Shown here: in pieces, positions 1 to 64,000 of the stretch
Layout: each line of letters begins with the position of its first letter
Position numbering within the stretch: position 1 is the first letter of the stretch
Notes under the pieces: model-generated
What the model saw: the letters and a program-made list of their open reading frames with translations, nothing else
Database searches by the model: none
What the model was told of the DNA's origin: nothing
Source of the DNA: Medicago truncatula
Taxonomy: Eukaryota > Streptophyta > Magnoliopsida > Fabales > Fabaceae
Assembly (NCBI RefSeq): GCF_003473485.1
Contig: NC_053044.1
Span: forward strand, 26,409,591 to 26,473,590
DNA: 64,000 nt
Direction of reading: 5' to 3'
Translations under genes and position numbers: made by a program

Positions 1-593
1 GTAATAAGTAGTCACAATAGTCTTAAAATTTAAAATACTCACTAATTGTTCACTTAGTCAAAATAGTCTTTAGCGCTAAAATAATCTCTCAATACTCACA
101 ATAACATTTTCATATAGGGTGACAATAAGTAAATATTTAAAAGGACTGATATGACAATAATTAAGTATATTGAAAGACTAATATGACAATATTAACGAAA
201 TACTTTAATGTCATAGACTATTTGAACTAATGAAATGCACAATCAGAAATTATTTTAAAATTTTAATACATTGAAAGACTATTGTAGCTACTCGTTACAT
301 AGATTAAAGTCACTGTTACCTAAGACAAAGAAACAGTGGTATCTTCTTTGTTGATGGTGGTCCTATATTTGGTTTGGTGAAGTACAGACATGATATTGAA
401 AATAATTGAATCCAATGTGTACTTTATCACCTAGCTTTATCAATCTAATCGTCCTCTTCCAATAATTCAGCTCAGCACTATTGGTTATCTATTGTCCTTC
501 ATTTTCACTCATTCCCTCTTTTCTTGTGTTCGTTCTATTTGATCATCATCATATCGTAGTGACCTAACAGATACTGTTTCTTGTCATTGTCTA
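1..593. other. 5' flank of first F-box copy; no gene seen
   Basis: AT-rich non-coding DNA. The last 120 bases are pyrimidine-rich and resemble the 5' leader of the F-box copies near 31.2 and 36.5 kb (cactcattccctctttt, then a stretch around gtgacctaacagat before the ATG). No TATA box could be placed with confidence. Confidence 0.5.
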
Positions 594-1783
594 ATGGAGA
601 AAACAACAACCACCACCACCACCAAATTGATCGGAACCACACTATCACTCTTATGTTCACTTTTCATGTCTTCCGACCCACCGTTGTTGTCTGAACTCCC
701 GTTCGAACTAGTGGCAGAGATTCTATGCAGGCTCCCTGTCATGTTCCTCCTACAACTACGATGCCTCAGTAAGTTCTTCAATACCCTTATTTCTGATCCA
801 AAGTTCGCTAAGAAACACCTTCGCTTATCAACCACGCGCCACTTGATCTTATCCTACGCCGATATTCATGATCATTCGAGGTTAATCTCTTACCCACTTC
901 ACTCCACTTTTCACCAATGTGATTCCATTTTTAACTCTGTAACCGTTAAACCTACCCAAATACGCTATCCTTTTAACAAACAATACAATAATATCGTTGG
1001 CTCTTGCCATGGTATCCTTTGTTTGACTAGGAAACAAAGCATGCATGATAAACGAAATAATGTTCTTTTGTGGAACCTTTCGATTAGAAAATTCAAAATA
1101 TTGCCTTCTTTCAAAAGTCCACCAAACTCTCGTCCTACTTTATATGGTTTTGGCTATGATCATGTAACTAATGTTTACAAAGTCCTTGCCGTTTTTTCCT
1201 GTGATTTTGGTAATATGGTTTTCAAAGCTCAAGGAATGGTTCATACTTTAGGTACTAATTCTTGGAGAATGATTAACGGGGAGTTACCTCTTCCAGATAA
1301 TCGTTATGAATCACTGAAATTTGTGAGTGGTGCTCTTCATTGGATTGCATATAGGGATAATAACCACAGTGTTGTTTCTTTTAATTTGGGGATTGAGTCT
1401 TACGGAAAATTTTTGCCTCCTAATTATGGAGGGGAAGATGTGCATAATGTTATCTTAGGTGCTCGAGGGATTGTTTGTGTATCTTTGCGCGTAGTCCCAC
1501 GTTTTCTAGTGTTTGGCTGATGAAGGAATATGGAAATGAAGAATCTTGGACTAAATTGTTTCGTATTCCTTACATAAAAGGTCCTTTCCATAATCCATAT
1601 ACCAAGCCACTATGGATTTCTGAGGATGACCAAGTGCTAATCGATTATACATCATTCGAGAGAATAAATTTGGCCGTTTATGATTTCAAAAACGGTACTT
1701 TTAAAAAACTCTTGATGCAAGACATCAAGTGTTGGATTACCTCTGAAGTTTGTGTTGAGAGTTTGATATCACCTTGTTTCTAA
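594..1783 (+). pseudogene. F-box/FBA protein gene, copy 1, one frameshift
   Basis: Intronless F-box gene of the FBA type (F-box associated interaction domain). Such proteins are substrate receptors of SCF ubiquitin ligases. The F-box lies at about residues 35-75 (LPFELVAEILCRLP, then LQLRCLSKFFNTLISDP). The FBA part follows, with YGFGYDHVTNVYKVLAVF and MVHTLGTNSWRMI. The first frame ends at 1520 after 308 residues, and the normal C-terminus (VWLMKEYGNEESWTKLFRIP to SLISPCF) continues in another frame to 1783. Comparison with the copy at 35.3-36.5 kb puts a one-base loss near 1460-1466. It could be a pseudogene, a gene for a 308-residue truncated protein, or an assembly error. It is the only copy on the plus strand and lies 29 kb from the others. 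Confidence 0.85.
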
Positions 1784-2240
1784 TGTGATACCAATGTGGT
1801 GCTATATCGCCTGTACTTTAGACTCAATTGCAACTTATATGCTAATTTCCTTTGATGTTATTTATTTTATACTTATTCTAATTACGAGTGACTTTATTTA
1901 TCATTGTTAATTAATGTTGTATTGAATATGTAGCTTTGAGAAATCGCAATGTTAGATTCCTTGACTCTCCATTCATGCATTACCGTTTATATATAGTTGA
2001 CAACTATGAGTTGCTTTGGATGGTTTATGATTTGATTTTCTAAAATTAGAATTAAAATTTAGGTAGTAAACCAAAGAACTAGCATGTTTGTTAAAGTGTC
2101 TGCTAACTGATGTACAAATTTCACAATGTTTTCTTCAAATTTTGTCCCATTCATTATGAACTTGGTTATTGGCGAATGGTTAGGAAAATTATGATAGCTA
2201 TCGGTGGTCACGAATAGTGTATAAAAATTTCTAAACTTAT
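1784..2240. other. 3' flank of F-box copy 1; no gene seen
   Basis: AT-rich. The first part (gtgctatatcgcctg and onwards) resembles the 3' flanks of the minus-strand F-box copies. It ends at the insertion point of the LTR element. Confidence 0.5.
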
Positions 2241-3026
2241 TGTTGTGAATTCCGTACAAAACCACACCAATACAAAGTATGATATGTGGAGCAAAGGAAA
2301 GTAGTAACCAATAATAAAGCAAGCAATAATCAACAATAAAACACATAGATCTAATCTAGGAAACAAAATGAAAAACACAAACCACAAGCACAAGATAAAA
2401 GGAGAGAGAAGAGGAAAACAAAGACACCAAAGATTGTTCACCCAGTTCGGTCCAAACTTGACCTACTCTGGAGGAGAGATTGAACTCTCCAATTCACTAT
2501 CAATGAGTTCTTACAAAAAGATACAAAAGGGTTACAAGAAATTAGCTTTGACAAGTTCACAAAAAACAACTCTAATTTCTACCATTTTTCCCAATCTCAC
2601 CAAGAACAAGACACTCAATGATTTTCACTCACCAAGGTGTTTACAATGTTTCCCAACCCAAGAGAAACTCTAATCAAAGACCCTAAACCCTAGAGTTGCT
2701 CCCTTTGATTTTCCAAGTTTCTCTCTCTTCCAACTCTCTTCAAAATCTGCACAAGAACACTTAAATACTAGTCTTCCACTGATAAAATCGTGTCACGATT
2801 TCCAAATCGTGTCACGATTGGTACGTACGTCACAAGGTACGACCAGTCCTTATCCTGGAAACTTAACGAGCAAGTTTGCAAATCGTGTCACGATTCCTCC
2901 AAATCGTGTCACGATTTGGCACCCTGCAAACCAGCTCACGGCATCACAAAATCGTGTCACGATGTCAAATTCGTGTCACGATTTCTCTGTTCTTCCAGAC
3001 CACAAATTTGAAGCCAAATCTCAACA
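2241..3026 (-). repeat. 3' LTR of the Copia-type fossil
   Basis: 786 bases, matching 4434-5225 along the whole length. It contains the palindrome cluster described separately and a telomere-like accctaaaccctag stretch near 2683. Confidence 0.85.
2786..2985. repeat. Six-copy palindrome cluster in 3' LTR
   Basis: Six copies of AATCGTGTCACGATT, an inverted repeat around a central T (two copies imperfect), lie within 200 bases. In element orientation this is near the LTR start, where U3 enhancers sit. The same cluster is at 4985-5183. Confidence 0.85.
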
Positions 3027-3599
3027 TTTCTCCACCTTGACTTCTAATTTGTTGGTGATGTCAATTTAACCATCAACCACCAATCTCCCTTTGCTTTTCC
3101 CTTGCATTCAACTATACCAAGTTGTTCCACAAGTCTACACCAAACCATCTTCAACCACGGAACGTCTTCTGCTTCCTCGAAGATCACCTTGTATCCGATC
3201 ACCCTTGGTCTTTTAGGTAATCACACAAGCCACACCATACATTCTTCAAACCCCGGAATGCCTTCCGTCCTCATGAAGAATTCACATGCTCACAACTAGA
3301 GCATAAACACCCAAAGCCTCCATAGTCATACCATTCCCGATGTCATCAACTCCACCTTAAGTTGAGCTTTCTCTACCTCAACTTCCAAATGAGTACTTCC
3401 ACTATGCTTCCACCTTACCACTCCACCTCAAAGGTTGATCATGAGTATTGTTACCACCACCTCTCCAGACTAACCATGAGTATTCTCACCACCGCCTCTC
3501 CAGGCTGATGTTGAGTGTTTAACGTCTCTCCAGACGATCACCACTCTACAAGGCATCAATACCAAGGTGAGAACCCTCACCTTCATCTTCCTCCCAACA

Positions 3600-4330
3600 A
3601 CTCACCACCAAAGCACCCGCATCTCCATACTCCTCGGACACAACTTGCGCGGAGCTCTCATTGTCCTCCGGACAATCCCTCTTGAAGTGACCCAACTTGT
3701 GACACTTAAAGCACTTATACTTATCCTTGTTTCCGCTCTTTGAGCTTCCTCAGTTACCTCTACCTCCACCATTTCCTTTTGAAACACTAAGGCCTTCACT
3801 GTTTTCATCCGCTCTCAAGTCCTTGGACTTGGTCAACTCCTTGGTTCTTAAAGCCGCTTGAACTTCTTCCAAGGTGACAGTGCCTTCTTTGCCATAGAGC
3901 ATGGTATCTTTAAAGGATTCAAATGATCTCGGTAGCACACACAACAAGAGTATAACTTTGTCTTCGTCCTCAAGTTGCACCTCAATGTTCTCTAAATCAT
4001 CAAGGATTTTGTTGAACTCCGCCAATTGCTCCATCATGGTCTTTGACTCCACCATCTTGAATGATTAGAGTTGTTGCTTAAGGAATTGCCTATGAGCCAA
4101 AGACTTGGTCATATACAACGATTCCAACTTTGACCATATCGATGTCGCGGTTGGTTCCTTCGCAACATCCCTCAAAACTTTGTCCCCGAGGCACAAGACA
4201 ATGGCACTCCTAGCCTTGTCCACCATCTTGGTCTTCTCCTCTTGTGACATGGTGACCGGTAACGCACCTTCACCCTTCAAAGCTTTCTCACACTTTTGTT
4301 GTATCAACACCGCTTGCATCTTCACCTTCC
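3600..4330 (-). pseudogene. gag remnant of the Copia-type fossil
   Basis: Minus-strand gag-like coding. The gag_pre-integrase/UBN2-like segment includes ATSIWSKLESLYMTKSLAHR and LEDEDKVILLLCVLPRSFES, both typical of plant Copia gag. It is followed by a CCHC zinc knuckle (CFKCHKLGHFKRDC, about 3673-3714). Read as a fossil with a few breaks. Confidence 0.8.
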
Positions 4331-4433
4331 ATAACCCAAAATCGTTAATCCCGGTGAACTTCTCGATATCTCACTTTGAACCCATGGTACTCACTAAACC
4401 AAATCACTCCTATTCCCCACGGTGGGCGCCAAT

Positions 4434-5225
4434 TGTTGTGAATTCCGTACAAAACCACACCAATACAAAGTATGATATGTGGAGCAAAGGAAAGTAGTAA
4501 CCAATAACAAAGTGAGTGCAAGCAATAATCAACAATAAAACACCTAGATCTAATCTAGGAAACAAAATGAAAAACACAAACCACAAGCATAAGATAAAAG
4601 GAGAGGGAAGAAGAAAACAAAGACACCAAAGATTGTTCACCCAGTTCGGTCCAAACTTGACCTACTCTGGAGGAGAGATTGAACTCTCCAATTCACTATC
4701 AATGAGTTCTTACAAAAAGATACAAAAGGGTTACAAGAAATTAGCTTTGACAAGTTCACAAAGAACAACTCTAATTTCTACCATTTTTCCCAATCTCACC
4801 AAGAACAAGACACTCAATGATTTTCACTCACCAAGGTGTTTACAATGTTTCCCAACCCAAGAGAAACTCTAATCAAAGACCCTAAACCCTAGAGTTGCTC
4901 CCTTTGATTTCCCAAGTTTCTCTCTCTTCCAACTCTCTTCAAAATCTGCACAAAAACACTTAAATACCAGTCTTCCACTGATAAAATCGTGTCACGATTT
5001 CCAAATCGTGTCACGATTGGTACGTATGTCACAAGGTACGACCAGTCCTTATCCTGGAAACTTAACGAGCAAGTTTGCAAATCGTGTCACGATTCCTCCA
5101 AATCGTGTCACGATTTGGCACCCTGCAAACCAGCTCACAGCATCACAAAATCGTGTCACGATGCCAAATTCGTGTCACGATTTCTCTGTTCTTCCAGACC
5201 ACAAATTTGAAGCCAAATCTCAACA
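4434..5225 (-). repeat. 5' LTR of the Copia-type fossil
   Basis: 792 bases, the partner of 2241-3026. On the minus strand it is followed by the primer-binding-like stretch and then the gag remnant. Confidence 0.85.
4985..5183. repeat. Six-copy palindrome cluster in 5' LTR
   Basis: Same arrangement of six AATCGTGTCACGATT-type units as in the other LTR, about 40-240 bases from the LTR start in element orientation. Confidence 0.85.
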
Positions 5226-5359
5226 TTTATTGAAGTCTCTAACGAACCACTTGAGTTTGAGTCTTGCTTTTTTGCTATTTTAATTGCTACCTCCCCTTTA
5301 GTTTCTCAACATTTTATATGATCTTTTTTTCTCTCTCCATTTCATCCTATTCACTTATG

Positions 5360-5850
5360 TATTTTAAGCTGAAATAGAAGATCTTGTAATGATTTACCCC
5401 TACTCTTTGTTGCCTTTCTCAAGGATTGAATTGTTTCCTAAATTAGTCAACATAATATTTGTATTCAATAGGTGTAAATGACTGTAAATTTAACAAAAAT
5501 TTGTTGTAAGAGTAGTTCACAGGGTTCTTGTATTTTCATTTTAAAAGACAAGCTTCGTCCCTGTAATGTAAACTGCTACATTATGTTGTCTATCCAATGT
5601 TTATGAAGTTAGAGTCTATTACTTTTTTTTTAATGTATTTATGGTTTATTTTTGTCTTTAACTCTTCAGTTCCAAGGAAAGGATCTCGGTAATCCAAAGT
5701 TTAGTCAAGAGGTAAATACTTAACGATTGTTTGAGAGTTTAAGTTGTTTTAGTTGTCTTATATCTTCGATCTATTTGTGCGATTTTTAAATAGAGTAAAT
5801 AGTGACTAAAATGACATGGAAAGTTGCAAATGGATTGCTCTCTAGGATGT
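5360..5850 (+). repeat. Diverged direct duplication, copy a
   Basis: Matches 6260-6810 in order: ctgaaatagaagatc, then ccctgtaatgtaaactgcta, then gaagttagagtcta, then caaggaaag, then aacgattgtt and gtttaagttgttttagttgt, then ggaaagttgcaaatggattg. Divergence is substantial, so the duplication is old. Confidence 0.75.
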
Positions 5851-6259
5851 GAGAGCACATAGTGATTCATTTGTGTGACAACTTGGTCCTCATTGTTTCA
5901 GGGGACAAGAATGTTAACGATGGATGATTGGAATGTTGTTTCATTGATATATACATCTACTGTTTGTGGGCTGGGGATATATAATTAGTACAGTATAAGC
6001 CACCGACTTCAATTTGTGAGCTTGGAATTTTTTTGTTTATTGAAATTTAATCAATTGCAATATAATTTGCCTACTTCCTATGTTCTTAAACAAGAACAAA
6101 ATTAAGCATCTTTGCTTCATATTACTCGCTATAATTATTATTTTTTGTGTCAGGATTTTTTTACCACATTCTGTTTTTTCTAGTTCAGTTAAATGTTGTC
6201 TTATTAAGCATCAATGTTGTCTTATTTTTTGAGATCAACTGCAATTATCTTACATAAAT

Positions 6260-6810
6260 CATTGGTTATAAACTGAAATAGAAGATCCTATAATCACCAC
6301 ATGTTAATGTCACATTTTTCAGCAATTGAATCTAAAAATCCAGTAGTCATAAAGAGCTAGGCGGAGGAAACTTAACAAAAAATCCCTGTAATGTAAACTG
6401 CTAAATTTTGTTGTCTATCTAGTTTTTGCTGGACCATGAAGTTAGAGTCTAATACTTTTTAAGTTTTTTTTTTTTTTTTTTTTTTCTATCTTAACTCTTT
6501 GGTTTTAAGGAAAGTGCTCTAATAATCGAAAGTTCAATCAAGAGTTAAGTAAAGTCTTAACTCTTTGGTTTTAAGGAAAGAGCTCTAATAATCGAAAGTT
6601 CAGTCAAGACTTAAGTAAAATCTCAACTCTTCGGTTTCAAGGAAAGAGCTCTAATAACCAAAAGTTCAATCATGAGTTAAGTAAAGTCTAACGATTGTTC
6701 AAGAGTTTAAGTTGTTTTAGTTGTCTTTTATATTTGATGACTTTGATCTGTTTTAGCGATTTTTAAACAAAGGTCAAGAAAGTGACTAACACGGAAAGTT
6801 GCAAATGGAT
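6260..6810 (+). repeat. Diverged direct duplication, copy b, with internal triplication
   Basis: Partner of 5360-5850. Inside it, at about 6486-6690, a unit of roughly 65 bases (aactctttggttttaaggaa to agttaagtaaagtct) occurs three times in tandem, against once in copy a. The triplication therefore postdates the larger duplication. Confidence 0.8.
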
Positions 6811-9383
6811 TGTTTAATAAACCTTTGTTTCCTTCTTCATTCTCATCACATCTTCCATCTTCTATGTTTTACACTTCCCCATTCACTCGCTTGTCATTTT
6901 GGGAAGTGAGGCTCAAAAGAAATGAGGTAGCGGGGAAGCTCCAATTATGCAAACTCCTAGTTTTGAACTGATTTTTCAAAACCAGCTTCATAAACTGCTA
7001 CTTTCCTAAATAGTTTAAAAATAAAAAAAACTGAACCTAAACTACAGAAATTAATCCTGAGCTACAAAAACCCGTTTTGAAAAACAGTTTATAAACTCAC
7101 AATTTATGCTTCAGGTAAGAATAGCAAGATAACTTCCTTTGTAGGAATTACAGTGATGGCACCAGATAAACTAACAAGTACGATGGACACAATATCCTTA
7201 CTTGGTTAATAATGTTCCTAGAAAACAATAAAAGAAGCATTTTTCAATGTCTATGGGCACAATCATCTTCAGTATTGCCAAAAGTTGCACCAAAGGGCTC
7301 GTTCACAACCTACAATTAAAATAAATTCAAATGCAATATTAATAAATTGTTGTGATAAGCATAGAAGATAAACAGATCTTTTATGAACTAGAAGAAATTA
7401 TTTTAATAAAAGGAATAAACATGGACTCTCAATATATATAACCTATGATGACGGGTAATGTAGAAACACGTACAATGGTTAAATATCAGAGAGAAAGAAG
7501 AAGCCTGGTGGCATAACAAAACAAGACATGTGAGGTAGATGAATGTGGGAATACTTAGGGTTGCATAGATAGAAATATACTTGAGGTAACTCAATGAATA
7601 CTTGGAGAACGGACTACAATATGTGGAGATTATAAAACTTCAACTTTGGATAGCAGAATCTATATCCTAATAAATTCTAATGAATGAACTATCTCCAAAA
7701 ACCTATATTCCGTACATTAAAGCCTATGTTGCACTTGTCAATCCTTTACTAATATGAAAAAGTTAAATGAAGGAGATTATTAGCAAAACTTTTATCTGCC
7801 TGAGACACAATCATACTACCTTGTGATAAGCATAAAAGCTAAACTCCAATATCTTGTGATAAGGATAAAAGTTAAAAGCCAATATCCCATCAGCAGAATT
7901 TTTATGAACTCTAGAAATTATCAAATAAATATTGAACTATAAGAAAAGAAGAAACATAGACTCCCTCTTAAACAATTCAGATTTAAGTGCATCAGCCCTC
8001 AAATTAAACATCTTATACATATCAATATGTTACTATTTTATATCTAACCTGAACGTTATCATATTATTATCTATACAATCATAGAAAACTACGGAACTGC
8101 CTGTGAATGTCAAGAAAATTAGGCCACTGACAACCAAATTTCAGCATATTCAACTATAAACGGATTTGGAAGTGAGCCATAACAAAACAAAACCCTAGGC
8201 ATTTGCCTACATAGGCTACACTATAGGCACAAAAAATGCAATATTATCAGTGTCAGCTGATACCTAAATCAGGTTTAGAGCATAAAAATCTCGGGCTCTA
8301 ATTGTTTCAACAAGCATCGAGAAGAATGGAAAGTGGCCCAATTCTTAAGTTCAACCTTTACCTCATCCTTCAACCTTAAACCCATTCAGAATGATTCTAG
8401 TAAGGTGCTTTTGATCCATGATATTCAATGTTCCATCCAATACCTCGAACTACTTTTTGTATTTAAGCTACGTTATTGACTCAAATTTAGAACAAATTTA
8501 TACAGATTCTACATTATAGTGGGCTGAAAACACTTCAGAAGGGTGTTCTTTATGGTAACTCAACCAGAATTCAAAACACAGGCCTCCCACCATTGATGAA
8601 GGGCAACACATCCCCTTCAAGAGACAAAGAACCCACTCTAATCATGAGCTTAAACTTAGCAGTAAATATGTAGTAGCAGCGTGATCAATCTCAACAAAAT
8701 GTATATAGCTGAGGGCTGAGGCAAATCAATCATTGCCTTTTGACCACTACTAATCATCTTAACCTATTCTTCTTCAAAAAAAAATCACCTTAACCTATTT
8801 TCCTTACACTTAAGTACTTGTGAGATATCATGGCATGATTCAACACAAGGAAATATCTTTTATATTTTTTAAGGGCAAACTTGAAGGAGGGGATTCAACC
8901 CAGTATACAGACATATCATGTATGGATACCAAAACATCACATTTTGGTACAAAATCATAGTGGATACAATTTAAGTAGAATAAATGAGCTAGTGTTTAAA
9001 TCCTACTCTCCACTAACATATTACAAAATCCAAGTAATTAACTAACATTGTCTTTCCATACAAAAATATTCTTTACTTTTAGGTAGCATGACTCATATTG
9101 GGTTAGTTTCTATATTATAGGAACTTCTCAAGTGAGTTAAGCATTTAGTTCCTAATGAAAAAACTCATAAGTTAAAGATGGTTACGTACAAGTTAGGTAT
9201 AAGACAATTTCAATGTATACAAAAAGTAATCAATCAAAAGACCAAGAAACATTGCAAGAACATTTCAATGTTGAAAAACTTATTCAATCGAGCAACAGAA
9301 ACAAAGTTGATTATTTCCAGCCCAGTTAAACAGTTTTAAATTACAAACCTTTCAATCCAAAACACATACTTTGTTGTTATGAA

Positions 9384-10553
9384 TCAATGCAACCCGACCC
9401 ATTCTGGAAGTGGCCAGAACAACTTGGAATAACCAGGAAAATCAGACAAAGGCGAAATCTTATCTGTCTGCAAGCAATAAACAGAATCCGCAAGCCTGTT
9501 ATTAGAATAAGGACAAGGATCATCCCTAAATATCACACAATTCCCATTTCCCACACCCAACTCCGAAGCGGAAGCAGAAAAAACACCATCTTCCCCCCAA
9601 AACAAAACCCTATCCCCCAAATTTCTCACCTCAACCCACTTCTTCTCTTTCTCATCAAGGTTAAACACTTGAAATCTCACATCTCCAATCTCATAAAAGG
9701 CAAAAACATTAAAAAAACAATTTTCAACACTATTCACATATTTATGAACTAGCAACAACTCCCCATTACTATCTACTAATAATTTCTTATCTCCCCCAAA
9801 CACACCCACAGACTCTGCAACCAAATCCAAACCTAAATCCGGTCCTACCGCAACAGTCCGACCGCTGAAATCAACCGCAATAGGCCGTCCTTTGAAAAGA
9901 CAGACGTCGCTGTAAGGCGACGACAGCTCCTCAGGCATTATTATCGTCCAGTGCTCATCCCCGGATCGGAAAATGGCGAGTTTCCCGGAAACATTAATAG
10001 TGAGAAGAGCATAACTATGTAAAGTGCGGTAAACAAGAACCTTCTTCATGAAGTCGACAGAAAAGTAGTCGGAAGGGAAGTTACCAATGACGAACTCATC
10101 GCCGAGATGAATGATGTGATATTCTTTGAAATCGATGAGTTGAGGGAGTTGAAGATAGAGTTGGTAGTCAAGTGAGAGAGGGTACCAGAGACGAGTTTTA
10201 TCACGTGAGTCTGGTCCGATTTTGATTAACCAAGGGGGGTGTAGGGTTTGATTGGGTGGTGTGATTAGTAAGATAGATCGTTTGGAGAGAGGGAAGGTGT
10301 TAGTGTTGGAAGTGTTGTTGGAAGGAAATGGGAAATTGGAAGGTAAATCAAGGAGAGGTTTTTTGGGAATGGAAGAGTGCCATGATGAACAAACGGAACG
10401 AAAGCGGAGTTGGTATAATTCGCTGTCGAGCTTTTCGGAAATGAGTTGTAAGAGATCCTTTGGAAGTTTAGACCAGTCTGGTGCCATCAATGGAGTAGCT
10501 GAAGGGTGCTGTTGATTCATTTTCTTCCTCTGGTTTTGGTGGTGTGACTCCAT
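9384..10553 (-). CDS. F-box/DUF295 protein (SKIP23-like)
   Basis: Single-exon gene for 389 residues, intact. The F-box is at about residues 26-66 (DWSKLPKDLLQLISEKL, then LRFRSVCSSWHSSIPKK). The C-terminal half is the DUF295 beta-propeller-like region, with VFAFYEIGDVRFQVFNLDEK, RVLFWGEDGVFSAS and the typical ending FRDDPCPYSNNRLADSVYCL. Proteins of this type (Arabidopsis SKIP23 group) are thought to be SCF ligase adaptors; the substrate cannot be read from sequence. The start chosen is the first ATG of the open frame; an ATG at residue 12 is an alternative. The protein is unrelated beyond the F-box to the FBA family elsewhere in the window. The 250 bases upstream contain a GA-rich stretch typical of plant leaders. 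Confidence 0.9.
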   Translation of the reverse strand: MESHHQNQRKKMNQQHPSATPLMAPDWSKLPKDLLQLISEKLDSELYQLRFRSVCSSWHSSIPKKPLLDLPSNFPFPSNNTSNTNTFPLSKRSILLITPPNQTLHPPWLIKIGPDSRDKTRLWYPLSLDYQLYLQLPQLIDFKEYHIIHLGDEFVIGNFPSDYFSVDFMKKVLVYRTLHSYALLTINVSGKLAIFRSGDEHWTIIMPEELSSPYSDVCLFKGRPIAVDFSGRTVAVGPDLGLDLVAESVGVFGGDKKLLVDSNGELLLVHKYVNSVENCFFNVFAFYEIGDVRFQVFNLDEKEKKWVEVRNLGDRVLFWGEDGVFSASASELGVGNGNCVIFRDDPCPYSNNRLADSVYCLQTDKISPLSDFPGYSKLFWPLPEWVGLH

Positions 10554-10802
10554 TGATAAAGCACATGCAAGAAAGAGTGAGAGTGGTTCTGTCTTTAAAG
10601 AGAGAGAGAGAGGGGTTTTGGTGTGATTTGAGTTAACTTTTCAATGCCACGTAACAGGCATGCATGCTAGCGAGACTCTCAATGTCTCTCCTCCCACTCA
10701 AATTAAACACCGCAGAATCAAAACATGAAACATTTACGGCAACCCCGTCAACCCAACAGGTCTCTATCTTTTTGACTTACTGTGCATATGGTATGGCGGT
10801 GG
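10554..10802 (-). promoter_or_regulatory. 5' leader and promoter region of the F-box/DUF295 gene
   Basis: Contains an AG-repeat run at about 10600-10614 (CT-rich on the gene strand), usual for plant 5' leaders. No clear TATA box was seen. Confidence 0.4.
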
Positions 10803-11278
10803 TTGGGGCTGGCAATGAACCGAACCAACTCGATTATAGTTCGACATTCGACTTGATATTTAATCTGTTGAACTTTGTTCATGAACCTAACGAGCTGGAC
10901 TTGAGCTGAAAATTAAGTTCTTAATTAAATGAGCTGAACTTAAGCTACATATAGTTCGACTTATTAGGTTCATGAGATGACTCAATTATCGATTATATAT
11001 ATAAATCAATTTGAGTTAGTTTTTAAAAAAAATTAATTCAAATGTGGCAAATGTCGCTTAATACAATTTTGTCTTGAAGGAAAAAACAGTTGGAGTTTAA
11101 AAGTAAAAGAATATTATGAATTTTGTTCACAGCTAATTAAATTTTGTTGGATTTTTTTGTCTCTGTTACTTGTATCAGATATTTTTCTTCGTATTTATGC
11201 AACCTTTAACTTTATATAATTTATGTCTATTATATGCATACTTGTGGGAACTTTTATTTTAATTCAATATTTATTTTT

Positions 11279-11340
<62 letters not shown>

Positions 11341-11533
11341 CAAAGATCTATAAATTAACTCTTTTTTTTATAATTTTTTTTGGACGAGTTGAGCAACCGA
11401 ACTGAACCTAACGAGTCGAACCGAACTGTTCGTGAACTTTAAACGAGCCGAACTCGAGCTCAAATAATAGTTCGTGTCGAACTAGAGCCGAGCTCAGACA
11501 GGTTCGGTTCGACTCGACTCATTTTCAGCCCTA
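10803..11533. mobile_element. Non-autonomous hAT-like TIR element
   Basis: About 730 bases with imperfect inverted ends (ttggggctggcaatga on the left, tagggctgaaaatga as the complement of the right). Flanks are ggcggtgg and agcggtgg, an eight-base target duplication with one mismatch, as hAT elements make. Subterminal zones are packed with variants of cgaaccgaac and gagccgagctc. No transposase coding. A TA microsatellite sits inside. Confidence 0.65.
11281..11336. repeat. TA dinucleotide microsatellite
   Basis: About 28 uninterrupted TA units inside the hAT-like element. Confidence 0.95.
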
Positions 11534-12828
11534 GCGGTGGCGAAAATTGATTTTGATATAATTGATTTTGTTATAATTGATTTTGGTTAAAAATGAGTTT
11601 GATGTGAATTGATTTATGTTTGGATACACTTTTTTACAAGTGATTTTATGAGTTGATGTTGTTTGATAGTTTGAATCAAAATTAATTTTGAACTTGTAAT
11701 GACCAAACCATCCTTTTAATTGTATTTAAAAGTAAATATCTTATTCTCATTAGATAATTATTTCAACATATAAATGGATTTTTATTGCTTCAAAAATTCA
11801 TTTTAAAATAATATTAATTTATAATAGTTATTTTTAATAATTCTTTTATCAACTGGGTCATTTTTAAGAGAATATAATTATCAAAATATGTAAAAAAAAT
11901 TATAAATTAATCCATTGTAAAGAAAAATATATATAGTTTCTTAATACATAATTATAGATGTTTTTTAAGCCTTAATTATAGATTTTTAAAACTTTTAAAT
12001 ATACCTGTCAAAAAATATATATAGATTTTTTTTTACAAATATAGAGAATTTAATTTCAAATATATATTATGTTGATATTATTTTTTTGTCGAAACAGACT
12101 TCTTTAGCTTTTTAGTTTATTTAAATTAATGGGTTTATTAAGAAAAGAAAATAAATGGGCTTTGGAGCCCAATTACTCCTTCCCTAACCTAGTGACTGCA
12201 ATTCTCCAACTGATGATAGGCATGGCGGCTGAGGAAAAAAATAACCAGGAAAAATAAAAACCAAGGAGACTGAATGAATGTTGAATATCCTAAAATCATA
12301 TATTTCTGTCTTCTTCTCTTGAGCACAAAATCATGAAAGTTAAAAGTAATAACAAAAAGGGTAATAAAGGAAGAAACATGGTTATCTCATTGACAGCTGC
12401 AATAAATGGTGAATTGATTTTGGGGCTCACCGTAAAAGCTAGGGTTTGCGGCTTCTCCCAGAATGTCGTTTGCAAGGCCGAATCGCTTTTGAAAAGAGAC
12501 AACCAAACACACTTCAAAATGGAAAAGCCACGGTGAACACTCTCAAAGGTACGTTTATGGGTTCCCAACGCGGAACCAAACAGACACTTACTAGACTCTC
12601 GGATCAATTTAATTTATCCAAGGGTCTTGTTAACCGGTTAAGAAATCTATAAATAGAATTTTCTGTCTTGAAAATATAAACTGTCACTTTTTATTAAGTA
12701 ATTACATTACTTTTTAATAAAAACGTATTTTATTTGGTATTTAACCAATGTCCCGGGGGCACCGGTTAACATTCTCCTCTATCTAACTTATACACAAAGT
12801 ACAAACCAATCCATCGTTATTATTAGTA
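11534..12828. other. Intergenic, repeat-derived; no gene seen
   Basis: 11550-11700 is a degenerate repeat of aattgattttg units. 12150-12650 is less AT-rich and holds only short overlapping frames on both strands, none recognisable. 12745-12775 has a CG-rich tgtcccgggggcaccggtta stretch of unknown origin. Confidence 0.4.
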
Positions 12829-12975
12829 TTCTTGCGTTTCAAAGTGAGTGTCGGTTTAGCTAATTACACACAGATTAAGGAAAAGAAAAAGTTATTATTG
12901 TTGGAAACTGAAAGTGACATTCATTTTGAAACAATTTTTTTAGCTAAAACGACACTCAATTTGAAACGGAGGGAG
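12829..12975. mobile_element. Stowaway-like MITE
   Basis: 147 bases flanked by TA. Inverted ends: gtttcaaagtgagtgtcg on the left and, as complement of the right, gtttcaaattgagtgtcg, preceded by the usual ctccctcc motif. No coding capacity. Confidence 0.7.
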
Positions 12976-13688
12976 TACATTTTTTTTTCTTTCTAATAAG
13001 TGTTTTAAATATATCGTTTAAGAAACTGATAAAAAAAAATTATTTTAAAAATATAAGTTAAATAAATTTATTTGTAACATTTAAATTCTTTTTTTCCTTC
13101 CGTTCAAATTCTTTATCTTTTTAAAATATATACATGTTAGTATTTTTTTATTAAAAAACGCCGATGTATCTTGCAAGATTATTATTAATAATTTTATATT
13201 TAAATAATATTTTCATTAAAAAAATCAAAAAAAATAATAATCGATTTCTTAACTTTTCATCGTAACTTTTTCTGTTGAAACAGTTTCAAAATCAACAAAA
13301 ATCAAATATAGGGAAAGGTAAAAATCAAATAACAATACATAGTTTCAATGTTACATCAACTCTAATAACATTACCTTACCAAAAAAAAACTCTAATTACA
13401 TTCAAATTTCATAACAAAAGGCAGTTTCAATTTCATTGAAATAACATACATGATACATTCATGATTTTAAAATGGACCAATTTATATCTCACTTTTGTCC
13501 CATTGAATCAGGAAGAGTTTTTCTACCGAGTCCCCCTCCCTCCATTTTTCCTCAACCAGATACTCTAAAATTGATATGTCGAGACTAACAAGATAGATAT
13601 GATTAGTACATAGTACTCTCTTGTATCACTAGCATGTTTTGCTATATGTTTACATGCTCAACAAATCAAAGGGACATATTCACACATA
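12976..13688. other. AT-rich intergenic DNA
   Basis: Nothing recognisable; several poly-A and poly-T runs. Confidence 0.5.
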
Positions 13689-14009
13689 CTCCCTCCGTCC
13701 TAAATTATAAGAAAACAAATATTTTCATATTTATTAAGAAAATTAAAATATTGTAGTTTGTGATATAGTTTCTCGTGTTATTCTTGAAATAAGTTTTATA
13801 GAAAGATGAAAAAATAATTTTTATTGGTTATTAGTTAGAGAGAAAATGAAAGGGAGAACATAATGAATGCAATTTGCATTTAATTTCTCTTTGGGAAAGA
13901 TGATTTTTTGAAATAACATAATTAAATATGATAAAAGTTGGTCTTTTTTGCTTATAATTTAAGACAAAGAAAATGAGTTTTTTTTGCTTATAATTTAGAA
14001 TGGAGGGAG
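13689..14009. mobile_element. MITE with ctccctccgt ends
   Basis: About 320 bases. Left end ctccctccgtcctaaattat; complement of the right end ctccctccattctaaattat. Both flanks carry cacacata close to the ends, so the exact target duplication is unclear. An internal copy of the terminal cttataattta motif lies near 13950. Confidence 0.65.
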
Positions 14010-15775
14010 AACACACATAAAGATCAAAGAAATAACAAATTATGAAACAAGAACAACTTTAATTCCTTAATAAAAGAAAAAATTCTAACCTCGACTAAAT
14101 TTACATTTGTGTGTCCACCAGTATCCTTTTCAACATACCATATTGATCCAATATTGAAGGAGGTTAGGGATGTTAATGGATATCCATGCGTACAGATAGT
14201 ATGATACACGTCCCCGTCCTATTCAATAAAAATAATATTCGTGCCTGTCACGTACCCGCGTAGGTACTTGCTATACAGGTAACATGTGGGTATTGAGGTA
14301 TCCTGGATACCCATGAATTTTGAATTTATATATTTTTTGGTAGATAAAATAACTTTTTTAACTTACCCAAAATCTTCAACTTTTAAACATTCATACATAA
14401 TTCATTCAAATTTCATAAATCATATATAATTCATACAAATTTCATGATTCTTATATCGTGCGTTTCAATTTACGAAGGAACGAAATACATGACATAAAAG
14501 AAAAGTTAACAAGACACGTATTAAGAAATTACTGAATAGAGAAGTGATGAATTTTTCAAGAAAAATTCTCAGTTTCACACAAAAAGATTAAATCAATTCC
14601 CACATAGAAATTAAAAACAAATTGAAATATTCATGTATTCATCTAAAATTAGAAAGCTCTAACACCTAAAATAAAAAACAAATAATCATGCTAAGAAAAA
14701 GAAGAAAAAAAGAATGAGAAATGAAAATTGGGTGCACCAAAAGGGAAGAGGGAGAGAAAGTTGTGATATAAGAGAAAAGTTGTCGTGCAATGGACTAAAT
14801 TAGGTTTTTTGAGACCTCAACCTCATATATATACTAGACTTTTCACCTGTACTGCTACACAGGTCATATACATTGTAGATGTAGTAGGCCAAAGCAAAAG
14901 TTTAATAGCTCAATTACAACTTATAATTTTAATGTCATCATTTTTTTGTTCAAATAGTCAATATTTTGTAAAGGTACTTTCAACGTTGTTTATTAGAAAT
15001 TATGAAAACCATCTCTATTTCCACCCGAGGTCATATACATTATAAATGTAGTAGGCCAAAGCAAAAGTTTAATAGCTCAGCTACAACTTCTAAAAATTTC
15101 TTTGCATATTGCCCATTTCAAATAAATGGTTTGCCTTCCAAAACATCAAATATTTATTTGCATATTGCTAGCCTTTATGTCTCAATGAAACACAACAACT
15201 TACACCTATTCTTCATTTTCTTTTTTTATGCCAACTTACATCCATTCTTCTTGAAGCTAAAAGAGACACGGTGTTATCACCCTTTCGACAATTCAAAATA
15301 TGTGGCTAGTACTTACCATTTAAGGTCATTCTTGGTTGGTTTTACAAATGTTTGTCATCAATATTCCTAGGAGCATGCAGGATGGAATACAAACCAGCAA
15401 GAAGATACCAAACACAAAATAGTAGAGGAGGAAATGGTCAAAATAGAATTGATAGCAAATTGTGACTATTGAAGAAAATGAGTAAACATTCAAGAAAAAT
15501 AAATTAGCAATGCCGAAAGTTATTCAACATCAGTTCACAATTCACATAGAAAAAACAATGTCAAATAATCCAAAAAATGTGGACTAAATATGTCATTGGT
15601 ATTTAAAATTACATTGGACAGCCCTTTGCAACAACACAGGGACACTAAATTGGTCCTTCATGACATCTTTTCTTGCTTTTGTCTTTCCCCTTCGTAACCC
15701 TTACATGTACAAAAGTTGTTCGATTTAGAAAGTAATGTTAAAGGGATAAAAAGTATAGCAGAACTTATATATCTT

Positions 15776-17183
15776 GAATTTTTTTTTTCTGCCCTAGTTT
15801 GTGCAAAAAAATACAAAAATGCTCCACTTTTTCGAAAAATTGCAAAAATGCCCTACTTTTTCAGAATTTCTGGTACCACTCCATTTGGAGTTGCGGGGTA
15901 CCCTTAAAAATCAGTACCCCGCTACTTGCACTTGCGGGGTACTTTCCTATATTTTTTTTTCTATTTTTTAAACTACCCCGCAAGTGGGACTTGCGGTTTA
16001 CCTTTTCTTTTTTTTTTTTTTAATTTTTTTTTCTCCTTTTTAATACAACTTGCGTTTTTTTTTTATTTGGTTTTTTTTTTTAATAATTAAAATTATTATG
16101 TAATGGTTTTGGTTTTTTAAATTTTTGCGTTTTAGGTTTTGGTGCTGGTTTTTTTTTTTAAATACCTTGCAAGGTGGACCTGCAAAATAAATGGTGTGAC
16201 TGTGGACGATTTAGAGCGTTACACCTACCATGCTCACATGTCATTGCCGCATGTTCTAGCTTTTCTCACGACTACAAGACTTTTGTCGATAACAAATTCA
16301 CGAATGAGTGTGTATACGCCGTATACAACATCCACTTCGACGTGGTTCACCACCAATCGTATTGGCCTGATTATGAAGGACTGAAGGTGGTTCCCAACAA
16401 GTCCATGCGTAGGGCAAAGAAAGGTCGTCCACCAATTACTCGCATTAGGACCGAGATGGACGATGTGGAAACTGAGAGAAGATGCGGCGTTTGTAGGATG
16501 TCTGATCATTCCCGCAAAGATTGCACTAATATTAGACATCAGTAGAAATCTAGTATTTATTTCATATTTATTGTATTTCGTAAGTTTTTTATTTTATATA
16601 TATTATGATTATTATTATAGTTACTTTTTTATTAATGCCTAAATTAATATTATGAATATAAGTTGAAATGGTGTGATAAATTAAAAAATGAAATGAAGTA
16701 TTTATAGTAGATGAAATAATACATGTTTCATAATAACTGTAGATTTTATGGTGTTTTATTGGTTATATAATTTTAATTAGTTTTTTATTATTAAAAAGTA
16801 ATTATTACATAATCTTTTTTTGTCTCCATTATACCAAAACCAAAACCTAAAAGCAAAAATTAAAAAAACCAAAACCATTACATAATAATTTTAATTATTA
16901 AAAAAATTAAAAAAAACCAAAAAAACAAAAACGCAAGTTGCACTTGCGTGGTATTAAAAAGGAGAAAAAAAAAACAAAGAAAAGGTAAACCGCAAGTCCC
17001 ACTTGCGGGGTAGTTTAAAAAATAGAAAAAAAAATATAGGAAAGTACCCCGCAAGTGCAAGTAGCGGGGTACTGAAAGTGGTACCAGAAATTCTGAAAAA
17101 GTAGGGCATTTTTGCAATTTTTCGAAAAAGTGGGGCATTTTTGTATTTTTTTGCACAAACTAGGGCAGAAAAAAAAAAATTCC
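15776..17183 (+). mobile_element. MULE with long terminal inverted repeats
   Basis: 1,408 bases with inverted repeats of roughly 350 bases (15776-16143 and 16840-17183), starting gaatttttttttt and ctgccctagtttgtgcaaa. Flanked by a perfect nine-base target duplication, atatatctt, at 15767-15775 and 17184-17192, the Mutator-superfamily signature. The interior retains only the C-terminal piece of a MULE transposase. The high similarity of the two inverted repeats suggests a fairly recent insertion. Confidence 0.9.
16174..16545 (+). pseudogene. MULE transposase C-terminal fragment: SWIM zinc finger and zinc knuckle
   Basis: Open frame of about 123 residues carrying a SWIM-type zinc finger, CDCG, ten residues, then CSHVIAAC. 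This is followed by the usual MULE tail: RRAKKGRPPITRIRTEMDDV, then a zinc knuckle RCGVCRMSDHSRKDCTN and a stop. The DDE catalytic domain is missing, so it cannot be an active transposase. It starts abruptly at the end of the left inverted repeat, as expected of an internal deletion. The ATG at 16174 may be fortuitous. Confidence 0.85.
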
Positions 17184-18179
17184 ATATATCTTACCTCTGC
17201 AACTTCTCCCACGAATTGACAAAATTCCCTTAAGTCTTTCTCAGAAAATTCGTAAGGAATTAATTCCCCCCAATTGAGACCCATTGTGGAAGGGCACAAA
17301 GCTTGGTGTGTTTCTTCTACTCAACCTCATCTTCCCCATCTAAAGTATGCCCAAACAGAGAGTAATTTAACAATTACATTACATGGATCAAAATTTCATA
17401 CTAAGTACTTATAAATTAAAAAAATAATATTTTCTATTGATAATTGATATGGTTGAGAAGTTAAAGAGTGAAGGATTCTCTTCTCTTCTCATTCTGTTCA
17501 CTCTCTCTTTCAATATTCACGTTTCCTCTCTCATCAAAATAAATCTTATGAGAATCAACCTCATTCTTTAGAAAGAGATGCATCACCGTTTCTTTCAAAG
17601 GTAATGCAATAGAGTTAGTTGTCTTTCACAATGTTCATTGGAAAGTGATCAAACTAAAAATTTCTATTTTTCAAAGCACTTAGTAAGTAGGCACTAGGGG
17701 TTGGAAAACGTGTATAATTAACTGGAGTGGGTAGAGTTTGGATGGGGGATTTGAATTTCAAATTCGGCATTAAATGAGGCTTCAAAAGATAATTCCCGCC
17801 AAGGTTTAGGTTTAGGGTTTTCCAAGTAGTGTGTGTTGTACCTTAGGATTATATATTAAAACTAGACCTTGCACCCGTGCTGCCGCACGGGTCATATTGA
17901 CGACAAATACATCATTCAAATAAATATAAATTTTTTTTGCTTTAGTACCAATGCAATGTGACTAATAAAATACAATTAAATTGAGTTCATGTTAGTACAT
18001 TGCGGAAAATTTCTTTGTAAACAAGTGTAGTGCAGCCACAAATAACATATTTTAGACAACTCAATATTCGTCCTAAATAGCGGTGATTTAACATTGAAGA
18101 ATAACACAATAAAAACTTGTTCCTGAATAGCGGTGATCACCACTCTTTGGGTTATGAAGATTATATGGTTATATGATAA

Positions 18180-18443
18180 ATACGGTAATTGTGAAAGAGA
18201 TGTTCTGTCGACATTGCATTTTATCTCTCTATTTGGTGGCTTAGTCCACCATGGAACTCCAATAGTGCTGCTAAAATTGTCAGTGCTACTGTTTGCAGCT
18301 GCTGCACTGTGCTTAGCGTGCAGCTGCTGCCAATCAGATTGCACGTCATGCGTGTCATGAACTGAAATTGTGCCAGACTTTTTCATTTTAACGACGCCAT
18401 ATGAACCAAAACATAATTGCAAAGGTTTTCTAATCCTGCACAT
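18180..18443 (-). pseudogene. RNase H-like (RVT_3) fragment
   Basis: The minus-strand frame contains VPWWTKPPNREIKCNVD, the hallmark start of the RNase H-like domain at the end of plant LINE ORF2 proteins and in related host proteins. Only the first few residues of the domain survive. Probably a LINE or captured-gene scrap inside Helitron A. Confidence 0.55.
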
Positions 18444-19049
18444 TCAGTCCCTGCATCATAAATTCTCAACTTCATATTAGAAAAGCAGTATCATAAATTC
18501 TTGTTTCTCTTGTATATTTTGACAATACCATATATATCAATTGCAAACACAATTTAAGCAGCCCAAGTGACATAAAAAGACAATGCTAAAACATGTGGGA
18601 GTTGAAGAAATTAAATGGTATCATGTAAATTATACATATACCTGCAACAAAAGAAATTACATGCTGCCAAATGAATTATATGTCATCATACATGCACAAA
18701 GAGAAAAGTTTGAGCACAAGACATTTTTTTAGAAATTTGTTTTTCATAATGGTATATTTTGACAATAAAATCAAGCCACGTCTAAATTGAGGAAAATCAT
18801 GAAGTAACATTCCAATAGAAGGATCAACCTAAAGTTTGGTGGAGAAATCATTTATGTTAGTTAAAGTGGCAGCCATCAGCGGATAGGTAGAAGCACATAC
18901 ACAACAAATTGGTCTACACTCTCTTGTGGCAGCTAATCTTTCTGCAGGTCCCGTGTTAATTTGAGAGCAGCAGCTGTCTGCTTGCTCCGGCTAGATGGAA
19001 AACAATCACTCCTGCCTTCATATACACATGATTTCCGCTGTCACGGCAA

Positions 19050-19490
19050 GTTAGAACAATTCTTTATTCATGGTTGCATAATTAAAGACTTGCATGACAA
19101 TCTTAGGGATGATCTTTAACTTCCTTGCATCACAATTTAGTAAAGTGTCAATATCGCCATCACCACCAAGAGGAGAAGACCTCTCGTCCTTGTCGATATA
19201 TGATATTTGGAGTACCACTTCATTGTAAAAAATCCGATATTGAACAAAAAAATTAATGCATTTTAGTTAGGAGGTATGAATGACACACACAACCACTTTG
19301 ATGTGTCGAAGCTGCATTGTGGTTAGAAAGGGCACTCTTTTATGGGATAAATAGAAGTTGAATGAAAATTACCTCATATTTGCTGCTAGTAGAAATCACA
19401 GACTCAAATTCACTCCATGAGTTGGGTGCATAAAAAACATTACCATCTTCAAGTTGCTTCTTGATCCTCTGAGCTATAGTGATTGTATCT
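19050..19490 (-). pseudogene. Captured exon remnants of an unidentified gene
   Basis: Two minus-strand exon-like stretches. One, 19373-19489, reads DTITIAQRIKKQLEDGNVFY, then APNSWSEFESVISTSSKYE, and ends at GAG followed by a gtaatt donor. The second, about 19060-19227, reads VVLQISYIDKDERSSPLGGD, then GDIDTLLNCDARKLKIIPKI, to a stop near 19063. The splice phase between them does not fit cleanly, so they look degenerate. Parent gene not recognised. Confidence 0.45.
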
Positions 19491-19786
19491 TATGTTCGCT
19501 TAACATTTGAATGAAGCAATTTTACCATAGAAACCAAAAATAAAAACAATCACATATTAGAAATTCTTTCAAAAATAAGTATTGAAAACAGCTTCGTAAA
19601 TAAAGCTAGCAGGATCCTAGAAAATTGTTTTCCTCGTGTGTTACCTTAAAATATGTCAAGAACCAAAGAAACAGATTATTTGTGAGAAAGGTAAAACTTG
19701 ATTATGTTGAAGAATCACTTCCAACTACTAAAAAATAAAAAATCAATTATTAAAATAGTTGTGATAAAAGATGAAGTAGAGCTATT

Positions 19787-20123
19787 TTTTTTTTAAAAGC
19801 AACATATATATTTAACAGCTAATTTGCACAAAACATGCAAAGAAACAAACATAATTACGGAAGCCTTATGTATGCGGCAAGCAACCAATAGGAAACCAAA
19901 ATACCCTACCCCATCACAATACAAACCAACAAATCAAAATCACCATTGCGCATAACGCCTAAAACAGGACCGAAACAAAAACTGCAGCCAAAGCCACACA
20001 CCAGACCAGCAGACGGTGAAAAAACTGACAGGAAAAAAGCACCTAACAGCAGCAACAGACCCGAGGCTTGCCCTCTCAACTGTCATCCCCTTTGTAAACA
20101 CTCCTTTGGATTTCATATACAAC
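19787..20123 (-). mobile_element. 5'-truncated LINE-type insertion
   Basis: 337 bases on the minus strand ending in a poly-A run. Flanked by a perfect 14-base duplication, gaagtagagctatt, at 19773-19786 and 20124-20137, as target-primed reverse transcription leaves. It lies within Helitron A, so it is younger than the Helitron or came along with it. Confidence 0.8.
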
Positions 20124-20849
20124 GAAGTAGAGCTATTCGATTGGTTAATTCATAACTCATTGATATAGTGGTGTCCTTGATCTCATGGAACCTGTAAATG
20201 AATGATAACAAAAAAAGAATATTAAAAAGACAATAACTTGAGAATATGAACACTAACAACTTTTGAATTTTTCTTCCCTTCAATCAAAGCAATATATTTA
20301 TGAAGTCTCAACTTAAGTGCATCATATGACTACCAACAAATTCAAAAGGGAAACCAAAAACACATTTAGATCAGATTACGCCACTATATAAGACTAATGA
20401 AATCAAGTGTCCTAAGATGCAATGCAAGTGTACTAAGTCAATCCCAAAATGTCACTAAATGAGTAATTTGAAAACCAATTTCCTGGAGTCTTCTGAAGCA
20501 TTCCATAGCAGACCGCCAACTTCAGTCACTTAATAAAGACCATCACTTTATGCTTTCAATTCCACAATAGCTAGAAATTCTTCAAGGCAATTAACATGAG
20601 ACCATATATAAAATTCAGAATGCAACAGAGAGAGCTTATTAATGGTTAAAATATTCAAATGCTTAAGTAGTTGAAAGATAAAATCACTTAAGATTTGAAC
20701 TTTCCTTACCTTGAAACCAGCTTTAACCAGCAATGATTTATTAGTTAAAGGAAATTGATAACTTCAGCAGCAAACTTCGCTCCTGTAACTCGTGCATCAT
20801 TCATTTTGTTGGACATATTTGATTCTTGAATGGGGTTCTCAAAGGGATA

Positions 20850-21300
20850 ACATGATTTCTTTGGAATACATGATTTCTTCAGCTTTGAGAACAACAACGG
20901 GAAGTTGCTCTTGCCATTCTTTGTTTTTTTTTAGTAGCAGGAGTGCGAGCTTCAAAGACAACCCTGATCAAACACATGGTGTGCGCTCAGAATGTGAAGA
21001 GTAGAAATAGATGAATAAAAAATATCAAGTAAGAACCCGAAAGAAATTGAAAATGGTGGTCATCTCTTAATCTTACCTTAAAAAAATAGCGTGTGTCGAG
21101 AAGAACAACTCTGTTGCCGGAAACACATGGTGAATTGAACATGTAACGACATAAGCTGACGAAATTAATCAATGGGATAGGAATTGAGCAAGAACCGCAA
21201 ATCAGTTCCTTAAAGGCCGAGGCACACAATAAAAACGTAATCTTCTCCATCTTTGTCTTCTCCGGATTCGTCACTTGTGATATCGTCACTTGGTTTTTTA
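20850..21300 (-). pseudogene. Further captured exon remnants in Helitron A
   Basis: Exon-like minus-strand pieces. One, 21080-21289, ends at a gtaaga donor. Another, near 20870-20930, reads EWQEQLPVVVLKAEEIMYSK before degrading. They may belong to the same parent gene(s) as 19050-19490. Not identified; frames are disrupted. Confidence 0.4.
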
Positions 21301-21771
21301 GAAGGGTAACTGGAGTGAGAGAGAGAAGAGGGACTGAAAATGGAAGATGAATTTCTCATATCAGAGAAAAATGGGCGTGAGATGATAGGAGAGAGAGAGA
21401 GAGAACAAAAGGCAAGGAAATAGTTTTGTTAGGGATGGTTCAGATGCCTTTGGATTGAGAAGAGTGGGTAAGATTGAAGCCAAATTTTGAGCCATGTGCA
21501 TGCCTCGGAAAGAAGCAAGCATTGAATGTTTGATGGAATACCAATGTTTGATGGATAAAAGTGAAGGGATTTGAAATTTGAATTGTACATTAAGTGCAGT
21601 TAAAGCAAAGTTTTCCCGCTCTAAATCAAGGATTAGGGTTTTTAGGTCTTCTGTGCATTGTACATTAGGATTGGATATAAAGATAAGATATATATAAACA
21701 AGGATATTTTAGTAATTTACTTAATTTATTATCGGGTATGGATTTCCGTAGACACGGGTATCATCGAATCC

Positions 21772-21931
21772 CACTACTAAAAAAAGAAAAATTAGGGAGG
21801 GAAATTAATGAGGGAAAAAATCAAATTCCTCACAAATTCTATGGTCCCAAAATTTAGTGACGGAATTAGAGAGGGATTTCACGTTTTCCCTCTCTAAATT
21901 TTCCTCACCAATTTTTGCTTTTTTATTAGTG
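21772..21931. mobile_element. CACTA-type MITE
   Basis: 160 bases beginning CACTACTAAAAAA and ending TTTTTTATTAGTG, flanked on both sides by atcc. The same family as 37746-37870. It sits in the right arm of the hAT-like element. Confidence 0.75.
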
Positions 21932-22050
21932 ATCCGTGTTCATATCCATAAAATAATGGATAGTTAAATACCCGTTTAGCTACCTGCCCCGTGCATGTGA
22001 CGAATTTTACCCGCGGGTATCCGTGAGCGGGGGTATTTTTGCCACCCCTC

Positions 22051-22493
22051 CAAGGAGGATATTCAATAAGGATATATTGATATAGCACAACCATGGCATG
22101 ACATCAATCTCTTCTTGTTGGGAAACAAGTGTTGCTAGTTTATCAAATATGTTGCTGAGCTAGTAAAATGAATAGTGGGAATCTTAACAAAGCAGATGTT
22201 GTCAATTTATGCTTGTTCAGCGTGGTAGATATAGTTTTGAGATAATTAAAGACAAAGTTCGCTATCTAAAACTAGCGCCAACGTTTAAAAATTAAGGATG
22301 TTTTTTTATGAAATACCTTTTCTTTTATAAAAAAATCTCTAAGAAATAATTTAAAAATATGAAGTATTAAAACTACTTTTTTTTATAATCATGACCTAAA
22401 TAAAATTTGTTTTTGTTCTTCAGAAAAAAAAAAACTTTTTTTTTTTGAAGTTGGGGGCTTTTTTAGCCACTTTGATATATTTAAGTTGTAAAA
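22051..22493. other. Short intergenic segment between transposon blocks
   Basis: No gene. Contains a 33-base stretch (22239-22271, gataattaaagacaaagttc inside) that recurs exactly at 29946-29978. Confidence 0.5.
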
Positions 22494-22701
22494 TCTATAC
22501 CTATTAATAAAGACAATACTTTTTTTTTGGTGTAGCCTTTTTTTTAACATCCTAAATTTCCCTTACACGGTTATTTATCACATCTGTTGGTGATACAAAA
22601 AACTGCTACCTTTCTCGGTACAAACTGCCGCTGCTTCACTAACTGCTACAAACAAGGCTTTATTCAATTGAATAGTTCTTTAGAGACAGAATTTATTCAA
22701 A

Positions 22702-22745
22702 CTAGCGTCCAGACGGACACGGAGTGCCCGTCTCTACGCTTTTTC
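22702..22745 (-). mobile_element. Inverted Helitron 3' terminus
   Basis: Read on the minus strand: a hairpin (GAGACGGGCAC / GTGTCCGTCTG), then GACG, then CTAG at 22702-22705 with T next. It is the same family as the 3' end of Helitron C in opposite orientation. Its own 5' end was not found. Confidence 0.65.
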
Positions 22746-24564
22746 TACTACGCTAATGTATTTAACTCATACAATTGGTTTTTGTTTAACGTTGGTTTAC
22801 ATTTTTTGATAGATTTTGGGGAATATAAAATTACAACTAAAAGGAGGATCACACATGTAATTGATAAAAAATAGAATTTGATAAAAAAAAAACGTAAGAT
22901 TATACATGTTCACTTTCAATACGTTGTAGTAATTCACTATTGAATTTTGATTAATGAACTCTAATAATAATAATCGTGCGTGCCGAATCTTTAGAAATGG
23001 AAAGCACATATTGTGATTAATCAATTATTTCAATATTTAACACTGCATTAGATTGCGACATGATACTTGATCATTTCATATCTTTATCATATCATGTCTA
23101 GGCCTATATACCTAACCACGTGTTCGTTCGTCTTCATGTTATTCGCACATTCTTTTGAAAATTTCAACTATGTAATGCCTTCTTTATCAAATTTTCTCTT
23201 ATTCAAGAAAACTACAAATGTTAAGTTTATGAAATTAGAAACCATTAATACAATAATTATAAGACCTCGATGATCATTTGAATGGACATCTCACTCTCAC
23301 TTTTAAAAAAAATAACAGGAAATAAGAAAATTCATTAGAAATAAAATTAAAATTAACTAAAAAATATTTTTATAAGTAGAAGAATACAACTTTTATGTTT
23401 AAAAAAATTAATTGTTGTAGAATCATTCAATGTTGGTAAATTTCATCGAAAACAATAAGTAAACTATTGTCTCGGTCTTGGGCTCAACCTTACCCCTTCC
23501 ATCATCTCATGTGACGACTGTCACGGGAGTCTGGGTTTATACAGCCATTGGAGGATGACTTTGATGGTCCTATATTTTCTTACCATTTTGCTTACTCTCC
23601 TATTCTATTCACTTCCTTTCATTTTCTCAGCAACTTTATGCCCATTTGCATCTTTAATGACAATATCATCATATGACATTGGCTAAATATATCTTTCACA
23701 AACCTTGATGGAAAACTCAACAATTAGTAACATTTGCAACTTGTTGTGAATTAAACCATCTTATGAAGTAGACATTCTCTTAAGGGCTTAAATTAAATAT
23801 GTGCTCTTCATAATCATAATTTTGGTATATTCAGCCACCATGTGTCAAAGTATAAATGAATGCAAATCATACTCTTGTATAGATAGATATTTATAATTAA
23901 CATTATTGATGTTGTGGAGTTTGTAAAAACACGTTAAGACGCAACTCAAGTTGCCTCTTCTTAATTAAGTCCTCGCCATATAAACAAACAGTACAATACA
24001 CCTTGATTTCAAGTTGCCTCTTCTTACACAAATGTTGTTGAGTGTTTTATGAAGCTTGTGACATTCCCTACAAAGTAACCAGAATCAACAGAAAAAACTG
24101 AATATGAAAAATTGATGACATAATAGAAAAAAATGAAGGATATAATCGAAACAAACAACCAAATTTTTTTTTTTATCATTAAACTAATACTGATATGAAA
24201 AAAAAGAATTTTTTTTTTTTGAAAGAATCCATCTGCTAATGTTAATATTTAACTAAGCATTGTTGATATTAACTCATCTTATTTTTCACATGTTACGTTA
24301 ATATAATTAAGTCTAGAAATAAAATGTATTTTGGTGCATGAATTCTTCTATAAAACAAGTTATTGGAGTAAAGAATTCTTTATGGATGATACTTTACTTT
24401 CAAGTGGAATTGTATGTTCTTTACATATAAATATCATATTGACACTTGCTCAAAGGGTTTGCTCAAAATTTGACATAAATCACAACAATAGATAAAGGCA
24501 ATGAGTCTTTTTTTGTCTGGCATTTTTTTCATGAAAAGTTTACTCTTCTAACTTCTGTGTTGCA

Positions 24565-25190
24565 GTAGGGGGACTATGAGAATGGGTCTTGCAAGAGAAA
24601 GTTTTTAGAAGAACATCCAGGAGATAATGATAGGTAAATATAATTATTAGGCATTGAATATATTAGGGATTTTCATTGTACATTGCTTCTTTTTTTTCCG
24701 ATATAATTCTTCCTTTTTTTGTTATGCTGGTGTACCTCATATATAGTTTGGTCCTCATTCTCTTCATTTTTTCCAAGGACCGGCATGTAGTGGAGGAGTC
24801 ACATAGGCCATACAGGTATCCTTCGATTATATAATTCACTTTTTTCTATTATACCAACCCATTATATCATAAATATATGTTTCTTTCTAATTTATTTTTA
24901 CTTTCATTGTTTGTTTATGTATATCATGCTTTAAATATTTTATTTCTTCTGTAAAATGGTGGTCAATCAGGGAAGGGAAGGGGTACATTATTCGCGGTTG
25001 ACGAATATCTAACTATCAATGATGAACGGAGGATGATATAGGGAGCCTATAAATGACATTTTAATGCTAAAAACATAGCATTCAGTGGCTGGGGTAGAAC
25101 ATCAAACCCCACAATGGAAGTGGACAATTGGATGCATTTTGTGACTTCTACGTTGGCTCATGATCACGACAAGAATGCTTGGTGAACGAG
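24565..25190 (+). pseudogene. Captured exon remnants in Helitron C
   Basis: An acceptor-like ttgcag at 24565 is followed by GDYENGSCKRKFLEEHPGDN and a gtaaat donor near 24636. A second piece near 24776-24816 reads DRHVVEESHRPYR and meets a gt. A third, about 25050-25185, includes AFSGWGRTSNPTMEVDNWMH. The frames contain stops. Parent gene not recognised. Confidence 0.4.
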
Positions 25191-25770
25191 GCATTTACAA
25201 TTAGGTTTTCATCCTTTTTTTCTCTTGGTCTTTTTAGTTGTTCAATTCCAAAGAATTTTTATTTAAATTTTGTTGACATCTGATTGTACAATTTTTCAAG
25301 TCTAAAGTGTATGTTGGTTTGGTTTTAGACTCGATTTAAAGTCGAGAAATGGAAAAAATAAGAGCAAAATTTAAATCAAAAGAGAAAAGATGTTGAAACT
25401 ATCCAGACAAAATGAATCATAACCAGTGCTGATGATCTTTTGCTATTGCCTTTTTATCAATTTGACGAGGACAAAGGTCAAAACTTGATTCAACGAGGGA
25501 TGAAAACATCGACATTAATCAAAATTCATTAGTGGATTACAATAACCTAATGAATGTGGACATGTATCATCTTACATTTTTTAACAAGTTCGATTTTTTT
25601 ATATCAATTACACATGTATGATATTTCTTTTAATTCTGATAGTTTTGTCCAAGAAATATATATAAAAAAAAAACTAACATTTAACAAAAACATAATGTTC
25701 ATGCATTGCACACATTACCGCAGTAAAAAGAGCGGACAGACGGACACGAAAGTGTCTGTCTGGACGCTAG

Positions 25771-26594
25771 TATAAAGAATGCCGTAGCATTGCTTAATTT
25801 ATAATTGGTATAGTAAACAAACATATTTTTATTTACATTTAAACTATGAATTGGGTTTAACTCAGTTGTGCAAAATACAGAATAGGTATGTAGATTTGGA
25901 TTTGCACATAGAGCTTCTTTTTTTTTTTTTTTTTTATAGGCATTACCCAAAAAAAATAAAAAAATAATCCTAATCTAAACTTTTTTCATAAAAAATAGTT
26001 CAATACTTTTTTTTTTGACAAAAAAAAAATTACTAAGATAAAATGGAATTAAATTAACCAATCTTTTTTTTTGAAGAGGTTAAAATGGAATAGATTAACA
26101 AAATAAAGTGTCCTTCCTAACACAAGGTGTACCAAGAAAGAACACAAAGGTCAATCTTGTTTACTTACTCTCCATAAAGACTATTAGATCGAAGCAAAAA
26201 AGAAGCAAAGTTACATCATACACAAGAAAGTACACAAAAAGAATCATTACAAGAAATTCATTAAAAAATAAAGCATTGAAATTCCGAGGCACAAAACTCC
26301 TTGAAAATCGTCCATATCTCCTCGGAATGCCAATTTTTTCCGAGGAACTCACGTCCTTGAAAAATAGTTGGTTGGTTGCAATTGATTGAACTTGTTTCTT
26401 GCTGTATTATGTAAATAGATCCTTTTATAATGTAGATTGAGACAAATATGTACAAAGCATGGTTGCTGTTAACGTTGGAATTTATTCCTTGTAGATAAGT
26501 TGGATAGGTGAATAATTCATTGTAACTAATGGTTGCTAGCTAAATCTGTCATATACCAGTGGTTGCTTAATTTTTGAATTTATTTCTTGCAGAA
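25771..26594. other. AT-rich intergenic DNA
   Basis: Long poly-T and poly-A runs. 26108-26389 has overlapping short frames on both strands that I could not assign; they may be an old transposon scrap. Confidence 0.4.
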
Positions 26595-26680
26595 TTTTTT
26601 TTGTGGTGGCCGGATTCGAATCCCGTACTTCACATATATTATACATTTTCCATATCAAGTAAGCTAAGCTCACGATGACT
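26595..26680 (-). mobile_element. tRNA-derived SINE, degenerate
   Basis: On the minus strand: an A-box-like tagcttacttga, then a B box ggattcgaatcc (26612-26623), then a poly-A tail (poly-T at 26595-26602 on plus). Same family as 41922-42052. Confidence 0.65.
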
Positions 26681-26869
26681 ATTCCTTATAGATTTGATTA
26701 TTTATAATTAAATTTATACAATCAATCATATCCATAGGTCCACACATTAAACAAAACGACATATACTAATTATTTTTGCTAATCCAGAACAAGCCTTTAA
26801 ATCCAACCTGCTTCCTGCCCCAACTTCTTTACTAATTATTTTTGCTGAGCATAATTGATAAGTTCCCGA

Positions 26870-27255
26870 TCATCCATGACCAGGAGCATAATTGTGGCCG
26901 TGTGCTAAATCATCAGTAACATAACGGAAGCTTCCATCTAAATTAAAAACAAAAGGAAAAAAAAAAAAAAAACTTCAAAAAAAACGTTAATGGAGTGGAA
27001 TGAATTAGTAATAGTAATGCATAAATTTAGAAAGAAAATAAAAATAATGAAATAAACTATTCAAGAACTGATTGAACAATGATGGGCTCATAAGTTATAC
27101 TAAATTATCTTTGTAAACTCACATATACATATATGGATGCAAGGTCACTTACGTGCTTTACGATTCCAGAAGTGCCTTGCTGTTGCCAATTTTATTGAAA
27201 AGAGAAGCATAAATAGCAAAGATAGATTCAAGATAACCTTTTTAAAATAAGCCAT
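26870..27255 (-). CDS. Small secreted peptide gene, two exons, 56 residues
   Basis: Exon 1 is 27255-27153 and exon 2 is 26937-26870, with a 215-base intron. The donor is C|GTAAGT and the acceptor aatttag follows a long T-run. Exon 1 encodes MAYFKKVILNLSLLFMLLFS and then IKLATA, a textbook signal peptide with cleavage likely after residue 26. Exon 2 completes a mature part of about 30 residues rich in His, Gly and Tyr, starting RHFWNRKAHGSF and ending HGHNYAPGHG. There are no cysteines, so it is not a defensin or NCR peptide. It could be a secreted signalling peptide precursor or a His-rich apoplastic peptide. It matches no family I can name. Without splicing the frame stops after 36 residues. 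A TATA box lies upstream at 27319-27328. Confidence 0.65.
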
Positions 27256-27318
27256 CTTTAACCAAAAATTGTAGAAGCTAGAGCATATATTCGTGAAGTG
27301 TGTTTGGAATGGATGGAA

Positions 27319-27328
27319 ATATATATAG
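27319..27328 (-). promoter_or_regulatory. TATA box of the small secreted peptide gene
   Basis: Minus-strand TCTATATATATTTCC about 65-75 bases before the ATG, leaving a leader of roughly 35-45 bases. A CT-rich tract lies just upstream (ga repeat at 27339-27354 on plus). Confidence 0.55.
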
Positions 27329-30300
27329 ACCTAGCTCTAGAGAGAGAGAGAGAATCGCCCTCTAAAAATAACTTATGAAGACCTCATAATAGTTCACCTT
27401 ATTACTAAATCCAATTTTATTAATTGAGTTAAAAGACCATGCATTGATAATATTATAAAACTTTATTACGTCCTCAGCTAAGTGTGGTTGGGGCTTGATT
27501 TTGATAATTTAAAAGATATATTCCTATCGGTCTTATTTATAAGAAACATTTGACTTTTTTAATTTATTATATAAATGATGTATTTGGTCTATATTTTAGA
27601 CAAGATACATCAGTTACTCAATGAATCTAAAAATCAATTTTTTCTTATAAATATGACCGTATTTCAAATTCCACCTGAGACATAAGTCATTAGTGTCACT
27701 GTTATTAAAACAATTTCTCCTTCTTCTAATTTTTTTAATAAAAAAAACTTAGAAATAAAAATTAAAACAGAATAGTATAGATTTATGTAAGGTCAAAGTT
27801 ATCATACTACATAATTCTCTATTTCTCACGTTGGTTGACACTCTTAACTTCTTAGTAGGCAATTGTCAAAGGAAATTTCCTTCCGCAATACATTAAAGTA
27901 ATTGTCAATGACTTTTGAAAGTATAGAAATTTAAAAGAATGACTTTTGAAAGTATAATAATAAAAAAACAATTTTGATGCTCCACACTAGTTAACTATCG
28001 TTGAATTTTTTTTTTAATTGTGTTGGTATACATCGGTAGTTAACTGCTGTCGGTCAAATCCAATGATAATTAACTACCGCTGTGGAAAAAACGTCATTTC
28101 CGTGTGTTTTTAGGAAGTTTTGTATGTCATGAAAGCAACTTTCAAGCTAATATGATATTGCAAAATAGAGGAAAAAACTATAGACAATCTAGAACCTTTA
28201 ATTATTATTAAACGACAGGGTGAATTTCATGTCGCGTAAGGCGTAATCGCCTAACTGCTTGATGCTTATGCAGTGACTTTGAACCGTCTATATAAGTACC
28301 CATCCTCTCTACAAAACCTACACACCCTCATTCTAAAATACATCAAAGTTCCTTAAGTTCTCACTAACATGGACGTTGGAGTGTTTTTCTAGGTAAAACA
28401 CTCCGCACTAGTGAAGGACAATATGATACGATCGTGCAACACATGTTTGATCAATTCATAATGGTGGTTTTGAAATTAACTTACACCAATCACATTAATA
28501 TTTATCCTCTTTTTAAAAGGGATTGAACATTTTAATACCCATGTTTCAAAGAAAAATTCTTTACGTGTCCAACATAGTCACATTCCTAATTTTGTTATTG
28601 TTGATATAATAGTCATAGTGCTCACTAAAGTAGACAAACTTATATTTAAGTGTATGGTGAGTGGACCACTAGCATCAATCATTTATAGGATATATTAATA
28701 TAATATACAACCATTTAGATTTGTGATTTGTAAAAAATATAAATAAAATCCCACTGTTTATATACACAGGCTTCTGATGAACTTTTAACTTCCAAGTGCT
28801 TTCTCTTTTTGGGTGAGAAATAAGGCAAGGACAACTGATGATATTTATCGAGAAAATTCAAACCACTTCTTACATTCTAATATTTGCATTTATATATTAG
28901 TTAAAAAAGTATAGTCAAAGTAAATTTTGTAAAAATGCAACATGTATTGCAACATTTTGCTATACTCATTGAACATATTTTAACACTCATCACCATTTTT
29001 ATGTTAATAACTGAAAATGTGGCATAGATTGATGCTAAGGTTTTGAACTACATTAAAAACAAATTTGGAGATATCGTGTTTATAGAAGTAGTGACATTTG
29101 ATGTGGAATGAGTATGGGTAGTGTTATCTCGCTTGATCATGGCCCGTTCGACAAAATTAGAAAAGGTTAAAGCGTCTCGAAAATGCTTGTAATCGAAGCA
29201 GAGGATGAGTTGTGAGAGAAAGAGTGGTTTCCATCTCTCTGAGAGAATGCTTGTGACGGCTGTGTCTTTGGTGGGAAGACAGGAGAGAATGTGATGAAGA
29301 AGTGAATCTGGAAAATTGCTGATTTTGTCTTCTTCTTCTTGAATTGAAAAGGCGCAGCGGCCATGACATTGCGGTGGCCGATGGGAAAATGAAAAAAGCC
29401 AAGTTTTTTCTGTGTTTTCTTATCCCATTCCCATATATACACACAGCTCAAGTGTTATCTTCGATGACTTGTAACAACAACGAAACCAAAAACAAAAATA
29501 TCTTCTTTTATATTTTTGAAAGAAATCTTTTTGCGATTTTAATTGAAAGATAATAAAAATTTAACTTTCAATATGTGTTTCTGATCATAACATCGTCCGA
29601 AAGATTCACTTTGCAACGCTTCTTAGGTAATGACAGCCAACTTTGATACCATTTGATAAACACTCAGGCACTTGGGAAGAACCAAACCGCCTATATATTT
29701 CACCGAATATCCTATACTGTTCGATGCGAAACTTAGGCACCCCATTATACTCAAGCTCCTATCAATACTTTATAGGATTGAATTTTTATGCAAGTCAAGT
29801 CAATTCCCCGTTCCTTGCTTAGTAAGAAGCAAATTAAACAATTCAAACAGCAGTACATCATATTCTTAGAAGTAAAACACAAGCAAATAAAATCGACAAA
29901 TTAAATTAAGCAAATGAATTAATTCAGCAAAGCAGATACAATTGAGAGATAATTAAAGACAAAGTTCGCTATCTAAAATTAACACCAGGACAATGATTCT
30001 GCTAATTAAAATACAGAACAATTGAGTCGTACTTCACATAACAATTCAAGGAAAACAAATAAAAGAAAGGAAGGTGGCACACTTTTGGTTACAGATTCAA
30101 TTGGTCACATATTAGAAATTTCTCTTGACAGGATTAGCTTTGTGGCCTTTCTTAGTTTCAATTTTATTCTAAAAGAAATGCTAAGATATAGATACACACA
30201 TAAATAGATGTATATATCAATGAAACAACATTCAGATCAACCATTATTAACATTCTTGTCACCATACATTGCAATTTATTCTTTTTTGTTTCACTTCAAA

Positions 30301-30696
30301 CCATTGTCAATTTATTGTTAACCATCTGGAAACAAAACAAAAAGAATAAGATGAAATGGAAAGGAAAGAAAAATGGATCATTGACAAATTACTTCAGTTT
30401 TGTGTGAGATAAAAGCCTAACTTAGCTTGCTCACATTAACACCAAGTGGTTCTTTTGAGACTCGATTTGTAATTTTCTATACACTAATTGTGAACACCTT
30501 TATATCTATCAAATTTATTAATGCATGAACAGAGAGTCAACGAATCTAACATTGCAATTTCTCAAGCTACAATGCTACATATTAAATAGTAATTAACAAT
30601 AATAAATAAAGTCAATAGTAACTAGAACAAGTATAAAATACATATCATAATGAGTTTAAATTTCACGCCAGGTAGCACCATATTGACATCCTTATA
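27329..30696. other. Intergenic, no convincing gene
   Basis: 28287-28370 looks like a promoter and leader (tctatataagtaccc, then an ATG at 28369), but the frame stops after seven codons. 29157-29444 (minus) has two overlapping short frames, possibly a truncated 5' end of a gene. 29946-29978 repeats 22239-22271. From about 30385 the 3' flank shared by the F-box units begins. Confidence 0.4.
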
Positions 30697-31194
30697 TCAG
30701 AAATAAGGTGATATCAAACTCTCAACATAAACTTCGGAGGTAATGGGACTTTTGTTGTCTTGCGTCAAGGTTTTCTTAAGAGTACCATTTTTGAAATCAT
30801 AAACGGCCAAATATGGCCCTAATGGCGTATAATCTATTAGCACTTGGTCATCCTCATAAATCCATAGTGGCTTGGCATATGGAGATAAAAAAGAATCATT
30901 AATGTCGGGAACACGAAATAATATATTCCTTCATCAACCAAACATTAGATAACTCCAAACTGCGAAAGTGGGATCAGAAATTAGGATATTCAAGGACTAA
31001 CTGAGACATCGAAGTTGTAAGAGGATCTTGACGGGGAGCCTACATAGAATCTCTGAGATCAATTCGAGTGGGAGATCGGGCAGCGGTGGCGGGTCGGAAG
31101 AGATGAAGAGTGAACATAAGAGTAATTTTAGGGTTCCAATCAATTTGGTAGTCACCTGCTGCCTCTTGGTGGTGGTGGTAGTTCTTTCCTTCAT
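30697..31194 (-). pseudogene. F-box/FBA gene copy 2, large internal deletion
   Basis: The start (MKERTTTTTKRQQ) and the F-box (LPDLPLELISEILCRLPVKI, then LLQLRCLS) are present. The sequence then jumps, near 30945-31000, straight to the C-terminal FBA end (FRVP, then KPLWIYEDDQVLIDYTPLG and AVYDFKNGT). About 700 bases of the middle are gone compared with copy 3, and the junction is out of frame. A clear pseudogene; an F-box-only peptide of about 70 residues could at most be made. It lies in unit 1 of the tandem array. Confidence 0.85.
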
Positions 31195-31823
31195 CTGACA
31201 AGAAATGGCGTCGGTTAGGTCACTGTAGCCCTTGCTGTATAATGAAATAGAACCCAATGAAAGAGAATGAATGGAAAAGAAACGAAGATGTAATGAATGA
31301 AAACGAAGGAAACAATTCACAGGTCTTTCAATACATTTTTAAATTCCTTTTATAGACTACAACTAAAAGATGGCAGTCACATGTCCGTCTTTTCGACGCG
31401 TGTAAATTATCAACCAGTATTTTATATGAAATTATCGGCGCGTATAAATTATTTGTGATTTTTAAATTGTAACAAACTTAACATAAACAAATATTTGTTT
31501 ATATTTTTCAATAACAACAATAATTTAATAAATATAAATATTATCTTTTTAATACTTCCAACAATATAACATTAATATAGATTTTTTTTAAAGGGTATAA
31601 TTGAAATTATAAAAAATTAAAATCTCAATCCACTTCATATATAGTATTGTTACTATTGTAGTGGGATATTTCCTATTTTAAAGGAATTTAATTTTTTTAA
31701 TCAAAAATTACATTTTTTTATTAAAGGAAAATAGTTTAAATGTAGGATAAAATAGGTAATGAAAAAGTCAGCTCAAACTCATGTATTTTCAACCTATTTT
31801 CTTTATATATATCAAATTTTTAA
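31195..31823. other. 5' flank of F-box copy 2
   Basis: AT-rich, no gene. The leader resembles that of the other copies. Confidence 0.45.
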
Positions 31824-33114
31824 GGCTCAATTAGACTTTTGGTCTCTGTGTTTTGGCTTACTCACGAAAATGGTCCTCTGAAACAGAACAAATTTGTCCT
31901 CCAATTTTCATTTTTGTTGCATTTTTCGTCCTTCTCCCCATTTTATCCTCCAAAAACGCACGTGTCAGAATTTTAACTCATGTAGCCAATAAAACACCTA
32001 TGTGGCAATGCATATGTGGATAATATCATTTATAAAATCACCAAATTAATCATATTATTTTGAAAAAACATTTTATCATTTTCAGAAATAAAAACAAATT
32101 CAAAAATCAAAAACATTCATCAAACCAAACCAAACCTAATATTCCTAACCTTATATCCAACCTCAAACTCTAATTCATCCTCAACAATTTAAAAAGAAGA
32201 AATTTTTATAAGAATCAAATTTCCATATTAAAACCCAAATCAATTTATTCATCCATTTCCTTCGCTAAAAACCCAGAAACAAATTGTTAAAAGACTAAAA
32301 ACAATATAAACCTTCATTTTAGCAATTTCAACAAGGATGAATAGAAAGGTGGGAACTTTAGATATAAGGGAAAAAAAATGTATAAACTTTGGGTCAGATC
32401 TGGAATAATTGTTTAAATCCAACGTTACAACGACCGTGAGATTTCCGTCGAGAAACCCAACCTCCTCCGTTGATTAAAGGTTTCAACATGACCAGGAGCA
32501 CCATGCACTTGGTCGGCATCCAGCGCCAGCTTCTCCGCCAACAACAATGATGACGACGACCGCCAACAACAACGATGACGACAACCAGAGCAACAGTTGA
32601 ACCCAGCGATGATTGATTCTGAGGACGCATACGAAGTTTGACAACTTAATCACTATTTGGCATTAACACCAGCCTTGTTTGAAGAAAATAGAAAAAGAAG
32701 AAGAAAATGAAGATGAAAATGAAGGAATTGGACGAAAATGAAGATAGAGAAGCAGACAACAACAAAATAAGAAGAACTCGATGGAAGGAATTGAAGATGA
32801 AAATAATTGGAAAGGATTTGGGAACTAAATGTAATTTTATTTTTTTATTTCTTTTATTTATAATTTCTAAAATATTAAAATGTTTTTCCAAATTCGAAAC
32901 ACTAAATTTAATGACATTTTAAAATCATTTTGCAAGTTGGAATTGACACATAAGAGTTATTTTGGACACATGGGTGTTTTTGGAGGATAAAATGGGAGGT
33001 AGGACGAAAAATGCAATAAAAATGATAATTGAAGGACAATTTTGTTCGTTTTAAAAGGGCATGATCATTTTCGTGAGTAGGCCAAAACACGGGGACCAAA
33101 AGTGTAATTAAGCC
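31824..33114. mobile_element. MULE with long inverted repeats
   Basis: 1,291 bases with inverted ends of about 150 bases (left ggctcaattagacttttggt, complement of right ggcttaattacacttttggt). A perfect nine-base duplication aatttttaa lies at 31815-31823 and 33115-33123. No transposase. The interior (about 32400-32830) is richer in GC than its surroundings and includes CAACAACAATGATGACG-like repeats and a GAA-rich stretch, so it may be captured host DNA. Confidence 0.9.
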
Positions 33115-33412
33115 AATTTTTAATTTGTTTTATAGAGAGAGGGCTTTGAATAAGGGAAACAGAAAAAGCATTTACTTCCTACTAATTTTGCCTTTTTTTT
33201 TTTTGCATAAACCCTTTTATTCTGAGTGAAAAATGACACTATTCTTAAGTTCGACCGTAAGGTAAGGATATCATATTCAAGAACTGCTCCATCTAGAAAT
33301 CGAACTAGAATACTATTTTAAGCATTTACTTTATAGCACAATTTTGATTTTTAATACATATAATTACATATTCCTTACATTCCTTATTATAAGAAGGAAA
33401 AACAAAACTGAA

Positions 33413-33575
33413 CTCTTTAAGCATGTGGTCAGGAGTTCGATTTCTCTTCGCATGTGTATGGAAAAATTCGATGGAGAGGAAAGAACACACCTTGTATGAC
33501 CACACGCTCCCTGGTGGAGATTAGTCACTGTTAATCAGCAGTAGAAACTCCGTATCAATATCATGGTAAAAAAAA
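33413..33575 (+). mobile_element. SINE-like element in unit 1/2 flank
   Basis: tRNA-like box B ggagttcgatttc near 33430, body to atcatggt, then a poly-A run. Diverged copies are at the same relative place at about 36740-36840 and 40590-40735, so it predates the array. Confidence 0.5.
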
Positions 33576-33726
33576 AAAATCAAAACAAATGAAACCTTAA
33601 TGAAACTTCTTTTTAAATACCTAAAATGACTTTATATGTATTATCTTTAACAAAGAATTATTTTGTGCCAAAAGAAGGAAATACTTAAAATGACTTTTGA
33701 AGATAATCTATTCAAATTAAATTTTA

Positions 33727-33935
33727 ATTTGAACCCTGGTTTCGCGCTCATACGCAGGTTCGCTGAATTACGCCAGTGATTAGTGTATTTTTGTTTGAAT
33801 AGATTAGAGTTGTTCCACTTGACAGGTTTATCACGATATATTCCCGTTTGGGTTATTCCTGTGTTAGGTTCAATGTCCCCCTGATCTTTGTATTTGTTTC
33901 TTTTTTATTTATTATATTTTCTCTTTGGCTTAAAG
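33727..33935 (+). mobile_element. LINE 3' fragment
   Basis: Plus-strand fragment that includes gttcaatgtccccctgatct and a T-rich tail region, bracketed by similar aaattttaattt and aaaatttaattt. It interrupts sequence that is otherwise colinear with the unit at 40.98/41.48 kb. Confidence 0.5.
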
Positions 33936-35319
33936 AAAATTTAATTTAAAGCTTTCATTAAAAAAATTGTTAAAATTTAGGAAAATGATGATACGATATA
34001 AAAAATCATTTTTAATTAAATTTATACCAAACGAGCTGAGAAAATAAAAAAAAAAGTGAGTATCATATGTTTATTTATAGGAATAAAAATTATTTTTACA
34101 TAATTTTTTATCCAACAAATAAATCATTTTTCAGTTTTAGTACATCTATACAATGTTAGTTTAAATTATTTCAAAAGGAGGATTGGAAATGATCACATAA
34201 AATATTTGGGAGACCATTGTTTGAAGAAATATTTAGAGGGGCTTAACCTGAAAAATGGTACATTTATTGGGATAAAAACTTATTTAACCCTATAGAATAT
34301 TCTAAATTTTTCATTAAGGTCTTTGAATAAAATGAAAGTAAAGAATCCACATGAGCTATGTTTAACAAAGCATATTAAAATTTCATAACATGGAGAATCA
34401 AAGTTCGAACCCGGCACTAAAAGGTATTTGATTGTTCGATACACTTTGAATGAGATTACCTCTAGTACAAGAAACCTAAAAGTAAAGAAAAATAGGAAGA
34501 GTGTCGGTGATGTTGAGAGTTGCTTGTTGACAGAAAAACATTACTTTGTCGGTGAGTGATAAGAAGTGGCGTCGTTTTGGTCATCTTCCGAACAGTCATT
34601 CTGACCTAATTTTCAAGGAGGAAAACCAACGCAGATATTCTCATTCCACCAGTAGAACAAACCTTAATTTAGAGGAGTGTTTTTCTCTACGATGATGTGC
34701 TCATATAATCTTTACCTTCATACTAGACATTTTCTTGACAGGATTGGCTTTAATTTGTTGCCTTTTTAAAAGATGATCAAAATAATCTGGTCTCCCATAT
34801 AACCAATGTCTTAAACAGAAAATAAAAAACCATTAGATTTTAAATGGACAGAACATACATTGTAAACCATTATAGGATTCTTTTATTTCATGTTCTGAGG
34901 AGAGAAGAACGTTACCACTTAATTATGTTTAAGAGCATAGGGAATAGGCAAATTATATTGCAATGGATAAAGTTTCATTAAACAAAAAATTCCAAGCTCA
35001 CTAATTAAAATTAGTGGCTGATAATCACTAATTATATATCCACACAAAAAAGAAAGGTCAATGAACTGATAGAATAGAAATAAAATCAGAGACAAAGATT
35101 CTTCATTTTGGCAATAAAGTTCTATAGAAGCAAGCAAGCAATTGGCCAAAATAGATTGCAATTTCTTCTTTTTTGTTTCTCTCAATCTGATCAAATATTA
35201 TGAAATTACTTCTGCCTTGGGTGTTAAAATGGGAGAAAGAAAGAAAACCTAACACCTTGCTCACAATAACACCACATTGAGTATTTAAAGCCAACCAACA
35301 CCACATTGAAATCCTCATA
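33936..35319. other. Unit flank with second-gene remnant
   Basis: 33940-34480 matches 41460-41912. 34500-34620 is the most degraded copy of the remnant better seen at 42715-43261. 34640-35319 is the 3' flank of F-box copy 3. No intact gene. Confidence 0.5.
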
Positions 35320-36513
35320 TTAGAAACAAGGTGATATCAGACTCTCACTACAAACTTCATAGGTCATCGAACCATTGAAGTCTTGCATCAAGGGTTTCTT
35401 AAAAGTACCATTTTTGAAGTCATAAACGGCCAAATTTGTTCTCCTCCATGACGCATAATCGATTAGCACTTGGCCATTGTTAGAAATCCATAGTGGCTTG
35501 ACATATGAGTAATAGATAAGACCTTTCTTTTCAGGAATACGAAACAATTTAATCCAAGACTCTTCATTTCCATATTCTTTCATTAGCCAAACACTATAAA
35601 CCCTAGGACTACATGCAAGGATACACAAACAATCCCTCAAAACACCCAAGTTCACCTTATGCACATATTCCCCTCCATAATTAGGCTGCAAAAGTCTTCT
35701 ATACTACTCAATCACCAAATCAAAAGAAACAACATTATCATTCTTACATATCCAATTAAGCGTGCCACTCACAAATTTGAGTGATTCACAAACACGTGGA
35801 AGAGGTAACTCCCCATGAATCATTCTCCATGAATTAGTACCCAAAGTATGAACCATTCCTTGAGTTTTGAAACCCTCATTACCACAATAATAGGAAAAAA
35901 CAGCAACCACCTTGTAAACATCATTCACATGATCGTAGCCAAAGCCATATTTAACAAAACCACATTCTCCTTGAATTTTAAAAGAAGGCAATATTTTGGA
36001 TTTTCTAATGGAAGGGTTCCACAAAATGACATTGCTTTGTTTAACAATATTGGAGTCTTTCTTATCCAAACATAGGATTCCATTGCAAGAGCCAACGATA
36101 TTATTGTATAGTGGATCAAAAGGATAGTGTAGTTGGGTCGGTTTAACTGTTACAGAGTTAAAAATGGAGCGAAGCGGGTGAAAAATGGAGTGAAGCCGGT
36201 AAAAGATTAGCGTTGACTTCATATCATAAGTATCATCAAAGTAGGTTAAGATGAGGTTGCGGCGGGTGATTGATAAGCGAAGGTGTTTCTTTGCGAAATT
36301 GGGATCAGAGATTAGGGTATTGAAGGACTTACTGAGACATCGAAGTTGTAGGAGGAGCTTGACAGGAAGTCTGCATAGAATCTCTGCCACCAATTCGAGC
36401 GGGAGATCCGGCAGCCGCGATGGGTGGAAAGAGTTGAAGAGTGATCTAAGAGTTCCCATCAATTTGGTCGTCGGATGCCGCCTCTTGGTCGTCGTGGTGG
36501 TTGTTTCCTTCAT
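35320..36513 (-). pseudogene. F-box/FBA gene copy 3, one in-frame TAG
   Basis: The least damaged copy: 397 codons without frameshift, broken only by one TAG at codon 270 (35704-35706), after FDLVIE. Downstream the frame stays open to the normal end SLISPCF. The F-box is at about residues 31-75 (LPDLPLELVAEILCRLPVKL, then LLQLRCLSKSFNTLISDPNF); the FBA domain includes YGFGYDHVNDVYKVVAVF, MVHTLGTNSWRMI and SVWLMKEYGNEESW. Copy 4 has a serine codon (TCG) at the stop position. As it stands the product would be a 269-residue F-box protein with two-thirds of the FBA domain. Full-length production would need stop readthrough, for which nothing in the sequence argues specially. Confidence 0.9.
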
Positions 36514-37148
36514 CTGTCACGGTTGCCCTATCGTAGTGAAACCCTACGAAAAAGAATGAATGGAAACGAAATGAATATGGAATGAGTGAGTGAGTCAACC
36601 CATTTTAATTTTTTCATTATTTATTTATTTTTTGGTATAGAGGGCTTTGAATAAGGAATGAGCGAAAGCATTTATTTCCTTAAAAAAATGGGAGTTAGTT
36701 TTTTTTGTAACAAACAAATAAAATGGGAGATATTAAGCATCTGATTTCGATTCTTTTTCATTGGTACAAAAATTTGGTTGGGAAGAAAGAACACATGTGA
36801 CCACAAGCTCACTCTTAATTGACGGTAGAAATTTCACGTTTGTTTCAGATAGTAAGTTTTTAAGGTTTCAGATAGGTTTTTAAGTTTCGAGTTTGTTTCG
36901 GATATGTCTTTTCTATCAAATCAACTTTAGTTTAACGGAAGTTTAAATTTCAATATCATTTACCATTAGAATAGGAAATAAATAGAGAACCAGATTTTGT
37001 CAAAAAATAAATAAAAATAGAGGACTAGACATGTATAAAAGGATTATTTATGATAACTAAGGATGAATTTATAATCATTTACAGTAGTCCCCTAAAAAAA
37101 TAAAATTATTTACCATAGGAGTAAGAAATAAATAGAGGACCAGACCAT
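36514..37148. other. 5' flank of F-box copy 3
   Basis: Includes the SINE-like remnant at about 36740-36840 and a local duplication (aataaatagag.accaga near 36975 and 37120). No gene. Confidence 0.45.
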
Positions 37149-37385
37149 TTTTTTTAACGGCAAAATTTTATTAAAAAATCTCCCCTGCCAAAGACGAACA
37201 GAGACCGGTCATTCAAAAACTACAAAATAGAGGCGCCGTATACAAGTGGAATACCCAAAAGAAACACAAAAAAAGAGGCCAAAATACACACCACCTAACC
37301 ACGACCTACCTTCTACATCCATAACAAACAACCACCAACGCCAACATTACCGCCAAAAAAAACTTAAACTTTGAAAGGTTTTCCT
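37149..37385 (-). mobile_element. LINE 3' fragment
   Basis: On the minus strand it ends in AATAAAATTTTGCCGTT followed by A-residues, the layout of a LINE 3' end. The rest (ggagattttt on minus, cctctattttgtagtttttg) is non-coding. Target duplication not resolved. Confidence 0.45.
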
Positions 37386-37745
37386 TTTCTATGATGAATT
37401 GTCAACGAGTTTAGTGCGTGATCTTTTATAATCAATTGTTAATCGTTGAGTTTATGATTATGTTAATTTAAGGGATCAAACCCAGGCCTCCTTAAATCTC
37501 TTTCAATATCCCTTAGCACACTAATCAAGCGACCTATGCAGAACAAAACTAGAGAAAGTTGATTTTTCACCAATCCTTTGCTCCCAGTAAGCTTTTTAAA
37601 GCAAAAGTTACACAACTAAAAGGCTAAATACCATGTATTAAGGACAAATATCACTAAAATAATTGGTAAATCAATTAGGAAGATAATAATTAGCGTTGGG
37701 ATAAAGGCTCGTGTAGTAAATCTTCGAAAGAGTGTGTAGGTGATA

Positions 37746-37870
37746 CACTATTAGAAAAAGCAAAATTAGGGAGGGAAATTTCTCACAAATACTTTGGTCG
37801 CAAAATTTAGTGAAGGAATTTGAGAGGAATTTCACGTTTTCCCTCACTAATTTTTATTTTTTTAGTAGTG
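37746..37870. mobile_element. CACTA-type MITE, with paralogous empty sites
   Basis: 125 bases, CACTATTAGAAAAA to TTTTTTTAGTAGTG, flanked by gata and gatg. It splits a sequence that is uninterrupted in the other units (34508-34525 and 43140-43160). Confidence 0.85.
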
Positions 37871-39201
37871 GATGTCGAGAGTTGCTTGTTGATGGAAAAT
37901 CATTCCTCTGTCGGTGAGTTTGAAGAAATGGTGTCGTTTTGGTCATCTTCCTCACTCGTATCCGTCATTCCGAGTTCAAGACTCAAGCAAAAATGAACTC
38001 GGAATTAGAAAAACCAAGACAGATATTCTCATTCCACCGGCAGAGCATACCTTAATCATAGGGGCTCAATCTTTTTAGGTAAAAATTATGAACATCTTCA
38101 TGTATGTTCCTTCCAAAAAAAAAAACATCTTCATGTATAAATCATCAATAATCATCTAATGTAACCTTGATTGTTCACTAAAGATAAAATCGATGTATCT
38201 TTTTTTCAAATGCAGCCTGGCTAGAAAAACAAGAACTAAAATAGTTTCAAACTCAGCATAAACTCAATTTTGGATTTGCATACCATAAGGCACTCAAGGT
38301 AACTGTTGGTTAAAGGGATATGAGAGAAAAAGTATTATGGAAATGATATATTAGAAGACAGAAATAAGTTTATAACATCAAACACACCATTACACAATAC
38401 TTTAGTGCCCTATAAATAGAGCTGAAACATAATTTAAAACAAAAAGAAACTTCCTAAAATTATTGTCTTTAAAACAAAACATAACTGAAAACAACTCACT
38501 GATGTCTCATAAAAAACTTCATAATATTGTAACCGAAAATACTAAGGCAATTCCTACAGTAACTTATATACCATTATAGAATCATCTATTTCATGTTCTG
38601 AGTGCACATATTACAAAATGAAAAAAGCAACTGTTTCAAAAAAAATTACACTGTTCCAAGATAGATTGCCATTTATCCCTTTTTTGTTTCTCTCAATCTA
38701 TTCAAATATTATGAAATTACTTCTGCATTGTGTGTTAAAATGGGAGAAAAAAAAAGAAATAAACCTTGCTTGCTCACATTAACACCTTGATATCTATCAA
38801 AGTTTTCCGAACCATTCACTGAGAATCACCTTGATAATGACTGGGATAAGATTTGAAGCAAACATTATGAAATTTGTACAACAACTAGCAGGCACCTTAA
38901 CAAACATACTAATTAATTAACAAAATTGTAATTCTAATATTACAAAGTCAAATCAGAAATCATCCAAAGCTACTACCCATAATTGTGAACTATATAAACG
39001 GTAATTCATGAATGGAGAATCAATGAATGTACATATCAAATTTTCAAGTTACATATTCAATAGACAATTAATTAACAATGATAAATAGAGTCAATAGTAA
39101 TTAGAACAAATAAAAAATAAATAACATAAACGGAAATTAACATATAAGTTTCAATTGAGTCTAAATTTAAAGCCAACTAACACCACATTGAAATCCTCAT
39201 A
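37871..39201. other. Unit flank with second-gene remnant
   Basis: 37871-37990 (minus) reads MTDTSEEDDQNDTISSNSPT before a stop and corresponds to 43067-43261. The rest matches 43270-43830, including gtttcaaactcagcataaac, and contains the 3' flank of F-box copy 4. Confidence 0.5.
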
Positions 39202-40411
39202 TTAGAAACACGGTGATATCAGACTCTCAATACAAACTTCAAAGGTAATCGAACCAATGAAGTCTTGTATCAAGGGTTTCTTAAAAGTACCATTTTTGAA
39301 GTCGTAAACGGCCAAATTTGTTATCCCCTGTGACGCATAATCAATTAGCACATGGCCATTATTAGAAATCCATATAGTGGGTTGGCATATGAGTAATGGA
39401 AAGGACCATTCCTTTAAGGAACACGAAACAATTTAGTCCAAGACTCTACGTTTCCATATTCTTTCATCAGCCAAACACTAGAAAAACCGGGACTACATGC
39501 AATGTACACAAACAGCCCCTTGAAACACCCAAATTCACCTTATCCAAATATTCCCCTCCATAATTAGGCAGCAAAAGTCTTCTATACGACTCAATCACCA
39601 AATCAAAGAAAACAACGCTGTGATTACGATTATCCTTACATAACCAATTAAGCGCGCCACTCACATATATGAGTGATTCACAAGAACATGGAAGAGGTAA
39701 CTCCCATTGAATTGTTCTCCATGAATTAGTACCCAAAGTATGAACCATGCCTTGAGTTTTGAAAACCTCATTACAACAATAATAGGAAAAAACAGCAACG
39801 ATCTTGTAAACATCCTTCACATGATCGTAGCCAAAGCCATATTTAACTAAACCACATTCTCCTTGAATTTTAAAAGAAGGCAATATTTTGAATTTTCCAA
39901 CAGAAGGGTTCCACAAAATGACATCGCTTTGTTCAACCATTTCGAAGTCATTCTTATCCAAACATAGGATTCCATTGCAAGAGCCAACGATAATACTGTA
40001 TAGTGGGTCAAAAAGATAGTGTAGTTGGGTGGGTTTAACCGTTACAGAGTTAAAAATGGAGCGACTTCGGTGAAAAATGGAGTGAAGCCGGTAAAAGACT
40101 AGTGTTGGCTTCCTATCAATAGTATCATCAAAGTAGGTTAAGATGAGGTTGCGGCTGGTGGTTGATAAGCGAAGGTGTTTCTTAGCGAAATTGGGATCAG
40201 AAATCAGGTTATTGAAGGACTTACTAAGGCATCGAAGTTGTAGGAGGAGCTTGACAGGAAGTCTGCATAGAATCTCTGCCACCAATTCGAGCGGGAGATC
40301 CGGCAGCCGCGATGGGTCAGAAGAGTTGAAGAGTGAACGTAAGAGTGATCTTAGGGTTCCGATCAATTTGGTAGTCGGTTGCTGCCTCTTGGCGGTGGCT
40401 GTTTTCTTCAT
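39202..40411 (-). pseudogene. F-box/FBA gene copy 4, frameshifted
   Basis: The first frame codes for 314 residues (39467-40411) and ends VVPVFLVFG. The F-box is at about residues 33-78 (LPDLPLELVAEILCRLPVKL) and most of FBA is present, including VIESYRRLLLPNYGGEYLDK. Relative to copy 3, one base is missing near 39505-39510 (acatt against atcctt), which shifts the end. The lost C-terminus is still recognisable to 39202, with at least one more indel near 39375. The alternative ending nearly equals that of copy 1 although the missing base lies elsewhere. Either a pseudogene or a gene for a slightly shortened protein. Confidence 0.88.
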
Positions 40412-40989
40412 CTGTCACGGTTGCCCTAGTAGTGAACCCAACGAAAAAGAATGAATGGAAACGAAACAAAGATGGAATGAGTCAAAAGGAAGGAAAGAAC
40501 CCACGTGTCTTTAAACCCAATTTGATTTTTTTTTTTCCTCCTATAGAGGGCTTTGAACAACGAATGAGCTTAAAAAAAAACTGAAGCCCTTATGAATGTG
40601 GTCAGGCTATTCTTTTTAATAGCATATATGAAAAAATTTGGTTGGGAGGAAAAAACATATGTGACCACAAGCTCTCGACGGAGATTAATCATTCTTAATC
40701 GATAGAAACTTCGTATCAATATCATGTTAAAAAAAATCAAAACAAATGAAACCATTAACATTTTTTTTTAAATACTTAAAATGATTATATGTAATTTTTT
40801 TAACAAAGATTTTTACTTTTATTTTTCTTGGCTACTTTGTGGTAGCATGTGGATCGTGTTTTTGTAATTTTTTGATCCTTTAGCTTTCTTTGGTACACCT
40901 TGTGTTAGAGGAGCTTGATTTTTTAATATATTTTGTTTAGCTTCTTCAAAAAAAAAAACTTAAATATGACTTGAAGGAAATTTATTCAA
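40412..40989. other. 5' flank of F-box copy 4
   Basis: Leader resembles copy 3. The SINE-like remnant at about 40590-40735 ends in a poly-A run. No gene. Confidence 0.45.
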
Positions 40990-40997
40990 ATTAATTT

Positions 40998-41478
40998 TTT
41001 TTTTATCAAGGGGAAAATAAATAAAAAAACTAAGCTAAACGTTGTCTAAATATCCCAGAGGCATCCGCAAGCAGAGAGATATTTAGTTGAGGTGGAGGAG
41101 ACATCCATATCTTCAAGGAATCAACATTTTTAGCACAAAACTTGGCCAACCAGTCAGCACATTCATTGCCTTATCTCAAAGTATGATTAAAGTAGACCAC
41201 CTTCAGATGTTTGAGTAGACCACATTCATTGCCTTATCTCAAAAAAATGTTTGAGTTCCTAGCAGTACGAATTCCTAAACCACCTTCAGATTTAGGCTTA
41301 GTCAAGGTTTTCCAATTAACCCAACGACAAGAGTTTCTTCTCCAAATAAAGGAACGCAAAATGGCATCAATATTATCACATATACCAGATGGAAGCCAAA
41401 GGTTTTGCATAGTATAAATAAGCATGACAGTCACAACACTTTTGGCTAAAGTGACTCTACCTGATCTACTCAGTAATT
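40998..41478 (-). mobile_element. LINE ORF2 fragment (RT end and RNase H end)
   Basis: Minus strand. 41234-41434 reads YTMQNLWLPSGICDNIDAIL, then RSFIWRRNS and LTKPKSEGGLGIRTARNSN, which is the reverse transcriptase tail / zf-RVT linker of plant LINEs. It is followed by an RNase H end, GNECADWLAKFCAKN, and a poly-A-like tail near 40990-41000. The intervening part is deleted, and a short local duplication around 41190-41245 disrupts it. A dead fragment. Confidence 0.8.
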
Positions 41479-41921
41479 TTTAATTTGAAGCTTTCACTAA
41501 ATAACAAATGAGCTCATAAATGGGTAAAAAGTAAATCATATATTTATTGAGACATAATTTTTTATTCCAATAAATAAATAATTTTTTGGTTTTAGTACAC
41601 CTATATAATGCTAGTTTAAAATGATGACATTTAGAAGACCATTGTTTGAAAGAAAGAAAAAAATTAGAGGAGTTTTAAGGGGAAAAAATGGTATATTTAT
41701 TATTGGGATAAAAACTGATTTAACCCTATAGATTATACCAAACTTTTCATTTATTTCATTAAGGTATTTGAATAAAATGAAATTAAAGAATCTACATCGT
41801 TATGTCTAACGTACGAAACATATTAAAATTTCATAATATGACAAATCAAAGTTCGAATCCCGTCTGGAAAATGTTCTATACACTTGTAATGAGATTACAT
41901 CTAGTAGAAGAAACGTAATAG
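41479..41921. repeat. Unit flank, paralogous to 33940-34480
   Basis: Colinear match to 33940-34480, for example agaccattgtttgaa, tgggataaaaact, tttaaccctatag, catattaaaatttcataa and gagattacatctagta. No coding. Confidence 0.75.
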
Positions 41922-42052
41922 TCAATAGCATAGCTCAGTTGGCAGGGACATGCATTATTATATGTAGGGGTCGGAGTTCGAACTCCGGACATCCCACATA
42001 TTCACGTTGAAAAAGGTGAATTCTAGTCATTAGACTTCTTGACAAAAAAAAA
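41922..42052 (+). mobile_element. tRNA-derived SINE
   Basis: A box tagctcagttgg (41931-41942) and B box ggagttcgaactcc (41973-41986) with normal tRNA-like spacing, a non-tRNA body and a poly-A tail. It is absent from the paralogous unit (34480), so it inserted after the duplication. Confidence 0.85.
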
Positions 42053-42061
42053 ATATATATT

Positions 42062-42136
42062 ACCTAGGAAAATTAGTGTGGAAAAAATGAAATCCTTCAC
42101 AAATTTACTTCACTAATTTTAATTTTTTTAATAGTG
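42062..42136. mobile_element. CACTA-type MITE fragment
   Basis: Right-hand part of the 37746-37870 family (cttcactaattttaattttt, then taatagtg). The left end is missing. Confidence 0.55.
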
Positions 42137-42714
42137 TGTGAAGGAAAATAGGAAAAAGGGCCTCATGCCCTCTTTTGTAAAAAAAATAATTGGAAAATTA
42201 ATTGTTGGTATGTCATAAAAAAAGTGGCATTGCGAATGTTAATGATACTAAAATAATTTGTTGATACAAAATTAACAACAAATTTTCACAACGATTTGAA
42301 TGGTTAACACATTTTAAATATGTGGTTAATTGTATTAAGTAGATAGTTAATAAATATAATAATATATTGTAATTGTACCAAAAAAAATAATATATTGTAA
42401 TTCATTAATCATTTAATAAACACGACTAACCATAATTTTGAACCTAATTGATTACGATTTACAAATCTTGTCCATTTTTTTTATCGGCTGTCTCTTCGGG
42501 GACATCTGATAAAATTTTATGAAATAACGAAAAAAAAAAACATGATTTCCGTGTGTTCAGATATACAAATTATCCATTTAACAAAAAAAGAAAAAATCTA
42601 GCTCGTACACCATTGGGTTTAAAATTTTACTCCTTCCGTTTCTAAATACATGTTGCAGTAAATCACTTTACACATGTCAATACTCAAGATTGGATGTGAA
42701 GGTGATGCTTAAAG
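42137..42714. other. AT-rich spacer; no gene seen
   Basis: Nothing recognisable. A MITE-like stretch (ttccgtttctaaatacatg) lies near 42635. Confidence 0.4.
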
Positions 42715-43261
42715 CGATATCTTCGAAAAAAATTCTTGTTCATGCTCAATATCCTTATTCTTCTTAAATTCGTCCTCAGCACCATCAACAACTTGTCGTT
42801 GTTCCCCTATATCATTCTCAATCTTAGGTGCTTCATAGCTGATCTCTACAGTTTCGTCATTAATAATGCACACAATTGTGGCAATTTAAGGATTCACATT
42901 ATAAGTTATATCATCATCTCATAGTTTTTATTTCAAGCATTGGTTCTGGCATATTGGGAACTTTATTTTGTGTACTAGGTAGCAGGGGACTCATTTTGTT
43001 GTGCCAGTACTATAAAGCATTCTTGAGCATGACCAGATATTTATTCCCTAAACAATGTGCATCAACTTAATCTTTCGATGAGGAAGACAAGAATCGATGT
43101 TGGGATGGAGGCTCGTGTAGTAAATCTTCGTAAGAGAGTGTAGATGATATCGAGAGTTGCTTGTCACTCATATTTCTCCGTTCCGTGGATGAGTGAGAAG
43201 AAGTGCCATCGTTTTGGTCATCTTTCTTACTCATATTCGTCATTCTGAGTTCAAGACCCAA
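42715..43261 (-). pseudogene. Remnant of a second gene in the F-box repeat unit
   Basis: The best-preserved copy of a gene fragment found in three units. 43261-43067 encodes MGLELRMTNMSKKDDQNDGT, then SSHSSTERRNMSDKQLSISS and a stop after SSSSKD. Further down the minus strand, 43010-42940 reads HNKMSPLLPSTQNKVPNMPE, and 42900-42715 reads CIINDETVEISYEAPKIEND, then IGEQRQVVDGAEDEFKKNKD. These look like pieces of an acidic, low-complexity, probably intracellular protein. No domain is recognised. Confidence 0.45.
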
Positions 43262-43830
43262 GCAAAAATGAATAAACGATTTTTCTTCAAATAGGAATCA
43301 TCAATAATCATGTAATGTATCTTGATTGTTCACTAAAGACAAAAGCGATGTAACTTTTCTTCAAATACAAGAACTAAAATAGTTTCAAACTCAGCATAAA
43401 CTCAATTTTGATATAACCAATGATTTATGTAAGAGATAATTTAGGAAACAAATCAATCCTTGAGAACTTATAATCAAATGGATCTTCTGTTTCAGCTTAT
43501 AACCAATGATTTATGTAATAGATACTTGTAGTCAAATCACAATCCATCCAAAACTACCCATACTTGTGAACTATATAAACGGTAATGTATGAATGGAGAA
43601 TCAACGATTCTAACATAGCAATTTCTCAAGCTACATATTCGATAATTTATTCAAAAAAAAAAAAAAAACATAGCAATTTCTCAAGCTACATATTCGATAG
43701 AACAATGATAAATAAATTCAATAGTAATTAGAACAAGTATAAAATAAATAACAGACAGAAATTAACATATAAGTTCCAATCAATTGAGTCTAAATTTCAA
43801 AGCACCTGGTACCACATTGACATACTCATC
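43262..43830. repeat. 3' flank of F-box copy 5
   Basis: Matches 38090-38290 and 38990-39200, and more weakly 30490-30660. Contains a local duplication of atagcaatttctcaagctac (43615 and 43670). Confidence 0.6.
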
Positions 43831-44974
43831 TTAGAAACAAGGTGATATCAAACTCTCAACACAAACCTTAGAGGTTATTGAATCATAGACTTCATGCATC
43901 AAGGTTTCCTTAAAAGTACCTTTTTTAAAATCATAAATGATCAAATTTATTTCCCGCCGCGATAGCTATAATCCATTCGCACTTGGCCATCCTCATAAAT
44001 CCATAGTGGCATTGCATATAGAGAATATAAAGTATTTTTCATGTTGGAAACACGAAACAATTTAGTCTAAAACTCTTCATTTCCATATTCTTTCATCAAC
44101 CAAACAATAGAAAAGTCGTTAGTATACGCAGTGATACACAAACAATCCCTCAAGACACCCAAGTCCACACTATGCACATACTCCCCTCCATAATTAGGCT
44201 GCAAAAGTGTTCTATACTACTCAATCACCAAATCAAAAGAAACAACACTGTCTTTATTATCATCGTAACATGCAATCCAATTAAGAGAGCCACTCACAAA
44301 AATGAGTGAATCACAAACACATGGATGAGGTAACTCCCCATGAATCATTCTCCAAGAATTAGTACTCAAAGTATGAACCATTGCTTTAGCTTTGAAAACC
44401 GCATCATTAGGACAATCATAGCACAAAATAGAAACGACCTTGTAAACATCAATTACATGATGGGGATCATAGCCAAAACCATATTTAATAAAACCGTTTT
44501 GTTCTTGAATTTTAAAAAAGGCAATATTTTGAATTTTCTAATGGAAGGATTAAACAAAAGGACATGGCTTTGTTTATCAATAACGTTGGAATTCCATTGA
44601 AAGAGCCAACCATATCACTGTATATTGGGTCAAAAGGATAGTGCAGTTGGATGGGTTTAACTGTTGCAGAGTTAAAAATAGAGTGAAGCGGGTAAAAGAT
44701 TAGCGTTAACTTATCATAATAATCAAAGTAGGTTAAGATGAGGTTGCTTCGGGTGGTTGATAAGCGAAGGTGTTTCTTAACGAAATAAGGATCAGAAATT
44801 AGGGTATTGAAGGACTTACTGAGGCATCGAAAGCTTGACAGGAAGCCGACATAGAATCTCTGACACCAGTTCCAATGGGAGATCGGGAAGAAGTGGGTCG
44901 GAAGAGATGAATAGAGAATGTAAGACTGATTTTAGGGTTCCGATCAATTTGGTGTTGGTGGTTATTTTATCCAT
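43831..44974 (-). pseudogene. F-box/FBA gene copy 5, multiply damaged
   Basis: Start MDKITTNTKLIGTLKSVLHS. The F-box begins LPDLPLELVSEILCRLPVKL but then loses the LLQLRCLSKSF part in a small deletion. Further indels lie at about 44505-44600. The stretch 44426-44217 is open (MVHTLSTNSWRMIHGELPHP, ending FDLVIE) and stops at the same TAG as copy 3. The C-terminal end is recognisable to 43831. A certain pseudogene, with at least four lesions. An upstream in-frame ATG at 45025 extends the frame but has no counterpart in the other copies. Confidence 0.88.
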
Positions 44975-45150
44975 CAATGAATGATAAATAGATATTGTGT
45001 CGGTTAGGTGGCTATCTGAGGCCATATACGATTTGACGATGAAATAGAACCTGATGGTTGAGCTGAATGATGGAAGAAGATAGTTTAAATAGAGCGGCTA
45101 CTAACTGCTTCTTTCTTTTTGTTATGAGTTTTTGAAACCGGTTATCAGCT
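44975..45150. other. 5' flank of F-box copy 5
   Basis: End of the tandem array; no gene. Confidence 0.4.
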
Positions 45151-45260
45151 GTTTTTTTTTTTTTTTGTCAAGTAGCCTTGTATGAGCTCACGCCATTAAA
45201 TTATGGAGAAGTGGAATGTCGGGGTTCGAACCCGAAACCCTACTTAGCTAACAAACCAAG
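45151..45260 (-). mobile_element. tRNA-derived SINE, second subfamily
   Basis: On the minus strand: A box ttagctaagtagg, B box gggttcgaacccc (45220-45233), body, then the 3' end aggctacttgaca and poly-A (poly-T at 45151-45166 on plus). Confidence 0.65.
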
Positions 45261-45877
45261 AAAACCTTACTAAAATAGCTAAAATATAAAATTAAGTTTA
45301 TTATTTTTTCCACCTATGCTTTACGGGTCCTATTATTTTTTTTAATTATCTTTTGCTAAGTAATTTTTTTTTTTAACAAGTCAAAATATAATAGATATTA
45401 CTTGTTTCAAAAAAAAAAAGATATTATTACCGACGAAAAAACACTCTACATAGCACAAGATATACCAGAATAGAACACCGGAGTTGCAGTAGATTACATG
45501 TTAAAACTCATAAAGAAAAGAACAAAAGAGAAAGGGCTTTTGATATTCCAAATTATCCATACACTTGAGAACCATATTAGCAAAATAGAACATCGTAATT
45601 TAGAATCGCATGCTAAATGACCAAACTGAACAAAATGATCGGAGATACTCAAAGAGTGGATCGAATCAATCTAAAGCCACTGCCGAATCAAGTACTAAAT
45701 AGCGCTAAAAAAGTTACACGCCAAAAAGAGATGGTTTCTCGTCTCTCAATCACCACTGCCACTCAATTAAAGTACCAAATAACAAATATAATTTGAACCA
45801 TTGTTCGGCTTCTAAAATTCGAACGCAAACAATATATAATTCGAAATCAGAAACTCGCATCATTTCAACAATTTATA
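45261..45877. other. Intergenic; no gene seen
   Basis: AT-rich with poly-T runs; nothing recognisable. Confidence 0.45.
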
Positions 45878-46525
45878 TCATAGTTTTGAAAACCGGACCG
45901 GACCGGCCGGTTGAACCGGTCCGACATGAAATCAGCGCTGTGTGTTGAACCCGCGTCCCCCAGCTTGCAAGGCAATCACTTATCCACTGCAACATGAACC
46001 TCTTTTGTTTTAAAATTACTTCTTATTATTTATATATAATAACTGAACAGTTTTTTTTAAGGCAACGAAGTACACTCTATTTTTTTTAAGTAACCAAGCA
46101 CACTCTTATCATTTAAATATTATTGTCTGACATCTCAAATATTTTAATAAACATTTTTTTTACAATATTTTTTTTGAAAGAATTTTTTTATTTTACTATA
46201 TTTATTTGAATATGTATTACTCTCTTCGTCCATATATTTAAACACCCATTTGATTTTATTTTTGTCCTTAAATGTAAACTTTTTTTAAATTACAACACTC
46301 ATTAATTATTTTAGTTTCTAAAGTGACCGAGTCACCGATTCAATCCGAGTTAATCCGGTTAAATAACTATATAAATTTATTCTAAGGACCGAGTTATCTA
46401 ACCGAGTCATCCGAGTGGTTCCGATTCAGTCATGCGGTTCGACCAATGATTCAGTGGTTCGACCATTGACCCATTGACCCAATACCCCCGCCGAGTCGAT
46501 GACCGAGCCGAATTTTAAAACTATG
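45878..46525. mobile_element. Non-autonomous hAT element
   Basis: 648 bases, ends catagttttgaaaaccgg and, as complement of the right, catagttttaaaattcgg. Flanked by a perfect eight-base duplication atttatat at 45870-45877 and 46526-46533. Subterminal zones are rich in accgg and ccgagt units. No transposase. Confidence 0.9.
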
Positions 46526-46533
46526 ATTTATAT

Positions 46534-49500
46534 TTTAACTTTGCCAAACTTCTCTCTCTCACCCCAAAATCTGAAAAACTAACATTGTTTGATTTTTTAC
46601 TGTTTTTTGTTCAAAATCATCATATTTGAAGCATTTTTAATCAGCAAACACAAGGTAAGATCATTCCCTCGATTTCTCAATGTTTGCCTAACTAGATTGT
46701 TCCCAATTCATTGACCATTTTAACTTTAAAAAAAAAAAACTAACTTGTATTTTCACAGATAAAAATTGTTTGTTTAAAACCTCTCCAAAAAAAAATATGG
46801 TTTGTTTAAAAGAATATTATTGAAAGTTGTATTTTGCCTATTCTATCATTAGTATTTCATACGTTTTGTTTAAGTTTTGATGCTTTTGGTAAAATTTAAC
46901 TTTTAATTAATATTATTGCCAGTTTGTTTAAAAAAAATATATTTTAATTATTTCAAAAACTTAATTTTGTTAAAAGTTACTTCTTAGTGAGAGAAAAAAA
47001 GAAAGTGATTTTTTAACTTGAATATGTAGCCACCTTAGGGGTGTCTAAATCCAAACACGAAAAAAAATTCAAATCGATCCAAAATCAAATTGTAAATCAA
47101 TCAAGAAATATCAAAAATATATAAAAAAATTATATATTCTTATTTATTGGTTTAGAACTAGAATTAAATACTTTAGAGACAAAACTCTTGGATGAGGTAT
47201 GAAAATGATGGTAGAAGACTCTTACTCGTTCCTTTTGTAAGTTGACAAAATAAACAGGTCATGGTTTATAAGGCAAGTTAAGATGAAGGATTTGCAAAAT
47301 GCATTTTTCATTGTTTGTTATTATCTCTGCTCATAAATGTATTTAGTGAAGTTAGATTTGTTTTTCTATTTTCAAAAGCATGTGTTAATACAGTTGCATT
47401 AGACTAACCAGATTAGTCAAAAATTATGTGTCCATTAGGTATTTTTGGTTTTGCTTGCTGTTTTGTATTTAATATTTTTTGTTTTGCTAAAGTAAAAATG
47501 ACTTAAATTTGTAAGAACACCACTTTCACTCAATCAAATTGGTAGAAAAACAAAATTGAAAACATAAAATGATAAAATTCAACATTGTTAAAATTAAAAA
47601 GGATGAATATGTGATCAAACTAATTAATTACATAAAATGACAAACTGAAAAATCAAAATATAGATTGAAGACGATATGTCAATTTGAATAAAATGAATGT
47701 TGCAACAATAACAGCGCACCAAAATGCCTGACAAAAAACGTTGCACCTAGACTATAAAATCATGGAATAACATGAAAGAAAAATAAGTTTTATGTGAAAA
47801 TAACTTAGATATAAAAATATGTAAAAGAATGATTTGTGAATGTCTAAAATATAGCCCGAAATCACCATTTTATGTGGATAGTGAAAAAGGAAGAAAAGAA
47901 TGAAGAGATAGTTGTGAGAGAGATGACTCCACTTATACAAATGTCATTTCAATTAGTATCAATAATATATTGACAACAATATATACTCGTAACAAAAAAA
48001 AAATAATGATTTTTTTGTTACCATGAAATTGGTATGAAATTTTTATTGTCGCACAACATAGAATGCCATTTTTTAATCTTCTCTGAGGAATTTGTGGGAT
48101 ATACAAGATGAGTTCTTTCCTTTTAATCGGATTTTAATTTTCATCAAAAAACTTATGAAGCACACGATCAGATACGCATGAGCTAGTAATTGAACCCCTA
48201 ACTATATGTTTAAGGAATTTAAGTTCCTTGGATAAATTCCTTATTAGTAAATAATAATTACTTTTGTACGATAGATTGATGTCATAGATGAAAAATTATG
48301 ATTTTTTACTTTAGACTAAATCCAAAATAAAACTTACAAAGATCAAAATCAACTATATTTTGAGATATATGAATTATATATTCAAATCAATTAGGTTTGT
48401 TTTACTTTTAATTTTATATTTACAATATTTGATTTTTGGATGAAATTAAGAGTCTGCTGTATATCACAACTTATTTTGTGAAAAAATCACTAAATTTTTA
48501 AAATAATAACTTTTAAAAAAATAATTTGTTTACTACAAATTTATTTAAAAACGAACAATTGAAAATAATTGAAAATTATTTTAAATGAGAACCTTTTTCA
48601 AATAGCGTAGTTTAAAAATAAATTCGAACCTAATTTTTTTAAGCGTAAAATAAGTATATATGGTTAAGTTAGAAGAAAAATGTACCATATACAAACATAG
48701 TTTTATTTATATTTCAACTACTAATTGGAAGGAAAAAAAACTACAAATTGGCTTTAACCAATTTTTAATTGGGTTTAACTCGGTTGTGCAAAATTTAGAA
48801 CATATGTCTTTTTCTTTTATACGCATTATCAAGGATATTTTTGAGCTTGAAGTTTGCCTCAATCCTGATGAATTTTCTGACTAAGCTAAACATTTTTTAT
48901 ATAAAATAATTCAATAATTCTATTTTGACAATTTCTTAGTTGTTCAACACAACATACATATATATACATTTGAACTTTTAAATACATCACATTTTTCATA
49001 TTTCTCGAGTCACAACAACAATTATAAAAATGTAGGCAAGAATTTAATTCAAGTGGTTAATAACCTTCATCAAATGACGAATTATTTAAGAGAAATTGAA
49101 TTTGATTTTCAGATCAAACAATTCATCAAACTTTAGTTACACCTTGTTCGAACTTTGAATTATCAAATTCCTTTTTTCTAGAAACCGAAGAGTTAACACA
49201 AAAAGACAATTATAAATAATATACTTTTTAGGAAAAAAGCTTATAGCATTTTAGTTAAAATGTGTTCAATATAATGTGGTATTTCAACTAATATTTAAAA
49301 ACTAACCGATAATATGATCGCATCAGCTAAGTTATAGACAACCTCATTTGTTTGTTTTCGAACAAACTCAACATTGGAGTTTTCATAAAATCTAACTAAA
49401 ATAGCTTTATTGTTATCTATAACATATTAACATCCCTATACTTAGTTACATCATATTTTTAGGACAGGAATATTATCCACTACCTCTTAGAGTGTAACTG

Positions 49501-49994
49501 AAAGTCAACATGTGTTACATGCCTCAATTTTTTTTTTTTTTTTAAGAAGTTAAATTAGCCCATTTAAATTGACACTCGGAAAAATCGAACTTGAGACATC
49601 GAGAATGAGCACACTTTCAGATTCCAATATCACCAAACCAACCCAAATGGGTTCCTTTTAAATCTTAAAGTTGAACGCTTCTCCCATGTAAACGTCATAA
49701 ATTGAAAATCAGCTTTTACCAAAAACAAATGCACATATATATATCATCTCTAAATACCTATCCCAACTTTATTGAGTTGAGTAAAAAAAAAATGCATCAA
49801 TATTGCATTTGAATCTACTAGATTTGGTTCCACTTCACAATTCATGTTCTTATACAATATTAAATAAGATTGTCAATTTTTAATTCTTCAAAAAATATTT
49901 TTAAAAATAATATTTCTTTCAAAAAATAATTATTTCTAAAATATTATATTTATCAAAAATAAAAACATTACCCAAAATAATTTTATTCATAAAC
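46534..49994. other. Long AT-rich intergenic region
   Basis: No convincing gene in 3.5 kb. 46550-46672 resembles a 5' untranslated exon ending at a cacaag|gtaaga donor, but no downstream exon was found. 48720-48880 shares a stretch (aattgggtttaactcggttg) with 25850-25890, probably an old repeat. Confidence 0.45.
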
Positions 49995-50860
49995 ATGTCC
50001 CCACTTCTCCTCTCCTTGCCTTGTATTTCTAACACCAACTCCTCCTTCCTTCCCCCTACATTGGATGCACATCTGCTTCCCTCTGCAGCTCTCTCCATTT
50101 CTATGGCAATTTCAACCTATCCTCTTTCCTCTTCTTCTTCTTCATCTTCTCTAATCTTACACTGTCTTCCAACCTCTCATTCAACGCCCTCTTTCTCCAT
50201 TCTTGCACTCTCAACACCACACACTTCACTCAAGATTTTGCTATAAAGTTTCAATCTTTTTGTTGTAAACTTTCTTTTTCTTTCTCATTTTGGACACCCT
50301 TTTGGCCATTTTGCTTGATTCTCACATCTTCAGCTCGCAAAACCTCTTCTTGGTGGGTTTTTTCAGCATCTAGATCAGTTTTTCAGAAGGGTTTTTCTCT
50401 GATCTGGTTGTAGACATAGGTTTTTGTAGCTTGGTCAATTCAGTAGATCTTCTATTTTTGCAGAAGATCCTGTCTTTTCCAAGGCTTGTGAGATTGAGAA
50501 AACAAAAGGGTCAATTTAGGTGATGTTTTTCTTTGATTGCCAAATCCCTTTTTAATATTTGAGATTTTTTATATTTTTTTGTTAGATTTCATTTGGAAAG
50601 ACATGTATGTTTAAGTTCATGATTGTACTGTGGTTTTGAGGATTTTGGTTAGTTTTATGTTGTAAAACATCTTTGTATTTTCCTAGGTAGCTGTTCTTAG
50701 GTTTGATGTAACTAAGGTTTTTTAGAGGGTTAATTGTTTTTCCATGATGTTGGTATACTGCAAGGTTGTTACTTTGTGACAAATGAACTAAGGGTCTAGA
50801 TTGGACCCTATACTACTTTTTGAAATCAAGTGTATGTCTAGTGTTGGTATTCTCTTTAAG
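49995..50860 (+). promoter_or_regulatory. Probable 5' leader of the BAH/Agenet gene
   Basis: CT-rich leader typical of plant 5' UTRs from about 49995 to 50518, followed by a likely leader intron (possible donor near 50519, possible acceptor tctag at 50799). An upstream ORF of 83 codons (49995-50246, Ser/Leu-rich) lies in it and could damp translation; nothing supports it as a conserved protein. Confidence 0.4.
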
Positions 50861-53800
50861 ATGTCGATAGACGATCCGTGTTTTGTGGAATGGAAAGAGC
50901 ATTTTGTTTCACAAGAGCGTGGCCATCGTATAGTTCACTATTACCTAAAGGACTCTGCTGGGGAGTCCTTTCTTGCAGTTGTCGGCACTGAGAGGAGTGT
51001 TAGACACATGTGCTATGTTATTGCAGAGGAGTTCTTGGAAATTTGTGGAATGGAAATTCCACCTGGTTTCAAATGGAGATCTAGAAGAGAGGTGGTTGAT
51101 TGGCTGACCTCGATGTTATCAAAGCAGCATCTGGAGGAAGATAGAAGTGGTAAGTCGATGTTTCTTATTTCTACTGATCGAATCAGTTGTCGCCATATAT
51201 AATTATGTTGATCATTGTAGTGTTGTCAAGCGTGAAAAAGAACAGTTTATTCAAATTCTGCTACGCATCAGTGTTATAGTGCGCTGTAGCCTCTATTTGC
51301 CATCATTTTACACTAAATAGTGTATTGTGGAACAATGGTGATTTGTTCAAGTTTTGCGACGCTATAGCACTAAGGCGTAGCGCTATAGCACTTAGTGGGA
51401 TAAGACTTGGTTTTTGTTGCTTGTTGTATAGAACTAAAGCGCCCCTATTGTTGCTATTTAACAACACTGGACCATTGTAGGTTGAACAATAATTTGTAAA
51501 ATAATAATATAAGGATGTGATGGTTTTATCATAAAACTTTTATGTGATCCAATCGAATGATATAGACTTATGAACAACGATATCTGCTTTTGTCTGAAAC
51601 AGCAGCAATATTGATGTGGTTCGATAAATATTTTTGTCATTATATGTAGTAGAAGAGAAGTACATAATACTTAATGTTTAAGTAAATTTATCATTTTTTT
51701 TGGATTTCAAATTACAGTATGGCCTGTTCATAATTTGGCACTAGCTCACAAGATCGCAAATGGCAGTGTCAAAGAAGTTAGTGCACAAATGGTGGATGAC
51801 AAGGTATTTCCCTTTTTGTTTATTTTTCCTTATTCTCACTTTCTCTATTTCCATCTACTGTTTCTGATGAATGTTTTTAACGCATGCATACTCCTCTTTT
51901 TCAGGATATTCCAAAGAGTAACTCCAAATTATCCAATTCAGACATCGTTTGGTCAGGACTTGCGTGGACATGTGGCAAACAACTCAAACATTATCCTGCT
52001 TTTTGCAGAAATGGGATCCAAATTGGGGTAAGAAGCCCTTGAACTAAATATCAAGAGAATTTTAATTGTTTCGTTTTTAAAACAAACCTAATACTTATGT
52101 TGTTTTTTTAATCTCATGTTTACATTTTTCTGATACTCAGATTCAATCCTTTGTTTTTGTCATGGGCAATGGAGAGAACCATTATGTTGCTTATTTAGAG
52201 GATATGTATGAAGATAGGAGGGGACAGAAAAAGGTTAAAGTAAGGTGGTTTCACCACAATCAGGAAGTCAAAGGTGCAATTCCTGTACGAAATACTCACC
52301 CACGGGAGGTTTTCATCACATCATATTCTCAAGTCATCAGTGCAGAGTGTGTTGATGGACCTGCCGCAGTCTTAACTCGGGAACACTTCGAAAAATGCAC
52401 ACCTTATTTTTCCCCCTCTTCAACAGACAGAATACATTTGTGCTTTAGGCAATTAAAAGGCAACAAAGTCAAGCCCTTTGACTTAAGCAAACTGCGTGGC
52501 TACTACACTCAGCCAGCTCTTTCTTCCTTGCGCGTTGATACTATCCACAACACCGAGTCTCACAGCAACAGCCTCACAGGAGAAGATGAAGATTTGGATG
52601 TTGGTGATGATGCAAAGCGGGGAGCCAAGAGGAGTAGAAGTGTTACTAATGGTCGAGAAGGGGTTAGGAAGTTGATTAGGAGTAATCCAATGATGGGATA
52701 CCAAACTTTCCAAGTTGTAAATTATGCAAGGCCGGATAGGAGATTGCTTTCTCTGAAAAAGGTTGATTGTAAGCCTTGGTTTAATCCCACATACAAGGTT
52801 GATGACAAGATAGAGGTACTCTCTCAAGATAGTGGTATCCGAGGCTGCTGGTTCAGGTGTACAATTGTACAGGTAGCTCGGAAACAATTGAAAGTCCAAT
52901 ATGATGATGTTCAAGATGAAGATGGAAGTGGAAATCTTGAGGTACAATCAAACTTTTGAGATATTCTAATTTCCTTTTTTGTCAGTACTTGAGCTATATT
53001 TCAAATTTGCATAAATAATGGGGGTTCCTATTTAAGGTTTTATCTTGATAGAAGGACGGTATAATGCTTTAAAAGCTTTTGCTATGACTGAATCTAGAGA
53101 AAAGCTGAATTCATTGATGGTCTATTTTAAGCAATCTTACTTTGCATTCACAGTTTGATTCCATGACACAATTTTTTGTCCACTTAGTCACGTGGCAGCA
53201 ATTCCAATTGTTGTACTTTTACCAAGGCTTCTCTTATTTTAAGTAATAAATGTTATTTATTCACTGTTTTTTCTGTATGAAAGCATACACTATTCTAGTT
53301 TAAGCTTAATGTGGAATTTAGACATGCTGGACTAATCATTGTTAAAACATTCAACTGAAATATACTATTCTTGGTCTCTAATATTCTTTTAAATGACAAA
53401 GTTTTACTGCATAAAATCTTTTTGTTCGAACTAAATGGACTCTCATGTTGAAATACGCTTGATCATTTCTTTGAAATATTACTAGATATAAATAACAGTA
53501 GATTATTTAGGCCTGTCTTATACAGAGATTTCAGTTTCTTAGTGCAGTACAAGAGATTCATTTTTCAAATGTAGCTGGTAATGGCCGATAGCAACATGTG
53601 TCAGAATGGCGAGTAAAATATGATATGGTTTTTTCCTCTTAATGGAGTTAATATTCCCAATGTAAAACAAAATATTCAAAGAAATGATTGTATAGATTCC
53701 CTTAATGCATAACAATTACTCTGCTTCCTTTTGAATTCAATTTTTTAATCTTGATCTCTATTTTTTAGGAGTGGATCCCTGCTTTTAAGTTGGCCAAGCC

Positions 53801-54786
53801 TGATAAACTTGAGATGAGACAACCTGGACGATCGACCATCAGACCAGCTCCACCTCTTGAAGAACAAGAATTGATTGTCGAGGTTGGAACTGCCGTCGAT
53901 GCATGGTGGAGTGATGGATGGTGGGAGGGGGTTATAACTACAATTGACAACTGTGGTGATGACAATGTTCAAGTTTACTTTCCTGGTAAGCTGTTAATTG
54001 TCACATGTTTCCCTATAATGCCCTGTTTGGATAAAAAGATTAATTAAGTTCTTATAGAGTAACACTTATCATATAATATGCATAAGCTAAATGAAGTCAA
54101 ACTGTTTTTATATAAGATATAAGTTGTTTTCATAAGCTATCTTAGAAAGCTTATGGGATTATGCTGAAAATAGTTTATGGACGTGTCATATGCTCTCCTA
54201 AACAGTTTTACAAGTGCTTATGTCACTAGATAGTTTTGAATAAATCAATTCAAATAGACTCTAAATTTTGTCATCCTTCTCCAATTTGTAATAGAATTAT
54301 TTTGTGGTATCAGGTGAAAGCTTGCAAATGACAGTACATAAGAAGGACTTAAGAATATCTAGAGATTGGTTAGGCGGCACGTGGGTCAATATAAAGGCAA
54401 AGCCTGATATAACCCCAACTATATTAACTTCTATTAGCTTTAACACAAACCTCACTTTGTCTCCATCTTTGGAAAAAGATGCAGACTCGGTTGGTTTTGC
54501 TAATTCATGTCATGAAGTTCCTGCTGAGAAGTCTAATAAACCTGATATTGTTGAAGAGAAACTTGTATGTTGTGGTGTTGCTGAAAATGGGGTTTGTGTC
54601 CAAGATGATAAACCTCCTTCAGAAAAAAGTACCCAAGTTGGTGATATTGAAGATGATGGTGGTAACAATGACAACGGTGAGAGTGGTGATAACAAGAATG
54701 TTAATAATGAGAATAGCGATGCAAAGGTGATTCGGACTTCGAGTGTTGAGTGTAAAAGTGTAGAACTAATGGAAGTTACTGTATAA
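50861..54786 (+). CDS. BAH and tandem Agenet domain protein, six coding exons
   Basis: Coding exons 50861-51149, 51718-51803, 51905-52027, 52141-52941, 53769-53985 and 54314-54786. All introns are GT-AG and phases agree, giving 662 residues. An in-frame ATG at 50834 would add nine; I chose 50861 (MSIDDPCFVEWKEHF) because the fold seems to start there. The BAH domain is at about residues 140-285 (SFVFVMGNGENHYVAYLEDM, VKVRWFHHNQEV, THPREVFITSY). A basic nuclear-signal-like patch RGAKRSRS lies near 325, and two Agenet units at about 380-545 (YKVDDKIEVLSQDSGIRGCW, EVGTAVDAWWSDGWWEGVI). The C-terminal tail is acidic and Asn-rich. BAH and Agenet modules read histone marks, so a nuclear chromatin-reader role is likely; the mark is unknown. 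Arabidopsis has proteins of the same architecture. Confidence 0.92.
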
Positions 54787-55685
54787 TCAATTTTTTTAAA
54801 GACCATTCATAAACATATGATGTTGCTGATCATAGTTTTGAATTGCGAACCGCGGCTGCAATATACAGTTTTAGAGATCTTTGAATGGCATCACTACGAC
54901 CGTATTTTTTTGCATTTTACTGCAATATGAAGGTTCTCAGTGTAACCGCAACCTCAATTTGAAACGATGGTGCCGATTATAAAGCTTTGCCATCATCTCA
55001 TGCTTTGTTGTAATCTGAGTTTCAATTTTAGTTTGATATAATGTATTGTATATAGTAGTTATAAGGGATATGAGGAAGTTGATTGATTTTAACTTGTTTA
55101 GTTGCCTTCAGAGATGTACAGTTTGAGTGTAATGTAGAAGTCTGTTTTTTTTTTTTTCTTTTTCTTTTTCTTTTTCCATTAAGTAGGTTGTGGTAGAAAG
55201 TAGATTTCTTTTGTATCAAACATGTATTGTTGAGTAATTTCATATTTGATAAGACTATGTTCATCTACAATACTACATATTTGAGTATCTTAAATGCACT
55301 ATCTATGAATACTCTTTATTTTATTTTATTTTTTTCTTTTAAGAAATCCATGAATATGTTTTCCTTAATATTTTTTTTTATAATATGTGGTGATGCGTCT
55401 TTTATTTATGTTTTTACTATCGAAAAGATGGACACGTGAGTGCCCATGTGATTGTTTCTGCTTCTTTTATTGTTCTAACGTTTGAAAATTATGAATGATT
55501 TTTTTATGAAATTTTAATTTTGATTGAAAGTAAAAATATAAATATTTTTTTCTTTCAAATTATAAAGAAATCAAACTAACAAATCAATGATACCAAAAAT
55601 ATAACAAAAAAAATCTAAATTCTTATTTTTTGAATGATACTAACAATAATCTTTATTATAGAAAAAATTGTTCAAGAATATAATT
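54787..55685. other. 3' flank of the BAH/Agenet gene
   Basis: 54835-54990 contains a degenerate TIR-element-like stretch (catagttttgaattgcgaac). A poly-T/CTTTTT run lies at 55146-55180. No gene. Confidence 0.4.
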
Positions 55686-55905
55686 GAGATAATAAAAAAG
55701 TGAGTATATATTTACTAATCTAGTTTGTTACACTTTTTTAAAGGATAAAGCATAACAAACTGGACATATATATACTCACATCATAATTGGATAATAAAAG
55801 AGTGAGTATATATTTACTTATCTAGTTTGTTACATTTTTTAAAGGATAAAGCATAACAAATTGGACATATATATACTCATATCGTATTTGTTACACATTT
55901 TTTTA
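55686..55905 (+). repeat. Two-copy tandem repeat, about 110 bases per unit
   Basis: The unit gtgagtatatatttact.atc, tagtttgttaca, aaaggataaagcataacaaa, tggacatatatatactca occurs twice with few differences. Confidence 0.85.
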
Positions 55906-56015
55906 ATATTTAAATTTATTTTTATCTATTCTATTTGTTATTTGTATTGAAAATTAAGGGCATTTTTGGAAAGAAAAATTCAACCCAACAATGCTGAAAG
56001 GGTAGTTTTCTTTAT

Positions 56016-56871
56016 GGTTAATTAAGTTTTTTATCCTTATAAATATCTGCAGTTTTTTTGTCCCTATAAAAACAAATAACACTTTTTAGTCCCTACAAAA
56101 CTTTCTGTTACTGTTTTTAGTCCCTGTTAAATTAAAATTTGTTTAATTATGCTTAAAATTTTAAATCTTTTAAAGATTTTTTACATACTTGTTTAAAACA
56201 TTATAAAACGTTCCGCTGCAATAAGTTAGCTCAAAATTTTATTTTTAGGTCCAAATTTTTGTTAGTTTTATCTTGAATTTTTTAGGTTTGAAAAAAATTA
56301 TATTTAATTCAGTAATGTTAAAAAAAATCTAATTTTTTATAAAAGAGATTATTATAATGTTTTTTTTACAAGAGAGATTATTATAATGTTCTTAACATGT
56401 TTGTTAAAAATCATTTAAAAATATAAAATTTTAAATATAATTAAACACATACTTTTAGTCCTTGTAAAATTAAAATTTTCTTAATGTTTAAACTTTTAAA
56501 TTTTTTACATATTTATTTAGAACATTATACAAAGTTCCTCCGCAAAAAAGTAACTCAAAATTTTATTATTAGGTCCAAATTTTCATTAATATAATCTTAA
56601 AATTTTGGCTTTTAGAAAAATTCATATTTAATTCATTACATGTTAAAAAACTAAAAGATTAAGCATGTCTGTAAAAAATCTTTTAAAAATTTAGAAGTTT
56701 AAGCATGATTAAACAAATTTTAATTTAACGGGGACTAAAAACACTAACGGAAAATTTTGTAGGGACTAAAAAGTGTGATTTGATTTTACAGGACTAAAAA
56801 CAAAATTGTTGATATGTATAGGACCAAAAACTTTTTTTTTTTTTTTTGAAGAAGGACCAAAAACTTAATCC
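56016..56871. mobile_element. TIR element, MULE-like
   Basis: About 856 bases with long inverted ends (ggttaattaagtttttt on the left, ggattaagtttttggtcc as complement of the right), then tttttagtccctacaaaa against its complement. A direct internal repeat is at 56110-56320 and 56455-56640. No coding, and no target duplication found, so the superfamily is a guess. Confidence 0.6.
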
Positions 56872-57072
56872 TTGATATAGATTTATTTATTTAAGTGCCA
56901 TCTACAAGTTTGTTACGTTTTTCCATTTATTATCATTTTTGTTTAGGTTTGTTACCTATTTTTCCTCGGTCAAAAAAGATATGATAAAACCAACTTTCTA
57001 AAACAAGTTTATTATTATTTTTTGCTGGTTTTGTTACCTCTTTCTAACAAACTTTTGAAAGCGTGTGACCAC
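56872..57072. other. Upstream region of the cytochrome b561 gene
   Basis: AT-rich, no gene. Confidence 0.4.
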
Positions 57073-57080
57073 TATAAAAG
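57073..57080 (+). promoter_or_regulatory. TATA box of the DOMON/cytochrome b561 gene
   Basis: tataaaag about 100 bases before the ATG; predicts transcription starting near 57105. Confidence 0.65.
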
Positions 57081-57107
57081 TAGGCAATGGGATCCATGAA
57101 TTCATAG

Positions 57108-57178
57108 CATTCAAAACATTGTTGAATATTTTCTTAAGTCATCATTCAAAACGTTATCGAATATTTTCTTAAGCCATG
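57108..57178 (+). repeat. Tandem duplication of the 5' leader up to the start codon
   Basis: The unit cattcaaaac.tt.t.gaata + ttttcttaag.cat occurs twice in a row. The second copy ends ccATGG, the start codon; the first ends tcatca and lacks the ATG. Confidence 0.85.
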
Positions 57179-58423
57179 GCTTCGATTCCAAAACTTCTTT
57201 TGCTTCTCACCCTGTTCACATCGTTCATCAACCTTACAACCTCACTACCATGCAACTCGTACACTTTTCCAAATAACCTTAACTTTGCAAGATGCAGTGA
57301 CCTACCCGTTTTAGATTCCTCTCTTTATTGGAACTACAATCCAAAAACTAGTGTTATCGATGTTGCATTCAAGAAAATTAATGTAAAGGATTCTAGTTGG
57401 ATTGCTTGGGCCATAAACCCTAATTCGAATGGCATGATAGGATCGCAAGCTCTAATCGGTCATCGAAACTTTGATGGAAGTTTCAAAGTCTATACTTCAC
57501 AAATAACAAGTTACCAAACTATGTTACAAGAGGGTAACATTAGTCTTCCAGTTTATAATATTTCAGGAATGTACCTAGATGGAAGCATGATGATATTTGC
57601 AAGTTTGGAACTTCCTAAAAACGTCAGTTTGGTTAATCATGTTTGGCAAGAAGGATCAGTTTCTAGTGATGGAAGATTGAGATCTCATGCTTTGACTGGA
57701 GCAAATGTTCAAAGTTTTGGAACTTTGGATTTTCAATCTGGAAATATTATCTCCCATAGTTTTGGTGGAAAATTGATGTCAAAAATCAAACTAAGAATCG
57801 TAAGTAACTTCTTTATTTATTTATTTATTTATTATTATTATTTGTTTGGAATTTTGAATTTTAGTAGTTTATATGATCACTAACACTCCGTCTCTCTAAA
57901 GGTACATGCAATTTTTAATGTTATAAGTTGGGGAACACTAATGCCAATTGGAGTAATAATGGCTCGTCACTTGAAGAGATTTGAAGGACCAACAGGATCA
58001 ACATGGTTTCAATTGCATAGAGCATGTCAATCTATAGCATTATTATTGGGCACTGTTGGTTTTGCCACTGGTTTATATATGGGAAACCAACCAGGAATTC
58101 ATAACACACCACATAAATGTGTTGGAATCACTCTAATGACTTTGGCACTTGTTCAAGTTTTTGTTGCAATTCTTCTTAGACCAAAGAAAGATCACAAGTA
58201 TAGAATATGGTGGAACATTTTTCATTTCTTAGTTGGTTACACAACCATTATCTTAGCTATATGGAACGTCTTCAAAGGCTTTGACATCTTGGGGGGAAAT
58301 ATCATGTTTAAAATTATCTATGCTTGTGTAATTGGATGTTTGGTTTTGATTGGTTTGAGTTTAGAAGTTGTTGCTTGGATTATGTGGCTATGGAACAAGA
58401 AGAGCAAAGAACTTGGAGTATAG
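57176..58423 (+). CDS. DOMON and cytochrome b561 domain protein
   Basis: Two exons, 57176-57799 and 57902-58423, GT-AG intron, phase 0, 381 residues, full length for the family. A signal peptide at residues 1-23 (LLLLLTLFTSFINLTTS) precedes a DOMON domain at about 45-165 (WIAWAINPNSNGMIGSQAL, SGMYLDGSMMIFASLELP). Exon 2 is almost exactly the cytochrome b561 core with five membrane helices at about 209-370 and conserved histidines in HAIFNVISWGTLMPIG, FQLHRACQ, NTPHKCVGI and NIFHFLVGY, the likely haem ligands. Members are plasma-membrane electron carriers, the DOMON part facing the apoplast; ascorbate is the usual donor of b561 cores. Plant relatives are often called auxin-responsive. The start lies in a strong ccATGG context. 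Confidence 0.93.
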
Positions 58424-59210
58424 AGAAGATAAGGCTAAAGGGTTGTCTTTGCTTATTATGTTGAACAAACTCTACTTTTGTATTTTTAATGCTATTTTGT
58501 TTATTGGAAGAAAACAATTGCTATCATTGACTATAAGATAATTTGTATTGATTGTTTAATGTTTAGTGAACTTCATTGTTTTAATTTCTGGTAATTGGTT
58601 TTGTTGCCTTTGTGATTATTACTTTTGCATATTTGTTTCTCTGAAAATATTTGTAAATTGTTTGTAGATACCACACAATATGTGCTACAACAATTTAGAT
58701 ATTGATTATCCTTCAAAAAAAAAAATTAGATCTTGATTATAAAACTTAACCAAATCGTCAAACTGGCTAGTGCATATTGTTTTTACACCATCTTATCCCA
58801 AAATTGAATTGAGGCATAAACAAATTTTAACAAAACAATGACAACCTTCATTGAAATAATTTACCCACGTCCACACAAGCAGTGTTTATCTTATATTTTT
58901 TTTCCTCATTTCTCAAGCTCAAAAGATGCAGGTTAAAGAAAAGAAGAAGAAAAAAAGAGGGCGATAAAACTGAACATGAGACTGAAGACAAAATTGGAAA
59001 TCAATAGTGAATTTCCAAACCTTAAGTTAAGGGGAGAGATCGGAGATAGAGGAGAGACGTGGAGTTTGGTGATGAGGGGTAGAGTTTGGGGGTTTAAAAC
59101 TATATGATATGATGTATTACGTTGATTGAAGGGGTGGTTTGTGCCTTTCTGGTACTACTAAGTTTCCTACTTAACCAAAAACAAATTTTCAACCTTATTT
59201 TTGTTTGAAA
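58424..59210. other. Intergenic
   Basis: 58424-58570 is the likely 3' UTR of the b561 gene. 58900-59100 is purine-rich and not coding. Nothing else seen. Confidence 0.45.
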
Positions 59211-59861
59211 ATGGCGATGAATGAAAACGGAAACGAAACAAGAAGTGAATGTTTGGTGCGTATGTGCAATGAAGAAAGCGACATTGAGACTATTCATTAC
59301 TTTGAATGCAGAAAGACTCTGATGGAGATGCTTCATGATAGAGGCTACAATGTCTCTGAATCTGATCTCACTCTCTTTCTGAGTATCGTTAACGTTTCGG
59401 TGAATTTCCTAAACCTGAAACCCTTGGTGTTTGTGTTTCTCTTCTCTCTAACCCCTTTATCAAGGTACAAGTTGTTTTCCCAGGAACTGATGATATCAGA
59501 AAAAGCAACTTGACAGTTATACAAAGCCAGATTGTGGACAAAGAAAGGTTGAGTAGGCTGATACTTGTTGTGCAAACTAAGATGACTTCATATGCTCGTA
59601 AAGAAATGGAAAACTGTCCATAAAATTGAATGACTTGCTGGTCAATGTGACAAAGCATGTGCTGCAGCCAAAGTATGAGGTTCTGACTGCTAATGAGAAG
59701 CAAAATCTGCTCAAGTATAAGGTCGAAGAGAAACAGCTACCTCACATGCTAAGAACTGATGCCATTGCTAGCTACTATGGACTGGAAAAAGGACAAGTCG
59801 TCAAGATCTCTCACAGTGGTGAGATGTTTAATTCTTAGTAATGTACCGTTGTGTCGTGTAA
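59211..59861 (+). pseudogene. RPB5-like RNA polymerase subunit pseudogene
   Basis: Intronless remnant of a fifth-subunit gene of nuclear RNA polymerases, nearest by eye to the plant Pol V-type subunit (NRPE5 group). It begins MAMNENGNETRSECLVRMCN, then YFECRKTLMEMLHDRGYNVS, the N-terminal jaw. Pieces in shifting frames follow (KVQVVFPGTDDIRKSNLTVI, KERLSRLILVVQTKM). 59629-59838 is open and gives the C-terminal RPB5 domain (DLLVNVTKHVLQPKYEVL, EEKQLPHMLRTDAIASYYGL, EKGQVVKI). A last frame change precedes VMYRCVV and the stop at 59859-59861. At least three frameshifts. Lack of introns suggests a retrocopy, but no poly-A tail or target duplication was seen. Confidence 0.82.
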
Positions 59862-61545
59862 TAGTTCTATTTCACTATGCTGCCACATATGGAACGGTGA
59901 CAATTACAATTTCATTGTTTTAGAACCTATCCTGCTTAAAGTTAGCAGAAAGATAATATTTGAATTGGTAAGTGTTTAGCAAGTTCAATTGTGTATGAGT
60001 TTTGTGTTGCCCATATATGTTAGAAACTTGTCAAGTTGGAAACTTATGATGTTGATCACATCACTTCTTAATTCAAAAGCTTCATTAATCAATTTTGTGC
60101 CTTTCTGGTAGCATATTGTAGAGTTTTTGGGTTGAAATCTGTTTTCAAAAAGAGACGATTGAAAGAGAAGAAAATGGATTATGATTTGAAACGTGTTAGC
60201 AGATACCAGAGCTTCAATGCAGGAGGATAAGGTTCCTTCTGTTGAACGTACTAAGAATATGAACACACGATATTCTCAAGTCTAAAAATCATAACTATTG
60301 AACACATAATTGTTGACTGGACATAAAGAAAGCATAAAAGAATTTATCTTGTCAGTCTAATCCAACTATACTATGATCTTAAATCTTGATTAAAACTTGT
60401 AAATGTACTATCTTCTTGAAGATACAATGTTACAAAACTTCAGCATGTTCTCACAAGGATTTCAGCTAACAGAGACAAACTTGCCCACTGCAGTTCCAAT
60501 CTTTATCTCAAAATTCATATCTTCAGTTCGTAGAGATCCTGCAAAATGACAATCAACCAGATGCATTAAAACATGCCTAAATTTCACTTGCACCTTTTAA
60601 TTTCATCTCCATTACCTCTTCTCTAATAAAACGCCAATTGCAGCGATTTTTTTAACAAGTTAAGTTGCATTCAGTTCCATGAAATCTGAAAGAATCCAAA
60701 ACTTTTCACATAACACCAACTCACCATGCAAAACAGGTTTCACTCAGGCCAAACAGATAATATATAGATGACTCCTAGTTAACATATGCTTTTGAAAATA
60801 GAAAAACAAATCAAATTTCACTAAATACATTTGTGACAAGAGAGATATTAACAAACAATGCCGAACTCATTTTGCAAATCCTTGATCTTGACTTGAATAT
60901 GCAATGTATGTGCAGGCTTTGCCTTATAACCATGACCTGTTTGTTTTGTCAAATTACAAAAGGGGGTGAGCTGTAGGCCTCTGCTTTACAGTTTATGGAT
61001 ATCTCTTCTATAACAAGTAAGAGTCTTCTACCATCATTTCCTTGCCTGAACCCTCAGTTTTGTCTCTAAAGGATTTTACTTCTAGAGTTCTAGTTCTAAA
61101 CCAAATCTTTTCGTGAAAACCACTAGCTTGGAGAAACACAAAAAACTAGACCTTAAAAGCAACTAAATCAAATATATCCATAAATCTGGACTTCATGTGC
61201 ATTGTTTCATAAACACCAAACCAAATTTCAACCAACAAATATTAATTACTGTGAAAGGGGCTGAATGAATGAAAAAATTATTGAAATAGGGATTAAATAA
61301 TGAATAATTCATAGGTCGGGGGAGGATGCACCATCAAAACAAGAAGCACATGACAAAATATGAAGGAAAAAACTAAATAAGCATGACAACACTAAAGGTT
61401 TGTTTCTAAACTTCACAAAAACTTACTCACCCCATGTTCTGATATATAATCAGAGGAAGATAAATTATGTCAGTATCTAAATGAAAAAAGGAGGAGGTGT
61501 GACCTATTTTAAGAAAGGAGAAATTTCGAGAAACTTACCCAGTAT
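59862..61545. other. Intergenic; includes probable 3' UTR of the synthetase gene
   Basis: 60430-61540 is probably 3' UTR and downstream DNA of the minus-strand leucyl-tRNA synthetase gene. gtgcctttctggta recurs at 59140 and 60098, just upstream and downstream of the RPB5-like pseudogene. No gene. Confidence 0.4.
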
Positions 61546-63296
61546 CTACATGGGTAAGAAGACGGCAGTAGGACTTCCAGGGGATGGAGGATTGTCTCTT
61601 AGTAGAGATGCATGAGATCCAGCTTTAGCCAAAGAATCAGCATCAGCTGCAGATAAAATTTCCACATCGACCACCTCTTTTGAACCTATCTGTCTCTTGA
61701 TCGAGTCCAAGTTTTCCCGAAGAACCTCAATTTCACCAAATGGCAGTCTCAAATTCAGGGCTTGAGCCCCGAGTGCAATCGCCTCATCCTTCTTAAACCT
61801 TAAGAAAGGCATACATAACTTTTGAGTTCGTTTAAAATCAGAAGATTGACCTACAGAACTCTGTTGTAAAGCCGCCATAATTTCTGAATCTGGAGCAAAA
61901 GTTCGAGAATCTTCGTTAAAGCTGTTCTGGAGAATCTTAAGGCACTCAGCTTTCCAACCATCAAATTGTTCATTTACATATACCAAGCATGTGAACTTGA
62001 TTTCTGTTGGCACTACAACAGGAGCGCCTTTCTTATTTCCTTTCTTTGAGCCTGAAAGTTGCTTCTGAAGCAACTTCCTTATCAGAACAATAGAATCCTG
62101 TAGATATTTGTTGGCACTCTTTAGTGTAAGGTCAGGAGCATCTGCTGTTGGCCAACCTGCCTTCACCACAAAACCATCCTTCTTCAAAATCTCTCTCCAA
62201 ATAAACTCTGCATAATGCGGACAGATAGGTGCTAGAAGACGTGTCTGCACATCCATAAAACGCCGCACCAAATCACGATTGAACCCACTAGCCCCACATG
62301 ACAATCTATACTCATCCCTAGCAGCCTGAAGATCATAAAAGCCAGTCTTTAGTGCTTCTCGAAACATATAGTTGGAGTAATTTTGCTCAGTTGTTTTGAC
62401 GGCAATGTTAATTTCATTGGCAAACACACGATCAGCATAGATAGACGGTGGACCTGTTCTCATAGAAGATTCTGCATCCAGAGTCTCTTCAAACCATGTA
62501 AGCTCTTTGGTGAGCCTGAGAATTGCCGCATTTGCTGTCTCAAACACAAAATTGGCATCATCAACACCATCACCAGCATCAGCCAAAGAGAAGCGTGTGG
62601 CATCAGCAGAAAACTCCTCAATTGCCTGACGAATAGTTCTGAAATTTCCAGTAGACTTGGACATTTTCTCAGAATTGAGCATTAAGTGGCCATTGCATCT
62701 ATACCCACGAGGCCAGTGACGCTTGGGGAAAATTGCAGTGTGGTTGTAAAGGCAAAAAGTAAGATGATTTTGGATGAGATCTTTACCAGACACCCGAAGA
62801 TCAAATGGATACCAGTACTCAAACTCAAGCTTCATTTTTTCTAAAACCGATGATGAAATATCAGTGGACTTGGGGAAAGGTCCACCACAGAAAATATAAT
62901 CCCAGACATCATCAGTCAGTTGCTGAGGTTTGATAGATGATTCACTGGTTCCATACATGTCATTGTTCTGCAAATAGTGTGCAATAGTGTAATAAGCCAT
63001 GTAAATGGTCGAGTCCGATAGAGACTCGACTAGGAACTGTTCATCCCATGGTATACGTGTGCCAAGACCAAATGAACGTGAGCAAGCCCACTGATTCAAC
63101 CAGCCCAAAGTATGCTCAAAACCATGTCGCGTCTCATCATGATACAGGCTCATGTTAGACAGGCATTCATCAGTTAACTGCTTCCATTCTGACTCCCCAT
63201 ATGTAATGTACCACTGATCTGTCAGAGCTACAACACATTCATCACCAGATCTAGACATCACCCTCTTCTCTGGCTCACTGTACACAATTGCCTCAC
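61546..63296 (-). CDS. Cytosolic leucyl-tRNA synthetase, C-terminal exon
   Basis: One open exon of 583 codons to a natural-looking C-terminus (SPGSPTAVFLPM). It begins after an acceptor (tttacactttcag) with GEAIVYSEPEKRVMSRSGDE, inside the class I catalytic core. Conserved blocks are ETRHGFEHTLGWLNQWACSR, GLGTRIPWDEQFLVESLSDS, the KMSKS loop SEKMSKSTGNFRTIRQAIEE (about 62630-62670) and DATRFSLADAGDGVDDANF, followed by the anticodon-binding and C-terminal regions. Plant cytosolic enzymes have about 1,080 residues, so this is the last 54%; the HIGH motif and editing domain must lie on earlier exons. None of them is visible in the 700 bases before the window end, where an exon on the other strand is found instead. 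Either a long intron or a 5'-truncated copy. Confidence 0.9.
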
Positions 63297-63731
63297 CTGA
63301 AAGTGTAAAATTATAAGTTCAAGTAATGAGCAAAAGTTGACTCACGATATTGCAGGATCGTATAAAAAATTATTAAAATTTACATGAAAAAAATAATGTA
63401 AATAAATTTACTAAATCAAATCTATTCATTATTAGCACAAAATGAATTGCATACTTCATTTAACAATATGTTGTTATAATATTTTGAAGAATTATGCCTC
63501 TAAATTTCTAGTTGTAATGGACGGGAAACACAACACAACTTGTCTCGAAAACAAATCATTGAGTCATACGGATAATGTACAGCTATACTTTTTAATGCAA
63601 GTTTGAGCATGTGTGATATTTAATATAAAATAATAGTGTTACTATGGCTGAGAGACGGAAATATCCATATTAATTATTTGGAAACAGCTCAAATTATGTT
63701 TTTCAGCAACTGGTTCCCTTATTTTTTACAG
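63297..63731. other. Intron or intergenic DNA upstream of the synthetase exon
   Basis: AT-rich, no coding on the minus strand. Ends in ttcccttattttttacag, a good acceptor for the plus-strand exon that follows. Confidence 0.5.
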
Positions 63732-64000
63732 GCTCAAGATGTTTATAGTATTTCAATGGTACCAGAGGAAGGTGAAAATGCAAGAAGTGTTTCACCACTA
63801 GCTTTCCTAAGCGTTGTAGAGGTTCCTAATCAAGCTAAAAGTGGAGTGTGCTTAGACACTCGTATAAATTGCCAAAACAGCATTGATTTTCAGATGAATA
63901 GAAAAGATATTTATGCCCAGTGCATAGTTGATATACCTAATGTGAATGGAAACTCAGTTTCATCTGAATCCTATGATGACGGAGTTGAAAGTTTTAAAAC
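63732..64000 (+). CDS. Partial exon of an unidentified gene
   Basis: Open for 89 codons from an acceptor-like acag to the window end: AQDVYSISMVPEEGENARSV, then SPLAFLSVVEVPNQAKSGVC, and DIPNVNGNSVSSESYDDGVE. Base composition is clearly less AT-rich than the preceding 400 bases, as expected of coding DNA. No domain is recognised; it may lie inside a longer exon, with earlier exons possible only in the AT-rich stretch or absent. Frame and strand are inferred from the long open run. Confidence 0.5.

Follow-up and report, generated by a model that had tools for sequence, protein, structure and literature searches.

A duplicated gene of Medicago truncatula that very probably encodes a small secreted peptide precursor, and the resemblance of its family to soybean GmPep914 and GmPep890

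The window analyzed here is a 64,000-nt stretch of Medicago truncatula DNA (C3:26409591-26473590; positions given below without a contig are those of the window). Related F-box frames lie at 594-1783, 30997-31320, 35320-36513, and 39467-40411, on both strands and some of them split by frame breaks; an F-box Pfam match was obtained for 35704-36513, and the other three frames are assigned to F-box by resemblance. The window also carries an F-box/KIB1-4 beta-propeller gene (PF03478) at 9384-10553, an exon with BAH and Agenet domains at 52162-52959, a secreted-looking frame with a DUF568 match at 57176-57883, and a class I tRNA synthetase frame, apparently of the cytosolic leucine type (Anticodon_1, RBD_LARS1), at 61546-63285. 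No tRNA was detected by ARAGORN in the window. The gene under study is read from the minus strand and consists of the following parts.

27950-26681, minus strand: segment common to C3:4392517-4394270, comprising gene, promoter, and 3′ flank
27327-27320, minus strand: TATA-like box TATATATA, 72 nt upstream of the ATG
27255-27153, minus strand: exon 1 coding part, 34 codons plus 1 nt, signal peptide and RHFWNRKA
27255-27178, minus strand: predicted signal peptide, residues 1-26 (MAYFKKVILNLSLLFMLLFSIKLATA), hydrophobic core and A-T-A↓R site
27152-26938, minus strand: intron, 215 nt, GTAAGT...TTTTTAATTTAG, phase 1
26937-26870, minus strand: exon 2 coding part including the TGA, (H)GSFRYVTDDLAHGHNYAPGHG
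26911-26888, minus strand: motif DLAHGHNY, corresponding to D-x-P-R-x-H-[NH]-Y in the paralogues and to soybean DLPRGGNY (excerpt of PMC7730307)

A two-exon gene at 27255-26870 of the minus strand had been proposed in the first-pass annotation, and all its coordinates, splice sites, and phase agree with the sequence. The ATG lies at 27255, the donor C/GTAAGT at 27153/27152, the acceptor TTTAG/A at 26938/26937, and the TGA ends at 26870. The spliced frame amounts to 171 nt (56 codons and the TGA); without splicing it ends two codons beyond the donor. By exon, the predicted protein reads MAYFKKVILNLSLLFMLLFSIKLATARHFWNRKA-HGSFRYVTDDLAHGHNYAPGHG, and translation of the spliced product gives MAYFKKVILNLSLLFMLLFSIKLATA↓RHFWNRKAHGSFRYVTDDLAHGHNYAPGHG. 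Judging from the 12-residue core of the leader (mean hydropathy 2.66) and its A-T-A↓R site, maturation would leave RHFWNRKAHGSFRYVTDDLAHGHNYAPGHG, a basic peptide (pI 9.7) of 30 residues with 5 His and no Cys. Signal peptide cleavage is likely after residue 26, so that eight mature residues (RHFWNRKA) would still be encoded in exon 1; the earlier view that the signal peptide ends exactly before the donor has to be corrected accordingly. The TATA box reported before was recovered as the TATA-like element listed above, and the nearest paralogue has a matching one 71 nt upstream of its ATG. Pfam searches with the 56-residue peptide (E up to 10) revealed no family, and those with four relatives (E up to 0.1) gave no match.

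A search of the genome (430 Mb, 42 contigs) with the window peptide returned seven exon-sized matches at E up to 10, of which two are the window itself and the remaining five fall in four other C3 genes. With two further queries, the number of modelled C3 paralogues rose to five in total. Each has a sequence match to exon 1 of the window gene at the position given below, which is that of the ATG, and splicing of all six C3 models was inferred from DNA.

C3:4393201, minus strand: 4.393-Mb protein, MAYSKKLILSLSLLFMLLFSIKLATAKHFWNRKA-HGSFLYVTDDVAHGHNYVPLHG
C3:4526042, minus strand: 4.526-Mb protein, ...ARVPLWKIKPHHHKEA-YERLLNSVSVNDRPRFHNYGVPPPPAPIS
C3:4591074, minus strand: 4.591-Mb protein, ...ARLPLWKIEPHHKI-NGRLLYIVDDVPRGHHYKSPPPPRPSPPPPPPRP
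C3:4593468, minus strand: 4.593-Mb protein, ...ARVPLWISEPHLKA-HGRLLLTADDPRDHHYFHHNP
near C3:4604934 (exon 1 match at 4604934), minus strand: 4.605-Mb protein, ...ARVPSWKIEPHQEEA-YGRLLYIVNDRPRSHNYIVVPPPPPPY

In all six C3 models a leader exon 1 ends in phase 1, the intron (129-694 nt) starts with GTAAGT, and exon 2 is open and carries a motif in which D, H, and Y are invariant. An A-x-A↓[RK] cleavage site is found in five of the six and is absent from the 4.591-Mb gene. When the mature part alone served as query, the only matches were the window and its nearest copy, and it is also only for these two that the 140 nt upstream of the six genes align well. A tblastn scan (E up to 5) covering the window together with C3:4.388-4.598 Mb and C3:4.6025-4.6064 Mb detected no further two-exon place; C3 outside these ranges was covered by the whole-genome searches only. 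A match at C3:2.73 Mb (L015, E 0.148) has no leader and peptide exon structure and was taken as chance.

The previously suggested gene for a secreted, Cys-free, His/Gly-rich peptide of 56 residues is thus backed by five paralogues with identical exon structure. AT-rich DNA lets the eye find short two-exon frames, and the window gene might on that account be nothing but chance open frames. This is extremely improbable, because all five paralogues, which lie on this chromosome too, likewise have a leader exon and an open exon 2 separated by a phase-1 GTAAGT intron. In a rough neutral simulation restricted to substitutions, all six frames stayed open in 67 of 50000 runs, a figure to be taken as an order of magnitude since the present-day frames served as start, the tree was simple, and the changes were rounded (for the window pair 25, then 6 and 5; for each other gene 20). 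The exon structure and the paralogy, both read in the DNA, indicate that the window locus is very probably a genuine plant gene that has been duplicated and encodes the precursor of a small secreted peptide.

The nearest copy (C3:4393201, minus strand) lies 22 Mb away and keeps the ATG, donor, acceptor, phase, and stop. Comparison of window 26681-27950 with C3:4392517-4394270 by blastn gave four pieces with 82-89% identity and unmatched stretches between them, which indicates that promoter and 3′ flank were duplicated along with the gene; a genome DNA search with 26681-27407 also found this segment. Over the 171 coding nt the two copies differ by 11 substitutions and no indels, the mismatches being 4/103 in exon 1 and 7/68 in exon 2, gap-free. 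The intron (215 vs. 326 nt) shows 29 mismatches in 196 aligned positions in addition to 149 gap columns, and the two 300-nt flanks show 169/556 mismatches (upstream 81/274, downstream 88/282). Substitutions are thus fewer in the exons than in the intron (Fisher p 0.012) and in the flanks (p 4e-12). Nine of the exon differences are nonsynonymous and two synonymous (dN 0.073, dS 0.054), and across the 15 pairs of the six C3 genes dN/dS ranges from about 0.5 to 1.9. In several pairs the ratio approaches or exceeds 1, which argues against strong purifying selection and shows no residue constraint. In the C3 family, frame and splicing are kept while the residues evolve fast.

These comparisons bear on whether, within a family that is itself real, the window gene is a duplicate of C3:4393201 in decay, with expression or function lost. 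The excess of nonsynonymous differences would suit such decay, as would the distance of the window gene from the other C3 members and its place in a diverged pair, with A-H for P-R in the motif. Yet start, splice sites, phase, and stop are intact, the TATA-like box is retained, and coding indels are lacking where intron and flanks have many, so we consider decay quite unlikely.

In four C3 paralogues the motif reads DVPRGHHY, DRPRFHNY, DRPRSHNY, or DDPRDHHY vs. DLAHGHNY in the window gene, which suggests that the window tail is an altered form of D-x-P-R-x-H-[NH]-Y. The ending had at first been assigned to no known family. The question is now partly resolved. The terminal D[HL]PRGGNY of the soybean peptides GmPep914 and GmPep890 is absent and the window protein has DLAHGHNY followed by APGHG; through the paralogues, the tail appears as a modified version of a motif that resembles these peptides. 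GmPep914 and GmPep890 are defence elicitor octapeptides from GmPROPEP914 and GmPROPEP890, reportedly described by Yamaguchi and co-workers in 2011. They alkalinize the medium of cell cultures and induce defence genes as well as their own precursor gene. Their sequences are given as DHPRGGNY and DLPRGGNY, respectively, in an excerpt of PMC7730307, and according to an excerpt of PMC4621407 they are C-terminal octapeptides cut from 52-residue precursors. GmPROPEP914 and GmPROPEP890 are described in part of PMC6547358 as having no obvious signal sequence, with apoplast release and perception called unclear, and the excerpted text of PMC13157962 refers to lineage-specific soybean peptides whose receptors are still unidentified. 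One study found no protection of Arabidopsis from fungus by GmPep914/890 (excerpt of PMC7225342), so their activity may be restricted to legumes.

The resemblance was evaluated by a shuffle test in which 12 exon peptides were compared with the two soybean octapeptides, using 100000 self-shuffles. The score of the window peptide against DLPRGGNY was reached in 190 of the 100000 shuffles; for the 4.591-Mb and 4.605-Mb peptides the counts were 15 and 67, for the peptide of a C4 gene described below (L041) the count was 2, and the weakest of the 12 (L050) had 4263. Against DHPRGGNY the score of the window peptide was reached by 8376 of 100000 shuffles and is not significant alone. Given this weak direct match, the window gene is connected to GmPep914 through its paralogues. 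Their DVPRGHHY, DRPRSHNY, and DRPRFHNY are closer to the soybean motif, yet internal, and the DFPRGHNY of L041 is terminal.

Genome-wide, the strict pattern D-x-P-[RS]-G-x-N-Y occurs at two sites and its reversed control also at two, that is, with no enrichment; one of the two sites (L042, DVPSGFNY) was taken as chance, and the other is the end of L041. The looser D-x-P-[RS]-x-H-[NH]-Y occurs at 16 sites vs. 2 for the reversed control pattern, namely in four C3 paralogues, at five places in C4:14.28-14.68 Mb (L041 included), and at seven places elsewhere. Among these seven, L045, L046, and L047 were rejected, as the 0.75-1.2 kb read at each revealed no leader exon paired with a peptide exon, and the sites at C1:30.45, C3:54.13, and C5:2.16 Mb, with near-identical letters, look like one repeat. 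The pattern D-x-A-[RHQ]-G-H-N-Y is found at four sites (the window, the 4.393-Mb copy, and two C4 genes) vs. none for the control.

In the precursor-like C4 gene L041/L043 (C4:14384458-14385652), DFPRGHNY directly precedes the stop of an open frame that follows an acceptor, and a suitable exon 1 lies about 1 kb upstream. The predicted protein, MVSFLDFFLSPTLATKVRRLVSRTDKPNPKPQPSKS-PLTIADRDFPRGHNY, has 51 residues and no evident leader, and the splice model has a phase-1 GTAAGT intron. A genome search with L041 gave two matches, which are its own two exons, and no second copy. Being leader-less, of 51 residues, and with a terminal DFPRGHNY, it fits the published description of GmPROPEP914/890 (excerpts of PMC4621407 and PMC6547358) and is a candidate counterpart of these soybean genes. 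With 56 residues in the window gene and 51 in L041, precursor length is in both about that of the soybean precursors.

L041 (C4:14.384-14.386 Mb) sits between members of a leader family at 14.364 and 14.660 Mb. One C4 gene of this family (L049) was read whole: its leader MASKKCSLILVVLFICLLSFSSKALA↓RNIPN... is followed by two serial peptide exons, the first with DNARGHNY and the second ending DRPRCHNYL before the stop (inferred splice). Three further C4 peptide exons end DKPRCHHYF, DDPRCHHYL, and DNPRCHNYL, each followed by a stop, so that all four C4 tails read end DxPRCHxY[L/F]; they account for the four C4 sites of the looser pattern other than L041. Exon 1 of L049 has 11 genome matches at E up to 10, nine at C4:14.19-14.68 Mb and one at C8:32.195 Mb; a C5 match (E 2.26) is weak and was left out of the count. 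Each of the ten counted C4/C8 leader matches is followed, 0.08-1.3 kb downstream, by a match to a peptide exon; eight of these came from one search and two from another. With E values between 0.06 and 3.99, six of those eight are credible only because a matching exon 1 precedes them. At C4:14363889 and 14194060 the peptide match spans residues 1-27 of 37 only, and the tail motif of these two therefore lies outside its view. When the C3 and C4 peptide exons were compared as profiles, only the motif aligned (9 columns, probability 83, E 8.8e-6), and with whole C3 precursors 10 columns aligned (probability 64). As the aligned motif is short, the case for homology between the C3 and C4 genes depends on intron phase and leader as well as on the motif.

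It could be argued that the family is real and secreted but not of the GmPep914 type; its members might, for instance, be His-rich apoplastic peptides that bind metals or act as antimicrobials, and the D..R.HNY tail would then be convergent. The basic, His-containing mature part of the window gene, the proline-rich ends of three of the six C3 proteins, and the weak match of the window motif alone to DHPRGGNY are consistent with this. What is conserved, however, is the short D-x-[PA]-[RH]-x-H-[NH]-Y, while His content elsewhere varies; the motif occurs twice in L049, on separate predicted exons, and a DFPRGHNY precursor lies within the C4 cluster. On balance we regard a convergent tail as unlikely. 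The best reading is that the C3 genes are a secreted and rapidly evolving branch among the precursors of GmPep914-like signals, and it is rather probable that the window gene is a diverged member of these, a duplicated secreted precursor of a GmPep914/890-like signal.

If this reading is right, exon 1, which is leader-like in the DNA, would encode the secretion signal and exon 2, joined through the phase-1 intron, the presumed signal peptide region. Once the gene is transcribed and spliced, its precursor would enter the secretory pathway and shed residues 1-26, and further extracellular cutting could yield a short peptide around TDDLAHGHNY(APGHG). By analogy with soybean GmPep914/890, a receptor kinase on neighbouring cells might sense the peptide, with a possible role in defence or in root or nodule signalling. 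As the window copy and its nearest paralogue have diverged (A-H for P-R, extra C-terminal residues), their receptor or potency may differ. A more speculative scenario, which we put forward tentatively, is that a GmPep914-type alarm peptide gave rise to a family of secreted hormones with about 16 genes (6 on C3, 9 on C4, and 1 on C8), next to one cytosolic-type precursor within the C4 cluster. Exchange of first exons across the shared phase-1 intron would then have switched the release route and kept the peptide exon, and the window gene would represent a diverged branch, perhaps with another receptor or acting as a competitor.

Among the matches listed, the open-access literature searched holds no description of this Medicago family, although the original 2011 soybean paper may list legume homologues. 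The strings PRCHHY, PRCHNY, and PRGHNY were not found in that literature, and HGHNY occurred there only in two papers that, by their titles, are apparently unrelated. The C3 and C4 genes may be listed in the Medicago secreted-peptide database as unnamed small secreted peptides. If the proposed relationship is true, the GmPep914-type signal extends beyond soybean, and a family in a second legume, mostly with leaders and near a leader-less precursor, would offer a genetic system for studying release, processing, and receptor.

CEP, PIP, IDA, and CLE precursors have a signal peptide, a short variable middle, and a conserved C-terminal peptide and belong to small gene families, and the window gene is like them in all these respects; none of their C-terminal motifs was seen by eye in the window translation, and Pfam gave 0 matches. 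NCR and other cysteine-rich peptides likewise form a legume gene family with a leader exon followed by a peptide exon, but they carry conserved cysteines and the window peptide has 0 Cys in 56 residues. With GmPep914/890 the window gene shares a short Cys-free precursor (56 vs. 52 residues) and a tail of the D-x-[PA]-[RH]-G-x-N-Y type, and the Medicago genome holds a DFPRGHNY-ending precursor in a cluster of leader-exon genes. It differs from them in having a leader, where GmPROPEP914/890 are described, in the excerpted source cited above, as having no obvious one, and in its motif, with A-H for P-R and H for the second G, followed by APGHG. Because a leader is present and the octapeptide is altered and not terminal, the window gene is better described as one that would work like GmPROPEP914 than as being GmPROPEP914 itself.
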